Shown piece by piece: positions 1 to 64,000 of a stretch of DNA of 64,000 nt. How positions within the stretch are numbered: position 1 is the stretch's first letter; each line of letters starts with the position of its first letter. Under the pieces are notes generated by a model. It was not told where the DNA came from and ran no database searches. It saw nothing but the letters and a program-made list of their open reading frames with translations. A program made the position numbers and the translations under genes. This stretch comes from Halosegnis marinus (lineage in GTDB: Archaea; Halobacteriota; Halobacteria; Halobacteriales; Haloarculaceae): NCBI RefSeq assembly GCF_029338355.1, contig NZ_CP119802.1, positions 744,001-808,000 on the forward strand, in the 5' to 3' direction.

Positions 1-154
1 GAGCCTGCGGTCCCTCTTCTCCACGACGGTATCGACCGTCGAGTGATTCCTCTCGCGTCGCCCGGACGTCGCCTCGGGAATATGAATCGATCGTCTCGAA
101 AACCGTCTCCTATCGAGAAGTAGCGCCGTCGCCGAAAAGTATCGCCGGTGTCGC

Positions 155-388
155 TCAGGCCGCTTCCGCCTGCTCGTCGTCCGCGCGGTCGGCGCGCGAC
201 TCCGCGGCCGCGTCGCGTATCTCCTCCTCTATCTGTTGGCGGCCCTTCTTGAACTCGCCCATCGCCTGTCCGGACGAGCGGGCGAGCCCCGGCAGTTTGT
301 CCGCGCCGAACAGCAGCACGGCGAGCAGTAGGATGACGAGCAGTTCCGGACCCCCGGGAATCCCGAGGAACGCTGGGACGAGTTCCAT
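155..388 (-). CDS. tatA: TatA/E-type twin-arginine translocase subunit
   Basis: This 77-residue protein is a TatA-family component of the Tat pathway, which exports folded proteins; haloarchaea use Tat for most of their secretome. A short N-terminal stretch leads into one hydrophobic helix (about residues 13-28). The family's Phe-Gly hinge (LLFGADKLPGLAR) follows, then an amphipathic helix and an acidic, charged tail. Length and order fit TatA/TatE. The two Tat-type lipoproteins at 34.5-36.7 kb would be among its substrates. It stands alone; the first 154 bases of the window carry no gene I can support. Which TatA paralogue it is cannot be told from sequence alone. Confidence 0.93.
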   Translation of the reverse strand: MELVPAFLGIPGGPELLVILLLAVLLFGADKLPGLARSSGQAMGEFKKGRQQIEEEIRDAAAESRADRADDEQAEAA

Positions 389-480
389 GCCACCGACACG
401 ACGTACGGGGGTATAGATATGTGACCCCTACCACCCGTGCAGGGGAAAGATACCTGTCCGTCGGTCCCCGACCCCCGGCC

Positions 481-951
481 GTGAGGGTACTGGTCGCGGC
501 GGCGGACGGGCCGGGCGAGCGGGCCCGCGCGACGCTCGCCGACGCGGGGTTCGTCGTCGAGCGGGTCGAACGGCTCGCCGAGGCCCGCGTCAGGGCCGCG
601 ACCGCCCCCGTTGCCGTCGTCGGGCCGCTCGCCGACGCGCCCGCGACGGACCTGCGCGACGCGCTCGACGCGGCGGGCGCGCGCACCCCGCTCGTCGGCC
701 TCGACCCCGACGCCGCCGGCTACACGACCACCGTCGACGGCCCCGCGGACGACGACCTCCCCGTCGCGGTTCGGCTGGCGCGCCACACCGGCGCGTACCG
801 CGACGCGGTGGACGACCTCTACGAGCGGTGTCGCGCGGCGGCCGACGGCGACGACCCCGAGGTCGCCGAGGCGCTCGCGCGCGCCGACGAGTCGCTCGCG
901 GACGCCCGCCGGGTCGCCGGGCGAACCCCCTACGACTACCTGCTCGACTGA
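481..951 (+). CDS. Degenerate receiver-like protein with HalX-like C-terminus
   Basis: This encodes 156 residues from a GTG start. I chose the GTG because a TATA-like AAAGATACC at 447-455 lies about 30 bases before it, as expected for a leaderless haloarchaeal mRNA; an upstream in-frame ATG at 421 would precede that element. The first ~95 residues alternate strands and helices like a response-regulator receiver (RVLVAAADG, then ARATLADAGF). However, the strand that normally ends in the phospho-accepting Asp reads VAVVGPL, so it is a pseudo-receiver at best. The C-terminal helices (YRDAVDDLYERC) resemble the haloarchaeal HalX domain. There is no output DNA-binding domain and no neighbouring histidine kinase. 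The role is unknown. Confidence 0.7.
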   Translation: MRVLVAAADGPGERARATLADAGFVVERVERLAEARVRAATAPVAVVGPLADAPATDLRDALDAAGARTPLVGLDPDAAGYTTTVDGPADDDLPVAVRLARHTGAYRDAVDDLYERCRAAADGDDPEVAEALARADESLADARRVAGRTPYDYLLD

Positions 952-1000
952 GACTCGCCGCCTGAGGTACACCTTTGTCGCCGGGCCGTCACGTGCTCCC

Positions 1001-2194
1001 ATGGCAGACAACGACGTTCACGGCGAGCAGTTCGGCGTGAAGCACATCCGCGAGGTGTACCGGAAGGGGATGTTCGAGGGCGAGACGCCCGACTTCCCCG
1101 TGTCGTACCCGGAGATGCGCGAGGAGGCGTTCGAGCGCATGTCGTGGCAGGCGAAGGCGTACGTCCACGGCGGCGCCGGCTCCGAGGAGACGTTCGAGCG
1201 CAACAAGGACTTCTCGCGGTGGCGCATCGTCCCCCGGATGCTCCGGGGGGTCGCGGACCGCGACCTCTCGGTGGATATCTTCGGCGAGACGCACGCGTAC
1301 CCGCTGATGATAACCCCGCTCGGCGTCCAGACCCTCCTCCACGAGGAGGGGGAGGCCGCGACGGCCCGCGCCTGCGCGGAGATGGACGTCCCCTTCGTCC
1401 TCTCGTCGCTCTCCTCCACGTCGATGGAGGAGGTCTCCGAGGCGCTCGGCGACACCCCGAAGTGGTTCCAGTTCTACTGGTCCTCCGACCGCGACGTGGC
1501 GGAGTCGTTCCTCGACCGCGCGGAGGCGGCGGACTACGACGCCATCGTCGTCACCGTGGACGCCCCGACGCTCGGCTGGCGCGAACGCCTGCTCGAGAAG
1601 GGCTACTACCCGTTCCTCGACGGCGAGGGGATGGCGAACTACTTCTCGGACCCCGCGTTCCGCGACTCGCTCGACGCGCCCCCCGAGGAGGACCCCGAGG
1701 CCGCCGTGGACCACTTCCTCTCCGTGTTCGGCGACGCCTCGCTCACCTGGGACGACCTCGACTTCGTCTTCGAGCGCACCGACCTCCCGGTCATCGTGAA
1801 GGGGATTCTCCACCCCGACGACGCCCGGAAGGCCGTCGAGGCCGGCGCCGACGGCGTGCAGGTCTCGACCCACGGCGGCCGGCAGATCGGCGCCTCCATC
1901 TCCGCCATCGAGGCACTCCCCGAAATAGCCGACGAGGTCGGCGACGACGCCGCGGTGTTCTTCGATTCCGGCGTCCGCCGCGGCGAGGACGCGTTCAAGG
2001 CGCTCGCGCTCGGCGCCGATTCCGTCATGCTCGGCCGTCCGTTCGCCTACGGCCTCGCCCACTCGGGCCAGTCCGGCGTCGAGAACGTCCTGCGGAACAT
2101 GTTATCACAAATCGACCTCACGATGGGGCTCGCCGGTATCGACGACGCCGAGAACATCGGGCGGGAGGCCGTGCGCGACGAGAAGACGCTGTAG
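1001..2194 (+). CDS. FMN-dependent 2-hydroxyacid oxidase (lactate 2-monooxygenase-like)
   Basis: This 397-residue enzyme belongs to the FMN alpha-hydroxyacid oxidase/dehydrogenase family (lactate monooxygenase, lactate oxidase, glycolate oxidase), which oxidises L-2-hydroxy acids on a TIM barrel. Visible marks are the FMN-contacting PLMITPLGVQ near residue 105, QFYWSSDRD, the Lys in VIVKGIL, and the active-site segment STHGGRQ at 289-295 with catalytic His 291 and Arg 294. The usual residue at 290 is Asn, here Thr. Downstream are DSGVRRGEDAFKALALGAD and MLGRPFAYG, the phosphate-binding end. The ~40-residue N-terminal extension and the insert rich in Glu and Asp around residue 225 match the lactate-monooxygenase branch. 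A CCTTTGTCG element at 972-980 supports the start. The exact substrate is uncertain. Confidence 0.88.
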   Translation: MADNDVHGEQFGVKHIREVYRKGMFEGETPDFPVSYPEMREEAFERMSWQAKAYVHGGAGSEETFERNKDFSRWRIVPRMLRGVADRDLSVDIFGETHAYPLMITPLGVQTLLHEEGEAATARACAEMDVPFVLSSLSSTSMEEVSEALGDTPKWFQFYWSSDRDVAESFLDRAEAADYDAIVVTVDAPTLGWRERLLEKGYYPFLDGEGMANYFSDPAFRDSLDAPPEEDPEAAVDHFLSVFGDASLTWDDLDFVFERTDLPVIVKGILHPDDARKAVEAGADGVQVSTHGGRQIGASISAIEALPEIADEVGDDAAVFFDSGVRRGEDAFKALALGADSVMLGRPFAYGLAHSGQSGVENVLRNMLSQIDLTMGLAGIDDAENIGREAVRDEKTL

Positions 2195-2738
2195 GTCCGT
2201 TTCTCTTCTTTCCCGGGGAGTGCTGACGGCAGAGATACCTCCGAAGCCCTCTCCGTCTCGCGCTACTGCACGCCGAACGATACCTCCGAAGCCCTCGCGG
2301 CGCGGCGCTCGGTGCGCCCGCTGCGCTCCTCGTGGTCGCCCACGGCGACCAACTGCGGTGCTTGTCGATGCGCGCCGTCGCGCCGACTCACGGGTCGCTT
2401 CGCTCCCCGTTCGTGTCACGGCCCGGACTCCCTCCGGTCGCCCGCGCCGCGCCTTGCTCGCCCTTCGAGTCCACCAGGCGACCGCACCACAGCCTACCCT
2501 CCCCGAGTCGTCCGGCCTCGCTCCGCTCGGCACGGACGACAGCCACCGGCCTGCCGAACGGCCGAGACCGACCGCTCCGCCTCGGGGCTTTCGAGGTGTT
2601 CGCCCTTCCTCGCCAGTCGGGCGGAGCTTTCGAAGTGTTCACAGGGGCTCCGGAAGCACAGTAACGAACGTTCCACCACACCAGCCGTTGCCGTTACCGA
2701 CAGCCCGAGGGAGAGGCCCACTCAAGGACGAACAACCA
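2195..2738. repeat. Gene-free 544-base gap with four copies of an 18-base repeat in two orientations
   Basis: No credible gene lies here; the open frames read as Arg/Pro/Ser-rich shadows. Two copies of an 18-mer starting GATACCTCCGAAG sit at 2234-2251 and 2279-2296. Two related copies in the opposite sense (GGGGCTTTCGAGGTGTTC and GGAGCTTTCGAAGTGTTC) sit at 2584-2601 and 2623-2640. The central part is rich in short CGCTCCGCTCG-type palindromes, which are common in haloarchaeal intergenic DNA. A pyrimidine tract at 2197-2213, just after the oxidase stop codon, could terminate transcription. This may be the remains of a small mobile repeat; it carries no transposase. Confidence 0.6.
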
Positions 2739-3719
2739 ATGCTCGGTATCGAACTGACGCCCGAACACCCCGTGGCGCGCGTCGGCGAGCTGGGCGCGCG
2801 CGCCGAGGCGGCGGGCTTCGACACCGTGTTCTGCTCGTCGCACTACAACAACCGCGACCCGTTCGTGGCGCTCGACCGGGTGGCGACGGCCACCGAGGAA
2901 GTCCGCGTCGGGCCGGGCGTCGCCAACCCCTACGACACCCACCCCGTCGCGCTCGCGGGAAAGGTGGCGACGCTGGACGAGGCGTCGGGCGGGCGCGCCG
3001 TGTTCGGCATCGGACCGGGCGACCCCTCGACGCTCCGGAACCTCGGCGTCGAGCGCGAGCGCGGGCTCTCCGCGACGCTGCAGTGTTTCAAGGACGCGCA
3101 GGCGCTGTGGCGCGGCGAGCGCGTGACGCGCGACGGCGTCCACACCGCCGAGAGCGCGGGACTGAACTTCGAGCCGCCGCAGGGCGACGCGATTCCCGTC
3201 CTCGTCGGCGGCGAGGGACCGCACATGTGCCGGATGGCGGGCAAGCACGCCGACGGCCTGCTGTTCAACGGCTCGCACCCGGACGACCTCGCGTGGGCGC
3301 GCGACCGCGTCGAGGAGGGGAAATCGGAGCGACCCGACGAGCGCGGCGCGTTCACGCTCGCTGCGTACGCGTCGGTGTCGGTCGCCGAGGACGCCGAGGC
3401 CGCGCGTGAGGCCGCCCGGCCGCCGGTGGCGTTCATCGCGTCGGGCGCGGCACCGCCCGTGCTAGAGCGACACGGCATCGACGCGGAGCGCGCGGGCGAC
3501 ATCGGCGACGCCATCTCGGCGGGGGCGTTCGAGGAGGCGTTCGGGCTGGTGACGGAGCCGATGCTGGAGGCGTTCTGTATCGCGGGCACGCCCGCCGAGG
3601 TGCGGGAACGCGCCGGGAAGGTGCTCGACCACGCCGACGCGCTCGTCGCCGGGTCGCCGCTCGGGCCGGACCTCGACGCCGCCGTCGAGCTGGCGGGCGA
3701 GGCGTTCGCCGGGCTCTAG
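2739..3719 (+). CDS. mer: F420-dependent methylenetetrahydromethanopterin reductase-like oxidoreductase
   Basis: This 326-residue protein of the bacterial-luciferase-like F420 oxidoreductase family most resembles Mer, which reduces 5,10-methylene-tetrahydropterin to the methyl form with reduced F420. Family marks are the N-terminal barrel strand LGIELTPEHP, FDTVFCSSHYNNRDPF, VGPGVANPYDTHP (the non-prolyl cis-peptide region), the GIGPGDPSTL segment, and VLVGGEGPHMCRMAGKHADG. Haloarchaea are not methanogens, so the enzyme would serve one-carbon (methyl) supply; a different F420 substrate cannot be excluded. The ATG follows the repeat-rich gap with no obvious TATA element close by. Its stop overlaps the convergent small gene by 4 bases. 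The F420:NADP reductase at 13.6 kb could supply reduced F420. Confidence 0.85.
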   Translation: MLGIELTPEHPVARVGELGARAEAAGFDTVFCSSHYNNRDPFVALDRVATATEEVRVGPGVANPYDTHPVALAGKVATLDEASGGRAVFGIGPGDPSTLRNLGVERERGLSATLQCFKDAQALWRGERVTRDGVHTAESAGLNFEPPQGDAIPVLVGGEGPHMCRMAGKHADGLLFNGSHPDDLAWARDRVEEGKSERPDERGAFTLAAYASVSVAEDAEAAREAARPPVAFIASGAAPPVLERHGIDAERAGDIGDAISAGAFEEAFGLVTEPMLEAFCIAGTPAEVRERAGKVLDHADALVAGSPLGPDLDAAVELAGEAFAGL

Positions 3720-3940
3720 TCGTCGCGCTCGTCCGGCGGGCCGCCCGCCGGGAGCGCGCGCCCGATGCTCGCGACGATGCCGCCGACCGCGCCGACGCCG
3801 AAGACGACCGACGCCACGCCGACCGTGAGCGCGCCGAGCGCCAGGAGAACGGCCTGCTCGGGGCTCTGGACGGCGATGTCCGCGAACCGCCCGGGCATCT
3901 CCAGGATACTTTCGATGAGTCCGCCGCTCGCGCTTGCCAT
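3716..3940 (-). CDS. Small haloarchaeal membrane protein
   Basis: This 74-residue protein has one or two hydrophobic stretches (AVLLALGALTVGVASVVFGVG and the adjoining VGGIVASIGRAL) and a polar C-terminal tail rich in Pro, Asp and Arg. I do not recognise a characterised family. It is convergent with the mer-like gene, sharing 4 bases at the stop codons. It is divergent from the zinc-ribbon gene beginning at 4017. Function unknown. Confidence 0.65.
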   Translation of the reverse strand: MASASGGLIESILEMPGRFADIAVQSPEQAVLLALGALTVGVASVVFGVGAVGGIVASIGRALPAGGPPDERDD

Positions 3941-4016
3941 ACTCGCTCCTTCGGCGCGGGCTACTTGCTACTTCCGGGTCCGGCACGCTCTTGCCGCGGG
4001 CCGCCGCCTCACGGGT

Positions 4017-4289
4017 ATGACCGACGACCGCTCGCTCGACGACTTCCTCGGCGGGGACGACGCGGCGAGCGACACGGACGCGGCGGGGGCGGAAAGCCCC
4101 CCGACCGACGACGAGGCCGACCCGGAACCCGAGGACGGCACCGAGAACGGACACGACGACCCCGAACCGGCCCGCGCGACCGCCGCCTTCGACCCCGACG
4201 GCGCCGCCTGCGAGGCGTGCGGCGAGTCGGTGCCCCGGCGCTGGCGCGACGACGGGGCGTGGGTGTGTGCCGAGTGCAAGGCCTGGTAG
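4017..4289 (+). CDS. Small acidic protein with C-terminal zinc ribbon
   Basis: This 90-residue protein starts with MTDDRSLDDFLG and continues as a ~55-residue disordered stretch dominated by Asp, Glu and Ala. It ends in a treble-Cys module: CEACGESVPRRW, then VCAECKAW, a C-x2-C...C-x2-C zinc ribbon. Haloarchaea carry many such small zinc-finger proteins, mostly uncharacterised. I chose the internal ATG at 4017 rather than the longer frame because the upstream part is antisense to the neighbouring gene and lacks haloarchaeal protein composition. A binding role (nucleic acid or protein) is inference. Confidence 0.75.
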   Translation: MTDDRSLDDFLGGDDAASDTDAAGAESPPTDDEADPEPEDGTENGHDDPEPARATAAFDPDGAACEACGESVPRRWRDDGAWVCAECKAW

Positions 4290-4370
4290 CGGCGCGGTTC
4301 GCCATCCCTCGGGAGCGCTCTATACCCGCGGGAGTCAGCCTTACGTCGCCGCGGCCCCACGCGTGAGGTA

Positions 4371-4436
4371 ATGACACGCCTGCTGCCGGGCGGGGAGCGC
4401 AGTCACGAGCCGATCGCGACCGCGGGGGACCGATGA
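4371..4436 (+). CDS. Possible 21-residue leader ORF overlapping the moxR start
   Basis: An ATG at 4371 opens a 21-codon frame whose TGA (4434-4436) overlaps the ATG of the MoxR gene as ATGA. A CCTTACG at 4339-4345 lies about 28 bases before this ATG, the spacing of a haloarchaeal TATA element to a leaderless start, so the transcript may begin at the mini-ORF and not at moxR. The peptide (MTRLLPGGERSHEP...) has no recognisable family. A similar arrangement precedes the second transglutaminase island. It could be a coupled leader peptide or chance; low confidence. Confidence 0.3.
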   Translation: MTRLLPGGERSHEPIATAGDR

Positions 4437-5386
4437 GCGACGCCGAGAACACGGCGGCCGGCGAGGAGGCCGTCCGGGAGGCCGGGACGACGGCGCGCCG
4501 CGTCGTCGCCAACATCGGCGAGGTCATCGTCGGCAACGAGGAGACCATCGAGCACCTCGTCGTCGCGCTGCTCGGCCGCGGGCACGTCCTGCTGGAGGAC
4601 GTGCCGGGCGTCGGCAAGACGATGCTCGCGCGCGCGCTCGCCACCTCCTTCGAGTGCGACTTCAAGCGCGTGCAGTTCACGCCCGACCTGCTCCCCTCCG
4701 ACATCACCGGGGTCAACGTCTTCGACCAGGCGAGCCGGGAGTTCGAGTTCCGGCGCGGCCCGGTGTTCGCGAACGTCGTCCTCGCCGACGAGATAAACCG
4801 CGCGCCGCCGAAGACGCAGTCCGCCCTCCTCGAGGCGATGGAGGAGGAGACCGTGACCGTGGACGGGGACACCCGGCCCGTCCCGGACCCGTTCTTCGTC
4901 GTGGCGACGCAGAACAGCGTCGAGCGCGACCGCACCTACGAGCTCCCGGCCGCGGAGCTCGACCGCTTCGGCATGAAGCTCTCGCTCGGCTACCCGAACG
5001 AGGAGGAGGAGCGGGAGGTGCTCGGCCGCGTCGTCGGGAACCACCCCATCGAGGCGCTCGACCCCGTGGCGACGACCGCGGAACTGCGCGAGGCGCGCGC
5101 CGCCACCGCCGAGGTGACGGTGAGCGAGGCGGTCCGCGCGTACGTCACGCGGCTCGCACGCTACACCCGCGAGAACGCCCAGCTGGGCGTCTCGCCCCGA
5201 GGGTCGGTCGCGCTGTCGCGGGCCGCACAGGGCCGGGCCGTCCTGGAGGGCCGCGACTACGTCGTCCCCGACGACGTCCAGCAGGAGGCGGTGCCGGCGC
5301 TCGCCCACCGGGTCCGCGTGGGGCGCGGCGAGGGGAGCGCGCGCGAACTCGTCCGCGAGGCGCTCGACGCCGTCGCCGTGGAGTGA
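4433..5386 (+). CDS. MoxR-family AAA+ ATPase (island 1)
   Basis: This 317-residue AAA+ ATPase of the MoxR family acts as a chaperone for assembling or activating partner proteins, typically those with DUF58/von Willebrand-like domains. Walker A is VPGVGKT at residues 57-63 and Walker B is LADEIN at 117-122, followed by the family signature RAPPKTQSALLEAMEE. The sensor strand VATQNSVE follows, with LGVSPRGS in the C-terminal lid. It starts an operon with DUF58 and TgpA-type transglutaminase genes; the next gene's ATG overlaps its stop by one base. This trio is a recurrent prokaryotic module thought to act on cell-surface or periplasmic substrates, which remain unknown. Confidence 0.93.
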   Translation: MSDAENTAAGEEAVREAGTTARRVVANIGEVIVGNEETIEHLVVALLGRGHVLLEDVPGVGKTMLARALATSFECDFKRVQFTPDLLPSDITGVNVFDQASREFEFRRGPVFANVVLADEINRAPPKTQSALLEAMEEETVTVDGDTRPVPDPFFVVATQNSVERDRTYELPAAELDRFGMKLSLGYPNEEEEREVLGRVVGNHPIEALDPVATTAELREARAATAEVTVSEAVRAYVTRLARYTRENAQLGVSPRGSVALSRAAQGRAVLEGRDYVVPDDVQQEAVPALAHRVRVGRGEGSARELVREALDAVAVE

Positions 5387-6357
5387 TGCGCCCGACACGA
5401 CGCGGCTGGGGCGCGGTCGCCGTCGTCGCGCTCGCCGTCGGCTTCGCCGCCCAGTCCGGCCCCCGGTCGCTCAACGCCGTCGCCGCCCCCGCGCTGCTGG
5501 CGCTCGCGTTCGGGTACGTCACCCTCCACCGGCGCGACGCGCCGACCGTCGAGCGGCGCAAGCCCGCGCCCGGCTTCCCGGGCGAGACGCGGGACGTGAT
5601 CCTCCGGGTCGACGCCGCGGGGCGCGCGAGCGTGAGCGACGCCAGCGACGGCGGTGTCGCGCGCGTCGCCGACACCGCGAACGGCTACCGCGTCGAACTG
5701 ACCGACCGCGGCGAGTGGACGCTCGGCCCCGCGACCGTCGCCGAGACGGACGCGTTCGGCCTCCTGCGCCGGCGGACGGTCGCGGGCGGCGAGACCGAGG
5801 CGCTCGTCTACCCGCCCGTCGAGCCGCTCGCGCCGAACCGCGCGTTCCGCGGGCTGGTCGAGCGGGCCGGGTCGCCCGACCGCGACGCGTTCGACGCGCT
5901 CCGCGAGTACGTCCCCGGGGACCCGCTCCGCGACGTCCACTGGAAGACCTCCGCGAAGCGGCCGCCCGGCGACCTCGTCGTCGCGGAGTTCGCCACGCAG
6001 GACGAGGGCGGCGTCACCGTCGTCGCGGAATCGACGCCCGGGCGGGCGGACGCGATGGCCGCCGCGGCCGCGAGCGTCGCCGTCCACCTGCTCGAAGCCG
6101 ACCTCTCGGTCGCCGTGGTCGCGCCGAACGGCCGCGTCGAGCGCGGGCGCGGGGACGACCACCGCGACGAGACGCTCGAACTGCTCGCCCGCACCCACGC
6201 GGGCGACGTGAACACTGCCGTCGAGGCCGACGTGCGCGTCCGGGCCGACCGCGACGGCGTGACCGTCCGCACCGAGGGCCGCGAGTTCCCCTTCTCGGAC
6301 CTGCTCGGCGACGCCGACCCGGTCGAGGACGCCCGCGCGGGGGTGGCGCTCGCGTGA
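5386..6357 (+). CDS. DUF58 domain membrane protein (island 1)
   Basis: This 323-residue protein has two N-terminal hydrophobic helices (about residues 8-40), a beta-rich middle, and the DUF58 signature LREYVPGDPLRDVHWKTSAK at 172-191. A von Willebrand-A-like part follows, where conserved residues are poorly kept. DUF58 proteins are the usual partner of MoxR ATPases. The start codon overlaps the moxR stop (TGATG) and its own stop overlaps the transglutaminase GTG, so the three are translationally coupled. The compact length (most relatives are around 300-430) looks complete. Function is inferred from context. Confidence 0.88.
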   Translation: MRPTRRGWGAVAVVALAVGFAAQSGPRSLNAVAAPALLALAFGYVTLHRRDAPTVERRKPAPGFPGETRDVILRVDAAGRASVSDASDGGVARVADTANGYRVELTDRGEWTLGPATVAETDAFGLLRRRTVAGGETEALVYPPVEPLAPNRAFRGLVERAGSPDRDAFDALREYVPGDPLRDVHWKTSAKRPPGDLVVAEFATQDEGGVTVVAESTPGRADAMAAAAASVAVHLLEADLSVAVVAPNGRVERGRGDDHRDETLELLARTHAGDVNTAVEADVRVRADRDGVTVRTEGREFPFSDLLGDADPVEDARAGVALA

Positions 6358-8558
6358 GCACCGTCACGCGGCGGCTCCCGGCCGTGAACGTCGATACCGC
6401 CCGCGTGCTCGCGACCGCCTCGGTCGGCGTCACGATGGTGGCGTACCTGACCGTCCTCCGGTACATCGTCACCGTCGCGGGCGAGCCGCCGCTGTTCTAC
6501 GGCGCGGTCGCGGCGTCGCTCGCGGCCGCGGCCCTGCTCGCGGCGCTCGTCCGCCCGCGGACGGCCGCGCTCGTGACCGCCGGCCTGCTCGCCGCGGGCA
6601 CGTACTACTACGTCGTCACGCTGCCGCCGTCGTTCGACCTCGCCGAGGCGCTCGGGCCGATGGTCGCGGACGCGTGGTCGATGCTGTCGGGCCTCTCCAT
6701 CCTGCGTATCATCAACGCCGGGACGTGGGCGCTCGCCATCACGCCCGCGCCGACGCTGTTCGCCGCCTACCTCGCCTTCCGCCGGCACTACCTCGCCGGG
6801 GCGGCCGTCGCGGGCGGGACCCTCGGCCTGTTCGTCCTGACGGGCAACGCCGACGCCGCGACGACGCTCATCGGCGCGGTCGGGGTCGCGGGCGCGGCCG
6901 GCTTCGGCGACCTCGCGGGCGGCACGACCGAGGTCGCGGTGGACGAGGGGCGCCGGGACGTGCTGTTCGGGCTCGGCGGCATCGTCGCCGTCGCGAGCGT
7001 CGTCGACGTGGTGCCGGAGGAACTCGTCGGCGAGGGCGGGGGCGGGTTCGGCGGGCTCGGCGGCGGCGGGACGACCGAGGCGAACCTCCTCGGCAGCGCC
7101 GACAGCGTCGAACTCGCCGGCTCCATCTCGCTGTCGCCGGACGTCCGCTTCGCCGTCGAGGCGGACGAGCCGGGCTACTGGCGCGTCGGCGGCTTCGACC
7201 GCTTCACCGGCGACGGCTGGGTCCGCACGGGACAGGCCCGGGCGTACGACGGCGACCGGCTGGCGACGCCGCCCGGCCCGGACCGCGCCGTCGAGCAGAC
7301 GTACACGATGGAGGGCCGGATGGGCAACATGCCGGCGCTGTGGAAGCCGCGGAGCGTCGAGCGCAGCGACACCGGCGCGGACGTGCTCCCCGACGGGAGC
7401 CTCCGCCCGGTCCGCGCGTTCCGCGAGGACGAGTCGTACACCGTCGTCTCGCGCGTGCCGACGGCCGTTCCGACGGAGCTCCGGTCGGCCGGCACCGACT
7501 ACCCCGAGGACGTGGTCGACCGCTACACCGCCCTCCCCGGGAACCTCCCGGACCGGGTCGAGGCGCGGACGAGCCGCATCACGGGCAACGCGACGAACCC
7601 CTACGACACCGCCCGCGTCGTCGAGCAGTGGCTCTCGAACAACCGCGGCTACTCGCTCGACGTCGACCGCCCATCGGGCAACGTCGCCGACGCGTTCCTC
7701 TTCGAGATGGAGGAGGGGTACTGCACCTACTTCGCGACGACGATGGCCGTGATGCTCCGCACGCAGGGGATTCCGGCGCGCTTCGCGGTCGGCTACACCG
7801 CGGGCGAGCGGGTCGCCGCGGACCGCTGGGTCGCCCGCGGGCTCAACGCCCACGCGTGGGTGGAGGTGTTCTTCCCCGAACAGGGGTGGATACGGTTCGA
7901 CCCGACGCCCGCCGGCCCCCGCGTCGCGGCCGAGCAGGAGCGCATCGACGACGCCCGGTCGGAGGGCCTCGACTCCGTGGACACGAACGAGACGGGGCCG
8001 GGCGAGTGGACGCCGACGCCCGAGCCGGGCACCGACTCCGACCCGAACGAGATCACGGCCGTCTCGCCGAACTCGACGCCGAGCCTGCGCCAGCTCGCCG
8101 AGGGGGCCAACGAGACGGCCACCGTCCCCGGCGCGGACGGCTCCGGCGGGGGCGGGACGGCCGGCGGGGGCTTCGAGCTCCCGGAGATACCGCCGCGCGA
8201 ACAGCTCGCGCTCGGGGCCGTCGTCGCGCTCGGCGCGGCCGCCGGCGCGCGCAAGTCCGGGCTGACCGGGCGGGCCTACCGGGCGTTCTGGCTCCGGTAC
8301 CAGCCGCGCTCCGACCCCGCGGCGGACACGCGCGGCGCCTACGAGCGTATCGAGTACGTGCTCTCGCGACAGGGCCGCCCCCGCGCCGAGGGGGAGACCG
8401 TGCGCCAGTACGCCGAGGCCGTGGGCGACCGCCGGGCGCGCCGGGCCGCCCGGCTCTACGAGCAGGCCGTGTACGGCGGCGGTGTCTCGGAGGCCGAGGC
8501 CGACGAGGCCGTCTCGCTCGCCGATTCGGTCGTCTCGAACCGCGGCGGCCCCGCCTGA
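6354..8558 (+). CDS. TgpA-type transmembrane transglutaminase-like protein (island 1)
   Basis: This 734-residue membrane protein starts at a GTG overlapping the DUF58 stop. Order of parts: five to six N-terminal helices (to about residue 215, TgpA N-terminal domain), a Gly-rich linker, an extracellular beta region, and a transglutaminase core with Cys 457 (EEGYCTYFATTMAVMLR), His 500 (NAHAWVEVFF) and Asp 516 (WIRFDPTP). A low-complexity Thr/Pro/Gly stalk, one last helix near residue 625 and a cytoplasmic DUF4129-like tail (RRAARLYEQAVYGGG) complete it. The triad is intact, so it is probably an active transglutaminase or protease. It presumably acts outside the membrane on surface proteins, with MoxR and DUF58 as partners. 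Confidence 0.9.
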   Translation: MSTVTRRLPAVNVDTARVLATASVGVTMVAYLTVLRYIVTVAGEPPLFYGAVAASLAAAALLAALVRPRTAALVTAGLLAAGTYYYVVTLPPSFDLAEALGPMVADAWSMLSGLSILRIINAGTWALAITPAPTLFAAYLAFRRHYLAGAAVAGGTLGLFVLTGNADAATTLIGAVGVAGAAGFGDLAGGTTEVAVDEGRRDVLFGLGGIVAVASVVDVVPEELVGEGGGGFGGLGGGGTTEANLLGSADSVELAGSISLSPDVRFAVEADEPGYWRVGGFDRFTGDGWVRTGQARAYDGDRLATPPGPDRAVEQTYTMEGRMGNMPALWKPRSVERSDTGADVLPDGSLRPVRAFREDESYTVVSRVPTAVPTELRSAGTDYPEDVVDRYTALPGNLPDRVEARTSRITGNATNPYDTARVVEQWLSNNRGYSLDVDRPSGNVADAFLFEMEEGYCTYFATTMAVMLRTQGIPARFAVGYTAGERVAADRWVARGLNAHAWVEVFFPEQGWIRFDPTPAGPRVAAEQERIDDARSEGLDSVDTNETGPGEWTPTPEPGTDSDPNEITAVSPNSTPSLRQLAEGANETATVPGADGSGGGGTAGGGFELPEIPPREQLALGAVVALGAAAGARKSGLTGRAYRAFWLRYQPRSDPAADTRGAYERIEYVLSRQGRPRAEGETVRQYAEAVGDRRARRAARLYEQAVYGGGVSEAEADEAVSLADSVVSNRGGPA

Positions 8559-8581
8559 GGCGGTGGCCCCTCCCGACAGTG

Positions 8582-8907
<326 letters not shown>

Positions 8908-8908
8908 C

Positions 8909-8920
8909 CTTTTCTCCCCC
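8909..8920 (+). terminator. Possible T-tract terminator after aIF1
   Basis: A short pyrimidine run (CTTTTCTCCCCC) begins 2 bases after the aIF1 stop. Archaeal transcription often ends at T-rich tracts without a hairpin. Weak evidence. Confidence 0.35.
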
Positions 8921-8992
8921 TCCCGTTCTCGCGACGCCCCGGAGCCGCGCGGCCGCCGAAAAGGTGATACCGCGCGCGCCGGAGCGACGACC

Positions 8993-9262
8993 ATGGTCCC
9001 CGATACGAGTCGCGACGCCGACCGCGGCGACCCCGACGACCTCGACCGCGTCGTCAGGCGAGCCGTTCGCGAGGCGCTGTGGGACGTGTTCGGCACCGTC
9101 GCGTACACGCTGTTCCTCGTCCTGCTCGGCGCGGTCGGCGTCGGGTTCGTCGCGGCGGCGACGGGTGCGGCGAACGGGCTCGGAATCGCGTTCGCGGCGC
9201 TCGGCGGCGTGCTTCTCCTCGCGTCGGGCGTCGGCCTCTACCGCACGGCGACCGGCCGTTAG
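8993..9262 (+). CDS. Small two-helix membrane protein
   Basis: This 89-residue protein has an Asp/Arg-rich N-terminus (about 35 residues, likely cytoplasmic) followed by two hydrophobic helices (AYTLFLVLLGAVGVGFVAA and IAFAALGGVLLLASGVGLY). It belongs to the many uncharacterised small haloarchaeal membrane proteins; I recognise no specific family. It is convergent with the rhodanese gene, overlapping 4 bases at the stops. Confidence 0.65.
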   Translation: MVPDTSRDADRGDPDDLDRVVRRAVREALWDVFGTVAYTLFLVLLGAVGVGFVAAATGAANGLGIAFAALGGVLLLASGVGLYRTATGR

Positions 9263-9618
9263 AACGGGGCGTCCGGCCCCTCGTCGGTCGGGGCGGCCTC
9301 GCTCTCCCACGCGTGGTCCCCCGCTCGCCACCCCTCGATACCCTCGGCGAGCGACTCGACGCGCCCCGTCGAGCCCTGATACGAGCCGACCAGCCGCGCG
9401 GCCTGCACCGAGGCCTGGCCGTGGGGACACACCGTCACGATTCGCTCCGCGCCGGTGAGCTCCTCGACCCGCTGGGGGAGCTCCGCGAAGGGGATGTTGA
9501 CGCTGTCGGGGATGTGGCCGCGGGCGAACGCCGCGGGCGACCGGATGTCCACGACCCGCACGTCCGCGTTCGCGTCGATGAGGTCGGCCAGCTCGGCGGC
9601 CGATATCTCGCCGTCCAT
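9259..9618 (-). CDS. Rhodanese-like sulfurtransferase
   Basis: This 119-residue protein is a single rhodanese domain, which moves sulfane sulfur through a persulfide on an active-site Cys. The catalytic loop reads CPHGQAS. DIRSPAAFARGHIPDSVNIPF is the family's conserved front half (CH2A-like motif), and AEGIEGWRAGDH is the closing motif. A short acidic tail follows. A TATA-like element (ATTAAG on the plus strand at 9642-9647) lies about 27 bases from the start codon. The thioredoxin-like gene next upstream could reduce its persulfide, though the two genes have separate promoters. Confidence 0.9.
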   Translation of the reverse strand: MDGEISAAELADLIDANADVRVVDIRSPAAFARGHIPDSVNIPFAELPQRVEELTGAERIVTVCPHGQASVQAARLVGSYQGSTGRVESLAEGIEGWRAGDHAWESEAAPTDEGPDAPF

Positions 9619-9663
9619 GGCCGTTCCAGTGGAGCCGCGGGATTAAGTCGTCCGGTAGAAGGG

Positions 9664-9933
9664 TTACGCGCCGGCCTCCTCCAGCGCGGCCTCGATGTCG
9701 TCGCGCTGGGTGACGCCCACGAACCGCTCGACGATGCCGTCGTCGTTCTCGATGATGAGCGTCGGGAGCGAGCGAACCTGGTACTCGTTGGCCACGTCCT
9801 GCTCCTCGTCGACGTTCACCTTCACGAGGTCGAAGCGGTCGCCGTACTCCTCCTTCAGCTCGTCCAGGATGGGGTCCTGGGTCTTACACGGCCCACACCA
9901 GTCGGCGTGGAAGTCCTTCAGACTGACACTCAT
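9664..9933 (-). CDS. Thioredoxin-family protein
   Basis: This 89-residue thioredoxin-fold reductant has its redox pair CGPC at residues 13-16 (DWCGPCK) and the cis-Pro motif [21 protein letters not shown] lies between them. It begins only 12 residues before the CGPC, so the first beta strand of classical 105-110-residue thioredoxins is shortened. This is the compact archaeal form and not an obvious truncation, since the start fits a TATA-like GGTAAAACC at 9960-9968. It acts in the cytoplasm to reduce disulfides. Substrates are unknown. Confidence 0.9.
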
Positions 9934-10034
9934 ACCGACCGCGGGTAGTCGAGCCGCGCGGTAAAACCTTTCCCACGTCTCGGGGTGCGCCCGCGTGCCG
10001 GAAGGCTTACGGTCGCCAGCCCGGAACTGCGGGT

Positions 10035-10196
10035 ATGAGCAGTGGACAGAACTCCGGCGGGCTGATGTCCTCCGCCGGGCTGGTCCGGTACTTCGACAGC
10101 GAGGACCGCAACGCCCCGACCATCGACCCCCGCACCGTCGTCGCGTTCGGCCTCCTGTTCGGCGCGTTCGTGATGGTGCTCAACGCCGTCGCGTAG
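10035..10196 (+). CDS. Preprotein translocase subunit Sec61 beta
   Basis: This 53-residue protein is the small beta subunit of the SecYE-beta channel. It has the archaeal Sec61-beta pattern: a polar N-terminus ([20 protein letters not shown]), the segment [15 protein letters not shown], then one C-terminal transmembrane helix ([17 protein letters not shown]). CTTAC at 10006-10010, about 27 bases before the ATG, supports a leaderless start. It lies just upstream of pdxT with its own promoter. Confidence 0.93.
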
Positions 10197-10247
10197 TCGC
10201 GAACGACCGTCCGTCGTCCTTTTCGCCGTCCGTCCCGTATCCCGGAT

Positions 10248-10853
10248 ATGACAGTCACAGCCGGCGTCGTCGCCGTCCAGGGCGACGTCTCCGAACACGC
10301 CGACGCCGTCCGGCGCGCCGCCGAGCGGTACGGCGCCGCCGTCGAGGTGGTCGAGATACGCGACGGCGGCCTCGTCCCCGACTGCGACGTGTTGCTCCTG
10401 CCCGGCGGGGAGTCGACGACCATCTCCGCGCTGCTCGCGGAGGAGGGCATCGACGACGAGATACGCGACCACGTCGCCGCGGGCAAGCCCGTCCTCGCCA
10501 CCTGTGCCGGCCTCATCGTCGCCGCGACGGACGCGAAGGACGACCGCGTGGCGACGCTCGACGTGCTCGACGTCACCGTCGACAGGAACGCCTTCGGGCG
10601 GCAGGCCGACTCCTTCGAGGCCCCCCTCGACGTCGAGGGGCTGGACGAGCCGTTCCCGGCCGTGTTCATCCGCGCGCCGGTCATCGACGAGGTGGGCGGG
10701 GGCGTCGAGGTGCTCGCCGAGTGGGACGGCCGCCCCGTCGCCGTGAAGCAGGGCCCCGTCGTCGCGCTCGCGTTCCACCCCGAACTCACCGACGACCCGC
10801 GGATACACGAACTCGCCTTCTTCCGGCAGGCCGCGGCCGACGCGGAGGCGTAA
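10248..10853 (+). CDS. pdxT: Pyridoxal 5'-phosphate synthase glutaminase subunit PdxT
   Basis: This 201-residue class I glutamine amidotransferase hydrolyses glutamine and channels ammonia to PdxS for vitamin B6 synthesis. The nucleophile Cys 86 lies in ATCAGLI, with His 177 and Glu 179 in FHPEL. The GGESTT glutamine-binding loop is at 53-58. IRAPVI and RQADSFE are PdxT-specific segments. pdxS is not in the window, so the subunits are encoded apart. Length and motifs are complete. Confidence 0.96.
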   Translation: MTVTAGVVAVQGDVSEHADAVRRAAERYGAAVEVVEIRDGGLVPDCDVLLLPGGESTTISALLAEEGIDDEIRDHVAAGKPVLATCAGLIVAATDAKDDRVATLDVLDVTVDRNAFGRQADSFEAPLDVEGLDEPFPAVFIRAPVIDEVGGGVEVLAEWDGRPVAVKQGPVVALAFHPELTDDPRIHELAFFRQAAADAEA

Positions 10854-10884
10854 CCGCCTTCCCTGCCGGCCCCGTCGCTCGGCC

Positions 10885-11334
10885 ATGGACGCCTTCATCG
10901 ACGGCGTGAAAGTGGCGAACACGCCATCCGGCACCGTCCCCGTGGTGCTCGTGGGCGTCGAGGACGACGACGACCTGCTCCCGGTGTTCGTCGGCTTCGA
11001 CGAGGCGATGGCCATCCGCCGCGGGCTGGACGCCGAGGACATCGGCCGGCCGCTCACCCACGACCTGCTGCTCGACGTGATGGAGGAACTCGGCGGCCGC
11101 GTCGAGCGCGTCGAGATAACGGAGCTCCGCGAGGGGACCTACATCGCGGACCTGCACCTCGACACCCCCCGCGAGGCGACGGTCGTGGACGCCCGGCCCT
11201 CCGACGCGCTGGCGCTCGCGGCCCGGACGAACGCCCCCATCTCGGTCGCGCGCGAGGTGTACGAGGCCGGCAAGGAGCTCCCCGACGAGTTCGAGGAACT
11301 GTACGACATCCGGGAGGTCGTGACCGATGAGTGA
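10885..11334 (+). CDS. Bifunctional nuclease family protein (DUF151)
   Basis: This 149-residue protein belongs to the BFN/DUF151 family, some members of which cut DNA and RNA without base specificity. Typical segments are VVLVGVEDDDDLLPVFVGFDEAMAI (strand and AI helix), RPLTHDLLLDVMEELGG, and the signature VDARPSDALALAARTNAPI. The cellular role in haloarchaea is not established. Its last 8 bases overlap the hisE start, so the two are probably cotranscribed. Confidence 0.88.
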   Translation: MDAFIDGVKVANTPSGTVPVVLVGVEDDDDLLPVFVGFDEAMAIRRGLDAEDIGRPLTHDLLLDVMEELGGRVERVEITELREGTYIADLHLDTPREATVVDARPSDALALAARTNAPISVAREVYEAGKELPDEFEELYDIREVVTDE

Positions 11335-11626
11335 GGAGTCCGAGGACGTGCTCGCGGAGCTGTTCGCGGTCGTGGAGTCGCGCAAGGCCGACCTCCCCGA
11401 CGACTCCTACACGACGACGCTGTTCACCCACGAGAAGGGCGAGAACTACGTGCTGGAGAAGCTCGGCGAGGAGGCGACCGAGACGATTCTCGCCGCGAAG
11501 GACGGGAACCGCGAGGAACTGGCCGCCGAGAGCGCCGACCTCGTCTACCACCTGCTCGTGCTGCTGTCGATGAAGGACATGGACCTCGACGACCTGCTCG
11601 CGGAACTCGCCGAGCGGCGCGGGTAG
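11327..11626 (+). CDS. hisE: Phosphoribosyl-ATP pyrophosphatase
   Basis: This 99-residue all-alpha NTP-pyrophosphohydrolase performs the second step of histidine synthesis, turning PR-ATP into PR-AMP. Marks are SYTTTLFTHEKGENYVLEKL, the metal-binding GEEATETILAAKD helix, and ESADLVYHLLVLLSMKDM with the conserved Glu/Asp pair. It is not near other his genes, which is common in haloarchaea. It overlaps the nuclease-family gene by 8 bases. Confidence 0.95.
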   Translation: MSEESEDVLAELFAVVESRKADLPDDSYTTTLFTHEKGENYVLEKLGEEATETILAAKDGNREELAAESADLVYHLLVLLSMKDMDLDDLLAELAERRG

Positions 11627-11638
11627 GTCGGGGCCGAC

Positions 11639-11965
11639 CTAGGCGGACACCCGCTCGAACCGGTACGTCAGCACGTCGGCGTCGTCGTCCCACTCGAAGC
11701 CGCCGGGGTGGGCGCGCTTCATCCGGGCCTTGTACGCGTCGAGCGAGGGCGACCCCTCGCGCTCGGCGTCGCCGTCGGTCATGTCCCCGAGCTTCCGCTC
11801 CTCCACCTCCGTCACCTCGAAGGTGTCGCCGTCGAGCGCGAACGTGTCGCCGGCCTCGGCGTAGCGGTTCGAGGCGCCGCGTGTCAGCTGCGTGACGCGG
11901 CCCTCGGCCACGGCCTCCGTCACGCGGTCGTTCGGCAACAGGTCGTCGGGAGCTATCTCCGTCAT
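11639..11965 (-). CDS. ASCH domain protein
   Basis: This 108-residue protein looks like an ASCH domain, a beta-barrel related to PUA that binds RNA or modified nucleosides. The pattern is RVTQLTRGASNRYAEAGD, FALDGDTFEVTEVEERKLGDM, a helical ARMKRAHPGGFEW, and the closing strand VLTYRFERV. I chose the ATG giving MTEIAPDD; the 9 residues before it are out of character. It is convergent with hisE, 12 bases apart. The target is unknown. Confidence 0.75.
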   Translation of the reverse strand: MTEIAPDDLLPNDRVTEAVAEGRVTQLTRGASNRYAEAGDTFALDGDTFEVTEVEERKLGDMTDGDAEREGSPSLDAYKARMKRAHPGGFEWDDDADVLTYRFERVSA

Positions 11966-12078
11966 GGCGGGTCGTTCGGCCGGACGGAACAAAAACCTCT
12001 CCGACCGTGAAACGCCGACACACGGCGGCTCACGACCGGACGGACGGGCTTTTACGCCTCGGCGGACAAGCCGGGGTA

Positions 12079-13068
12079 ATGACTATCTTCGAGTCGCTCC
12101 CCACGACCCCCCGGTCGGAGGAGCTCGTCGACAAGGCGTTCTCGCGGGCCGCCCGCGCGGGCCGCGCCAAGCAGGGCGTGGAGGCCCAGGAGTCGATGCT
12201 GCAGACCGCCGGCAACATCCTCTCGGACAACCTCGGCAACGTCGTCACCTCGTGGCCCGACTTCGACGAGGTGGACCCCTTCTACCGCGAGCTCGCGGAC
12301 GCCATCGTGCGCCGCGAGGACCTGAACGTGGACACGCTCCGCCAGCACCTCAACGAGGTGATGTGGGCCTCCCGCCAGGTCGAGTCCATCAAGAAGGAGT
12401 ACCACGGCCGGATACGCAACGCAGACCCCGACACCGCCCGGAAGCTCCGCAAGCAGGCGTTCGCGCGCTACGCCGACATCACCGAGTCCGTCGCCGACGA
12501 CCTGCTCGCCATCGCGGACGCCCGCGAGGAGCTGAAGACGCTGCCCGACATCCGCGCCGACGAACCGACCATCGTCGTCGCGGGCTACCCGAACGTCGGG
12601 AAGTCCTCGTTCGTGAACCGCGTCACGCGCGCCTCGAACGAGGTGGCGACGTACCCGTTCACGACCAAGCAGCTGCGCGTCGGCCACTTCGAGCGCGAGC
12701 GCATCCGCTACCAGCTCGTGGACACCCCGGGCGTGCTCGACCGCCCCGCCGAGGAGCGCAACGCCATCGAATCGCAGGCCGTCTCGGCGCTGACGCACCT
12801 CGCGGACGCCGTCCTCTTCCTCCTCGACGCGAGCGGCGACTGCGGCTACCCGCTCGACTCCCAGCTCGAACTCCGCGACGAGGTGGTCGAGCTGTTCGGC
12901 GACCGCGACGTGCCCGTCATCACCGTCTGCAACAAGGCCGACCGCTCGCGGGACGTCGAGGCCGACCGCTACATGAGCGTCGAGACGGGCGAGGGCGTCG
13001 ACGAGGCGCTCGACGCGGCCGTCGAGGCCGTCGGCTACGAGCTCGAACTCCCGTTCGACGACTCCTGA
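12079..13068 (+). CDS. NOG1-type GTP-binding protein
   Basis: This 329-residue GTPase belongs to the Obg/NOG1 branch, implicated in large-subunit ribosome assembly. A helical N-terminal domain (about 1-160; QVESIKKEYHGRI) precedes the G domain. G1 is GYPNVGKS at 169-176, switch I contains TYPFTT, G3 is DTPG, and G4 is NKAD. The N-terminal helical domain, the short G domain and the lack of a C-terminal Obg or TGS domain match archaeal NOG1. The ATG is preceded by GGGGTA. Its 3' end overlaps the convergent HPP gene by 34 bases. Confidence 0.93.
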   Translation: MTIFESLPTTPRSEELVDKAFSRAARAGRAKQGVEAQESMLQTAGNILSDNLGNVVTSWPDFDEVDPFYRELADAIVRREDLNVDTLRQHLNEVMWASRQVESIKKEYHGRIRNADPDTARKLRKQAFARYADITESVADDLLAIADAREELKTLPDIRADEPTIVVAGYPNVGKSSFVNRVTRASNEVATYPFTTKQLRVGHFERERIRYQLVDTPGVLDRPAEERNAIESQAVSALTHLADAVLFLLDASGDCGYPLDSQLELRDEVVELFGDRDVPVITVCNKADRSRDVEADRYMSVETGEGVDEALDAAVEAVGYELELPFDDS

Positions 13069-13532
13069 CGCGGGAGCAGGGCGTCGACGGTCACGAGCGC
13101 GAGGACGGCGACGACGACGATGCCGGCCTCGACGGGCGTCGCGAGCAGGCCGAGCGCGACGATGAGCGTCGTCGCACACGCCGGGGCGTGCCGGAGGTCG
13201 GTCGCCAGCATCCCGGCGGTCGTGAGCGCGACGGCGGCGAGCGACGAGAGCGCCAGCCCCGCGCCGGCGGCCGACAGCGGCGCGAGCGACTCGGTGAGGA
13301 CCGCGCCGCCCGCGAGCGCGTGGTAGGCGAGGAAGCCGGCCGCGACGCCGATAGCGTGGCCCCCGAGCACGCGCCGGGGCGTGTTCGTCGCCGCGTCGGG
13401 GTTCACGGCGAGCGCGTACGCCGAGGGGCCGAGGCTCGGGAAGACGAACGGCCGGCCCGTGGCCCACGCGACGGCCGCGAGCCCGGAGAGAAGGGCGACG
13501 ACGCGCGCCGTCGCGGGAAGCGTCCGTGACAC
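13035..13532 (-). CDS. HPP family integral membrane protein
   Basis: This 165-residue protein has four to five hydrophobic helices and the HPP-family motif in FPSLGPSAYAL, followed by ALAVNPDAATNTPRRVLGGHAIG and DLRHAPACATTLIVALG (the HPPA-like region). Some HPP proteins take part in nitrite transport in plastids; the archaeal function is not known. The 34-base tail-to-tail overlap with the NOG1 gene is real coding on both strands, since the last residues (LLPRQESSNGSSSS) and the GTPase tail are both plausible. Confidence 0.85.
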   Translation of the reverse strand: MSRTLPATARVVALLSGLAAVAWATGRPFVFPSLGPSAYALAVNPDAATNTPRRVLGGHAIGVAAGFLAYHALAGGAVLTESLAPLSAAGAGLALSSLAAVALTTAGMLATDLRHAPACATTLIVALGLLATPVEAGIVVVAVLALVTVDALLPRQESSNGSSSS

Positions 13533-13580
13533 GGATAGGGGCAGAAGGGAGGAGAAGGAAAGCGCCGCGGTTTCCCGGGG

Positions 13581-14249
13581 CTACTGGAACTTCACGCCGA
13601 GGTCGTGGAGGCCGTCGTTCTCGCTCGCGAGGTTTATCAGGAGCGGCGTGAGCGACTCCACCTCGGCGGCGTTGGCGAGGCCGCCGGCGTCGAGCGGGCG
13701 CAGCCCCTCGATGTCCTCGGTCAGACGGACGACCGTCTCCTTGGCGTCCTCGTCGTCGCCGAAGACGGGCGTGTCCCAGTCGAGGTCAGTTTCGAGGTCG
13801 GCCAGCCGCCCGGCCGCGAGGTTGTGGTACGCGCCGACCACCGGGACGCCCTCGGGGGCGGCCTCGGCCGCCAGCGCCGCGACGGAGCCGCCCGGCGGGG
13901 GGTTGTAGTGGAAGCCGTCGTCGTCGCGCTTCATTCCGACCGCGGGCGTGACGAGGACGGTGTTCTCGTCCAAGCCGTCCGCGACGGCCTCGACCGTGTC
14001 CGTGAGGTGGTAGGCGGGGACGGCGAGGACGACCACGTCGGCGCGGTCCGCGGCCATCCCGTTGGCGAAGCCGGTGACCTTCCGCTCGCGGCCGAGCGAG
14101 GCGAGTTCCGTCTCGTACTCCTCGGCCTTCTCCCGCGCGCGTTCCGGGTCGCGCGAGCCGAGGACGACCTCGTGGTCCGAGTCGTGGGCCCACCGGAGCG
14201 CGAGCCCCTGTCCGATGTCGCCGGTGCCGCCGAGCAACGCGATTCGCAT
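13581..14249 (-). CDS. npdG: F420H2:NADP oxidoreductase
   Basis: This 222-residue NADPH-dependent F420 reductase exchanges hydride between NADP and coenzyme F420. The N-terminal Rossmann motif LLGGTGDIGQGLALRWA is classic. VVLGSRDPERA follows for the NADP phosphate, and VVLAVPAYH, GAYHNL and DAGGLANAAEVESLTPLLINL are F420-binding and family segments. The start at 14249 leaves a proper N-terminus; a longer frame continues upstream but is not protein-like. Together with the Mer-like protein at 2.7 kb it shows F420 redox chemistry in this cell. Confidence 0.93.
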   Translation of the reverse strand: MRIALLGGTGDIGQGLALRWAHDSDHEVVLGSRDPERAREKAEEYETELASLGRERKVTGFANGMAADRADVVVLAVPAYHLTDTVEAVADGLDENTVLVTPAVGMKRDDDGFHYNPPPGGSVAALAAEAAPEGVPVVGAYHNLAAGRLADLETDLDWDTPVFGDDEDAKETVVRLTEDIEGLRPLDAGGLANAAEVESLTPLLINLASENDGLHDLGVKFQ

Positions 14250-14305
14250 ACTCGTGGGTCGGTCGGGGCCGCCATGAGGGTTGCGCGACCGGAGGGGCTT
14301 GCCGC

Positions 14306-14884
14306 TCAGCGCCGGGCGACCCGCCAGCCGTCGTCGTACTCGGCGACGGCGTCGAACGGCGAGCGGAGCGTCGAGACGACCTTGTCGTCCTGCGTCGCCG
14401 GGTCGAGGTGGAAGTGCGCCCGCGCGCCCGCCCCGGCGAGCCGCGTCGAGATGATGTGGAGGAACCGGTAGACGTTCTGCGGCTCCTCGTACTGGAGCAG
14501 CGCCGTGAGCGAGTCGAAACACAGCACCACCTCGTCGGCCCCGTGCCACCGTTCGAGGTACTTGCTGACGACCATCCCGACGCCGGTGAGGTCACCGGGT
14601 GTCGAGATACCCTCCACCGCGAGCGGCCACGGGTAGTCGTCGGCGTCGATGCCCGCGGGGTTCGTCGTGACGAGAACGAGGCCGGCCGGGTCGGCCCCGG
14701 TCGCGGCGTAGCGGTCGAGCCACGTCGACGGCGTCGGCGAGAAGTTCACCGCGATGACGTAGGTGCCGGAGGCGGCCGGGAGCAGGTCGCGGCAGGCCGC
14801 GTCCACGTCGTCGTTTACCGACGGGCCGAGTAACAGGACGTTGCGCGCGTCCGCGACCTCCGTGACCGGCGTACCCCCGCTCAT
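14306..14884 (-). CDS. RecA/KaiC-like haloarchaeal protein lacking a P-loop
   Basis: This 192-residue protein has the strand order of RecA-like ATPases (NVLLLGPSV at the P-loop position, TYVIAVNFSP, GLVLVTTNPAG, EVVLCFDSLTALLQY as a Walker-B-like strand, then VYRFLHIISTRL). The first loop lacks a GxxxxGK[ST], so it is probably not an ATPase. Related proteins are common in haloarchaea, often of unknown, possibly regulatory, function. A TATA-like CATATACC at 14909-14916, about 28 bases from the start, supports MSGGTPV as the N-terminus over a longer frame. It is divergent from the gene at 14965. Confidence 0.7.
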   Translation of the reverse strand: MSGGTPVTEVADARNVLLLGPSVNDDVDAACRDLLPAASGTYVIAVNFSPTPSTWLDRYAATGADPAGLVLVTTNPAGIDADDYPWPLAVEGISTPGDLTGVGMVVSKYLERWHGADEVVLCFDSLTALLQYEEPQNVYRFLHIISTRLAGAGARAHFHLDPATQDDKVVSTLRSPFDAVAEYDDGWRVARR

Positions 14885-14908
14885 GGTCCGTCTATCCCCG
14901 TCGCCGGG

Positions 14909-14916
14909 CATATACC
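14909..14916 (-). promoter_or_regulatory. TATA-like element for the leftward RecA-like gene
   Basis: CATATACC on the plus strand (GGTATATG on the coding strand) lies about 28 bases before the ATG at 14884, fitting a leaderless transcript. The opposite, rightward gene at 14965 has its own CTTTTG at 14936-14941, so the 80-base gap holds two back-to-back promoters. Confidence 0.5.
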
Positions 14917-14964
14917 CTTGGACCCCGGCGACGGGCTTTTGCCCCCAGTGGGTATGGGTGGCGT

Positions 14965-15375
14965 ATGCCACTCACGGGAGCCTCGACGCTCGTCTCGTTC
15001 GACGGCGACGCGGCGACGGCGGCGGTGCGCGAGGCGGCCGGCGACGGGGTCGCCTCCGTCTCGGCGTTCACGACCGACGACTTCGAGATACTGTACGTCT
15101 CCGACGACGTACTCGCGCTCTACCGCGACGAGGCCCACCTCCGGGAGCACTACGACGAGGTGCTGTCGCACCTCAACATGGACATCCTCGAGAAGGAGGT
15201 GTACGAGGGGACGCTGTTGCCCAACGCGGGCCGCGTCCGCGCCAGCGTCACGTACATGGACGACCTGACGCTGCTCCGCGTCGTCGTCGAGGAGGAGGGC
15301 CTCTACATCGCGCTCCAGCCGGACGCGCCCGTCAGGACCGTCGTTGACGCCGTCGAGCCGGTGTTGTTCGACTAG
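14965..15375 (+). CDS. Conserved haloarchaeal protein of unknown function
   Basis: This 136-residue soluble protein has alternating strands and helices (TLVSFDGDAATAAVREA; FEILYVSDDVLALY; VRASVTYMDDLTLLRVVVEEEGLYIAL). It resembles small haloarchaeal proteins that I cannot assign to a characterised family. There are no catalytic motifs or cysteines. It is divergent from the RecA-like gene, from which it is separated by two promoters, and may be functionally linked to it. Its stop abuts the convergent HAD gene directly. Confidence 0.7.
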   Translation: MPLTGASTLVSFDGDAATAAVREAAGDGVASVSAFTTDDFEILYVSDDVLALYRDEAHLREHYDEVLSHLNMDILEKEVYEGTLLPNAGRVRASVTYMDDLTLLRVVVEEEGLYIALQPDAPVRTVVDAVEPVLFD

Positions 15376-16248
15376 TCACTCGACGAGGTCGGGGAGGTCG
15401 TTCACCGAGTCGATGACCGCGGTCGCGCCCGCCGCCTCGTACTTCTCACGGCCCGACGCGCCCGTCAGCCCGCCCGTCAGGACCCCGACCCCGTGGTAGT
15501 CGCGTTCCGGGTCGGCCTCGGCGGCGTTGACCGCCGTCTCGATGTCGTCGAGGGTGTCCCCGACGAAGACGACCGAGTCCGCGCCGAACCGCTCGGCGAG
15601 CGTCACGAGCGCGCGGGGGTGGGGCTTCCCCTCCTCCCAGTCGTCCATCGTGAAGCGGCGCTCGTCGGGGAGGTCGAGCCCGACGCGGTCGAGCGCGATG
15701 TCGGCCTCGGCGGCGGGCCGGCCCGTGACGACGCCCACGTCGAAGCGCGCGAGCAGGTCGTCGCGGGCGTCGGGGTCGAGCAGCAGCGGCTCGTCCTCGA
15801 TGTAGCCGTCCGCGTCGATGTCCGGCTCCGCGCCCTCCAGGTCGCGGTAGCGGTCGCTCCCGAGGTAGAGCTGCTGGAACACCGCGTGCAGGCGCTCGCG
15901 GTCCCACGCGTCGTACACCGTCTCGCGGTCGTGGGGGTCGAGGTGGTCCGCGACGACGGTCTCGGCGCCCGCGAGCCCCCCGCCGGAGGCCCCGACCTTG
16001 TCCGTGAAGGTGTCGAGCGAGAGCGGGAAGCCGACGCGGCGCGCGAGCACGTACAGCGCGGCCGCGTAGGTGAGCTCCCAGTCGTTGTTGAAGCCGCCGG
16101 CGTCCTTGAACGCCTGCACGTCGTCGCGCTCGATGGTGTCGCCGTGAACGCGCTCGACGGCGTCCACGATGGCCCGCCGGTAGGAGTCGGCCACGTCCAC
16201 GAGCACGCCGTCGATGTCGAGCACCACGGCGTCGGCCCGGATGGTCAT
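15376..16248 (-). CDS. HAD-superfamily phosphatase (TIGR01548-like)
   Basis: This 290-residue haloacid-dehalogenase-like hydrolase has motif I DIDGVLVD near residue 10, a cap domain beginning [13 protein letters not shown] with [15 protein letters not shown], motif II VVTGRP, motif III Lys in EEGKPHP and motif [11 protein letters not shown]. The [10 protein letters not shown] cap sequence is typical of a subfamily found in haloarchaea and cyanobacteria, whose substrate is unknown. I chose the ATG at 16248; its overlap (ATGA) with the stop of the next upstream gene supports it and indicates an operon. Confidence 0.88.
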
Positions 16249-16652
16249 ACGCGGGGTACCCGGTCGGGGACCGTAAACAGCGTGTCTCCCGGCAGGGTTC
16301 GCGGCGCGGCCTCGACCACGGCCGGGTCGGCCCCGAGGGTCGTGAACGCCCACGCCGCGCCGGCGCGCTCGGCTATCGCGACGAGCGGGCGCTGGAGCTC
16401 CGGCGGACAGTTCAGCGCGTACACGAGGTCGGCCTCCGCGTAGACGGCCGGGTCGGGGTCGGTGGCGTCGTCGCGGACGAACGCGACCCCCTCTGGCACG
16501 TCGCGCGCGACCACGTCCGTCGCGGTCACGGCGCGCCCCCGCTCGGCGAGGGCCGCGGCCACGTCCGGCCGGCGACCCACCCCCACCTCGACGGCGCGTT
16601 CGGGGGCTAAGGCGGCGAGGGCGTCGGCGAGCGCCCGGCGACGGTCGGTCAC
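16245..16652 (-). CDS. UPF0146 family protein
   Basis: This 135-residue protein from a GTG start is of the archaeal UPF0146 type. It has a Rossmann-like half-domain ([20 protein letters not shown], then [21 protein letters not shown]), [21 protein letters not shown] and [12 protein letters not shown]. It looks like a shortened S-adenosylmethionine methyltransferase core that lacks most substrate-binding parts, so activity is doubtful. The GTG start fits the VTDRRRAL N-terminus. It is coupled to the HAD gene by a 4-base overlap. Confidence 0.8.
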
Positions 16653-16691
16653 GGCGGAACCCTTACCACCCGCCTCGCCTAACGGTTTCGT

Positions 16692-17213
16692 ATGCACGTC
16701 GATATCGTTCCGGTGGGCGACGTCCCCGCCGTGGTAAAGCGGGAGGCGTCGTCGGGGCTGCGGTCGGTCTACGACTGCGAGGTGACGATACACGAGGCAC
16801 AGGAGGTCCCCGAGAACGCCTACGACGCCTCGCGCAAGCAGTACCGCGCGGAGGAGTTCATCGAGCTCGCCTCCCGCGTCGGCTCCGGCGAGAAGAACAT
16901 CGCCGTCACGCCGAACGACCTCTACTACCGCCGCCGGAACTACGTCTTCGGGCTCGCGTACCTGTCTGGCAACGGCTCCGTCGTCTCCACCCACCGCCTC
17001 CAGACCTCCTCGGACGGCGGTATCGCCAACAAGTCCGCGGCCGACGTGTTCGCCGACCGCGTCCGCAAGGAGGTCGTCCACGAGATCGGCCACACCGTCG
17101 GGCTGGAACACTGCGACAACAACCGCTGCGTGATGAACTTCTCGCCGACCGTCCGCGAGGTGGACGTGAAGGAGCAGAACCTCTGCGGCTCCTGCCAGCG
17201 GCAGGTGCTCTAG
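16692..17213 (+). CDS. amzA: Archaemetzincin zinc metalloprotease
   Basis: This 173-residue protease carries the archaemetzincin signature HEIGHTVGLEH at 130-140, followed at once by C141, C146 with the CVM Met-turn (Met 148), and C165/C168 (CGSC), which bind a second zinc. The catalytic Glu is 131. Upstream segments YDASRKQYRAEEFIEL and NIAVTPNDLYY match the family. Archaemetzincins are soluble aminopeptidase-like enzymes of unclear physiology. CCTTACC at 16662-16668 is a likely promoter element. A T-run follows the stop. Confidence 0.96.
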   Translation: MHVDIVPVGDVPAVVKREASSGLRSVYDCEVTIHEAQEVPENAYDASRKQYRAEEFIELASRVGSGEKNIAVTPNDLYYRRRNYVFGLAYLSGNGSVVSTHRLQTSSDGGIANKSAADVFADRVRKEVVHEIGHTVGLEHCDNNRCVMNFSPTVREVDVKEQNLCGSCQRQVL

Positions 17214-17222
17214 AACACCCAC

Positions 17223-17227
17223 TTTTT
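17223..17227 (+). terminator. T-run after archaemetzincin
   Basis: Five consecutive T (ACTTTTTCC) lie 10 bases after the amzA stop. This fits an archaeal intrinsic terminator. The following ~160 bases to the convergent HNH gene carry short GC palindromes (GCGCGCCTCCGGCGCGC; GGCTCGCCCGAGGCGAGCC) and no gene. Confidence 0.4.
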
Positions 17228-17389
17228 CCTCGGAGGTTCACGCCCTACGGGCGTTCACCCCCGGCAAAACCTGGTGGAAAATATGCGGGCGTACTCCCTC
17301 CGCGCGCCTCCGGCGCGCTCCCGTCCGTGCGCCCTACGGCTCGCCCGAGGCGAGCCGTGAACCGCTCGCTCCGCTCGCGGCTGCTTCTG

Positions 17390-18409
17390 TCAGTACGGTC
17401 GGTCCTCGGCGTACGCCTTCAGTTCCTCGTTGAACGTGTCGCCGTCGGCACCGTGGTGGCGTCGGCGGTGACAGTTCGGGCACAGCGCGACGACGTTTCC
17501 CGGGTCGTCCGCGCCCCCGTCAGCCCGCCGGTGGAGGTGGTGGACCTCCAGATACGGCTCGCCGTCCCCGTCGCGGAAGGGGGCCGGCTCGTCACATCCC
17601 TCACACACCCCGTCGGCGTAGGCGCGGGCGAACTCGCGGACCGACTCGGATCGAGCGTAGCTAGTGCTCCGCGTGGTCGTCGGCCCGCCGGTCGTTTCGC
17701 CACCCGTGGCGTGCTCGTACAGGTCCGTCAGGTCCGCGTCGTCGAACTCCGGCGCGTCGTCGGGAACCCCCGACGCGCCCGCGGGGACGAGTTCGAAGCG
17801 AACGGCCTCGCGTCGGTCGCCGTTCGCGTCGTCCATCTCCTGCCGGAAGTGGTCGCCGTACTCGTACTCGCCGACGAACGTCACCTCGCCGCCGTCGGCG
17901 TTCTCGAACAGGTAGAGCCGTCGCCCGTCCTCGGCGTGATCGCGCACCACGCGGTTGCCGTGCGTCATCTCCATGTCGCCGACCTGTCCCTCCCCGGTGT
18001 AGACGAAGGTGTCCCCGCGGAAGCCGTCGTCGTAGCCGTACTGCTCGCCCGCCGCGCCGTAGAAGAGAAACACGAACGGGTAGTCGGCCGAGGGGGCGAT
18101 GCCGGACTGGCGCATCCCGCCGTACGCGTCGTGGAGTCGGCTCCGGGTGTACGTCGTGCCGCGCTCGAACGGCGCGGCGAGCTCCGTGATCGCGTACTCG
18201 CCGTCGCCGCGGAACTCGATCTCGTCGCGGTCGCGGAGTTCCTGAAGCGTCCGGCTTAGGCTCTGTTCCGGCGTCTCCGAGCCGGGAAACCGCGCTTCGA
18301 GGTCGTCCAACGACTGTCGGAGCAGTTCGCCCCTCGTCACGGTGTCGCGGCCGGTTCGCGCCCGGAAGCGCGATAGTTCGGCACGGACGGCCTCCCGCCA
18401 GACACTCAT
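17390..18409 (-). CDS. Winged-helix/SRA-like/HNH protein, candidate modification-dependent endonuclease
   Basis: This 339-residue protein has three parts. Residues 1-75 form a helical winged-helix-like domain (VTRGELLRQSLDDLEARFPG; LQELRDRDEIEFRGDGEYAI). Residues 100-210 resemble the SRA-like module of ScoMcrA-type Type IV enzymes: GYDDGFRGDTFVYTGEGQVG, then DMEMTHGNRVVRDH and LYLFENADGGEVTFVGEY. Residues 265-320 are an HNH nuclease: C269/C272, EVHH at 288-291, Asn 305 and CPNCHRRRHH at 310-319. The combination suggests cleavage of modified foreign DNA. CTAAGATC (coding strand), about 26 bases before the ATG, supports this start. No methyltransferase gene lies nearby. The enzymatic role is inference. 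Confidence 0.82.
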   Translation of the reverse strand: MSVWREAVRAELSRFRARTGRDTVTRGELLRQSLDDLEARFPGSETPEQSLSRTLQELRDRDEIEFRGDGEYAITELAAPFERGTTYTRSRLHDAYGGMRQSGIAPSADYPFVFLFYGAAGEQYGYDDGFRGDTFVYTGEGQVGDMEMTHGNRVVRDHAEDGRRLYLFENADGGEVTFVGEYEYGDHFRQEMDDANGDRREAVRFELVPAGASGVPDDAPEFDDADLTDLYEHATGGETTGGPTTTRSTSYARSESVREFARAYADGVCEGCDEPAPFRDGDGEPYLEVHHLHRRADGGADDPGNVVALCPNCHRRRHHGADGDTFNEELKAYAEDRPY

Positions 18410-18463
18410 CGTCGGTCCGTGTCCCGGTTCGATCTTAGCTCTTCGGCCGCCGCGCACGCAAAG

Positions 18464-18472
18464 TTTCTTATC
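18464..18472 (+). promoter_or_regulatory. TATA-like element of transglutaminase island 2
   Basis: TTTCTTATC lies about 30 bases before the GTG at 18498, and not at leaderless distance from the transglutaminase GTG at 18554. The transcript may therefore start at a short leader ORF. A separate element for the HNH gene (near 18432-18438, opposite strand) lies just to the left. Confidence 0.5.
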
Positions 18473-18497
18473 GCAGTCGCGACACCACCCGGTAACT

Positions 18498-18557
18498 GTG
18501 ACCGAGTCCGGGGGGCGGTGTGACGGGGGGACGGCGGCCGCGCCGGGCGACCCGTGA
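18498..18557 (+). CDS. Possible 19-residue leader ORF overlapping the transglutaminase start
   Basis: A GTG at 18498, about 30 bases downstream of the TATA-like element, opens a 19-codon frame. Its TGA (18555-18557) overlaps the GTG of the transglutaminase gene as GTGA. The peptide (VTESGGRCDGG...) has no recognisable family. The layout mirrors the 21-codon ORF before the MoxR gene of island 1. It is either a coupled leader peptide or chance in GC-rich DNA. Confidence 0.3.
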   Translation: MTESGGRCDGGTAAAPGDP

Positions 18558-21500
18558 GCGAGGAGTCGCCGTTCGGGTCGACCGGCGGGCGCGAGTACGG
18601 GCGCGTCCTCCTGACCGTCGCCTGTATCGTCGCGCTCGTCGTCGCCGCGGCGATGGTGCCGCTGCTGTCGAGCGGCGGCCTCGGGGAGTCGCCCGCCGGC
18701 GGCCTCGTGCCGATTCCGGGGTTCGCGGGCGACGCCGAAGGTGCACGGGGGGCTCCCGGCTCGACCGGAAGCGGCGGGGCGAGCGGCCCGACGAGCGGGA
18801 GCGGCCTCGGGGCGCTCAACCCCGGCGCGTCCACGGGCGTCGGGGGGTCGCTCGCGGAGGAGAACGCGACGAACCCCTTCCGGACGCTCGGTAGCGAGAC
18901 GCACTTCGTCGTGGAGGCGTCGCGGACGACGTACTGGCGCACCGGCGCGTACGCCGAGTACACCGGCGAGGGCTGGGAGCGCATCGGCGACGCCGAGCCG
19001 TACGACCCGCCGATAGAGGAGCCGGGGCTCCCCGGCAGGGAACTGGAGTACCGGGTGACGCTCCGGCAGTCGGCGAGCGCGGTGCCGACGGCGTGGCGAC
19101 CCCGGAGCGTCTCGTTCGTCGCGCGCGACCCCGACCTCACGGTGCGGTCGGGCGCGGTTCGCGCCGAGCGCCGACTCCAGGCCGGCACGACGTTCGCGGG
19201 CGTTAGCGTCGTCCCCGATCGCCGGCCCGAGGTGTTGCGGAGCGCGGGGCGCGACTACCCCGACGCGATCGCCGAGCGCTACACCCAACTGCCGGAGGAT
19301 ACCTCCGACCGACTCGGCGCGTTCACCGCGAACCTCACGTCGAACGCCTCGTCGCCGTACGAGACGGCTGTCGCGATAGAGGCGTGGCTCGAACGGAACA
19401 AGGAATACTCGCTGAACGTCGAGTCCCCGCCGAACGACGACGTCGCCTCGCAGTTCGTCCTCGAGATGGACGAGGGCTACTGCGAGTACTTCGCCACGTC
19501 CATGACCGCGATGCTCCGGACGCAGGACATCCCCGCACGCTACGTCGTCGGCTACACCGGCGGCGAGCGCACCGGGGAGAACGAGTACACGGTTCGGGGG
19601 ATGAACGCCCACGCGTGGGTCGAGGTGTACTTCCCCGACGTCGGCTGGGTCCGCTTCGACCCGACACCCGCGAGCGAACGGATAGCGGCCGAGTCCGCGG
19701 CGCTCGGCGGGGGGAGCGGCGACGGGAGCGGCGGTGAAGGCGGCGACGGCGGCCCCACACCGACGCCCGGTCTCGGTGGGGCCGGTGACGTCACGGCGAC
19801 GGCGACACCCGGCGGAACCGCGACACCGGACGGCGGCGGTGACGGAACGGCAACACCGGACGGCGGTGACGGAACGACGACACCCGACAACGGCGGTGAC
19901 GGAACGGCAACGCCGGACGGCAGCGGTGACGGAACCGCGACACCCGACAACGGCGGTGACAGCGACGGGACGACCGGTGAACTCGGGGCACTCAACCCCG
20001 GCGCGTCCACGGACGTCGGCGGGTCGCTCGCGGAGGAGAACGCGACGAACCCGTTCCAGACGCTCGGCGGGGATACGCACTTCGTCGTCGAGGCGTCGCG
20101 GACGACGTACTGGCGCACCGGCGCGTACGGCGGATACACCGGCGAGGGCTGGGAACAGGTCGAAGGGGCCGAGCCGTACGACCCGCCGCTGGACCGGCCG
20201 GCGCGCGCCGGCGAGGAACTGGAGTACCGGGTCACCCTCCGACAGTCAACCACGGGCGTACCGACCGCGTGGCGACCCCGGAGCGTCTCGTTCGTCGCGC
20301 GCGACCCCGACCTCACGGTGCGGTCGGGCGCGGTTCGCGCCGAACAGCAACTCCCCTCGGGGACGACGTTCACGGGCGTCAGCGTCGTCCCGGAGAGCCG
20401 CCCAGAGGTGTTGCGGAGCGCCGGGCGCGACTACCCCGACGCGGTCGCCGAGCGCTACACTCAGCTACCCGACGACACGCGCGAGCGGCTGGGCGCGTTC
20501 ACCGCGAACCTCACGGCCGACGCCGACTCGCCGTACGAGACGGCTGTCGCGATAGAGGCGTGGCTCGAACGGAACAAGGAGTACTCGCTGAACGTCGAAT
20601 CCCCGCCGAGCGACGACGTCGCCTCGCAGTTCGTCCTCGACATGGAGGCCGGCTACTGCGAGTACTTCGCCACGTCCATGACCGCGATGCTCCGGACGCA
20701 GGACATCCCCGCACGCTACGTCGTCGGCTACACCGGCGGGGAAGCGACGGGGGACGGGGAGTACACCGTCCGGGGGATGAACGCCCACGCGTGGGTCGAG
20801 GTGTACTTCCCCGACGTCGGCTGGGTCCGCTTCGACCCGACGCCCGCGAGCGAACGACTGGCGGCCGAGTCCGCGGCGCTCGCCGAAGAAACCGACGGCA
20901 CCGCGACCCCGACGCCGACGGACGCGCCGGACGACGGAACGAGTACGCCGACACCGACACCCACCCCGACGCCGACACCCACCCCGACACCCACGCCCAC
21001 ACCGACCGACACGCCCGACGACGACACGAGCACGCCGACGCCGACAGCGACCCCGACACCCACACCCACGCCGACACCCACGCCCCGTCCGCCGGTCGAG
21101 GTGTCGCTCAATCGGAGCGCGGTGCCGGGAACGACGGTCACCGTGACCGTGACGCGCGGCGGGAGTCCCGTGCCGGACGCGCGCGTCCTGTTCGACGGCG
21201 AGCCGGTCGGGCGGACCGACGCCGACGGCGAGGTGGTGGCGGAGGTGCCGTACACCCGGACGCTGGAGATAACGGTCGTCGTGGACGGCGAGCGGGTGGC
21301 CGCGGAGTCGATACCGCCGCCCGACGGCGACCGGCAGCGGTCGGTGCCGCCGCCCCGGTTCGCACAGGAGAACACGACGACGACGGTGGCGGTGAACGGG
21401 ACGCTCGCGGTCGCCGTCTCCGGGGAGGAGCGCACGACGGCCGAGGTGGTGTTCACGGCGACGATAGAGGGCGTTCCCGTCCGGAACGCGACCGTCTCGC

Positions 21501-22576
21501 GCAACGGCACGGCGGTGGCGACGACCGGAACGAACGGTCGCGCGGCGGTGACGCTGCCCGCGGAACCCGGCACCGTCACGTACACCGTCCGGCGCGGGGA
21601 GTTCGCGGCGAACGCGACGCTCGACCTGCCGCGGCTCCGGGTCGAGGCCGAGCCGGTGTGGCCGCTCGCGCTGCCCTTCTCGCCGGTCCGGACGACGGCG
21701 CGACTCGGCGACGACCCGGCCGCGGGCGTCCCCGTCACGGTCGGCGGCGCGACGGTCCGGACCGGTCCCGACGGCAACGCCACGCTGACGCTCCCGCTCG
21801 GGAGCGAGGCGACGGCCGTCGCCGAGCGGTACGGCCAGCGCGCGACCGTCACGGTGACGAACCTCTACCGGAACACCGCGCTCGTCGCCGCCGGCGCGGC
21901 CCTCGTCGTCGCCGGCCTCGCCGTCGCCGCCCGCCGCACCGGGACGGGCCCGCGGAGCCTGCTCGCGCGCCTCCGGGCCGCCCTCGGGTGGGTCGTCCGG
22001 ACCGTCGCGGGCGTCGTCGTCGGCATCGGCACGGCGCTTGCGGCGGCGTGGCGGCGCGTCGTCGCCGCGGCGCGCGACCTCCGGGCGGCGCTCGCCGACC
22101 TGCTCGAACGCCGGCGGACCCTTCCCGAACTGCTCGCCGCGTTCGTCGCCCGTCTGCGCGCGTGGTTCGTCGGCCTCCGCACCCGCGCCGAGGACCGCTA
22201 CGCGGCCGTGACGGGCGACGGGGCCGCGACGGCCGCGGGCGCCGCCGAACCGACCCCCGAGAGCCAACTCACCCTGCGGGAGGTGTGGGGCCGCTTCGTC
22301 GCGCTGACGACCGTTCGCCGGCCCGAGACCCGCACGCCCGGCGAGATCGCGACGCACGCCGTGGAGACCGACGGCCTCCCCGCCGACCACGTCCGCACGC
22401 TCCGGGACGCCTTCCGGGCCGTGGAGTACGGGTCGCTCGACCCGGACGAGCACCTCGCGCGGGCCGACGAGGCGCTCGCCGCGCTGGAGGCCGCGCTCGC
22501 CGAACCGGACGGCGAGGACCGCGAGGACCGCGACGGCGCGCCCGACGGCCCCGCGCCCGCGGGGGGTGACGACTGA
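18554..22576 (+). CDS. Giant membrane protein with two tandem transglutaminase modules (island 2)
   Basis: This encodes 1340 residues from a GTG. A signal-anchor helix (about 17-39) leads to an extracellular part with two nearly identical transglutaminase modules, residues 85-384 and 477-776, offset by exactly 392 residues. Triads are Cys 310/His 353/Asp 369 and Cys 702/His 745/Asp 761, all intact (GYCEYFATSM; NAHAWVEVYF; VRFDPTP). A TPDGG-repeat linker separates them. A Thr-Pro stalk (about 795-845), two Ig/carboxypeptidase-regulatory-like beta domains and a last helix near 1118-1135 follow, ending in a cytoplasmic DUF4129-like tail. Two catalytic modules on one chain is rare in this family. 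It heads an operon with overlapping genes. Confidence 0.9.
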   Translation: MSEESPFGSTGGREYGRVLLTVACIVALVVAAAMVPLLSSGGLGESPAGGLVPIPGFAGDAEGARGAPGSTGSGGASGPTSGSGLGALNPGASTGVGGSLAEENATNPFRTLGSETHFVVEASRTTYWRTGAYAEYTGEGWERIGDAEPYDPPIEEPGLPGRELEYRVTLRQSASAVPTAWRPRSVSFVARDPDLTVRSGAVRAERRLQAGTTFAGVSVVPDRRPEVLRSAGRDYPDAIAERYTQLPEDTSDRLGAFTANLTSNASSPYETAVAIEAWLERNKEYSLNVESPPNDDVASQFVLEMDEGYCEYFATSMTAMLRTQDIPARYVVGYTGGERTGENEYTVRGMNAHAWVEVYFPDVGWVRFDPTPASERIAAESAALGGGSGDGSGGEGGDGGPTPTPGLGGAGDVTATATPGGTATPDGGGDGTATPDGGDGTTTPDNGGDGTATPDGSGDGTATPDNGGDSDGTTGELGALNPGASTDVGGSLAEENATNPFQTLGGDTHFVVEASRTTYWRTGAYGGYTGEGWEQVEGAEPYDPPLDRPARAGEELEYRVTLRQSTTGVPTAWRPRSVSFVARDPDLTVRSGAVRAEQQLPSGTTFTGVSVVPESRPEVLRSAGRDYPDAVAERYTQLPDDTRERLGAFTANLTADADSPYETAVAIEAWLERNKEYSLNVESPPSDDVASQFVLDMEAGYCEYFATSMTAMLRTQDIPARYVVGYTGGEATGDGEYTVRGMNAHAWVEVYFPDVGWVRFDPTPASERLAAESAALAEETDGTATPTPTDAPDDGTSTPTPTPTPTPTPTPTPTPTPTDTPDDDTSTPTPTATPTPTPTPTPTPRPPVEVSLNRSAVPGTTVTVTVTRGGSPVPDARVLFDGEPVGRTDADGEVVAEVPYTRTLEITVVVDGERVAAESIPPPDGDRQRSVPPPRFAQENTTTTVAVNGTLAVAVSGEERTTAEVVFTATIEGVPVRNATVSRNGTAVATTGTNGRAAVTLPAEPGTVTYTVRRGEFAANATLDLPRLRVEAEPVWPLALPFSPVRTTARLGDDPAAGVPVTVGGATVRTGPDGNATLTLPLGSEATAVAERYGQRATVTVTNLYRNTALVAAGAALVVAGLAVAARRTGTGPRSLLARLRAALGWVVRTVAGVVVGIGTALAAAWRRVVAAARDLRAALADLLERRRTLPELLAAFVARLRAWFVGLRTRAEDRYAAVTGDGAATAAGAAEPTPESQLTLREVWGRFVALTTVRRPETRTPGEIATHAVETDGLPADHVRTLRDAFRAVEYGSLDPDEHLARADEALAALEAALAEPDGEDREDRDGAPDGPAPAGGDD
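18806..19705 (+). repeat. Intragenic duplication, transglutaminase module copy 1
   Basis: This 900-base unit encodes the first module and recurs in frame at 19982-20881, a shift of 1176 bases. Long stretches are identical at DNA level, including third codon positions, for example from about 19093 to 19168 and 20269 to 20344. That points to recent duplication or continuing gene conversion. Differences cluster near the module edges and in the loop after Gly-Gly before the catalytic His. Confidence 0.9.
19789..19980 (+). repeat. TPDGG/TPDNGG-encoding linker repeats
   Basis: The linker between the two transglutaminase modules consists of imperfect units of about 24-33 bases. They encode TATPDGGGDG, TTTPDNGGDG and TATPDGSGDG and similar, at least five in a row. 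It is coding, in frame, and likely forms a flexible, glycosylatable extracellular spacer. Copy number would be expected to vary between strains. Confidence 0.8.
19982..20881 (+). repeat. Intragenic duplication, transglutaminase module copy 2
   Basis: This is the second 900-base copy, encoding residues 477-776 of the same protein. All three catalytic residues and flanking motifs are kept. Compared with copy 1 the changes are mostly conservative (for example DMEAGYC versus EMDEGYC around the nucleophile), so both modules appear to be under selection for function. Confidence 0.9.
20936..21085 (+). repeat. Thr-Pro microsatellite-like stalk coding region
   Basis: Runs of ACCCCGACG/ACACCC-type hexamers encode (TP)n stretches broken by TDTPDDDTS. 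This is the extracellular stalk of the double transglutaminase. It is rich in Thr and therefore a likely O-glycosylation region. Such hexamer tracts are prone to slippage in multiples of six bases, which would keep the frame. Confidence 0.8.
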
Positions 22577-23199
22577 TGGCCCTGAGCCGGTGGCAACAGG
22601 TCGTCGGGGGGCTCGTCGTCGCGGCGCTCGCCGGGACGGTCGTACTCGTCGCCCGCCCCGAACTCGCCGCGGCGCTCCCCACCGGGAGCGAGCTGGTCGA
22701 GGCGGCCGCGACCCTCGACCCGACGACCGTGGGCGTCGGGGCGGCGGTCGCGCTCGGCGCCCTGCTCGCGCTGCTGGTCGCGTTCACCCGGAGCGCCGCG
22801 ACCGACGACGACCGGTTCGACCGCCTGCGCGAGCGGCCGCCGGAGGCCGTCACCGCCGACGAGGCGACCAGGACCGGCTCGGGGTTCGACGAGGACCTCG
22901 ACAGGGCGGAGCGGGGCGTCGAACGGGGTATCGAGGCGACGCGCGACCGCCTCGCGGAACTGGCGGCGCGCGTCCACGCCGCGGAGACGGGCGACCCGGT
23001 GCCGGCGGCCCGCGAGGCCGTGACCGCCGGCGCGTGGACCGACGACCGGACCGCGGCCGCCTTCCTCGGCGGCCCGGAACTCACCTACTCGGTGGTTGCG
23101 CGGCTCCGGCTGTGGCTCGACCCCGAGACCGAGCGCCGCCGGCGGGTGGCCGCGACGGTCGCGGCCGTCCGCGAGCGCGCCGACGGGGGTGCGCCGTGA
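22576..23199 (+). CDS. Two-helix membrane protein of island 2 (DUF7269-like)
   Basis: This 207-residue protein has two N-terminal hydrophobic helices (VVGGLVVAALAGTVVLVA and GAAVALGALLALLVAF) and a cytoplasmic alpha-helical part with heptad-like Arg/Ala/Glu runs (DRAERGVERGIEATRDRLAEL). It resembles the haloarchaeal family I recall as DUF7269, seen in transglutaminase/DUF58 clusters; I could not verify that here. The ATG overlaps the preceding stop by one base, and its stop overlaps the following GTG by four. Function is unknown; it is likely a structural partner of the island. Confidence 0.72.
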   Translation: MALSRWQQVVGGLVVAALAGTVVLVARPELAAALPTGSELVEAAATLDPTTVGVGAAVALGALLALLVAFTRSAATDDDRFDRLRERPPEAVTADEATRTGSGFDEDLDRAERGVERGIEATRDRLAELAARVHAAETGDPVPAAREAVTAGAWTDDRTAAAFLGGPELTYSVVARLRLWLDPETERRRRVAATVAAVRERADGGAP

Positions 23200-24479
23200 C
23201 CCGCCGCGTGGCGCTCGCGTCGGTGCTACTGTTCGCCGGCGTCGGCGTCCTGTTCGCCTCGCCGACCGCGCTCGTCGCCGCCGTCGTCCCGCTCGCGTAC
23301 GTCGTCGCGGACGCCGCGAGCGCGGTGCCGGCCTCGCCCGCGATAGCCGTCGAGCGGTCGCTGTCGCCCGCCTCCCCGACACCCGGCGACCGCGTGACGG
23401 TGACGCTCTCGCTTTCGAACGAGGGGGAGAGCGCGCTCGCCGACGTGCGGGTCGTCGACGGCGTCCCCGACGCGCTCGCGGTGGTCGAGGGCTCCCCCCG
23501 GGCCGCGGTCGCGCTCCCGGTCGACGGGAGCGCCGAGGTGTCCTACGAGGTGGTCGCGAAGCGGGGCGACTTCGCGTTCGGCGACCCGACCGTGCGCCTG
23601 CGCCCGACCGTCGGCGACGACCCGGCGACGGCGACCCTGCCGGTCGCGGGCGCGACGGCGCTCGAATCGCGGGGGACGGCCGCGCCGCCCCGGCCGGAGG
23701 CCGCGCGCCTGCAGGCCGGCACGCTGACGACGGACCGGAGCGGGCAGGGCATCGAGTTCCGCTCCGTCCGCGAGTACCGCCACGGCGACGCGCTCTCGCG
23801 GCTGGACTGGCGGCGGCTGGCGAAGACGGGCGAACTCGCCACCGTCGAGTACCGCGAGGAGCACGCGCTGCGACTGCTCGTCCTCGTGGACGCGCGCCCG
23901 GAGACGCGGACCGTCCCCGAACCGGGCTACCCGACGGGCGGGGAGGCCGCGGCGTACGCCGGGCGGGTGCTGTACGACGCGCTCCGGAGCGGGGGCCACG
24001 TCGCGGGCGCGGCCGCCGTCGGCCTCCCGAACGGGTACCTCCCCGAGGGCCACGCCGGCGACGGGCTGGCGTGGGTGGACGACCGCGACCCGCGCGACCC
24101 GACCGCCGTCTTCGAGCGGGCCGAGGCCGCGGGTGCGGCCACCGACACGACGGCCCAGCGGGCGATACGCGACGACGCGGCGGTCGGGCGCGTACTCGGC
24201 CGCCTGCGCCCGAACACCCACGTCGTGTTCGTCACGCCGCTCGCGGACGACTGGCCGACGACGCTGGCCCGGCGGCTGACCGTCGCGGGCCACCCGCTCA
24301 CCGTCGTCAGTCCGGACGGCACCGGCGACTCGACGCCGGGCGGCGAGGTGGCGGCGCTCGAACGCCGCCTCCGCCTGCGCGCGGTGCGCCTGCTCGGGGC
24401 CGACACGGTGGACTGGGACCGCGACCGACCGCTGCGGGCCAGCCTCGAAACCTCGGTTCGCGAGGTGTTGAGCCGATGA
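23196..24479 (+). CDS. DUF58 domain membrane protein (island 2)
   Basis: This 427-residue protein from a GTG start has two N-terminal helices, an extracellular or periplasm-like CARDB/Ig-like beta domain (RVTVTLSLSNEGESALADV), then the DUF58 signature VREYRHGDALSRLDWRRLAK at 191-210. A von Willebrand-A-like fold follows, beginning LRLLVLVDARPETR. The DUF58 of island 1 is about 100 residues shorter and lacks the clear CARDB-like part. It overlaps both neighbours by 4 bases. Its presumed ATPase partner is the convergent MoxR gene at 26138. Confidence 0.88.
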   Translation: MTRRVALASVLLFAGVGVLFASPTALVAAVVPLAYVVADAASAVPASPAIAVERSLSPASPTPGDRVTVTLSLSNEGESALADVRVVDGVPDALAVVEGSPRAAVALPVDGSAEVSYEVVAKRGDFAFGDPTVRLRPTVGDDPATATLPVAGATALESRGTAAPPRPEAARLQAGTLTTDRSGQGIEFRSVREYRHGDALSRLDWRRLAKTGELATVEYREEHALRLLVLVDARPETRTVPEPGYPTGGEAAAYAGRVLYDALRSGGHVAGAAAVGLPNGYLPEGHAGDGLAWVDDRDPRDPTAVFERAEAAGAATDTTAQRAIRDDAAVGRVLGRLRPNTHVVFVTPLADDWPTTLARRLTVAGHPLTVVSPDGTGDSTPGGEVAALERRLRLRAVRLLGADTVDWDRDRPLRASLETSVREVLSR

Positions 24480-26137
24480 GCGCCGGGGACGGTCCCCCGA
24501 GCCGGAACTGGGAGCCGCCGCGGCTGACGACGGCGCTCGTCGCGCTCGTCGCCGTCGCCGCGGTCGCCGTGCTGGCCGCGGCCGCGGACCTCCTGGCCCC
24601 GGCGGCCGTCGGCGTCGTCGGCGCGGCGTCGTTCGCCGGCGCGCTGTGGGCCGTCGGGCGCGAACGCTACCGGGTCGTCGGGGCCCTCGTCGGGAGCGTG
24701 CTGTTCGTCCCCGTCGGCCTCTGTCTCGCGGGCGCGCTCGCCGCGACGGTACTGGTCCAGTACGCGACGGCGTTCCCGGCGCCGACCCCCGCCGACATCG
24801 TGACGCCGACGCTCCGCATCGCGGCGACGACGGCGCTCGTCGGCTGCGGCTTCCTCGCCGTCCTCGGCGCGTGTGCGCAGGGCCGGCCGCTGGAGACGGG
24901 GAACGTCCGCCGCTCGGTCGGCGTCACCGGGAAGCTCGCGGCCGTTCCGCTCGCCGTCGGGCTGGGCGGCGCGGCGCTCGCGGTGCTCGCCTCGCCGGAG
25001 GTACAGCCGACGTTCGACCCGTTCACGCTCGTCGCGGCCGGCCTCGACGCGGCGGCCACCGTGCTGCTCTCGCCGCCGGACCCGGTCGCCGCGACGGAGG
25101 GTGTCGGGCGGCTGGCCGGCGAGGTCGCGCTCGCCACGTTCGCCCTGGTGGCGACGCTCGCCGTCGCCGCGGCCCGCAGCATCGTCCGCTCGCTTCCGAT
25201 AACGGAACTCGCGGCCGGGCCCGAGACGGAGCGGCTCCGCGCAACGGTCGACCGCGTCGAGCGGCTGTTGGGACAGGTCCTCCTCGGGGCCGTGTTCGCC
25301 CTCTTCCCGCTCGTGGCCGTCGCCGACATCGCGCTGTCGCGGCGGGCGCTCGCGGACCTCGCCGGCCCCGCGACGACCGACCTCGCGTACGCCGCGGCGC
25401 TGAGCGGTCCCCTCCGCGCGCTCGCCGTCGGCCTCGTCGCGCTCGCCGTCGTCGTCCGGCTGGTCGTCGCCGGCCTGCGCCGCGTCGTGCGCGGGAGGTC
25501 GGGCGAGGCGTTCCTGCCCGCCGTGCCGTGGCTCGTCGGCCTCGGTGCCGTCCCGGTCGCTTCGGCGGTCGCCGGCCCCGCGCTCGACGCGGCGATACCC
25601 GCGGTGGCGACGCGGCTCTCGGGGTTCGAGGACGTCTTCACGGAGCTCGCGACGGGCGTCGTCGCCTTCTACGGCCCCGGCATCGTCGCCACGCTGCTCG
25701 TCGGCGTCGCGTTCGTCGCCACGGCGACCGTCGCGACCGGGGTGTACTTCCTCCTGCGCACGGGCCTGCTCGCGTCCGCGACGGCCGGCAGCACGCTCGC
25801 CGGGGCGGGTGTCGTCGGCGCCGCGGCGTTCGGGGCCGCCGTGGACCTGCCGCTCGCGCTCGTCGTCGGGGCGACGGGCGCGGGCCTCGCCGTCGCGGAC
25901 CTCGGCCGACACGCCCGGACGCTCGGGCGCGAGGTCGGCCGCGCCGGGACGACCTACCCCGTGGAACTGGTGCGCGGCGGGGCGGCCGCAGTCGTCGCGG
26001 TGCTGGCGGCGGGTGCGGCGCTGGCGGCGAGCCGCGTCGCGCTCGGGGGCGTCGTCACGGCGCTCCCGGCGGCGATGCCGCTGACGCTGACGCTCGGCTG
26101 TGCGGGGACGCTGGTGCTGCTGTTGTGGGCGCGGTGA
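24476..26137 (+). CDS. Polytopic membrane protein of island 2 (DUF7519-like)
   Basis: This 553-residue protein is Ala/Val/Leu-rich and has roughly 12-13 hydrophobic helices and no catalytic motifs I can see. It begins MSAGDGPPSRNW with a short cytoplasmic tail. It resembles the uncharacterised haloarchaeal family I recall as DUF7519, which sits beside DUF58/MoxR genes; not verified. It is the last gene of the four-gene rightward operon. Its TGA is followed with no gap by the stop of the convergent MoxR gene. A membrane scaffold or transport role is possible, but nothing in the sequence decides it. Confidence 0.72.
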   Translation: MSAGDGPPSRNWEPPRLTTALVALVAVAAVAVLAAAADLLAPAAVGVVGAASFAGALWAVGRERYRVVGALVGSVLFVPVGLCLAGALAATVLVQYATAFPAPTPADIVTPTLRIAATTALVGCGFLAVLGACAQGRPLETGNVRRSVGVTGKLAAVPLAVGLGGAALAVLASPEVQPTFDPFTLVAAGLDAAATVLLSPPDPVAATEGVGRLAGEVALATFALVATLAVAAARSIVRSLPITELAAGPETERLRATVDRVERLLGQVLLGAVFALFPLVAVADIALSRRALADLAGPATTDLAYAAALSGPLRALAVGLVALAVVVRLVVAGLRRVVRGRSGEAFLPAVPWLVGLGAVPVASAVAGPALDAAIPAVATRLSGFEDVFTELATGVVAFYGPGIVATLLVGVAFVATATVATGVYFLLRTGLLASATAGSTLAGAGVVGAAAFGAAVDLPLALVVGATGAGLAVADLGRHARTLGREVGRAGTTYPVELVRGGAAAVVAVLAAGAALAASRVALGGVVTALPAAMPLTLTLGCAGTLVLLLWAR

Positions 26138-27091
26138 CTACTCGGCCCCGGGCGGGACGGTCACCCGGTCGAGGACCGCCTCGGCCACGTCGTGCGGGTC
26201 GACGTCGCCGACCGACGCCTCCGTGGTGAGGACGAGCCGGTGGGCGAACACCGGGCGGACGACCCGCTTCACGTCGTCCGGAACGGCGTAGTCGCGGCCC
26301 GCGAGGACCGCGGCGGCCCGGACCGCCTCGAACGTCCGCTGGATGCCGCGCGGCGAGACGCCGACGCGGACGCGGGAGTCCTCGCGGGTGGCGCGCGCGA
26401 GGTCCACGATGTAGTCGCGGAGCTTCCCCTCGACGTCGACCGTCTCGACGGCCGCCTGCATCCCCGAGACGGTGCCCTCGTCGAGCACGCGGCCGACCGA
26501 GGGCGCGGAGACGGTGCGGTCGGCCCGCAGGTCGAGCAGGCGGCGCTCGCCGGCCCGGTCCGGATAGCCCATCTCGGTCTTGAACATGAAGCGGTCGCGC
26601 TGGGCCTCCGGCAGCCGGAAGGTCCCCTCCTGCTCGACGGGGTTCTGCGTCGCGATGACGAAGAACGGGTCGGGCAGGTCGTACGTCTCGCGGTCCACCG
26701 TCACCTGTCCCTCCCCCATCGCTTCGAGGAGAGCCGCCTGCGTCTTCGGCGGCGCGCGGTTTATCTCGTCGGCGAGCACCACGTTCGCGAATATCGGCCC
26801 GCGCTGGAAGGTGAACCCCCCCGTGGACTCGTCGTAGATGGTCGAGCCGGTGATGTCGGCGGGCAGGAGGTCGGGCGTGAACTGGATACGGCGGAAGTCG
26901 AGGCCGAGCGCGTCGGCGAACGAGCGGGCCGTGAGCGTCTTGCCCGTCCCCGGCACGTCCTCCAGCAGCACGTGGCCGTCCGCGAGCACCCCCGCGAGGA
27001 CGGTTTCGAGGAACTCGTCGTCCGCGATGACTGCGCTCCCCACTTCCCCCAGTACCCGACCACACGCGTCGGTCGCGTCCGTGACCTTCAT
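26138..27091 (-). CDS. MoxR-family AAA+ ATPase (island 2)
   Basis: This 317-residue MoxR ATPase has Walker A PGTGKT at 47-52, a Walker B strand ending LADEINRAPPKTQAALLEAM, a sensor ATQNPVEQEGTFRLPEAQRDRF (the classical family sequence) and VGVSPRGIQRTFEAVRAAA in the lid. The sensor keeps the canonical NPxEQ, whereas the island 1 copy reads NSVERDRT. It is convergent with the four-gene operon and shares no promoter with it, so its supply is probably set separately. It likely works with the DUF58 protein of this island. Confidence 0.93.
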   Translation of the reverse strand: MKVTDATDACGRVLGEVGSAVIADDEFLETVLAGVLADGHVLLEDVPGTGKTLTARSFADALGLDFRRIQFTPDLLPADITGSTIYDESTGGFTFQRGPIFANVVLADEINRAPPKTQAALLEAMGEGQVTVDRETYDLPDPFFVIATQNPVEQEGTFRLPEAQRDRFMFKTEMGYPDRAGERRLLDLRADRTVSAPSVGRVLDEGTVSGMQAAVETVDVEGKLRDYIVDLARATREDSRVRVGVSPRGIQRTFEAVRAAAVLAGRDYAVPDDVKRVVRPVFAHRLVLTTEASVGDVDPHDVAEAVLDRVTVPPGAE

Positions 27092-27150
27092 CGTCCGTTC
27101 CCCTCGGGGACGCGGGAAAACGGTTCCGGCGAGCGGACCCGGGGCCGGCC

Positions 27151-30404
<3,254 letters not shown>

Positions 30405-30604
30405 CGCCGCACGACCTCTCTCTCTCTCTCCCGTTCTTTCACGCCGGCGAGCGGCCGCGCCGGGCCGGGGGTCGTCCGAGCGGCGACCGGGACCGGCGAC
30501 CCGCCGGGAACCGTCAACACGTAGCCGTCGGTCTCCGCCGAACGAGTCGAGAACCCGACCCGGCGTCCGCCGACGGTCGCCCGCGACGGGTCGGACGGGA
30601 ACGC

Positions 30605-30946
30605 ATGCCACCGACGAGCGACACCGACGGGGACGCGCCGCTGCTGTTCGTCTTCCCCCGCCTCGGGACGCTCCCGGCGCTCGTCGCCGCCCTGCTGGTC
30701 AGCGGCTTCGCGATCCGGCTGACGCTCGGGCTGTCGTTCACCTACGTCCGCGAGGTGGTCGACCCGCGCGTGGTCGCGACCGCCGTCGCGTTCCGGACCG
30801 CCGTCGGGCTGGCGGGCGCGTTCGTCGCCCCGATACTCGGCGGGTCCGTCGTCGACGCGGCCGGCTTCGAGACGGGGTTCGTCGTCGACGCGGCGCTCGG
30901 CTGTCTCGGGGTGCTGTTCGCGTGGCGCGCCCCGGAGCCGAGGTGA
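30605..30946 (+). pseudogene. C-terminal fragment of an MFS transporter
   Basis: This 113-residue frame matches only the last three or so helices of a major-facilitator transporter. It contains LVAALLVSGFAIRLTLGLSFTYV, then VGLAGAFVAPILGGSVVDAAGFETGF and LGCLGVLFAW, the family's closing helices 10-12. The rest of the transporter is absent: upstream lie a TC-rich 200-base gap and katG. It may be a decayed remnant left by deletion, or a short protein that reuses an internal ATG. The fragment is still free of stops, so the loss may be recent. Confidence 0.6.
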
Positions 30947-31006
30947 CGACAGGGTCGAGTCGGGCCGTGACCGGCCATCCGCGGGAAGGTGTTTCCACGC
31001 GGTCGC

Positions 31007-31657
31007 TCACGGTGGCGTCGCGACGACGCCGGTGAACGGCGGCACTCGCCACCGACGCCTCTCCTCGACCCGCAACGCCGACTCCTCGACGACCGCCGCG
31101 GGGTCGTCGTACAGCCGGCACCCCACCCGGTGGTACTCGTCGTCCGCCCCCCGTTCCTGCAGTTCGCCGAACGGCCACCGCTGCCACTTGTGGTGTTCGA
31201 GCAGTCGTATCTCCCCGTCCGGTCGGCACACCCGTCCCATCTCCGCGAGCGCGACGAGCGGGTCGGGAAACGTACACGTCGACAGCGAGGAGACGACCGT
31301 GTCGAACGAGTCGTCCGCGAAGGAGAGCCGCTGGGCGTCCATCTGTTTCAGCTCGACGTCGCGGCCGAGTTCCGTCGCTTTCTCCCGGGCCCGAGCGAGC
31401 ATATCGGCACTGAGGTCGATTCCCACGAGCCGCGCCGTGTCGGGGACGTACCGAAAGGTCCGGCCCGTGCCACACGCGACGTCGAGCACACGCCCGTCGA
31501 CGTCGCCGAACTGCTTCCGCCGCGGGCGTGCGGCCAGTCGGCGCTTCACCCACGACATCTCGTCGTATTCGGTCGCCTCCTCGTCGTCGTACGCCGCTTT
31601 GATTTCGTCGGCCCCTTTCCCCGGTCGTCGGCGGAGTTCCTCCGGTAGCTCCCCCAT
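31007..31657 (-). CDS. Class I SAM-dependent methyltransferase
   Basis: This 216-residue methyltransferase of the type that includes UbiE/COQ5-like and small-molecule enzymes has motif I LDVACGTGRTFR, Asp in GIDLSADML (acidic loop binding the SAM ribose), MDAQRLSFADDSFDTVVSS (motif II) and GRVCRPDGEIRLLEHH. The substrate cannot be told. A TATA-like stretch (AAACTTGTAG on the coding strand, near 31683-31692) lies about 30 bases before the ATG. It is divergent from the S9 peptidase gene. Confidence 0.88.
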   Translation of the reverse strand: MGELPEELRRRPGKGADEIKAAYDDEEATEYDEMSWVKRRLAARPRRKQFGDVDGRVLDVACGTGRTFRYVPDTARLVGIDLSADMLARAREKATELGRDVELKQMDAQRLSFADDSFDTVVSSLSTCTFPDPLVALAEMGRVCRPDGEIRLLEHHKWQRWPFGELQERGADDEYHRVGCRLYDDPAAVVEESALRVEERRRWRVPPFTGVVATPP

Positions 31658-31743
31658 GGCGGCCGTCTCGGAGCCGGCCCACTACAAGTTTCGGCCCGCT
31701 AACAGCTGTGCGACCCGCCCGTTCGTCCGCCGGCCCGGGTCGG

Positions 31744-31753
31744 TTTTAATAAA
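31744..31753 (+). promoter_or_regulatory. TATA-like element of the S9 peptidase gene
   Basis: TTTTAATAAA is one of the most AT-rich stretches of the window. It lies about 40 bases before the ATG at 31788, implying a short 5' leader of around 10-15 bases. That makes this one of the few genes here that does not fit the leaderless spacing. Confidence 0.6.
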
Positions 31754-31787
31754 CGGGGCCGAGTCCCTGCGGGTAGCTGATGTGTGA

Positions 31788-33752
31788 ATGACTAACAGCC
31801 GCCGCACAGCGCGATACGGAACGTGGCCGTCGCCGGTCACCGCCGAGATGGTTGCCGGCGCCGGTGTCGACTTCGGACACCTCGCCGTGGCCGGCGACAC
31901 CGTCTACTGGCGCGAGCAACGCCCCGACGAGGACGGGCGCGGCGTCGTCGTCCGCCACGACGGCGGGTCCCCCGAGGACCACACGCCGGCCGACGTCGAC
32001 GTCCGGACGCTCGTCCACCAGTACGGCGGCGGCGACTTCGCCGTCCGCGAGGGGACCGTCTTCTTCGCACGGCTCGGCGACCAACGTGTCTACCGGCAGC
32101 CCCGCGACGGCGAGCCCGAGGCCATCACGCCCGAGCCGGGGACGGAGGGCGGATTGCGGTACGCGGACTTCGAAGTCGGCCCCGACGGGACCCACGTCTA
32201 CTGCGTCCGCGAGGACCACGACGCGCCCGCCACCGACGACGCCGTCGACGAGCCGGTGACGACGCTCGTCCGGCTCGCCGCCGACGGGAGCGAGTCCCCC
32301 GAGGTGGTGGCCTCGGGTCACGACTTCTACGCCGCTCCGCGGCTCTCGCCGGACGGCACGCGGCTCGCGTGGCTCACGTGGGACCACCCGCGGATGCCGT
32401 GGGACGGCACCCACCTGCGGCTCGCGGACGTCGACGACGACGGCGCGCTGTCGAACGAGCGAGTCGTCATGGGCGGCCCCGAGGAGTCCGTCTTCCAGCC
32501 CGCGTGGCGCGGCGACGGCACGCTGCACGCGGTGTCCGACCGCACCGGCTGGTGGAACCTGTATCGGCGTGCCGACGACGACTGGGCGGCGTATCGCGAG
32601 GAGGCCGCCGAGTACGGCGTCCCACAGTGGCAGTTCGGCTTCGCCACCTACGGCTTCCTCGACGACGGGCGCGTCGCGACGGTCGTCACCCGCGAGGGTG
32701 AACAGTCGCTCGAACTCCTCGCGCCCGACGGGACGCGAAGCGTCCCCGACGTGTCGTTCGGGGCCATAAACCCGCGGCTCCGGACGGACGGCGAGTCCGT
32801 CTACGTCGTCGTCAGCGACCCGACGACGCCGGCGCGGGTCGTCCGGTGGACGCCGGACGAGGGCGTCACGACGCTGCGGTCCGGTAGCGACGTCGACCTC
32901 GACGACGCGTACGTCTCCACGCCGGAGCACGTCACCGTCCCCACGCGCGACGGGGCCGCCGCCCACGCGTTCGTCTACCCGCCGACCAACCCGGACGTCG
33001 ACCCGCCCGGGGACGAACGCCCCCCGGCCGTCGTGTTCGCGCACGGCGGGCCGACGAGCGCCACCGGGCCCGCCTTCGACCTCGGGAAGCAGTTCTTCAC
33101 GTCGCGCGGCGTCGCCGTCGTGGACGTGAACTACCGCGGCTCGACCGGGTACGGGCGCGACTACCGCGAGGCGCTGTACGGGAACTGGGGGGTGACCGAC
33201 GTCGAGGACTGTATCGACGCCGCCACCCACCTCGCCGAGGGCGGCCGTATCGACCCCGACCGCGTGGCGGTCAGGGGCGGGAGCGCCGGCGGGTTCGTCG
33301 CGCTGTCGACGCTCGCGTTCCACGACGCCGTGGCCGCGGGGACGAGCTACTACGGGGTCGCCGACCTCGGGCGGCTCGCCGAGCTGACCCACAAGTTCGA
33401 GTCGCGGTACCTCGACACCCTCGTCGGGCCGTATCCCGAAGCCGCGGACACCTACGACGCCCGGTCGCCCGTGAACCACGCCGACGAGATCGACGCGCCG
33501 GCGCTGTTGCTCCAGGGCGAGGACGACCGGGTCGTGCCGCTGTCACAGGCCGAGGAGATGGTCGAGGCGCTGACCGCGAGCGACGTGCCCCACGAGCTCG
33601 TGGTGTTCGACGGCGAGCGACACGGGTTCCGGCGGGCGCGGTCCCGCCGCCGCGCCCACGAGCTGGAGCTCGCCTTCTACGGCGAGGTGTTCGGCTTCGA
33701 GCCGGCGGACGAGGTGCCCGACGTCGACCTGTCCGCGGGCGGCGAGTTCTAG
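31788..33752 (+). CDS. S9 family serine peptidase (acylaminoacyl-peptidase-like)
   Basis: This 654-residue cytoplasmic peptidase has an N-terminal seven-bladed beta-propeller (about residues 25-380; LSPDGTRLAWLTWD and FQPAWRGDGTLHAVSDRTGWWNLY are typical blades). A C-terminal alpha/beta hydrolase domain follows. The nucleophile Ser is in RGGSAGGF, the Asp in LLQGEDDRVVP and the His in GERHGFR. GSTGYGRDYREALYGNWGVTD is the oxyanion and entry region. Members cleave short peptides or acylated N-termini. There is no signal peptide, so an intracellular role in peptide turnover is likely. Confidence 0.93.
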   Translation: MTNSRRTARYGTWPSPVTAEMVAGAGVDFGHLAVAGDTVYWREQRPDEDGRGVVVRHDGGSPEDHTPADVDVRTLVHQYGGGDFAVREGTVFFARLGDQRVYRQPRDGEPEAITPEPGTEGGLRYADFEVGPDGTHVYCVREDHDAPATDDAVDEPVTTLVRLAADGSESPEVVASGHDFYAAPRLSPDGTRLAWLTWDHPRMPWDGTHLRLADVDDDGALSNERVVMGGPEESVFQPAWRGDGTLHAVSDRTGWWNLYRRADDDWAAYREEAAEYGVPQWQFGFATYGFLDDGRVATVVTREGEQSLELLAPDGTRSVPDVSFGAINPRLRTDGESVYVVVSDPTTPARVVRWTPDEGVTTLRSGSDVDLDDAYVSTPEHVTVPTRDGAAAHAFVYPPTNPDVDPPGDERPPAVVFAHGGPTSATGPAFDLGKQFFTSRGVAVVDVNYRGSTGYGRDYREALYGNWGVTDVEDCIDAATHLAEGGRIDPDRVAVRGGSAGGFVALSTLAFHDAVAAGTSYYGVADLGRLAELTHKFESRYLDTLVGPYPEAADTYDARSPVNHADEIDAPALLLQGEDDRVVPLSQAEEMVEALTASDVPHELVVFDGERHGFRRARSRRRAHELELAFYGEVFGFEPADEVPDVDLSAGGEF

Positions 33753-33797
33753 ACGCTCGGTCGTCGGGAGGGCGCGCCCGTCACCGCGCGGCCGCCG

Positions 33798-34247
33798 TCA
33801 CTCCTCGACGGCGGTCTTCACGACGGTCGTCGGGCGGGTCGTCAGCCTGAGCACGCGGTCGGTGACGCTCCCGAGCAGGGCGCGGTACTCGTCCGGGCGG
33901 TGTTTGGTCCCGAGCACGAGCAGGTCCGCGTCGTGGTCGTCGGCGTAGCGGACGATGGCCTCGTCGGGGCGACCGTGTCGCATCGCCGTCTCGACGTCGA
34001 CGCCGGCGGCCGCCGCCCGGTCCCGGAGCGCGCCGAGCGCCTCCTCCCCGAGTTCCTCCAGGCCGTGTTCCGGCCCCTCGGCCTCGTCGACGTACTCGTC
34101 GCCGCTGTAGGCCGTCACGACGGCCTCGTCCACGACGTAGAGGACGTGGAGTACGGCGTCGTGTGCGGCGGCGAGGTCGAGCGCGTGCGCCTCGGCGCGT
34201 TCGGAGGCGACGGTGCCGTCCGTCGAAAGCAGGATGCTGTCGTACAT
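33798..34247 (-). CDS. Universal stress protein (UspA family)
   Basis: This 149-residue UspA-fold protein starts YDSILLSTDGTVASERAEAHALDLAAAHDA, the conserved first strand and helix. It ends with VLGTKHRPDEYRALLGSVTDRVLRLTTRPTTVV, where the ATP-binding Gly-rich loop normally reads GSxGxxGxxxxLLGS. Here the first glycines are replaced (GTKHRPDEYRALLGS), so nucleotide binding is uncertain. Haloarchaea carry dozens of these proteins. It is convergent with the S9 peptidase gene. Confidence 0.9.
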   Translation of the reverse strand: MYDSILLSTDGTVASERAEAHALDLAAAHDAVLHVLYVVDEAVVTAYSGDEYVDEAEGPEHGLEELGEEALGALRDRAAAAGVDVETAMRHGRPDEAIVRYADDHDADLLVLGTKHRPDEYRALLGSVTDRVLRLTTRPTTVVKTAVEE

Positions 34248-34509
34248 ACGTCCCGAGTAACGCGTCGGGCGGCATAAACTCGGACGCCGAGTCCCGGTTT
34301 CGGAGAACGGGACGAACCCGGTCGTTTCGGCGGTCGTGCCGACCCGCGAACGCGTTCGGGGGCGACCGTTCGTCGGAGAGTGACGGCTCGGAGTTAACGA
34401 CTCGTCACACGGGGCTCGGAGGGGGTAACTGTCGTCATCGCCGTCGGGTGAACGCGACGACGGCGACGGGCAAAAGCCCTCCCACTCGCCCGGCCCGCGG
34501 GGAGTACCG

Positions 34510-35793
34510 CTACGGCGCCTCGACGAGGAAGGTGACGCCGAACGGCTGGAAGCGGTACTCGAACGACTCCTCGCCGTCCGCAGTCGTCGTCGTGCGGATG
34601 GTCGCGCTCTCGCCGGGCGGGATGCGCGCGACCAGTTCGTCGTTCCCCGCGAGCAGACCGTCCCACGAGTCGTCGTCCGGCAGCCGCCACTCGATAGCGC
34701 CGCGGAACGTGCCCGTGGCCTCCCCGGTGTTCGCGACGGTGAACGCGAGCGGCTGTTCGCCGTTCCCGTCGACGAAGGTGTCCGGGACGTCCACGTCCGT
34801 CAGCTCGAAGCTCGGGAACCGAACGTCCGACAGCCCGAGGTCCCAGACGGCGTCGGCGGCCGCGGTCGGCGAGTCGCGGTAGTGGTTCACGGCGGCGTCC
34901 GGGACCGCGTCGCGGGCGACGCGGAACAGCAGCCAGCCGGTCCGTCGGCTCCCCGGGTTCACGTTCGCGCCGGCGAGCGGCTCGCCGTCGAGCGTCGTCA
35001 CCTCGGCGTCGGGCGACAGCGCCGCCGCCCCGGCGAAGTCGACCGCGTCCCCCTCGAACCGGGCCGCGGAGTTGCCCGTGTTCTCGACCGTCGCCTCCAC
35101 GACCGCGAAGGTCTGGTCCGACAGAGTGGTGTAGAGGCCGTAGCGCTCGGCCGAGTTGAAGCCGCGGGAGATGGTCTCGGGGTGGTACAGCGCGTCCTCG
35201 AAGGCGACCCCGGAGACGCGCATCCGGAGGTCGCCGCCGAGCGGGAGCGTCTCGCCCGTGCTCCCGGTGTGGGGCGCGACGGCGAGGACGGCGGCGTCCT
35301 CGTCGGCCACGGGAAGCGTTCCGTCGTCGGTCCGCACGGTAGCGTCGTAGCCGCCCGCGAACAGCGGAGTCACCGTCTCGCTCGTCACCGTCACCGTTTG
35401 CCCCGACGGGACCTCCTCGTCGGGCAACGAGAGCTCCCCGACGAGCGGCTCCGCGACCGTGCTGACGCGGCTCTCGGCGGAGAGTTCGCCGCCGAGCCGT
35501 CCGGGCTCCCCGCCCCGGTTACCGACGGTCAGTTCGACCGGGCTCCCGGCGTCGACCGTGAGCGACTCGCCCTCGGCCCACGCGGCGTCGTAGACGGCGA
35601 ATTCCGCGGGCCCCTCGGTGGTCTCTATCTCCGGTTCGGGGGTCGACGTGGCCGTCCCGGTGCCGGCCGCCGTCGCGGTCCCCGCGTCCCCGCCGGGGCG
35701 GTCGCCGTCCTCGTTCCCGTCGCCGCCCATGCAGCCGGCGAGTCCGGCGGCGCCGAGCGTTCCGACCGTCGTGACGAATACTCGTCTGTTCAT
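34510..35793 (-). CDS. Tat-exported lipoprotein with Ig-like domains
   Basis: This 427-residue surface protein has an N-terminus MNRRVFVTTVGTLGAAGLAGC that is a Tat-type signal (Arg-Arg) with a lipobox (LAGC), so it should be exported folded and anchored by a lipid on Cys 21. A Thr/Glu/Asp spacer follows. Two or three beta-sandwich domains resembling CARDB/DUF4352 folds come next (SPVELTVGNRGGEPGRLGG; TFAVVEATVENTGNSAARFEG; LAFTVANTGEATGTFRG). There are no catalytic residues. The long antisense frame extending to 38997 is a shadow; the lipoprotein start is clear. The 262-base gap on its left holds no gene. It is divergent from the second lipoprotein. Confidence 0.87.
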   Translation of the reverse strand: MNRRVFVTTVGTLGAAGLAGCMGGDGNEDGDRPGGDAGTATAAGTGTATSTPEPEIETTEGPAEFAVYDAAWAEGESLTVDAGSPVELTVGNRGGEPGRLGGELSAESRVSTVAEPLVGELSLPDEEVPSGQTVTVTSETVTPLFAGGYDATVRTDDGTLPVADEDAAVLAVAPHTGSTGETLPLGGDLRMRVSGVAFEDALYHPETISRGFNSAERYGLYTTLSDQTFAVVEATVENTGNSAARFEGDAVDFAGAAALSPDAEVTTLDGEPLAGANVNPGSRRTGWLLFRVARDAVPDAAVNHYRDSPTAAADAVWDLGLSDVRFPSFELTDVDVPDTFVDGNGEQPLAFTVANTGEATGTFRGAIEWRLPDDDSWDGLLAGNDELVARIPPGESATIRTTTTADGEESFEYRFQPFGVTFLVEAP

Positions 35794-35889
35794 CCGTACC
35801 GACCGCACCCGGCGGACGGTCGTTATCCCACCCCTCGGGGAACTTCGCCGCGGCGTGACCTGTTGCCCCTTCCCCACCTCCCGGGCGGT

Positions 35890-36747
35890 GTGAACGACAC
35901 GAACACCGACACCGATTCGCTCGTGACGCGGCGAACGCTCGTCGGCTCCGCCGGGGCCGTCGGGGCCGCGCTGTTGGCCGGCTGTAGCTCCGACGGCGGA
36001 ACCGCGAGCGGCGGGGGCGACGACCCGACCGGGACAGGGACCGCGACGGCGACGGACGCGAACGGAGCGACGGACGACCCCGGGACGGCGACCGCCGGGT
36101 CGCTGTCCGACACGGGGCGCATCGACTCCGCCGAGGACTTCGAGACGGTGTGGAACGACCCCGAGACGTGGCAGGGGCGGGAGATACGGGCGGAAGGGGA
36201 ACACTCCGGCACGACCGAGACCGGCTACGACGCGTTCTGGCTGGTCGACGGGGACGGCCGCACGGACCGGCTGTTCCTCCTGCGGACGTACCGCGGGTTC
36301 TCGCCCGGCGACGCGATGTCCTTCGGGGGGACGGTCGAGAGCGCCGAGACCGTGCAGGACGTGCCGGTGCTCTACGTCGCCGACGCGGACGTGACCGGGG
36401 GCGAGCAGTTCGAGTCGCCCGGCGAGGACGGGCTGATAACGAACGGGAGCCAGTACCGGTACTTCGCGGAGAACCCGCACAAGACGACGGACGAGCCGGT
36501 CCGCGGGCGCGCGCTGACGGACGGCGAGCGCCGGTCCGGCTACACGCGCGCCGGACTGGTCACCCCGGAGGGCGACCTCGTCGGTGCGGGCGGCGCGACG
36601 GCGTGGCTCGAGACCGAGGAGTCGCTCGAACGGGGGGCGCGGTTCGACTTCGCCGGAACGGTCGAGCGGTACGAGTCGTCGAGCGGCCGGACGGCGATGT
36701 ACGTCGCCGACGTGCGGGTCTCGAACGTCTCGACGCCGACCGAGTGA
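35890..36747 (+). CDS. Tat-type lipoprotein of unknown function
   Basis: This 285-residue protein from a GTG has a twin-Arg motif and lipobox (VTRRTLVGSAGAVGAALLAGC). A low-complexity Thr/Asp/Gly spacer follows, then a beta-rich part of about 200 residues (GREIRAEGEHSGTTETGYDAFW; GDAMSFGGTVESAETVQDVPVLYVADAD) that contains two related OB-like repeats; the second is near RFDFAGTVERYESSSGRTAMY. It may bind a ligand at the cell surface. It shares a 96-base intergenic region with the divergent lipoprotein, suggesting joint control. Confidence 0.78.
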   Translation: MNDTNTDTDSLVTRRTLVGSAGAVGAALLAGCSSDGGTASGGGDDPTGTGTATATDANGATDDPGTATAGSLSDTGRIDSAEDFETVWNDPETWQGREIRAEGEHSGTTETGYDAFWLVDGDGRTDRLFLLRTYRGFSPGDAMSFGGTVESAETVQDVPVLYVADADVTGGEQFESPGEDGLITNGSQYRYFAENPHKTTDEPVRGRALTDGERRSGYTRAGLVTPEGDLVGAGGATAWLETEESLERGARFDFAGTVERYESSSGRTAMYVADVRVSNVSTPTE

Positions 36748-36818
36748 CGCGGCGGCGCGCCGTCGCCGGAACCGCCGGCCCGAGCGGCGGCCGCGCCGGA
36801 CGCCACAGCAATGTTCAA

Positions 36819-36840
36819 ACCGGTCGCACCGGTAGCCGGT
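36819..36840. promoter_or_regulatory. Triple ACCGGT-type direct repeat before the STAND regulator
   Basis: ACCGGT (36819-36824), ACCGGT (36828-36833) and GCCGGT (36835-36840) sit in the 25 bases before the ATG at 36844. ACCGGT is itself a palindrome. Because the downstream protein begins with a winged helix, this could be its own operator. In DNA this rich in C and G the pattern could also arise by chance. Confidence 0.35.
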
Positions 36841-36843
36841 CCC

Positions 36844-39800
36844 ATGACACGGGAGGGGGACGGCGACGGGCGCGACGGCGTGGACGCCGAGGCGTTCCGC
36901 GGGACCGTCGCCAAGCGCCGCGACGTGCTCGCCGCGCTCGCCGCGGAGCCGCGGTACAAGCGCGACCTCATCGACGACCTCGACCACTCCCGCTCGACGA
37001 TAGACAGGGCCGTCGCGGAACTCCTCGACGCGGGGCTCGCGGAGCGGGCCGACGGCACCTACCGGGCCACGGCCGCGGGCGAACTCGGCCTCGAACGCCA
37101 CGACGCGTACCGCGGCGAGATGCGCGACATCGCCGCGAGCGCCGACGTCCTCGACGCCGTCGCCGACGGCGCGCTCGACGCCTCGCTCGTCGCCGGGGCG
37201 ACGCTCCACCGGACGGCGGGAAACGACCGCCAGGCGACGCTCTCGCTCCTCGAGGAGGAGATCCGCGGCGCGGAGCGGGTCGACGCCCTGCTCCCGCGGC
37301 TGTCGGACTCGCGCATCCTGGACGCGTACCGGACGCAGGCCCGCCGGGGCGGGACGACGAGCCGGCTGGTGTTCGCCCCGACGCTGCTCTCCACTCTGGA
37401 GGCGCGGTTCGCGGCCGACATCGGGGAACTCGCGGCCGCGGACGGCGTCCGGCTCTACGAGGCGGCGGTGTCGTCGGTCGGTCTCGTCCGGCTCCGCGGC
37501 GACGGCGACGCCGCCTACGTCGTCGCGTACACCGACGAGGGGGGCATCGCCGGGGTGTACGAACACACGGAACCGGAGTCGGTAGCGCGCATCGCCAGGC
37601 GTATCGACGGGCGGGTGGCCGACTCGACGGACCGGACCGACGACCTCGCGGCGCTGCGCGACGAGCGGCGGGCGCGACCGCCCGAACGCGACGGCGAACT
37701 CCCCGCGGCCGTCGAGGCCGAGGGGTTCGTCGAGCTCGACGACGGCCTCGTCGAGCGGCGCGGGCACGCGCCGATGCTGGTCTCGTGGCGGACCGGCGTC
37801 TCGCTGAGCGGGGTCCGACACGGGAACGACGTGGTGCGCTCGCGGTACCGGGACGACGGGAGCCGGGTCGAACTCGCCGCGGAACTCGCGGAGCGGCTCC
37901 GGGAGGGCCGCGACACCGTCGTCGTCGGGGAGCCCGGCAGCGGCAAGAGCACGCTGTGCAAGCGGGTCGCGGCAGACTGGCACGCGGCGGGCGACCCCGT
38001 GTTCTACCGGGCGTCCGGGACCGGCGACGCGTTCGCGTCGGTCGTCGAACTCAGGCGACACCTGACGAGGTGCGAGGGCCACGTGCTCGTGGTCGTCGAG
38101 GACGTCGTCGACCCCGGCGCGCGGCGGGCGGTCGACCTGCGGCGGGAGTTCGCGGGCGACGACCGGGTCACGTTCCTGTTCGACGCCCGCGAGCGCGAGT
38201 GGCGCGACGCGGCGGCGCGCGACGACGCCCCCGAGCGGGCGACGCTGGAGGAGTACGCGATGCCGTCGCTGAGCGTCGCCGACTGCGAGCGGCTGCTCGA
38301 ACGGGCCGAGGCGGACGCCGGCACCGCGCTCGGCCTCGACGCGAGGGCGCTGTACGACGCGGTCCGGGACGCCGAGGGCGGGGACGTCGGGGCGTTCTAC
38401 GTCGCGGTCCACCGGGTCGCCCGGCTCGCGGACCCGCTGAGCGTCGCCGACCCCGAGGCGACGACGACGCTGTCGGCGTCCGTGCGGGACACCTTCGAGC
38501 GGCTCCGGTCGCGGAGCCGGACGGCGATGGACGTCGCCGTGCTGGCGAACGTGCTCAACGTCTGCGGGATACCCGTCGCCCCCTCGCTCGTGTACGCCGT
38601 CGGCGACGAGGAACTCGTGACGGAGGCGGTGGACGTGCTCGCGGGGGCCGCGCTGTTCCCCGCGTCCGCGGCCCCCGGACTCGACGCCCCGCCGGAGACG
38701 GTCCACGAGGCGTGGTCGTACGCCTTCCTCGACCACGTCGTGGAGAGGCTGGGTCGCCGGGGGGCGCGCGAGACCGTCGCGCGGGTCCTCGGGACGGTGC
38801 TCGGGCTCGCGACCGCGCCCGACCGGCGGGCGGCGGCCCGCGAGCGGGCGACGGCCGACCCGGTCCTCGACCGTATCGACGACGACCCGGAGGGGTGGCA
38901 GGCCGAGTTCGTCGAGCGGCTCTTCGACGAACTCGGTCACCGGCCGCGGGTCGCCCCGCTCGTGAGCGACGGCGTCCTCGACGAGGTGCCGTCGCACGTC
39001 CAGCCCCTCCGACGGTACCGGTGGGCCGGGACGCTCGCGCTGGAGGCGGGCGCGCCCGAGCGGGCGACCCGGGTGTTCGAGCGGCTCCGCGCCGAGGCCG
39101 CCGAGCGCGGGAGCTTCACGTTCGAGAGCGAGGCGCTGATCGGGCTGGCGCGGGCGAAGAAGCTCGAGTCCGCGTACGACGAGGCGACCGAGCTACTGGT
39201 CGAGGCGCTCTCGATGGCCGTCCGGGACGACGACGACCGGCTGACGTTCGTGGGGCTGCTCCAGCTCGGCACCGTCGCGGAGAAGCGGGGCGAGTTCGCG
39301 CTCGCGGAGAAGCGCTACACCGCGGCGCGCCGCCACGCGACCGCCGTCGGGAACGACCTGTGGGTCGCGCGGGCGCTGCACAACCTCGGGGCGGTCGCCC
39401 AGAGCCGCGGCGAGTTCGAGACGGCCATCGGCCACGGGCGGGCGGCGCTGGAGCGGTACCGGGAACACGGCGAGCGGATGCAGGAGGCGAAGGTCCGGGC
39501 GAACATCGGCAACGGGCTGACGCGCCTCGGGGAGTTCGACGACGCCGAGGCGCAGTACCGGCGGGCGCTCGACATCGACACCGAGATCGGCCGCGACCCG
39601 GGCATCGCCGGGACGCTGACGAACCTCGGCGACCTCGAACGCGTCCGCGGGAACCAGGAGACGGCGTTGCAGTACCTCGAACGCGCGGAGTCGCTGTACC
39701 GGCGCATCGGCGACGAGTACCGCCGCTCCATCTGTCTGAACAACATCGGCACCGTCCACGAGAACCTCGGGGAGTTCGAGGCCGCGCGCGAGGTCCACGA

Positions 39801-40236
39801 GGAGGCGTACGACATCCGCCGGGCGGTGGGGAACGACCACGCGACCGGCATCAGCGAGCACAACCTCGCCGTCTGCGCGCTCGAACTCGGCGACGTGGCG
39901 GCCGCGGAGTCGTACGTCCGCGACTCGCTCGACCACCTCGAACGGGCCGGCGACGTCCGCTCGGTCGCGCTGACCCGAAACGTCCTCGCCGACGTCCACC
40001 GGCGGAAGGGGGAGACGGACGCGGCCGTCGCGGAACTCGAACGCGCGGTCCGGGAGCTGTCCGGGCGGGAGGACCCGGACACGCTCGAACACCTGCTCGA
40101 CGAACTCGTGTCGCTGCTCGTCTCCGTCGGCGACCCCGACCGCGCACAGACGTTCGCCAGACGCCGACGCCGCCTGACCGCCGGCCCGCCCGAGAAGCCG
40201 ACGGCGGGCGGGGAGTCGTCCGCCGCGGACGACTGA
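36844..40236 (+). CDS. Regulator-STAND ATPase-TPR fusion protein
   Basis: This 1130-residue protein has four parts. Residues 17-85 are a winged helix (KRDLIDDLDHSRSTIDRAVAEL). Residues 86-258 resemble the effector domain of archaeal FilR1/DUF1724-type regulators (LVFAPTLLSTLEARFAADIG; AYVVAYTDEGGIAGVYEH). Residues 330-700 are a STAND-like NTPase with Walker A GEPGSGKST at 362-370, Walker B VLVVVED at 414-420 and a sensor strand VTFLFDARERE. Residues 720-1110 hold about nine TPR units (ALHNLGAVAQSRGEFETAI). Parts 1-2 alone would be a complete haloarchaeal transcription factor. I prefer ATG 36844 to 36811 because the upstream TTCAAA then lies at leaderless distance. The role could be MalT-like signalling or defence. 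Confidence 0.85.
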   Translation: MTREGDGDGRDGVDAEAFRGTVAKRRDVLAALAAEPRYKRDLIDDLDHSRSTIDRAVAELLDAGLAERADGTYRATAAGELGLERHDAYRGEMRDIAASADVLDAVADGALDASLVAGATLHRTAGNDRQATLSLLEEEIRGAERVDALLPRLSDSRILDAYRTQARRGGTTSRLVFAPTLLSTLEARFAADIGELAAADGVRLYEAAVSSVGLVRLRGDGDAAYVVAYTDEGGIAGVYEHTEPESVARIARRIDGRVADSTDRTDDLAALRDERRARPPERDGELPAAVEAEGFVELDDGLVERRGHAPMLVSWRTGVSLSGVRHGNDVVRSRYRDDGSRVELAAELAERLREGRDTVVVGEPGSGKSTLCKRVAADWHAAGDPVFYRASGTGDAFASVVELRRHLTRCEGHVLVVVEDVVDPGARRAVDLRREFAGDDRVTFLFDAREREWRDAAARDDAPERATLEEYAMPSLSVADCERLLERAEADAGTALGLDARALYDAVRDAEGGDVGAFYVAVHRVARLADPLSVADPEATTTLSASVRDTFERLRSRSRTAMDVAVLANVLNVCGIPVAPSLVYAVGDEELVTEAVDVLAGAALFPASAAPGLDAPPETVHEAWSYAFLDHVVERLGRRGARETVARVLGTVLGLATAPDRRAAARERATADPVLDRIDDDPEGWQAEFVERLFDELGHRPRVAPLVSDGVLDEVPSHVQPLRRYRWAGTLALEAGAPERATRVFERLRAEAAERGSFTFESEALIGLARAKKLESAYDEATELLVEALSMAVRDDDDRLTFVGLLQLGTVAEKRGEFALAEKRYTAARRHATAVGNDLWVARALHNLGAVAQSRGEFETAIGHGRAALERYREHGERMQEAKVRANIGNGLTRLGEFDDAEAQYRRALDIDTEIGRDPGIAGTLTNLGDLERVRGNQETALQYLERAESLYRRIGDEYRRSICLNNIGTVHENLGEFEAAREVHEEAYDIRRAVGNDHATGISEHNLAVCALELGDVAAAESYVRDSLDHLERAGDVRSVALTRNVLADVHRRKGETDAAVAELERAVRELSGREDPDTLEHLLDELVSLLVSVGDPDRAQTFARRRRRLTAGPPEKPTAGGESSAADD

Positions 40237-40283
40237 GACGACCCGGCGCCAGCCCTTTGGCCCGCCTCCCCGACGGTCGAGCC

Positions 40284-42296
40284 ATGACAGAGGAGAGCGC
40301 CCCGCGGGTCGGCGTCGACGTGGGCGGCACCTTCACCGACGCGGTGCTGGTCGCGGGCGACGGGCGGGTGACGACGGCGAAGGTCCCCACGACGGCCGAC
40401 CAGAGCGAGGGGGTGCTGGCCGGCATCGAGAAGGCCTGCGAGCGGGCGGGGGTCGCCCCCGACGAGGTTGGTGAGTTCGCCCACGCGATGACCGTCTCCG
40501 TGAACGCCGTCCTCGAACGGGCGGGCGCGGAGACGGCGCTCGTGACGACGGAGGGCTTTCGCGACGTGCTCGAGATCGGCCGACAGACCCGTCCGAGCCT
40601 CTACGACCTCGACGCCGAGAAGCCCGCGCCCCTCGTCCCGCGGCGGCGCCGCTTCGCGGTCGCGGAGCGGGCGACGCCAGACGGAATCGAGACGCCGGTC
40701 GACCCCGAGGAGATACGGGCGCTCGCCGCCGACCTGCGGGGCGAGGTGGAGAGCGTGGCCGTCGCCTTCCTCCACGCGTACGCCCACCCGGAGAACGAGG
40801 CGCGCGCGGCCGCGGTCCTCAGGGAGGAACTCGACGTGCCCGTGTCGGCGTCGTCGGAGGTGCTCGCGGAGTTCCGCGAGTTCGAGCGGACGGCGACGAC
40901 CGTCGCGGACGCGTACGTCGCGCCGGCAATCGACGCCTACGTCGGGCGGCTGGCGGAGCGGGCGCGCGAGGCCGGCCTCCCCGCCCCGCGAGTGATGCAG
41001 TCGAACGGCGGCATCGCGGACGCCGACACCGTGCGGGCGCGCCCGGTGACGACGATGCTCTCCGGCCCGGCCGCGGGCGTCGTCGGGGCGAACCGGGCGG
41101 CGGGCGCCGCGGTCGCGGAGCGCGACCTCGCCGGCCTCGTCACCTTCGACATGGGGGGCACGTCGAGCGACGTGAGCCTCGTGCGCGACGGGAGCGCGGA
41201 GCGCTCGACGGACACCGTCATCGACGGCGTCCCGGTCGCGGCCCCGATGGTTGACGTCCACACCATCGGCTCGGGCGGCGGGAGCGTCGCGTCGGTGGAC
41301 GCCGGAGGGGCGCTCCGCGTCGGCCCCGAGTCCGCGGGGGCGGAGCCCGGCCCGGCGTGTTACGGGAAGGGCGGCGAGCGCGCGACGGTGACGGATGCGA
41401 ACCTCGTGCTCGGCTACATCGGGGACGACGCGGCGCTGGGCGGCGAACTCGAACTCGACGCCGACGCCGCACGCGACGCGCTGGCGCGGCTGGCCGAGGA
41501 GGCGGGACTGGACTCGGCGCGCGAGGCCGCCGCCGGGGTGTACCGCGTCGCCAACGCGCGGATGACCCGCGCCGTCCGCGCGGTGACCGTCGAGCGGGGC
41601 CACGACCCCCGCGAGTTCGGCCTCGTCGCGTTCGGCGGCGCGGGGCCGATGCACGCCGCGCCGCTGGCCGGCGCGCTCGACATCGACAGCGTGGTCGTCC
41701 CGCCCGCCGAGGGCGTGCTCTCGGCGTACGGCCTGCTGGCCGCGGACGAGGAGTACGACGCCGCGCGGAGCCTGCTCGTGCCGCTTTCCGAGGCCGACTC
41801 CGGGGAGGTGGCGACCGTCCTCGACGACCTCGAAGCCGCGGCGCGGGCGGACGCGACCGCCGAGCCGACCGTCGCGCTGTCGGCCGACTGCCGCTACGAC
41901 GGGCAGAGCTTCGAACTCGACGTGCCCGTCGAGCGGCCGTTCGACGCCGACGCCGTCCGCGAAGCGTTCGGCGACGCCCACGAGCGCGCCTACGGCTACC
42001 GGGCCGACGAGCCGGTCGAGCTGGTCACCCTGCGCGCGACGGCGCGCGTTCCCCGGGACGTGGCCGAGACGGCCGCGGACCCGTCGGGCGACCCCGAGCG
42101 CGGCACGCGGACCGCGTACTTCGACGGCGAGGCCCGCGGGACGCGGGTGTACGACCGCGACGCGCTCCCGCCGGGGTACGACCTCGCGGGGCCCGCCGTG
42201 CTGGAGGGGACCGAGAGCACGACGGTCGTGCCGCCGGGGTGGCGCGGGACCGTCCGGGCGAACGGCGCGGTCGTCCTCACGGAGGGGTCGGCGTGA
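40284..42296 (+). CDS. hyuA: Hydantoinase/oxoprolinase subunit A
   Basis: This 670-residue ATP-dependent hydrolase subunit has the ASKHA fold. The N-terminal phosphate loop is GVDVGGTFTDAVL (9-21), a second nucleotide loop reads FDMGGTSSDVSLV, and the C-terminal adenosine motif is VAFGGAGPMHA. MLSGPAAGVVGANRA and IGSGGGSVASVD are family signatures. With subunit B it would open hydantoins, 5-oxoproline or related cyclic amides; acetone-carboxylase relatives share the fold. Its stop overlaps the hyuB GTG by 4 bases. It lies 47 bases after the STAND gene; cotranscription is possible but unproven. Confidence 0.92.
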   Translation: MTEESAPRVGVDVGGTFTDAVLVAGDGRVTTAKVPTTADQSEGVLAGIEKACERAGVAPDEVGEFAHAMTVSVNAVLERAGAETALVTTEGFRDVLEIGRQTRPSLYDLDAEKPAPLVPRRRRFAVAERATPDGIETPVDPEEIRALAADLRGEVESVAVAFLHAYAHPENEARAAAVLREELDVPVSASSEVLAEFREFERTATTVADAYVAPAIDAYVGRLAERAREAGLPAPRVMQSNGGIADADTVRARPVTTMLSGPAAGVVGANRAAGAAVAERDLAGLVTFDMGGTSSDVSLVRDGSAERSTDTVIDGVPVAAPMVDVHTIGSGGGSVASVDAGGALRVGPESAGAEPGPACYGKGGERATVTDANLVLGYIGDDAALGGELELDADAARDALARLAEEAGLDSAREAAAGVYRVANARMTRAVRAVTVERGHDPREFGLVAFGGAGPMHAAPLAGALDIDSVVVPPAEGVLSAYGLLAADEEYDAARSLLVPLSEADSGEVATVLDDLEAAARADATAEPTVALSADCRYDGQSFELDVPVERPFDADAVREAFGDAHERAYGYRADEPVELVTLRATARVPRDVAETAADPSGDPERGTRTAYFDGEARGTRVYDRDALPPGYDLAGPAVLEGTESTTVVPPGWRGTVRANGAVVLTEGSA

Positions 42297-43882
42297 GCGG
42301 CGTGGACGCGGTGACGCTGGAGGTCGTCCGCAATCGGCTGGAGGGAATCGCCGAGGAGATGGGGCAGGTGCTGATACGGGGGTCGTACTCGCCGAACATC
42401 AAGGAGCGGCGCGACTGCTCGACGGCGCTGTTCGACGCCGACGGCCGGATGGTCGCGCAGGCGGAACACATCCCGGTCCACCTCGGGGCGATGCCGGCGG
42501 CCGTGGAGGCGGTCCGCGACCGCGACGCCGCGCCGGGCGACGCCTTCCTCGTGAACGACCCGTTCGCGGGCGGCACCCACCTGCCGGACGTGACCATCGT
42601 CTCGCCCGTCGCCCCCGACGACGAGGTGGTCGGCTACGCAGTCACGCGCGCGCACCACGCGGACGTGGGCGGCACCGCTCCCGGGAGCATGCCCGCGGGC
42701 GCGACCGAGATATACCAGGAGGGGCTTCGCCTGCCGGCGGTTCGGCTCGTCGCGGGCGGCGACCCCGTCGAGGACGTGCGCGACCTCTTCCTCGCGAACG
42801 TTCGCAACCCCGACGAGCGGCGCGCGGACCTGCGCGCCCAGCTCGCGGCGAACGACCGCGCCGAGGAGCGCGTCGGCGAACTCCTCGCGGAGTACGGCGA
42901 CCTCGAGCCGCTGTTCGACGCGGTCGTCGCCTACTCACGCGACCGGATGGAGGCCGAACTCGCGGACGTGCCGGACGGCACCTACACGGCCCGCGACGCG
43001 CTGGAGGGCGACGGGGTGACGGACGACGATATCCCCGTCGTCGCGACCGTCACCGTGGACGGGAACGCCGTCGCGGTGGACTTCGCGGGCACGGCCGACC
43101 AGGTTCGTGGCAACGTGAACGCGCCGCTCGCGGTGGCGAAGAGCGCCGTCTACTTCGTCGTCCGGGCGGTGACAGACCCCGATATCCCGCCGAACCACGG
43201 CTGTTACGAGCCGGTGACCGTGACCGCGCCCGCGGGGTCGCTCGTGAACCCCGAGCCGCCGGCGGCGGTCGTGGGGGGGAACGTCGAGACGAGCCAGCGC
43301 GTTACCGACACCGTGCTCGACGCGTTCCGCGGGGCGCTCCCCAACCGCGTCCCGGCGGGGAGCCAGGGGACGATGAACAACGTCGTCATCGGGAGTCGCG
43401 CGGCCGACGGCTACACCTACTACGAGACGGTCGCGGGCGGGTTCGGCGCGCGCCCGTCGAAGGACGGGATGGACGGCGTACAGGTCGGGATGACGAACAC
43501 GCTCAACACCCCCGTCGAGTCCATCGAGACGGAGTACCCGCTCCGGGTCGAGCGGTACGGCTTCCGACCGGACAGCGGCGGCGACGGCGAGTACCGCGGC
43601 GGCCTCGGCCTCGTTCGCGAACTCACGGTCGGGGAGGACTCCGTCGTCTCGCTGCTGACGGAGCGGCGGCGCCGCGCGCCGAAGGGGGCCGCGGGCGGCG
43701 CGGACGGCGCGACGGGCGCGAACCGAATCGACGGCGAGCAGGTGCTCGCCAAGACGACGCGCGACGCGCCCGCCGGAACGACGGTGACCGTGTTCACACC
43801 CGGCGGGGGCGGCTACGGCGACCCCGGCGAGCGCGACCCGGAGGCGCGGGAGCGCGACCGCGCGGACGGGAAGACGGAGTGA
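42293..43882 (+). CDS. hyuB: Hydantoinase/oxoprolinase subunit B
   Basis: This 529-residue HyuB partner starts at GTG (VSGVDAVTLEVVRNRLEGIAEEM). Family marks are GSYSPNIKERRDCSTALFDADG, VNDPFAGGTHLPDVTIVSP, the metal-site HHADVGGTAPGSMP, and the tail PGGGGYGDPGERDPEARERD. Members bind metal and carry out ring opening together with subunit A. The pair looks complete and is translationally coupled. The exact substrate cannot be assigned. Confidence 0.93.
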   Translation: MSGVDAVTLEVVRNRLEGIAEEMGQVLIRGSYSPNIKERRDCSTALFDADGRMVAQAEHIPVHLGAMPAAVEAVRDRDAAPGDAFLVNDPFAGGTHLPDVTIVSPVAPDDEVVGYAVTRAHHADVGGTAPGSMPAGATEIYQEGLRLPAVRLVAGGDPVEDVRDLFLANVRNPDERRADLRAQLAANDRAEERVGELLAEYGDLEPLFDAVVAYSRDRMEAELADVPDGTYTARDALEGDGVTDDDIPVVATVTVDGNAVAVDFAGTADQVRGNVNAPLAVAKSAVYFVVRAVTDPDIPPNHGCYEPVTVTAPAGSLVNPEPPAAVVGGNVETSQRVTDTVLDAFRGALPNRVPAGSQGTMNNVVIGSRAADGYTYYETVAGGFGARPSKDGMDGVQVGMTNTLNTPVESIETEYPLRVERYGFRPDSGGDGEYRGGLGLVRELTVGEDSVVSLLTERRRRAPKGAAGGADGATGANRIDGEQVLAKTTRDAPAGTTVTVFTPGGGGYGDPGERDPEARERDRADGKTE

Positions 43883-43928
43883 GCGGCGCCGTCGCTCGGC
43901 GGGCGGCGAACGGGGAAGGACGGCGGCC

Positions 43929-44324
43929 TCAGAAGGGGGCGTCCGCGCTGCCCGCGCTCGACCCGGCGGCCGCGTCGGGGTCGGCGTTCACCGTCTCGGC
44001 GAGTTCGCCGCGCTCCTCCAGTTCGGCGAGGATGTCGCTGCCGCCGACGAACTCCCCATCGACGAACGTCTGCGGGATGGTCTCCCACCCGGAGCGCTCG
44101 GAGAGCGCCTCGCGGAAGGCGTCGAGGTTCTGGAGCGCGTCGACGGTCGCCACGTCCTCGCGGTACTGCTGGAGCAGGCCGACGGCCCGCTTCGAGTAGC
44201 CGCACTGGGGCATCATCGCCGTCCCCTTCATGAACAGGACGACCTCGTTGTTCTCGATGGCCTCCTCGACGCGCTCGTGGACTTCCTCGTCGTCGAGTCC
44301 CTGGCTGGCGGGGTCGAAGGTCAT
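43929..44324 (-). CDS. Monothiol glutaredoxin (Grx4/GrxD-like)
   Basis: This 131-residue monothiol glutaredoxin has a CGYS active site at 41-44 with the preceding VVLFMKGTAMMPQCGYSKR signature. The cis-Pro motif WETIPQTFVDGEFVGGSDIL follows. This class binds 2Fe-2S clusters with a thiol cofactor and helps deliver them; haloarchaea use gamma-glutamylcysteine where other organisms use glutathione. The C-terminal ~20 residues are an Ala/Ser/Asp-rich tail. Confidence 0.93.
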   Translation of the reverse strand: MTFDPASQGLDDEEVHERVEEAIENNEVVLFMKGTAMMPQCGYSKRAVGLLQQYREDVATVDALQNLDAFREALSERSGWETIPQTFVDGEFVGGSDILAELEERGELAETVNADPDAAAGSSAGSADAPF

Positions 44325-44373
44325 GCCTACGGGTACGCGCCGACGCGTATAGGCGTTTGGCCGACTCGCCCGG

Positions 44374-45576
44374 CTACGCGCGCGCCGGGTCGCCGGGCAG
44401 GGTCAGCGCCGCGGCCGTCGCCGCGACCATCGCCGCGGCGCCGAGGCCGAACGCCAGCGACGGCGACACGCGGTAGAGGTATCCGCCGACGGCGGGCGCG
44501 ACGACGCCGGTCCCGCGTGCGACGACGCCGGAGATGCCCCACGCGCGCCCCGACTCCTCCTCGTCGAACTGGTCGAAGAAGAAGGCCAGCACCGCCGGCT
44601 CGAACGTCGTCTGGAGGACGTAGAGGCCGACGGCGACGAACAGCAGTGCCGGCGAGTCGGCCAGCGCGAGCGCCGCGAGCATGACGGCCTCTATCGCGAA
44701 GTTGCCGACGTACAGCGCCTTCCGGCTGACGCGGTCGGTCGCCAGCCCCCCGAGGAGGGTGAAGGCGACCGCGACGACCTTCGCCGCGCCGAACGCGAGC
44801 AGGAACGTTCCCGCGGCCACCCCCAGGTCCACGGCCCGGACGGGGAGCAGGTAGAAGCACGACCCCATCCCGAGGCCGGCGAACAGCTTCACGGCGAGGA
44901 AGCGGGCGAGGACACCCGGCTTCGACACCGCGCGGACGGCGGCGAGGGGGCGCGGGCGCGAGAGCGACGGAAGCGAGACCGCCCCGCCGAACGTCGGCCG
45001 GTGGGCGACGGCGAGCACGGCGACGAGGGCGACGAGCGCCGGCACGAGCGCGAGGAACGCCGACCCGTAGCCGAGGCGGGCGACGAGCAGCCCGGTCCCG
45101 GCGACGCCGAGCGCGCCGCCGACGTAGATGGCGGTGTCGCGGACGGCCCAGCCGACCCCCTCCGCGCCCGTCTCGAACGACGCGCTCAGCAGGGGCGTCG
45201 CCGCCGTGTTGAACACGAGGCGGGCGGCGGCGAAGGCGACGACCAGCGCGCCGAGCGCGAGCGCCCCGCCCGCGAACGGGAACGCGGCGAGGACGACGGC
45301 GAGCGCCCCGCCCGCGACGACGGCGATGGCCGCGCGGTCCGTCTCGTCGGCGAGGACCCCGACCGGCCCGGAGGCGACCGCCTCGACGCCGTTGCCGACG
45401 CTCTTGGCGACGCCGAGCGCCGCGACGGAGACCCCGAGTTCCCGGTAGTACAGCGGCAACAGCTGGCCGTAGGCGTCGACGACGACGAACAGCAGGAGGT
45501 AGGCGACGAGCAGGCCGGCGCGCTCGCGGTCGCGCGCGACGGCGAGGAAGGCGTCGCGGATGCGGGCGTCGGCCAC
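44374..45576 (-). CDS. MFS transporter
   Basis: This 400-residue protein from a GTG start has twelve hydrophobic helices. The loop 2-3 motif A is present as GPVGVLADETDR and again between helices 8 and 9 as GGLATDRVSRK. The N-terminus lacks a signal, as usual. The sequence is typical of haloarchaeal drug/metabolite exporters or sugar-type MFS proteins; the substrate is not deducible. It is monocistronic and adjacent to the glutaredoxin gene on the same strand, 49 bases apart. Confidence 0.88.
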   Translation of the reverse strand: MADARIRDAFLAVARDRERAGLLVAYLLLFVVVDAYGQLLPLYYRELGVSVAALGVAKSVGNGVEAVASGPVGVLADETDRAAIAVVAGGALAVVLAAFPFAGGALALGALVVAFAAARLVFNTAATPLLSASFETGAEGVGWAVRDTAIYVGGALGVAGTGLLVARLGYGSAFLALVPALVALVAVLAVAHRPTFGGAVSLPSLSRPRPLAAVRAVSKPGVLARFLAVKLFAGLGMGSCFYLLPVRAVDLGVAAGTFLLAFGAAKVVAVAFTLLGGLATDRVSRKALYVGNFAIEAVMLAALALADSPALLFVAVGLYVLQTTFEPAVLAFFFDQFDEEESGRAWGISGVVARGTGVVAPAVGGYLYRVSPSLAFGLGAAAMVAATAAALTLPGDPARA

Positions 45577-45702
45577 GGGCCCGCTGTGGCGTCACCGGTC
45601 AAAAGCGTCCGGGAGGGACGTGACCGGTTCTCACCCCCCGCTCGGCGCGCGGGTCGGGGGGCACCGCGGAAAGCTTTCGGGGCGCGCCGTCGAGTGACCG
45701 GT

Positions 45703-46200
45703 ATGCGACTCCTCCTCATGGGCGACACGCACGTCCCGTCGCGCGAGGCGGCGATACCGGAGTGGGTGCTCGACGAGACGGCCGCCGCCGACCGCGTGAT
45801 ACACACCGGGGACTTCGACTCGCCGGCGGCGCTCGACACCGTCCGCGAACACGCCCCCGAACTGACGGCCGTCCTCGGCAACATCGACCCCGCGGACCTC
45901 GGGGTGCCCGAGGTCGCCACGCTCGACGTCGGCGGCGTCCGGTTCGTCGTCACGCACGGGACGGGCGACATCGCGGGCTACGACGACCGGGTGGCGCGCG
46001 TCACGGACGAGCACGCGGCGGACGACCGCCTCACCGTCGGCGTCTCGGGGCACACCCATCAGCGGCGCGACGAGGAACACGGCGGCTACCGCCTGCTCAA
46101 CCCCGGGAGCGCGACCGGGGCCGACCCCGCGCCCGACGCCTCCGTGATGGTGGCCGAGGTCGCGGACGGCGAGGTGTCCGTCGAGACGCTCGTCCGCTGA
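45703..46200 (+). CDS. YfcE/MJ0936-type metallophosphodiesterase
   Basis: This 165-residue calcineurin-like phosphoesterase has metal motifs GDTHVPS, HTGDFDSP, GNIDP, THGTGD and SGHTHQRRD in the canonical order. Small members such as MJ0936 hydrolyse phosphodiesters with Mn or Ni. The ATG at 45703 gives the typical MRLLLMGDTH start; the longer upstream frame is a shadow of the MFS gene. Physiological substrate unknown. Confidence 0.93.
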   Translation: MRLLLMGDTHVPSREAAIPEWVLDETAAADRVIHTGDFDSPAALDTVREHAPELTAVLGNIDPADLGVPEVATLDVGGVRFVVTHGTGDIAGYDDRVARVTDEHAADDRLTVGVSGHTHQRRDEEHGGYRLLNPGSATGADPAPDASVMVAEVADGEVSVETLVR

Positions 46201-46245
46201 GCGATTCATGGACGGATTTATCGGCGGAGACGCCCCACGGCCGGT

Positions 46246-46725
46246 ATGGAAGTCAAATCGCGCCACCACCTCCGGGGCGACGAGATAGACGAGGTCGTGA
46301 CGGCCATCGAGGAGCGGCTTGGCGTGACCGTCGAGGGCGACGCGTTCGAGGACGTGGACTTCGCGGACTCCGACCGCCGGGTCGTGCTGGTCGACGGCGA
46401 GCCGTACGTCGCCTTCTTCGACGGGGAGCCGTTCCTCACCGTCAACGGGGCCCAGACGTTCGCCCCCGAGCGCAACGTCGTGACCGTCGACGCGGGGGCC
46501 ATCTCGTTCGTCTCCGACGGGGCCGACGTGATGCGGCCGGGCATCGTCGAGGCGGACGACACCATCGCCGAGGGCGACCTCGTCGCCGTCGCCGAGGAGA
46601 CCCACGGGAAGGTGCTCGCCGTCGGGCGCGCGCTCGTGGACGGCGCGGAGATGACGGGCGACTCCGGGAAGGTGGTCGAGTCGCTCCACCACGTCGGCGA
46701 CGACCTGTTCGAACTGACCGTTTAA
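46246..46725 (+). CDS. PUA domain RNA-binding protein
   Basis: This 159-residue protein has a C-terminal PUA domain (RNVVTVDAGAISFVSDGADVMRPGIVEADDTIAEGDLVAVAEE) and a ~75-residue N-terminal pre-PUA domain (VKSRHHLRGDEIDEVV). The arrangement is like archaeal homologues of MCT-1/Tma20, which bind RNA and the ribosome. A TATA-like GATTTATC near 46213-46220 lies about 28 bases before the ATG. The T-rich GTATTTATTT after the gene may be its terminator. Confidence 0.88.
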   Translation: MEVKSRHHLRGDEIDEVVTAIEERLGVTVEGDAFEDVDFADSDRRVVLVDGEPYVAFFDGEPFLTVNGAQTFAPERNVVTVDAGAISFVSDGADVMRPGIVEADDTIAEGDLVAVAEETHGKVLAVGRALVDGAEMTGDSGKVVESLHHVGDDLFELTV

Positions 46726-46851
46726 CGGGCGCGAGAACGCTCGGGTGTATTTATTTCGGGCCGACCGTATCCCCCGTCGGGGCGCGGGAGGAGGGACCCG
46801 AGTCCGGGGCCGGTCGCCGAGGGGGAAGGGGAGTCGAACGCGGCGACCGGC

Positions 46852-47190
46852 TCAGGCGCCGCCCCGTTCGAGGAGGTAGAGGCCGACGCTGTCGGCGAAC
46901 GCCGCGGCGCCGAACGCGACGGCGAGGGTCGGACGACCGACGACCGCGAGCGCCGCGACCGCCAGCCCGAACACGCCGAGTTCGACGGCGAGGCGCGCGA
47001 GCGCCGGGAGCCGGAAGGGAGCGCGCGGCGCGACGAAGGTGGCCCAGACCCCGGCCGCGAACATCGGCGCGGCGAGACCGAGCGCCAGCCGCGAGGGGAA
47101 GTCGGTCCCGACGCGGACGCCCCAGTAGGCGAGGGCGGCGAGCGCCGCGACTTCGAGGACGAACCGGACCGCGACGGCGGCGGTACGCAC
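46852..47190 (-). CDS. YrdB-like (DUF2568) membrane protein
   Basis: This 112-residue protein has four hydrophobic helices with the family's TFVAPRAPFRLP loop between helices 2 and 3 and FVLEVAALAALAYWG in helix 1. It lies one base downstream of the DUF1028 stop on the same strand, so the two are likely cotranscribed. Function unknown. The 126 bases between it and the convergent PUA gene hold no gene. Confidence 0.82.
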   Translation of the reverse strand: MRTAAVAVRFVLEVAALAALAYWGVRVGTDFPSRLALGLAAPMFAAGVWATFVAPRAPFRLPALARLAVELGVFGLAVAALAVVGRPTLAVAFGAAAFADSVGLYLLERGGA

Positions 47191-47191
47191 G

Positions 47192-47899
47192 CTACTCGTC
47201 GCCGTCTATCTCGTCGTTCTCGTACTCCTCCTCGTACTTCGCCACGGCGGCGTCGAAGCTCTCGCCGGCGAGTTCGTACGTCTCGCGGAGGTCCGCGACC
47301 GGCTCCTTCGAGGCGTCGACGCGCAGGTCGTTGTAGTACGGCGTCATCTCGCGGTCCTCGGTGGTCGTCACCTTCAGCGCCGCCGACTGCACCTCTAGGT
47401 CCTCGCGCTTGTCGCCGCCCTCGGCCTGCCCGGCCGCGAGCGCGTCGACGAGCCGTTCCGCGAGGGGGAGGTCGTCGTCCGCGTCCTCGAAGGCGTCGGC
47501 GGTCGCCTCCACGACCGACTCCCCGGTGAGGAGGTTGCCGGCGACGGTGAACCCCTCGCGCTCGACGTGGCCGTACCAGCCCATACACTCGTCGCCGGAG
47601 AAGGCGAAGGTGCCCTCGGCGTCGACGCCGTGGAGCTGGCGGCTCTGTTTCCCGTCGTCGGCGTTGAGCAGCGCCGACAGCGCGTCCTCGACGGCGAGCC
47701 CGTCGGCGAGGTACTCGACGCCCTTCTCCCCGAGTTCGACGTTGACGAGCGACTGGGTGGCGACGGCGCCGTGTTCGTTGGCGAACGGACACAGCGTGCC
47801 GACGGCCGCGAGCCGCGTCGTCACGGCGACGCCGTAGCGGGTGTGTTCCTCGCCGTCCTCGCCCTCGTACGTCTCGCGGACGCAGATGCTGAACGTCAT
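47192..47899 (-). CDS. DUF1028 family protein (Ntn-hydrolase-like)
   Basis: This 235-residue protein of the DUF1028 family has the Ntn-hydrolase-like alpha/beta fold. It begins MTFSICVRE and contains YGVAVTTRLAAVGTLCPFANEHGAVATQSLVN, the family's most conserved segment, and AGNLLTGESVVEATADAFE. Many members are fused to, or found with, peptidoglycan or amino-acid proteins; function is uncertain. The ATG at 47899 is preferred to a longer antisense-derived frame. Confidence 0.88.
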   Translation of the reverse strand: MTFSICVRETYEGEDGEEHTRYGVAVTTRLAAVGTLCPFANEHGAVATQSLVNVELGEKGVEYLADGLAVEDALSALLNADDGKQSRQLHGVDAEGTFAFSGDECMGWYGHVEREGFTVAGNLLTGESVVEATADAFEDADDDLPLAERLVDALAAGQAEGGDKREDLEVQSAALKVTTTEDREMTPYYNDLRVDASKEPVADLRETYELAGESFDAAVAKYEEEYENDEIDGDE

Positions 47900-48001
47900 A
47901 CCGGGGCGCTCGGTCCGGTCGCGCAAAACGCTCCCGGTGGCGGCGAGCGCCGGCCCCGTCTGACGCAAGAGTTTTGCCGACAGCCGCCCGGATTCGCGCC
48001 T

Positions 48002-48355
48002 ATGGGACTGATGAGCAAACTGCTCGGGGGCGGCGGCCGGTCCACGGGCGACTACGTCGAACTGGACATCTCCGACTTCGACACCTCGGCGACGAGCGTG
48101 GACACGCAGCTCCACATCGCCACCATCGGCGACAAGAGCGACGTGATACCGATCAAGGACGCGCTGTACGACGGCGACATCGTCATCGCGGACATCACCC
48201 GCCACACCACGACCGACCGCACGATGGAACACATCTCCGACGAGCTGAAACAGGTGGCCGACGAGGTCGGCGGCGACATCATCCAGAAGGACGACGACCA
48301 GCTCGTCATCACGCCCGGGGGCGTGAAGATCGCCCGCGAGAAGCTCGGCGGCTGA
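48002..48355 (+). CDS. sepF: Cell-division protein SepF
   Basis: This 117-residue archaeal SepF acts as the membrane anchor of FtsZ. The N-terminus MGLMSKLLGGGG is a short amphipathic membrane-targeting helix, followed by a spacer and the SepF core (VDTQLHIATIGDKSDVIPI; DAVEHISDEL-like helix reading RTMEHISDELKQVADEVGG; DIIQKDDDQLVITPGGVKIAREKLGG). A TATA-like GTTTTGCC near 47971-47978 fits a leaderless start. It shares its upstream region with the divergent DUF1028 gene. ftsZ is not in the window. Confidence 0.94.
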   Translation: MGLMSKLLGGGGRSTGDYVELDISDFDTSATSVDTQLHIATIGDKSDVIPIKDALYDGDIVIADITRHTTTDRTMEHISDELKQVADEVGGDIIQKDDDQLVITPGGVKIAREKLGG

Positions 48356-48414
48356 GCCGGGCGGCGACCCCGGCTGACGGCCGACCGCGTCGGCGAGCGT
48401 CCCGCCCGAGTTTC

Positions 48415-48429
48415 TTTACTTAATATTTT
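48415..48429 (+). promoter_or_regulatory. AT-rich promoter (and possible sepF terminator)
   Basis: TTTACTTAATATTTT is the longest AT-rich run in the window. It lies 60 bases after the sepF stop and about 85 bases before the DoxX ATG. It probably serves as the TATA element of doxX with a leader of roughly 55-60 bases, and could also end the sepF transcript. Confidence 0.55.
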
Positions 48430-48509
48430 CCCCGAATCCGTGAGGCGCGGACCGCGATACCCCCTTGAAGGGGAGTCGGCCCGACGCTTCAGGTGTGGAG
48501 GACAGGACA

Positions 48510-49085
48510 ATGGCAGCCGAAACACGCGAACTCGACGCGGAACTGTTCGGGACCGAGACTCGGTTCGCCTACTCGGAGCGGTGGGTCGGCTACGCCCTCG
48601 TCGCGATGCGGCTGACGATGGGGTGGATACTGCTCCAGGGCGGACTGACGAAGCTCGTCACGTACCTCGACGCGAACCCCGGCAACGACTGGACGGCCGC
48701 CGGGTTCCTGCAGAACGCCATCCCGGCGGGCAACCCCTTCACCGACGCGTTCGCGGCGATGGCTGGCATCCCGCTCGTCGACATGCTCGTGGTGTGGGGG
48801 CTCACGCTCACGGGGCTCGGGATGATGCTCGGGGCGTTCGTGCGCTGGAACGCCTTCTGGGGAGCCGTGATGATGATGCTGTTCTGGGCGGCGAGCCTCC
48901 AGGGCGGCCTCATGGCCGGGCTCCCGATAGCGCACGGCTTCGTGGTCGACTCCCACCTCGTCTACGCGGCGCTGCTGTTCGGCCTCGGCGCGTTCGGCGC
49001 GGGGCGGTTCCTCGGGCTGGACGCCCTGCTCGAACGGTTCGACCTCGTGGAGGCGTACCCGCGGCTCCGCTACCTCCTCGGGTAG
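48510..49085 (+). CDS. DoxX-like membrane protein
   Basis: This 191-residue four-helix membrane protein of the DoxX/TQO-small-subunit type has VGYALVAMRLTMGWILLQGGLTKL (family-typical first helix with Lys), LTLTGLGMMLGAFVRWNAFWGA and HLVYAALLFGLGAFGAGRFLGLD. In Acidianus, DoxD/DoxA form a thiosulfate:quinone oxidoreductase, but most DoxX-like proteins are of unknown role. It has a rare clear Shine-Dalgarno (GGAGG at 48497-48501) nine bases before this ATG, which decides it over the upstream in-frame start at 48465. Confidence 0.88.
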   Translation: MAAETRELDAELFGTETRFAYSERWVGYALVAMRLTMGWILLQGGLTKLVTYLDANPGNDWTAAGFLQNAIPAGNPFTDAFAAMAGIPLVDMLVVWGLTLTGLGMMLGAFVRWNAFWGAVMMMLFWAASLQGGLMAGLPIAHGFVVDSHLVYAALLFGLGAFGAGRFLGLDALLERFDLVEAYPRLRYLLG

Positions 49086-49123
49086 CGGACGACCTTTTGC
49101 CGTTCGCGCGCGACGGGAGCGGT

Positions 49124-49300
49124 ATGTACCGAGCGATACTGCCGAACGGCCAGCTCGAAGCCGACGACTACGAGCGCGACGACAACGGCGTCAAGCTGTA
49201 CGGCGCGGACGGCGGACTGCTGGCCTTCGTCCCGTACGAGAACCTCGAAGCGCTGCTCACCGAACGCGCGTACGCCGGGGACGAGCCCGGCGTGATGTAG
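49124..49300 (+). CDS. Small conserved haloarchaeal protein
   Basis: This 58-residue protein is too short for usual ORF cut-offs. It begins MYRAILPNGQLEADDYERDD and continues GVKLYGADGGLLAFVPYENL, with a compact beta-hairpin and helix look and no Cys. Codon use is typical of real genes here (acidic, GC-ending). I recognise the type as a widespread small haloarchaeal protein without known function. It is convergent with DUF5611 gene. Confidence 0.7.
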   Translation: MYRAILPNGQLEADDYERDDNGVKLYGADGGLLAFVPYENLEALLTERAYAGDEPGVM

Positions 49301-49307
49301 CGGGGAG

Positions 49308-49700
49308 CTACTCGACGCCGTCCGGGGTCTCGTCGTCCTCGACGGCGCGCTTCATGGACTCGCGGCGCGACTTCGCGTCGCGGCCGGTCGCCTCCAAGAG
49401 GAACTCGTTCTTCGCCGCGTTGGCGTCGCCGGCGCGGTCCACATCGCCCGTCTCCATCAGCTGTGCGAGGTCGCGTTCGATGAAGTCGACGGCGAGCTTG
49501 TCCTTCTTGCCCGAGTACGAGACGGCGCCCGCGACGACCTTCTCGAAGACGGGGTTCTCCGGCTCGCCGACGACGTAGAGGTCCGACCCCTTGTACTCCT
49601 GTGTCCCGGTGATGGGGCCGAAGTAGTCCTCGATAGTGGCCTCCATGTCCGGGATACGCTCCTCGAGATACTCCCCGCGGCGCATCTTGTACTCCTCCAT
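49308..49700 (-). CDS. DUF5611-like haloarchaeal protein
   Basis: This 130-residue protein begins MEEYKMRRGEYLEERIPDME and contains EDYFGPITGTQEYKGSDLYV, VAGAVSYSGKKDKLAVDFIE and a charged C-terminal helix (AKSRRESMKRAVEDD). It matches the euryarchaeal family I recall as DUF5611; function unknown. The start is set by the fit of the N-terminal motif. Confidence 0.78.
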   Translation of the reverse strand: MEEYKMRRGEYLEERIPDMEATIEDYFGPITGTQEYKGSDLYVVGEPENPVFEKVVAGAVSYSGKKDKLAVDFIERDLAQLMETGDVDRAGDANAAKNEFLLEATGRDAKSRRESMKRAVEDDETPDGVE

Positions 49701-49739
49701 GGGCGGCGTTCGACGGGGGACGGTTTACCGATTTCGGAC

Positions 49740-50495
49740 CTACCGGGCGGCGAGATAGCCGCGGCGACACTCCGGACAGGAGTCGCCCTCGCGCAGCGAC
49801 GACTCCGCGGCGGGCGTCGAGAAGCCGCACTCGGGGCAGACGTAGTCGCCCGTCGGGACGCTGGTCGCGGCCGGCTCCGGACGCTCCGCGGGCTCCGACT
49901 CGTCGTCCTCCCGCTCGGCGTCCTCGACCACGGCCGCGCCCGTGTCCGCCTCGACGTTCGGCGCGCCGCCGGTCAGCGCCTCCGGCTCGAAGCCCCCCTC
50001 GTCGTCGGGCCACTGGCCCGGCCGGCGCTCGCTCGGCGTCTCCTCGCCGAGTATCTCCGCGTCCTCCTCGGCGGGGTCGGCGGGCGGCTCGAACGCCGAC
50101 TCCTCCTCGTCGGTGGGGTCGGCCGGCTCCGTGGCGGGGTCCGCAGCCGGCTCCGGCGTCGGTTCCGGCTCGGTGTCCCCGTCGCTATCGGGCGTACCGG
50201 CGTCGTCCTCGGTCCCGGCCTCGCCCCCGGATTCGCCGTTCTCGCCGCCGGCCTCGTCCGCCATCGACCCGAGCGCCGTGCTCGCGGCCGCCTCCTCCTC
50301 GTCGATGCCGACCTCCTCCGGCTCGACGACGGTCGTGACCTCCTTGTTCTCGGAGACGACCCGCTGTTCGCCGCAGCGGGCACACACCTCCACCTCGCGG
50401 ACGACGGTGACGACCTCGCTGCCCTGCTCCTCGCGCTCGCGCTCGACGTCGGAGTCCTCGAACGCGTGTCCGAGAAGCGAACACGTGAGTCCCAT
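49740..50495 (-). CDS. Acidic protein flanked by two zinc ribbons
   Basis: This 251-residue protein has a Cys pair in VCARCGEQRVV near residues 37-48 (with Cys 5 and His 10 of CSLLGHAF perhaps completing a site), a ~140-residue disordered stretch of Glu/Asp/Pro/Ala, and a C-terminal ribbon YVCPECGFSTPAAESSLREG...CPECRRGYL. This type (I recall it as DUF7093) is haloarchaeal and uncharacterised. The first residues MGLTCSLLGHAFEDSDVERE are distinctive. A binding role is likely; the target is unknown. Confidence 0.75.
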   Translation of the reverse strand: MGLTCSLLGHAFEDSDVEREREEQGSEVVTVVREVEVCARCGEQRVVSENKEVTTVVEPEEVGIDEEEAAASTALGSMADEAGGENGESGGEAGTEDDAGTPDSDGDTEPEPTPEPAADPATEPADPTDEEESAFEPPADPAEEDAEILGEETPSERRPGQWPDDEGGFEPEALTGGAPNVEADTGAAVVEDAEREDDESEPAERPEPAATSVPTGDYVCPECGFSTPAAESSLREGDSCPECRRGYLAAR

Positions 50496-50588
50496 TACCG
50501 CACGTTCCCGCCGTCGCGGGCATAAGCGTACCGACCCCCCGACCGCGGACGCGCCGCTGTCGGCGGGCAGAAACCGGAAAACGCCGGG

Positions 50589-50756
50589 TCAGTTCGGGAC
50601 CCAGCCGCAGACGCTACACTCGACCGCCGACGTGTCGTGGAGTCCCCCGCACTCCGGACAGCGCTTCTTGTTGTAGTCCTCCTCCCAGGACGGCGTCTCG
50701 GTTTCGTGGCCACGGTCCGTGAGGAACTCGTCGAAGATGTCGTTCGCGGTCGCCAT
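50589..50756 (-). CDS. HVO_0416-type small zinc-finger protein
   Basis: This 55-residue protein reads MATANDIFDEFLTDRGHETE, then SWEEDYNKKRCPECGGLHD and ECSVCGWVPN: two CPxCG-like knuckles (C-x2-C at 33/36 and 47/50) that bind one zinc. It matches the small haloarchaeal zinc-finger family named after Haloferax HVO_0416. Such micro-proteins affect growth and stress traits in Haloferax, but individual roles are mostly unknown. It is easily missed in annotation because of its size. Confidence 0.88.
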   Translation of the reverse strand: MATANDIFDEFLTDRGHETETPSWEEDYNKKRCPECGGLHDTSAVECSVCGWVPN

Positions 50757-50857
50757 ACACGAACCACTCCGGCACGGAGCGGGATAAAAGTATGTGAAGT
50801 AGTACCACGAGAGTCGGCCGCACGATTCAAGTGCGTACGCCGGCTACGTCTTCGACC

Positions 50858-52351
50858 CTATAGCCCGTAGAGGTCCCCGAACTTCGCCTCCGCGTACTCG
50901 ATGAAGGCGTCCGCCGAGAGCGGTTCGCCCGTCGCCACCTCCACGAGTTCGTCGGCCGTGTACCGCTGGCCGTGCCGGTGGACGTGCTCCGTCTGCCACT
51001 CCCAGAGTTTGTCGAACGCCTCGTCGCGGATGCAGCCCTCGATGTCGAGGTCCTCCTCCATCGCCGCGGTCAGTTGGGCCGCGAGGACGCTCCCGACCGT
51101 GTAGCTCGGGAAGCCGCCGAACCGGCCCGTCCAGTGGATGTCCTGGAGCGGGCCGTCGCCCGTCGCCTCGGGCGTGACGCCGAGGTACTCCTCCATCTTC
51201 TCGTTCCACCGGGCCGGGATTTCCTCGACGGTGAGGTCGCCGTCGAGGTACTCCCCCTCTATCTCGTGGCGGAGGATGATGTGCATGTGGTAGGTGAGTT
51301 CGTCCGCCTCCACCCGGATGACGTTCTCCGGGGCGATGCGGTTGGCCGCCTCGTACGCCTCCTCGGCGGTGAGGTCATCGACGCCCGAGAGGTGCTCCTT
51401 GAACGTCGGGAGGAACGTCTCCCAGAAGGCCCGCGTGCGGCCGACGTGGTTCTCCCAGAAGCGCGACTGCGACTCGTGGACCTCGCCGCGCGCGCTCCCG
51501 AGGGGCGTGCCGTACTCGTCGTCGCGCAGGCCCAGCTGGTAGCTGGCGTGGCCGAACTCGTGAATCGTGGCCGTCAGCCCGTCGAGCGGGCTCTTCTCCT
51601 TGTAGCGGGTGGTGATGCGCGCGTCGAACTGCGTCCCCGACGTGAACGGGTGCGCCGAGAGGTCCAGCCGCCCGCGGTCGTCGGGGTAGCCGAGGAAGTC
51701 CGCCGCCGCGTGGTTGAGCGCCGACTGTTCGTCCTCGGGGAACGACTGCCCGGCGAACGGGTCCGCGAGGTCGTCGCCGTTCTCGCGGATGTCGTCGACG
51801 AGCGGGACGAGCGCGTCCTTCAGGTCCGCGAATATCTCCTCCACGGTCGCCAGGGGGAGCGTCGGCATCCCGTCGTCGTACAGCGTCGGGTACGTCGGCG
51901 CGTCGGGCGCGATGTGGGTCGCCCGCTCGACCCGCAGCTCCCGCAGTTCGTCCAGCGTGTCGGCGAAGGCGTCCCAGTCGTCGTCCGCCTTCGCGCCCTG
52001 CCACGTCTGCTGGGCGTCCGAGGAGGCCTGCGCGTGCCGCTCCACGAGGTCGCCGGGGACGCTCGTCGCGCGGTCGTAGCGCCGGCGCGTCTCCCGGACG
52101 ACCGCGGCCTCCTCGTCGTCGAGGTCCGCGGCCTCGCAGGCGTCGAGCAGGTCGCCCACCTCGTCGTCGGTGAGCAGGTCGTGGCCGATGCCCGAGAGCG
52201 TCGAGAGCTGTTTGCCGCGGGCGGGCGCGCCGCCCTCCGGCATCGTCACCTGCTGGTCCCACCCGAGGACGCCGCTCGCGTCCTCCAGGTAGGTGAGCCG
52301 CTCGACGTGCTCCGTGAGCGCGGCGTACGGGTCCGTGTCTCGCGTTGCCAT
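50858..52351 (-). CDS. M32 metallocarboxypeptidase, copy A
   Basis: This 497-residue cytoplasmic carboxypeptidase Taq-like enzyme of family M32 removes C-terminal residues from peptides. Zinc motif is HEFGH at 264-268. Other M32 marks are GWDQQVTMPEGGAPARGKQLSTLSG, HPFTSGTQFDARITTRY, EVHESQSRFWENHVGR (the Glu ligand region), RVEADELTYHMHIILRHEIE and DIHWTGRFGGFPSYTVG. It is complete. The paralogue directly upstream on the same strand lies 136 bases away. Confidence 0.96.
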   Translation of the reverse strand: MATRDTDPYAALTEHVERLTYLEDASGVLGWDQQVTMPEGGAPARGKQLSTLSGIGHDLLTDDEVGDLLDACEAADLDDEEAAVVRETRRRYDRATSVPGDLVERHAQASSDAQQTWQGAKADDDWDAFADTLDELRELRVERATHIAPDAPTYPTLYDDGMPTLPLATVEEIFADLKDALVPLVDDIRENGDDLADPFAGQSFPEDEQSALNHAAADFLGYPDDRGRLDLSAHPFTSGTQFDARITTRYKEKSPLDGLTATIHEFGHASYQLGLRDDEYGTPLGSARGEVHESQSRFWENHVGRTRAFWETFLPTFKEHLSGVDDLTAEEAYEAANRIAPENVIRVEADELTYHMHIILRHEIEGEYLDGDLTVEEIPARWNEKMEEYLGVTPEATGDGPLQDIHWTGRFGGFPSYTVGSVLAAQLTAAMEEDLDIEGCIRDEAFDKLWEWQTEHVHRHGQRYTADELVEVATGEPLSADAFIEYAEAKFGDLYGL

Positions 52352-52487
52352 GCGCCACCGTGTGTGTGTCCCGGTATCAATCCACCGACACCGCGGTGGG
52401 TCGTGTCGCCGGGGCGCGGTCGGAAGAGGGAGGGAGTCGGTGCGGTCGCGGCGGGCTGGTCCCCGGGGAGCGGCGGAAAAGGTCCGA

Positions 52488-53993
52488 CTACAGCCCGTAC
52501 AGGTCGCTGAACTTCGCGTTCGCGTACTCGACGAACGCGTCGGCCGAGAAGTCCTCGCCGGTCGCCTCCCGGACGAGTTCGTTCGTCCGGTAGCGGCGGC
52601 CGTGTCGGTGGACGTTCTCCGTGAGCCACTCGTGGAGCGCGTCGAAGTCGCCGGCTGCGATGTCGTCGTGGAGGCCGTCGATGTCGTCCTCCGCGGCCTC
52701 GAACAGCTGTGCGGCCATCACGGAGCCGAGCGAGTAGGTCGGGAAGTAGCCGAACGAGCCGTGCGCCCAGTGGATGTCCTGGAGACAGCCCACCCCGTCG
52801 GTGTCGGGCGTGACGCCGAGGTACTCCTCCATCTTCTCGTTCCACACCTGCGGCACGTCCTCGACGGCGAGCTCGCCCGAAAGGAGGTCGCGCTCGATCT
52901 CGAACCGGAGGATGATGTGCATGTGGTAGGTGAGTTCGTCCGCCTCGACGCGGATGAGGTTGTCCGGGTAGAGCTGGTTCGCGGCCTCGTACGCCTCGCG
53001 GGCGGAGACGTCCGTGCCGAGTTCCTCGTTGACGATACCGACGTAGCCGTCGTAGAACTCCCGGGAGCGACCGACGTGGTTCTCCCAGAGGCGCGACTGC
53101 GACTCGTGGACGGAGAGGCCGCGGTTCTGCCCGAGGGGGTTGCCGTACTCCTCGCGCGGGAGGCCGAGCGTGTAGGTGGCGTGGCCGAACTCGTGGACCG
53201 TGGAGCCGATGGCCCCGACCGGGTCGGATTCGTCGAAGCGCGTGGTGACGCGGGCGTCGAACTGCGTCCCCGAGGAGAACGGGTGGGGCGCGGTGTCGAG
53301 CCGGCCGTGGTCGTCGGGGTAGCCGAGGTAGTCGAGCGTGGACTCCGCGAGCGCGAACTGGTCGTCCTCGGGGTAGGTGCCGTCGAACGGCGCGGCGAGG
53401 TCCGCGCCCGCGTCGTTCAGTTCGTCGATGAGCGGCACCAGCTCGTCGCGGAGCTGTTCGAGGATGGCTTCCGCCTGTTCGAGGTCGAGCCACGGCTCGT
53501 AGTCGGCGAAGAGCACCTCGTAGGGGTCGGCGTCGGGGTCGATGTGTTCCGCGTACTGCCGCTTGAGGTCGAGCAGCGTCTCGACCTTCGGCGCGAAGTG
53601 GCTCCAGTCGTCCTCTGCCTTCGCCTCCTTCCAGACCGGGAGGGCGTTCGAGGTCTCCTCGGAGATGCGCTCGACGAGCTCCTTGGGCACCTTCGCGGCG
53701 CGGTCGTACTCGCGGCGTATCTCGCGGACGACGGCCGTCTCGCGGTCGGGGAGGTCCGCGGCCTCGGCCTCCTCCAGCGCCGCGGCGAACGCGTCGCTCG
53801 TGAGCACGTCGTGGCGCGCGCCGGACAGCGCGGAGGTCTGTTTCGAGCGGGCGGGGGTGCCGCCCTCGGGCATCACGACCTCCTGGTCCCACGACAGCAC
53901 GCCGGCGGCGTCGCCGATGTAGGTCGCGCGCTCGTAGCGGGAGAGCAGGTCGTCGTACGCGTCGGGAAGCGTCTCGGACTCCTGTGTCGCCAT
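52488..53993 (-). CDS. M32 metallocarboxypeptidase, copy B
   Basis: This 501-residue M32 carboxypeptidase has HEFGH at 267-271 and the same set of family motifs (SWDQEVVMPEGGTPARSKQ; HPFSSGTQFDARVTTRF; SVHESQSRLWENHVGR; RVEADELTYHMHIILRFEIE; DIHWAHGSFGYFPTYSLG). It is clearly homologous to copy A but diverged along the whole length, for example in the substrate loop WAHGSFGYF versus WTGRFGGF, so this is an old tandem duplication with possible specialisation. Confidence 0.96.
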   Translation of the reverse strand: MATQESETLPDAYDDLLSRYERATYIGDAAGVLSWDQEVVMPEGGTPARSKQTSALSGARHDVLTSDAFAAALEEAEAADLPDRETAVVREIRREYDRAAKVPKELVERISEETSNALPVWKEAKAEDDWSHFAPKVETLLDLKRQYAEHIDPDADPYEVLFADYEPWLDLEQAEAILEQLRDELVPLIDELNDAGADLAAPFDGTYPEDDQFALAESTLDYLGYPDDHGRLDTAPHPFSSGTQFDARVTTRFDESDPVGAIGSTVHEFGHATYTLGLPREEYGNPLGQNRGLSVHESQSRLWENHVGRSREFYDGYVGIVNEELGTDVSAREAYEAANQLYPDNLIRVEADELTYHMHIILRFEIERDLLSGELAVEDVPQVWNEKMEEYLGVTPDTDGVGCLQDIHWAHGSFGYFPTYSLGSVMAAQLFEAAEDDIDGLHDDIAAGDFDALHEWLTENVHRHGRRYRTNELVREATGEDFSADAFVEYANAKFSDLYGL

Positions 53994-54032
53994 ACCGTGA
54001 CACGGGGCCGGGCGAAAGGAAAACGCGTCGGT

Positions 54033-55388
54033 TCAGCGCCGGAGCCGTTCGTCAACGGCCCCCGCGAGGGTGTCGCCGACGCGCTCGCGCAGCGTCCCGA
54101 GCAGGCCGTTCGGGACGAACAGGACGAACAGCACGAACAGCAGGCCGAGGTAGAGGCTGGCGTGGCCGTTGATGAACGTCGAGATGGCCTCCTGCACCGT
54201 GAGGCCGTTGAATATCTCGGTCGCGAGCGCCCCCTCCGAGAGGTGCTCGCGGAGGTACGGGAGCAGGCCGCCGCCCGCGCCCTCCTTCGAGAGGAACTCC
54301 CGTATCGTCTCGTCGAACAGCCGGCCGAACAGCGGCCCGGCGAGCGTGCCGAAGCCGCCGATGATGGAGGCCAGAAGCGCGTCGCCCGAGACGAGGAAGA
54401 AGAGGCTGTTGTCCGGGGCGACGGAGCGCCGCCAGCCGGCGAACAGCGCGCCGGCGACGCCCGCGAAGAAGCCGCTGGCCGCGAACGCCGCCAGCTTGTA
54501 CCGGAAGGTGTCGTAGCCGACGGCGCGGGCGCGCTCCTCGTTCTCGCGGACGGCGATCATCACCCGGCCGAACGGCGAGTGGATGATGCGCTGCATCGCG
54601 AGGTAACAGCCGAGCGCGACAAGCCCGATCATGTAGTAGGACACCTCCGTCGTGGAGAAGTTCAGGACGCCGAACAGCCCCTCGACGGTGTCGCCCGATA
54701 GCTGGCCGACGGCGAGGTTGAGCGCGTCCACGAAGGGAACCCCGATGTCGAACGACGGCGGGGTGACCCCCGACGGACCGATGACGGCCGCGCCGTCGCG
54801 GGGCGCGGACGAGACGAAGTCCCAGTCGCGGACGAACACGTAGATGACCTGCGAGAAGCCGAGCGTTATCATCGCGAAGTAGACGCCCGACAGCCGGAAC
54901 GAGACGGCCCCGATGGCGAGCGCCAGTCCCAGCGCGAGCAGGCCGGCCAGCACGACAAGCAGCATGAACGGCGTGTCGTACGGGACGGACAGTTTCCCGT
55001 TCGCCGCGAGGACGACGAGGTAGGCGCCCGCGCCGTAGAACGTCGCGTGGCCGAAGGAGAGGTAGCCCGTGTAGCCGGAGATGAAGTCGAAGCTCGCGGC
55101 GAACAGGCCGAAGTAGAAGACGGCTATCATCGTCTCGACGCGCGGCAGCAGCGTCACGGCCTCCGACGCGACGGGCGAGGTCGTCGCGAGGTGGTAGAAG
55201 CCGGGGTACGCGACGAAGAAGACGACGACGGCGACGTGGACCGCGTGCTGTCGCAGGTAGCGGAGGGGCCACGCCGTCGCGTGTTCGTGGACGCGCCGGG
55301 TCGCGGCGGCCGCGTCGAGGGACTCGCCGCCGTCCGGGACGGCTCCGGCCTCCTCCTCACCGGCGTCGGCGGGGTCGGGGGAGCTAAT
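54033..55388 (-). CDS. livM: Branched-chain amino-acid ABC permease LivM, apparent ATT start
   Basis: This permease of the HAAT importer has 451 residues if translation starts at ATT 55388-55386, which overlaps the TAG of livH (ATTAG). No ATG, GTG or TTG lies between that point and a GTG at 55157. Starting at the GTG would drop ~77 residues, including a charged N-terminus and the first hydrophobic helix (HVAVVVFFVAYPGFYHL), which continue in frame without stops. Family marks are SFDFISGYTGYLSFGHATFYG, GSYFAMI-like GVYFAMITLGFSQ, GGFGTLAGPLFG and VGYDTFRYKLAAFAASGFFAG. A sequencing or mutational change of ATG/TGA to ATT/TAG would also explain it. Confidence 0.85.
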   Translation of the reverse strand: MSSPDPADAGEEEAGAVPDGGESLDAAAATRRVHEHATAWPLRYLRQHAVHVAVVVFFVAYPGFYHLATTSPVASEAVTLLPRVETMIAVFYFGLFAASFDFISGYTGYLSFGHATFYGAGAYLVVLAANGKLSVPYDTPFMLLVVLAGLLALGLALAIGAVSFRLSGVYFAMITLGFSQVIYVFVRDWDFVSSAPRDGAAVIGPSGVTPPSFDIGVPFVDALNLAVGQLSGDTVEGLFGVLNFSTTEVSYYMIGLVALGCYLAMQRIIHSPFGRVMIAVRENEERARAVGYDTFRYKLAAFAASGFFAGVAGALFAGWRRSVAPDNSLFFLVSGDALLASIIGGFGTLAGPLFGRLFDETIREFLSKEGAGGGLLPYLREHLSEGALATEIFNGLTVQEAISTFINGHASLYLGLLFVLFVLFVPNGLLGTLRERVGDTLAGAVDERLRR

Positions 55389-56394
55389 GGCCCCCCACCT
55401 CCGCGACGCCGAAGAGGCCCTGCGGCTTCACCACGAGCACGAGCACGAGGATGAGGAAGACGGTCATCTCGGGCAGCGCCGAGAACTCGATGGCGTTGAC
55501 GAACCACCACGTCGTCACGGCGTCCACGAGGCCGACGAGCAGGGCCGCGTACACGGTTCCGCGGAACGTCCCCAGCCCGCCGATGATGACGACGACGAAC
55601 GCCGGGAGCAGCGTCTCCGAGGCCAGCGGCACCGACGCGCCCCACGTGGGGTCCCACGCGAGCAGTAGCCCCGCGACGCCGGCGATACCGGCCCCGAGCG
55701 CGAAGACGGTGGTGAACACCCGGCGGACGTCGATGCCGAGCGCCTCCGCCATCTCGCTGTCCTCGCTGCCGGCGCGGACGACCAGCCCGTAGCGGGTGCG
55801 CGTGAGGAACGCCCACACCGCGCCGACGACGAGCGCGCCGACGGCCACCTGGAACAGGTCGAGGCCGTTCGCCCCGACGCCGGCCACCGTGTACGACTCG
55901 GAGAGGACCCCCGGCCGGGTGCCGAGCGCCGCCTGCCACTCGGTGATGGGCTGGAGGCCGTAGAAGCTCACCGCGATGCGCGCCACCTCGTCCAACACGA
56001 GCGTCACGCCGAAGGTGAGCAGTATCTGGTAGATGGGCGGGCGGTCGTACAGCGGGCGGATGAGGCCCACTTCGAGGGCCCCGCCAAGCGCCGCGAGCAG
56101 GCCGAACACGACCACTGCCGCGACGAAGAAGTACGCCAGCCGCGCGAACGGGCCGGTGGCCTGACTCACCGCGACCACGAGCACCAGCCCGCCGAGGTAC
56201 GCGCCGAACATCGTCAGCGAGCCGTGCGCGAAGTTGAGCACGCCCATCAGCCCGAAGATGAGGGTGAGGCCGCCGGCTATCATCGCGTACACCGCGGCCT
56301 TCGAGAGGCCGTCGACGAACACCTCCGCGAGCGTCGAGGGGCGGAGGAACTGCCCGAGCGCGTCGAGCGTCGAGACGAGGACGACCTCGCTCAT
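55384..56394 (-). CDS. livH: Branched-chain amino-acid ABC permease LivH
   Basis: This 336-residue permease partner of LivM has eight to nine helices. It contains GLSKAAVYAMIAGGLTLIFGLMGVLNFAHGSLTMFGAYLG (LivH hallmark, spread over two helices), RPLYDRPPIYQILLTFGVTLVLDEVARIAVSFYG and VIIGGLGTFRGTVYAALLVGL, the EAA-like loop for the ATPase. The start ATG overlaps the LivF stop by 4 bases (ATGA), indicating one operon. Confidence 0.95.
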   Translation of the reverse strand: MSEVVLVSTLDALGQFLRPSTLAEVFVDGLSKAAVYAMIAGGLTLIFGLMGVLNFAHGSLTMFGAYLGGLVLVVAVSQATGPFARLAYFFVAAVVVFGLLAALGGALEVGLIRPLYDRPPIYQILLTFGVTLVLDEVARIAVSFYGLQPITEWQAALGTRPGVLSESYTVAGVGANGLDLFQVAVGALVVGAVWAFLTRTRYGLVVRAGSEDSEMAEALGIDVRRVFTTVFALGAGIAGVAGLLLAWDPTWGASVPLASETLLPAFVVVIIGGLGTFRGTVYAALLVGLVDAVTTWWFVNAIEFSALPEMTVFLILVLVLVVKPQGLFGVAEVGGH

Positions 56395-57095
56395 GCCGAG
56401 AGGTACCTCCGTATCTCCTCGTCGTCGGTCACGCCCGTCGTCGCCTCGCCGTCCGTGACGACCCGCCCGTTGTCGAGCAGGTAGAAGCGGTCGGCGAGGT
56501 CCATCGCGAGCGGGAGGTTCTGTTCCACGAGCAGCAGCGTCGTCTCCGACGCCACGCGCTGGAGCGCCCGCGCCACGTCGGCGACGATCTGTGGTGCGAG
56601 TCCTTCCGAGGGCTCGTCCACGAGCAGGAGGTCGTTGTCGCCGACCAGCCCGCGCGCGATAGCGAGCATCTGCTGTTGGCCGCCCGACAGCGACCCGGCC
56701 TTCACGTTCGGCCGCTCCGCCAGCGCCGGGAACGTGTCGAACGCGAGGTCGAGCGCCGCCTCGGCGTCGTTCCCCGACGGCGCGGCGATGCGGACGTTCT
56801 CCGCGACCGTCAGTTGTGAGAAGACGCGCCGCTCCTCGGGTATCCAGCCGATGCCGCGCCGCGCCACCGCGTTGGTCGCCTCGCCGACGAGTTCCTCGCC
56901 GCGGAAGCGCACCGACCCCTCGCGGGGCGCGGTGAGCTGGAGTATCGTTCGGAGGGTCGTCGTCTTGCCGACGCCGTTGCGCCCGATGAGCGCGACGACC
57001 TCCCCCTCGTCGACGGAGAGCGAGACGCCCTCCAGGATGTGGCTCTCGCCGTAGTAGGTGTGGGCGTCCGCGACCTCCAGCAGGGCGTCGCTCAC
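56391..57095 (-). CDS. livF: Branched-chain amino-acid ABC ATPase LivF
   Basis: This 234-residue ATPase has Walker A GRNGVGKTTTLR, the signature LSGGQQQMLAIARGL and Walker B LLLVDEPSEGLAP. It has the short form without a C-terminal extension, as is typical of LivF. It overlaps livH and livG by 4 bases each. It drives import together with LivG. Confidence 0.96.
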   Translation of the reverse strand: MSDALLEVADAHTYYGESHILEGVSLSVDEGEVVALIGRNGVGKTTTLRTILQLTAPREGSVRFRGEELVGEATNAVARRGIGWIPEERRVFSQLTVAENVRIAAPSGNDAEAALDLAFDTFPALAERPNVKAGSLSGGQQQMLAIARGLVGDNDLLLVDEPSEGLAPQIVADVARALQRVASETTLLLVEQNLPLAMDLADRFYLLDNGRVVTDGEATTGVTDDEEIRRYLSA

Positions 57096-57880
57096 GCCGA
57101 CCCCTCCGCCGGGGTCTCTTCCCCGTCGTCGGCGAGGTCGCCCGGCTCGTAGCCGCCGAGGTACGCCTCCTGGACCGCCGGGTCGCCGCGGACCTCGTCG
57201 GGGGTGCCGTCGGCGATGACCGCCCCCCGATTGAGGACGACGATGCGGTCGGAGACGTTCATCACGATGTCCATGTTGTGCTCGACCAGCAGCACCGCGT
57301 GGTCCGTCGCCACGTCCTCGATGAGCGCGATGATGTCGTCGACGCTCTCCGAGGAGACGCCGGCGTTCGGCTCATCGAGGAGGAGCACCTCCGGGTCGCC
57401 CGCGAGCGCAACCGCCACCTCCAGCTGGCGCTTCTCGCCGTGGCTGAGGCTGTCGGCCGGGAGTTCCGCCTTCGACGCGAGGCCGACCCGCTCCAGCACG
57501 TCGTACGCCTCGTCGTAGTACTCGTCGAACGTGCCGACGTTTCGCCACGCCTTGAACGAGTCCGCGCCGTGGGCCTGTGCGGCGACGCGGACGTTCTCGA
57601 GGACGCTGCTCGTCGGGAAGACGTTCGTCACCTGGTACGAGCGGTGGAGGCCGCGCCGCGCCGTCGCGTGCGGGGCCAGTCCCGTCACGTCCTCGCCGTC
57701 GAGGGTGACGGTGCCGGCCGTCGGCTCCAGCGTCCCGGTCAGCAGGTCGAAGAACGTCGTCTTCCCGGCCCCGTTGGGGCCGATGAGCGAGCAGAGTTCG
57801 CCCTCGGCGAGCGCGAAGTCGACCGAGTCGACGGCCGTGAGGCCGCCGAACCGCTTCGTGAGGCCCGCCGTCTCGAGCAT
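57092..57880 (-). CDS. livG: Branched-chain amino-acid ABC ATPase LivG
   Basis: This 262-residue ATPase has Walker A GPNGAGKTTFFD, signature LSHGEKRQLEVAVAL (SHGE instead of SGGQ, normal for LivG) and Walker B VLLLDEPNAGVS. The C-terminal BCA domain (PAVQEAYLGG) is typical of LivG. I chose the ATG giving MLETAGLTKRFGGLTAV; the much longer frame upstream is antisense-like shadow over the binding-protein gene. The ATG overlaps the binding-protein stop by one base. Confidence 0.95.
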   Translation of the reverse strand: MLETAGLTKRFGGLTAVDSVDFALAEGELCSLIGPNGAGKTTFFDLLTGTLEPTAGTVTLDGEDVTGLAPHATARRGLHRSYQVTNVFPTSSVLENVRVAAQAHGADSFKAWRNVGTFDEYYDEAYDVLERVGLASKAELPADSLSHGEKRQLEVAVALAGDPEVLLLDEPNAGVSSESVDDIIALIEDVATDHAVLLVEHNMDIVMNVSDRIVVLNRGAVIADGTPDEVRGDPAVQEAYLGGYEPGDLADDGEETPAEGSA

Positions 57881-59277
57881 CAGAGGTCGCAGCCCATCTC
57901 GTCGCTGTCGCCCGGGATGGTGGTGTTCGACATGTCGACGGTGGCGACCGGCTCGCTCGGCTTGATGGCCGCGCCCCAGTTCTCCTCGTCGTTGGGGACC
58001 ACGTCGGCGATGGTCATCGCCGAGCGCGCCTGGTTGTTGTAGGTCTGGAACTCGTAGCCGTCGGCCCCCTTCGGGGTGTCGGCGACGACCATCCCGCGCA
58101 GTTCGCTCTGGATGTCCGCGCCCTCGGTGGAGCCGCCGGCCTCGACCGCCTGGACGATGGCCGACGACGCCGTGAACGTCCCGGAGCTGAACAGGTCGGG
58201 GACGACGCCGTACGCCGAGGTGTACGAGTCCACGAAGGCGTTGTTGATCTCGTTGTCGTACTGGTTCCAGTGGTAGCGGGTGGTGAACGGGCCGAAGTTC
58301 GCCTCCGCGAGCGCGTCGGCCGTCAGCGGCTCGCCCAGCACGCGCTGGAGCGTCTGCCCGACGATGTTCGTCGTGATCTGCGTCGCGAAGCCGCCGAAGA
58401 CGGTGAAGTCGTAGCCGCCGTTCAGGAACGTGGTGAACAGCTGCGGGAGCGTCGAGACGGTGAAGCCGGCGACGATACCCTCCGCGCCCGCGCTCTCGGC
58501 GTTGTCGAGCAGTCCCTCCCACTCGGAGTAGCCCTGCGGGACGAACCGCTGGCCGACGATCTCGACGCCGTTCGCCTCCAGCACGGAGCGGTAGTTGTTG
58601 ACGACCGCGCGGCCGAACGAGTAGTCGGCGCCGAACAGGTAGACGCGCGACACGTCGGAGTTCTCCGCGACGTACTGGCCGCCCGAGCGGGCGTCCATCG
58701 CCGTGTTCTCCGAGGCGCGGAACACGTTCGGCGCGCAGGTCTCGGCGTTCGACGTGACGTCGGCCGACGCGGCCGGGCCGATCATCGTCGGGACGCCCGA
58801 CTGCTTCGACACCGTCGTGATGACGCGGTTGGCCGACGCCGAGGACGTACAGCCGAACAGCATGTCCACGTCCTCGCTGCTCACGAGGTCCGTCGCGAGC
58901 GTCTGGGCGGTGTCGGCGCTCAACTGCGTGTCGCGCACGATGAGTTCGTAGTCCACGTCGCCGACCGTCGCGGTGTACGTCCCCGTCTCCGCGGGCGGCG
59001 TGAACTCGTCGTCGGCCTTGTAGTTGAGGCCCTGATAGAAGCCCCACAGCGCCTGTTGGCCGTAGTAGCTGAGGTCGCCCGAGACCGGCTGGAGTACCCC
59101 GATGCTGACGGTTCCCGACGCGGAGGCGTTCACGGTCGCTCCGCCGCCCTCCGTCGCCGTGGCTGTTGCGGTTCCGTCGCCGTCGTTCGTCTCCCCGCTA
59201 CAACCGGCCAGTCCCGCGACCCCGGCCGCGCCGAGGCCCGCGAGCATCCGTCTGCGTGTGTAGTTCGTTCGCTCCAT
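57880..59277 (-). CDS. Branched-chain amino-acid ABC substrate-binding lipoprotein
   Basis: This 465-residue periplasm-like binding protein of the Leu/Ile/Val type (family 5 receptor) has an N-terminus MERTNYTRRRMLAGLGAAGVAGLAGC that joins a twin-Arg motif to a lipobox, so it is a Tat-exported lipoprotein. TVSIGVLQPVSGDLSYYGQQALWGFYQG is the typical first strand, followed by ASANRVITTVSKQSGVPTMIGPAAS and VYLFGADYSFGRAVVNNYR. It is the first gene of the operon livX-G-F-H-M. I chose the ATG at 59277; an upstream GTG at 59292 adds only five residues. Confidence 0.93.
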   Translation of the reverse strand: MERTNYTRRRMLAGLGAAGVAGLAGCSGETNDGDGTATATATEGGGATVNASASGTVSIGVLQPVSGDLSYYGQQALWGFYQGLNYKADDEFTPPAETGTYTATVGDVDYELIVRDTQLSADTAQTLATDLVSSEDVDMLFGCTSSASANRVITTVSKQSGVPTMIGPAASADVTSNAETCAPNVFRASENTAMDARSGGQYVAENSDVSRVYLFGADYSFGRAVVNNYRSVLEANGVEIVGQRFVPQGYSEWEGLLDNAESAGAEGIVAGFTVSTLPQLFTTFLNGGYDFTVFGGFATQITTNIVGQTLQRVLGEPLTADALAEANFGPFTTRYHWNQYDNEINNAFVDSYTSAYGVVPDLFSSGTFTASSAIVQAVEAGGSTEGADIQSELRGMVVADTPKGADGYEFQTYNNQARSAMTIADVVPNDEENWGAAIKPSEPVATVDMSNTTIPGDSDEMGCDL

Positions 59278-59319
59278 GGCACGTCGTGACAACGGGAATC
59301 CACCGGCAAGGTTTACGAG

Positions 59320-59333
59320 GTTAACATGTGAAC
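59320..59333. promoter_or_regulatory. Near-palindrome between the liv operon and hydrolase gene
   Basis: GTTAACATGTGAAC is a 14-base inverted repeat with one mismatched pair (6 of 7 pairs match). It lies in the 92-base gap between the divergent liv operon (start 59277) and hydrolase (start 59370) genes, close to an AT-rich GTTTACG. It could be a regulator's operator controlling either side. No regulator gene is adjacent. Confidence 0.4.
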
Positions 59334-59369
59334 GCGCGGCTACACCGCGGCGCGCGGGAAGGAGACGAC

Positions 59370-60296
59370 ATGGACACGGACCCCGACCCCGGCACGGTCG
59401 TCGCGGCCGACGGAACGACGCTCAGACTGTGGGAACTGCCACCGGCCGACCCCGAACGCGCCGACGAGGCCGTCCTGTTCGTGCACGGCTCCATCACCTC
59501 CTCGCGGGCGCTGTTCGACCCGCCCGTCGAGCGGGAGAGCGAACGCGACCGCTCGTACTCGTGGCTCCACGCGACCGCCGAGGCGGGCCGGGCCGCCTTC
59601 GCCCTCGACGTGCGCGGCTACGGCGACAGCGACCGCCCGCCCGAACTGGACGACCCGCCGGCGGCGAACGACCCGCCCGTACGCGCGCCCACGGCGGCCG
59701 GTGACGTTGCCGCGGCCGTCGAGCGCCTGCGCGGCGAGTTCGACGCCGTCCACCTCGTCGGCGTCTCGTGGGGGACGATGGTGTGCGGCCGCTACGTCGC
59801 GGAGCGGCCCGCGCCGGTCGCCTCCCTCACGCAGTGTGCGCCCGTCTATCTCCCGCCGTGGACGTTCGACGAGATCGCCGCCGCGCTGAACGTGGACGCC
59901 GACCTCGACGCCTACTACTACCAGCGCTACGACGCGGTCAGCGACCGGCAGGGCGGCGACGACGACCTGTTCGAGGCCATCTGGACGACGCAGGTGGAGT
60001 CGAAGCAGGGGGTGGACGCGGACACGTATCTCGCGCAGGCCGGCGCGCTGGCCGACTCGAAGGCCGCGAGCGAGGGCGAGCGCGTCTACGACGCCGGGGC
60101 CGTTGACGTCCCGACGCTCGTGGTGCGCGGGAGCGCCGACGCCATCTCCGTCCGCGAGGACGCGCTCGGCCTCTACGACGAACTCGACTGCGAGCGGGAG
60201 TACGCGGAGGTCGGCGGCGCGGACCACTACGCGATGCACGGCGACCGGCGCGCGGCGCTGTACGCCGCGACGAACGCCTTCTACGACCGGGTGTAG
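59370..60296 (+). CDS. Alpha/beta hydrolase
   Basis: This 308-residue protein has the alpha/beta hydrolase fold with the nucleophile Ser in GVSWGT (family GxSxG), the oxyanion strand AVLFVHGSITSS, DVRGYGDSDRP, the Asp in LVVRGSADAIS and the His in GADHYAMHG. The substrate is not known; haloarchaeal members are often annotated as esterases or as haloperoxidase-like. A GGAAGGAG purine run 8 bases before the ATG at 59370 decides this start over an upstream in-frame ATG at 59328. Confidence 0.87.
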   Translation: MDTDPDPGTVVAADGTTLRLWELPPADPERADEAVLFVHGSITSSRALFDPPVERESERDRSYSWLHATAEAGRAAFALDVRGYGDSDRPPELDDPPAANDPPVRAPTAAGDVAAAVERLRGEFDAVHLVGVSWGTMVCGRYVAERPAPVASLTQCAPVYLPPWTFDEIAAALNVDADLDAYYYQRYDAVSDRQGGDDDLFEAIWTTQVESKQGVDADTYLAQAGALADSKAASEGERVYDAGAVDVPTLVVRGSADAISVREDALGLYDELDCEREYAEVGGADHYAMHGDRRAALYAATNAFYDRV

Positions 60297-60322
60297 CCCG
60301 TCACGGCGCCGCGCGGGCGGGG

Positions 60323-60544
60323 TCAGCCCACGTACCGGCGGAGTGCGACCCAGCCGAGCGCCGCGGAGAAGACGAGCAGGAACGCCGCCACGAGGAACGC
60401 GGGGCCGCCGAGGAGGCCGGAGAGGCCGAGGACGTCCGCTCGGGCGGCGTGGCCGAGCGCGAGGAACGTCCCCAGAACGACGATGGCCCCACGGACGCGC
60501 AGGCCGACCTCGTGAACGACCTCCCGGAGCGTCGGCCCGCTCAT
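60323..60544 (-). CDS. Small membrane protein
   Basis: This 73-residue protein has two hydrophobic helices (AIVVLGTFLALGHAA and AFLVAAFLLVFSAALGWVAL) and a basic C-terminus (RRYVG). I recognise no family. It lies 49 bases after the regulator gene on the same strand, so it may be in its transcript. I chose the ATG giving MSGPTLREV; the upstream residues overlap the regulator's end. Confidence 0.6.
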   Translation of the reverse strand: MSGPTLREVVHEVGLRVRGAIVVLGTFLALGHAARADVLGLSGLLGGPAFLVAAFLLVFSAALGWVALRRYVG

Positions 60545-60593
60545 CGTGCCTTCGCCCTCCGTTCCGACCGTTTCACGCTGTCGAAGGTCGGGC

Positions 60594-61301
60594 TCACTCC
60601 TCGTCGATGTCGTCCAACGCATCGACGGCCCGCGAGAGCAGTTTCCCCTCGCCGCGCCGCAGCGTCTTCGAGACGGCGGGCTTCGACACGTCGAACCGGT
60701 CCGCGAGGTCCCCGAGCGTCGCGCCGCGGGGCGACTCGAAGTACCCCTCCCCGACCGCGGTTTCGAGGGTTCGCCGCTCCGTGTCCGAGAGGTCCTTACA
60801 CCCCTCCACGAGCGTCATCGCCGCGCCGACGTTCCGGACGAAGCCGTTCACGTCCGACAGCGAGAGGTCCGACCGCTCGACCACGTCGAAGTCGTTGTCG
60901 GTGTCGAGCGAGGCGAGGGTGCCGTCGGCGGCCGACTCCCGGTCGAACCCGATGTGCCACAGTTCGCTGCCGGACTCGATGTGGAACGGGCCGGTGACGT
61001 AGCCGTCGTTGCGCCGGACCGTAGCCATCGCGTCCGTCTCGTGGATGGTCGTGCGGACGTGGGCCACCGCGTCCTGCTTCGACAGCAGGCGCGCGTCGTG
61101 CATGTGTTCGTGGTCGGTCAGCGCCGAGAGGCCGTTCTCCAGCGCGCCCCGGTCGTCGCCCTCCACGAACATCCGGGTCGAGAGCGACCGCTCGTTCGAG
61201 TCGAACTCCCAGTGGACCGCCGAGAAGGCCACGTCGTGGTCGACGGTCGTGTCGATGAACGGGCAGTCGTACTGCTGCATGTCCAGCGTGAGGTCTATCA
61301 T
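60594..61301 (-). CDS. HTH-10 (Bat-like) transcriptional regulator
   Basis: This 235-residue haloarchaeal regulator has an N-terminal ~155-residue sensor-like domain (FSAVHWEFDSNERSLSTRMFVEGDDRG) with no recognisable PAS/GAF fold. A C-terminal HTH-10 domain (about residues 165-225) follows, with LSDTERRTLETAVGEGYFESPR, then RGATLGDLADRFDVSKPAVSKTLRRGE, the DNA-reading helices. HTH-10 proteins such as the bacterioopsin activator control genes in halophiles. The 5' region carries an AT-rich stretch (TTATCAATAG) about 20 bases before the ATG. The small membrane-protein gene directly downstream is a candidate target. Confidence 0.9.
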   Translation of the reverse strand: MIDLTLDMQQYDCPFIDTTVDHDVAFSAVHWEFDSNERSLSTRMFVEGDDRGALENGLSALTDHEHMHDARLLSKQDAVAHVRTTIHETDAMATVRRNDGYVTGPFHIESGSELWHIGFDRESAADGTLASLDTDNDFDVVERSDLSLSDVNGFVRNVGAAMTLVEGCKDLSDTERRTLETAVGEGYFESPRGATLGDLADRFDVSKPAVSKTLRRGEGKLLSRAVDALDDIDEE

Positions 61302-61434
61302 TGGCCCGAACCCGTGTTATCAATAGTCATATTCCGTCCCGCGTGAAAACCTTTTCTCTCGCCGTCAGGACGACGCGAAGCCGGCCGTACGAGCGCGAGC
61401 GGGCCGGTCGCCGGGGACCGTCCCCGCCGGGCAC

Positions 61435-62523
61435 TCACTCCTCGAACTCGGTGCGCGCCACCTCGAACTCCCGCTCCGTCTCGGCCTCGGTCCCGTCGGG
61501 CCGCGTCGCCCGGTAGACGCGGCGGTAGCGCGCCAGTTTCCGGTAGAGGAGGTAGCCGAACAGCCCGTCGTACACGACGACGAAGCCGAAGAACAGCAGG
61601 ATGACGGGGACGCCGGGGAACGCCAGCGCCACCACGCCGGGGACGACGCCGGCGAGGACGTTGTACGTGCCGTGGATGAACGCCGCGATGACGAGCCCCT
61701 TCACGACGATGGGGCCGGCGTCCTCGCGGTTGAACTTCGCCAGCCCGAGGTAGTAGCCCGCGAACGCCGAGTAGATGACGTGGCCGGGGCCGGCCAGCGC
61801 CCGGACGGTCGTTATCTGGCCGCCCTGCGCGACGAGCTGCTGGAGGCCGCCGAACTGCGCGAGCCACGCGACGCCCCCGCCGACGCCGAGCAGGGCCGCC
61901 GCCTCGCCGCCCGCGCCCGCCGCGTTCAGCTGTCGGGTGATGTACAGCGCGTTCTCGATGGTGGCGAAGCCGAGCCCCGCCGCCGCGCCGTACACCGCGC
62001 CGTCGACGACGGCGTCGAAGCGGTCGTCGCGGTAGGCGTACAGCCGGACGGCGAGCAGTTTCACGGCCTCCTCGACGGGGCCGACGACGACGTAGAAGAA
62101 GACGACCGTCCCCAGTATCGGGAGTATCTGCACGAACGACAGCAGGGTGTTCACGACGGCGGCGAAGCCCGCGAACAGCACCCCGAGGACGTACGTCCCG
62201 ACGAGCATCTCCAGCGGCTCGCCGCTCGTCACGTCCGCGGTGTAGATGTACGCCGCCAGCCCGAGCGCGGGCACCACGGAGAGCGCGACCAGCCCGATGG
62301 CGTAGGGGTCGCTCACGAGCGTCGCGCCCAGCCCCCCGAGCACCACCTGCACGAGCAGGACCACGACGGCCAGGAGGACGAGGACGATGCGGCCCGCGGC
62401 GATGCCGAACCGGTGGATGCGCGCCGCCAGCCGGTCGAGGGCGGTCCGCGGCTCCCACGTCGAGACGTCGTAGAGGTCGCGCGTCCCGTCGCTCGCCGTC
62501 TCGACGGGGTCCGTCTTGCTCAT
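61435..62523 (-). CDS. PrsW-type intramembrane metalloprotease
   Basis: This 362-residue polytopic protein has nine to ten helices and the PrsW core: EEAVK at 151-155 (first metal site), Glu 190 in FATIEN, His 248 in GPGHVIYS and His 284 in FIHGTYN. In Bacillus, PrsW cleaves anti-sigma factors within the membrane; archaeal relatives are probably site-1-like proteases of unknown substrate. The N-terminus (MSKTDPVETASDGTRDLYDV) and C-terminus are polar and cytoplasmic. I chose the ATG at 62523; the long frame beyond it overlaps the divergent gene. Confidence 0.88.
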   Translation of the reverse strand: MSKTDPVETASDGTRDLYDVSTWEPRTALDRLAARIHRFGIAAGRIVLVLLAVVVLLVQVVLGGLGATLVSDPYAIGLVALSVVPALGLAAYIYTADVTSGEPLEMLVGTYVLGVLFAGFAAVVNTLLSFVQILPILGTVVFFYVVVGPVEEAVKLLAVRLYAYRDDRFDAVVDGAVYGAAAGLGFATIENALYITRQLNAAGAGGEAAALLGVGGGVAWLAQFGGLQQLVAQGGQITTVRALAGPGHVIYSAFAGYYLGLAKFNREDAGPIVVKGLVIAAFIHGTYNVLAGVVPGVVALAFPGVPVILLFFGFVVVYDGLFGYLLYRKLARYRRVYRATRPDGTEAETEREFEVARTEFEE

Positions 62524-62610
62524 ACGCGGACGACGGCGGGGCGCGTCGTAAAACCTCGCGCGCTCACGCGACGGCGCGGCGCTTTTGGCCCGCGCCGCCG
62601 AACGCGGCGT

Positions 62611-62982
62611 ATGCACTTCGACCAGCGGGAACAGGCCGCGCTCCGCGAGGTCGGTCTCGACACGGACGACCTGCGGCGGGCCTCGGAGGGCGTGACGGCC
62701 CGCGTCGCGGACGCCGCGGACGACCTCGAAGCGTTCTTCGACGCCGGGGAGACGTTCTACTCCGACATGGACCTCGCGCACGCCGGGGACGGCCCGGCCG
62801 AACACGCGGTGGAACACCTCGACACCTACACGCACGCGGCGGACCTGCGCGGGTGGCTCCGCTTCGAGACGTGGGGCGTCGCGGTGACGGACGGGCGCGT
62901 GCTGGACGACGACCTCGTGGAACTCACGCTCGACGGGCGGCACGGACGGGTCCGCTTCGCCGCCGACCCGGAGGCGCTGTGA
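62611..62982 (+). CDS. Conserved haloarchaeal protein of unknown function
   Basis: This 123-residue acidic, soluble protein is mainly helical in the first two thirds (LREVGLDTDDLRRASEGVTAR; DAADDLEAFFDAGETFYSDMD) and ends in beta strands (WLRFETWGVAVTDGRVLDDDLVELTLD). I recall such proteins as a haloarchaeal DUF beside the FAU-1 gene but cannot name it with confidence. Its stop codon overlaps the GTG of FAU-1 by 4 bases, so the two are coupled. It is divergent from the PrsW gene. Confidence 0.75.
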   Translation: MHFDQREQAALREVGLDTDDLRRASEGVTARVADAADDLEAFFDAGETFYSDMDLAHAGDGPAEHAVEHLDTYTHAADLRGWLRFETWGVAVTDGRVLDDDLVELTLDGRHGRVRFAADPEAL

Positions 62983-64000
62983 ACGTCCGCGTGCGCGGTA
63001 TCTACACCACCGCGCTCACCGAACTGTTCCGGGCGGAGGCGACCGTCGTGCAGGCCTCGCCGCCCATCCGCGAGCGGTTCGACGCCGAGTTCCCGGTCGC
63101 GCACGCCGACCTCGCCGCCGACACCACCGACGACCGGCAGGGCGTCACGCTCTCGGGGCGGCGCTCGGCCGTCGAGCGGGCGCGCGAGCGCCTGGCCGGC
63201 CTCTCGCGCGACACCCTCGCGTGGGGCGACGCCGCGCCGCTGGACGCGCTGTTCGACGGCGCCGTGACGGACACGCTCGGCTCCGGCGCGGTCGTGGACC
63301 TCGGGGACGCGGAGGGCTTTCTCCCGTACGACGCCGTCGAGGGGCGCGTCGAGGACGGCGACCGCGTTCGGGTGCAGGTGCGCCGCCCGGAGCCGCCGTG
63401 GTCCGACCGGCGGCCGCGCCTCGACACCGACCTGCGGGCCTCCGGCGACCTGCTCGAACTCCGGCGCGGCGGCCGACCGAGCGACGCCGGCGGCGCGGCC
63501 AGCCTCGCGGACCTGCTCTCGGCCGACGTTCCGGAGGAGTGGGCCGCGCGCTGGGGCCGCGACGAGGACGAGGCCTCGATGGACGCGCTCTCCGACGCGC
63601 TCGCGGCGCGGGCGGGGGAGGCCGACCTGCTCGACGCGGGGGCCGAGGCCGACGCCGAGGAGCCGCGGCGACTGGCCGCGCCGCGCGCGACGGCCCACGT
63701 CTGGTTCGGCCGCGAGGGGCGGTTCGCGCTCGACGGGAAGCGACGGGCGGTCGAGTCGACGATGCCCGGCCACCACCGGACGAAGGCCGCGACGAACGCG
63801 GCCAGCGCCGCCGTCGACTTCGCCGAAGCGCTGACGCCGTTCGAGGAGGCCGACGACGACGACTTCCCGTTCGCCGTCGCGGCCCGGCAGTTCGGGCCGC
63901 GCGAGGGCGACCGGGTCGCCATCGGCCACGGGAAGCCGGACGGCCGGCTGGTGACGCTGGGACGCGGCGAGGTGACGAGCGTCGAGGCCGACGGCTCCGT
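62979..64000 (+). CDS. FAU-1 type RNA-binding protein/ribonuclease, cut by the window edge
   Basis: From a GTG, 340 codons are visible before the window ends; the stop is beyond it. It begins VNVRVRGIYTTALTELF. An S1-like stretch is near AVVDLGDAEGFLPYDAV, followed by EDGDRVRVQVRRPEPPWSDRRPRLDTDL, and a DUF402-like segment lies near HVWFGREGRFALDGKRRAVESTMPGHHRTKAAT. These match archaeal FAU-1, an RNA-binding protein reported with ribonuclease activity and relatedness to RNase E/G domains. Family size (around 450-500 residues) implies ~120-150 more codons. It is coupled to the preceding unknown gene. Confidence 0.85.
   Translation, partial: MNVRVRGIYTTALTELFRAEATVVQASPPIRERFDAEFPVAHADLAADTTDDRQGVTLSGRRSAVERARERLAGLSRDTLAWGDAAPLDALFDGAVTDTLGSGAVVDLGDAEGFLPYDAVEGRVEDGDRVRVQVRRPEPPWSDRRPRLDTDLRASGDLLELRRGGRPSDAGGAASLADLLSADVPEEWAARWGRDEDEASMDALSDALAARAGEADLLDAGAEADAEEPRRLAAPRATAHVWFGREGRFALDGKRRAVESTMPGHHRTKAATNAASAAVDFAEALTPFEEADDDDFPFAVAARQFGPREGDRVAIGHGKPDGRLVTLGRGEVTSVEADGS

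Follow-up and report, generated by a model that had tools for sequence, protein, structure and literature searches.

Organization of the locus

The gene considered here lies on the plus strand of the window (the whole 64,000-nt stretch of Halosegnis marinus DNA that was analysed), in a haloarchaeal genome of 2.81 Mb. It occupies positions 18554–22576, a reading frame of 1340 aa without an internal stop, and encodes two transglutaminase modules of 300 residues each, separated by one low-complexity linker and followed by another, and then three predicted Ig-like domains and a C-terminal region (Table 1). The N-terminal helix is marked by hydropathy values above 1.5 in windows that begin at residues 13–27. 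By predicted topology, both modules and the Ig-like domains should be extracellular. AlphaFold2 models the Ig-like region with a mean pLDDT of 92 and with strands throughout, and its Foldseek matches are for the most part arrays of Ig/FN3 domains, at low TM-scores over the whole length. An NCBIfam search found no match.

The linkers, a flexible stalk in a preliminary description of this DNA, are low in complexity and rich in TP or Gly. Each contains tandem repeats at the DNA level: about five 30-base copies at 19813–19960 in the first, and two 87-base, TP-coding copies at 20915–21085 in the second. On the minus strand, a long open frame (17390–20080) runs antisense into the double-module gene. 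The C-terminal part of this frame is HNH-type nuclease-like by eye; the remainder is probably a spurious high-GC extension.

Table 1. Features of the double-module gene and of its neighbours, as positions in the window.
Feature	Positions	Strand	Remarks
N-terminal part	18554..18805	+	One hydrophobic, probable transmembrane helix (about residues 13–45), then a Gly/Ser-rich stretch; from hydropathy; orthologue N-termini alike
Module 1, residues 85–384	18806..19705	+	Last third of TgpA_N, then Transglut_core; Cys310, His353, Asp369
Linker 1, residues 385–476	19706..19981	+	Gly/Asp/Thr/Pro-rich
Module 2, residues 477–776	19982..20881	+	Cys702, His745, Asp761; 86% identity to module 1
Linker 2, residues 777–844	20882..21085	+	Thr-Pro array
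Three predicted Ig-like beta-sandwich domains, about residues 846–1103	21086..21868	+	AlphaFold2, Foldseek
Second hydrophobic helix (about residues 1104–1129), then C-terminal region	21869..22576	+	Possible further hydrophobic stretch near 1140–1172
DUF7269 protein	22576..23199	+	Downstream neighbour; same order in orthologous loci
Open frame, 3' part a DUF58 protein	22566..24479	+	Gene start well inside the frame
MoxR-family AAA ATPase	26138..27091	-

The neighbourhood is of the MoxR–DUF58–transglutaminase kind: genes for a DUF58 protein and a MoxR ATPase are both near, the latter on the opposite strand. Orthologous loci, too, have DUF7269 and then DUF58 downstream. The bifidobacterial PFNA cluster, with its aaa-atp (MoxR), duf58 and tgm genes, likewise encodes a MoxR ATPase, a DUF58 protein and a transglutaminase-like membrane protein together (PMC8430577). 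It differs in gene order, and in having an additional kinase and an FN3 protein, for which no counterpart was identified beside the double-module gene.

The catalytic modules

Both modules match Transglut_core (PF01841) strongly, with 108.4 and 106.5 bits against a curated cut-off of 23, and their Cys-His-Asp triads align with that of TgpA. Across 47 sequences the Cys and His columns are invariant, and the Asp nearly so. For a profile built from the module together with its relatives, PDB 6g49, the periplasmic domain of Pseudomonas TgpA, is a match with E 1.9e-30 over positions 35–281 of 291. The same structure is the best PDB match in Foldseek (E 4.9e-20, TM 0.72–0.75) of the AlphaFold2 model of module 1, which has a pLDDT of 88.5 and a pTM of 0.90.

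The periplasmic domain of TgpA has transglutaminase activity in vitro (PMC3507681). In Pseudomonas aeruginosa, TgpA (PA2873; PDB 6g49, 6g4h) begins with bundled membrane helices (TgpA_N/DUF3488) and has one module, and its periplasmic domain can be aligned, triad included, with each of the two modules here. The organization of the double-module protein is different: a single N-terminal hydrophobic helix instead of the multi-helix bundle, two modules in place of the one per protein of the TgpA family, TP/Gly-rich linkers, and three Ig-like domains. Its best TgpA_N stretch covers profile positions 231–332 only.

Members of the transglutaminase-like superfamily also work as proteases. By inference, the double-module protein is likely a membrane-tethered, putative surface acyl-transferase or cysteine protease. 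The literature found reports no isopeptide crosslinks or substrates for these archaeal proteins.

Comparison of the two modules

Alignment places the modules exactly where the preliminary description had put them, one offset from the other by 392 codons, or 1176 nt. They are identical at 798 of 900 nt (88.7%) and at 258 of 300 aa. Homology between the copies has sharp limits at the module edges; the linkers and the outer flanks have no in-register homology. Where the two modules have the same residue and the codon is degenerate, the codon itself is the same in 212 of 248 cases, compared with the roughly 142 that the gene's own codon usage would predict, and codon sharing is thus far above chance. 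The earlier claims of identity at silent sites, and of a catalytic triad kept in both copies, are borne out. 'Near-identical', as the modules were called, is a little too strong; the copies have clearly diverged: 102 of the 900 bases differ, identity is patchy—75% to 100% across 60-base blocks—and silent and replacement differences, when counted, give a dS of 0.23 and a dN of 0.087.

Distribution and origin of the duplication

Of five further genomes in the genus, two carry a single-module orthologue, 64% identical, and three only a more distant transglutaminase, of about 45% identity. One of the single-module genomes (G002) appears to be that of Halosegnis rubeus, with the same protein at locus L005. 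This orthologue and those of Haloarcula vallismortis (L006) and Halorussus aquaticus (L007) have much in common with the double-module protein: the N-terminal helix, module, low-complexity linker, Ig-like region, second helix and C-terminal region, and the downstream DUF7269 and DUF58 genes. They have one module, however, where there are two here.

One TgpA-type module per protein had been taken to be the norm, and all orthologues examined, including those of the two same-genus genomes, conform to it. Two modules occur in this reading frame only, whether among the roughly 100 loci compared, among the matches listed from 146 genomes of the family, or among 392 genomes of the order (90 matched, at a strict threshold); the family and order surveys overlap. 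No other reading frame with two Transglut_core matches was found in 60 sampled genomes from the archaeal phylum; viral contigs, probed with a short exact DNA sequence from the catalytic stretch, had no match; and a literature search found no description of tandem transglutaminase or TgpA-type modules.

A maximum-likelihood tree built from 80 modules joins the two copies as sisters (100/99) and sets them beside the Halosegnis-type and A07HR60 orthologues. As sisters, the copies point to a duplication that, among the genomes searched, belongs to this lineage alone and that most simply followed the split of this lineage from those orthologues.

How the duplication came about can be sketched from the flanks. 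A Gly/Ser-coding stretch precedes the module in most orthologues, and a weak similarity (79% over 33 bases) links the beginning of linker 1 with the stretch ahead of module 1. Perhaps a single ancestral module was flanked by low-complexity, Gly/Ser-rich stretches, and unequal exchange between these might have duplicated it in frame. A long repeat shared by both breakpoints was considered as the cause and set aside, this short Gly/Ser-coding similarity being all that is present. In 33 of 56 orthologues the motif GSP[GDN]E comes directly after the module; here it is absent 3' of both modules (from 19706 and 20882 onward).

Divergence and selection

The dS of the module pair can be set beside those of species pairs: 0.29 for G002 and a second genome of the genus, G004, and 0.285 for Haloarcula japonica and H. 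sebkhae. By this measure, the copies are about as diverged as sister species of one genus. Third-position GC is about 93%, and silent distances consequently saturate early; allowing for a two-state limit lifts dS only to about 0.25.

Replacement changes behave differently. The dN of the module pair is about three times that of the species pairs (0.026–0.029), dN/dS is 0.38 rather than 0.09–0.10, and there are three to four times more replacements per silent change between modules than between species. Fisher tests of silent and replacement counts, modules versus species pairs, give P values of 4e-5 to 2e-4, which are approximate because the counts for species pairs had to be recovered from rounded rates and rough site numbers. 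The residues that differ between modules fall at sites that vary among orthologues (P 1e-7). In the tree, the branch to module 2 is longer than that to module 1 (0.13 versus 0.029); by outgroup counts, faster evolution of module 2 was not significant. As judged from these rates, dN/dS below 1 shows purifying selection between the copies, and the pattern fits relaxed constraint, or mild specialization, following duplication, with the catalytic residues kept.

Module 2 might be redundant, its constraint relaxed, and on its way to being lost with no gain of function. The roughly fourfold elevation of dN/dS over that of the species pairs is what such a copy would produce, the longer branch of module 2 points the same way, and no other lineage, among the family matches listed and the 392 order genomes, has retained such a duplication. 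But dN/dS is still well under 1, the triads and the invariant columns are intact in both modules, and the changes fall where orthologues vary. We regard decay as possible, though doubtful.

Gene conversion

The preliminary description had offered recent duplication or, alternatively, gene conversion keeping both copies alike. A fairly recent intragenic duplication stands. Conversion would mean that the duplication is older and that repeated exchange has held the copies together, and the distribution of silent differences gives this some encouragement. They are clustered (dispersion P 0.002–0.007 at two of three bin sizes), the longest run of silent-identical codons is 39 (P 0.04), and patches of 100% identity adjoin patches of 75%. 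At 20-codon bins, the clustering in the two-module gene is the highest of all pairs compared. Several pairs of single-module orthologues, however, in which no exchange between modules is possible, are clustered to a comparable degree, and with these controls we rejected conversion as a necessary explanation. No two-module genome other than this one occurs among the family matches listed or the 392 order genomes. The excess of replacements over silent changes, moreover, is the reverse of what homogenization produces, and so is evidence against its having been strong: at the protein level, the two copies have diverged faster than species pairs at like silent distance. Sustained conversion seems to us improbable. 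Occasional conversion may have acted on parts of the gene, atop a recent duplication.

Interpretation

We think it probable that this is a membrane-anchored, TgpA-related transglutaminase-like protein of haloarchaea, encoded in a MoxR/DUF58-type cluster, the extracellular catalytic module of which has been duplicated in frame in one lineage. The duplication would be about as old as a split between sister species, and both copies have retained their catalytic residues. Held between two membrane helices, the protein would probably act on proteins of the cell envelope. The extra module would then provide two tethered active sites, and with them more dose or more reach rather than new chemistry, and the second module, on its flexible linker, could bridge two substrates. 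The crosslinking or cutting of a repetitive surface substrate, suggested in the preliminary description, is conjectural. On the sequence evidence, the duplication looks real, but it is a small departure, in a single lineage, from a familiar enzyme.

A bolder proposal is that the tethered modules form a bivalent surface crosslinker or a two-site protease, that module 2 is evolving a different substrate preference, and that the protein represents an adaptive, two-site TgpA-type architecture rather than a transient duplication; we give this little credence. Assembly error is unlikely as the source of module 2, and a copy duplicated by misassembly, or a chimera from the joining of two strains, is scarcely credible here: estimated contamination is 3.69%, and a second genome with the two-module arrangement was not found, but 11% divergence (a plain repeat error would yield identical copies) and distinct linkers are at odds with it, the frame is unbroken over 1340 codons with normal codon-position GC in both modules, and a chimera would require sequence from a second species to have been joined in frame via a novel linker.

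The gene is a datable case of an enzyme module doubled within an archaeal gene, and the single-module orthologues of the same genus serve as natural controls. A natural two-site version of the enzyme could also be of use in deciding whether such proteins crosslink surface proteins or cut them.

Other transglutaminase genes

A second cluster lies about 10 kb upstream on the same strand (4433–8558). It holds MoxR and DUF58 genes and one for a transglutaminase-like protein with a single module, and this paralogue (open frame 5715–8558) has the full TgpA_N region, with a match at 13–331. In genome G004, about 500 kb separate the two transglutaminase genes, and in G002 the two lie on separate contigs.
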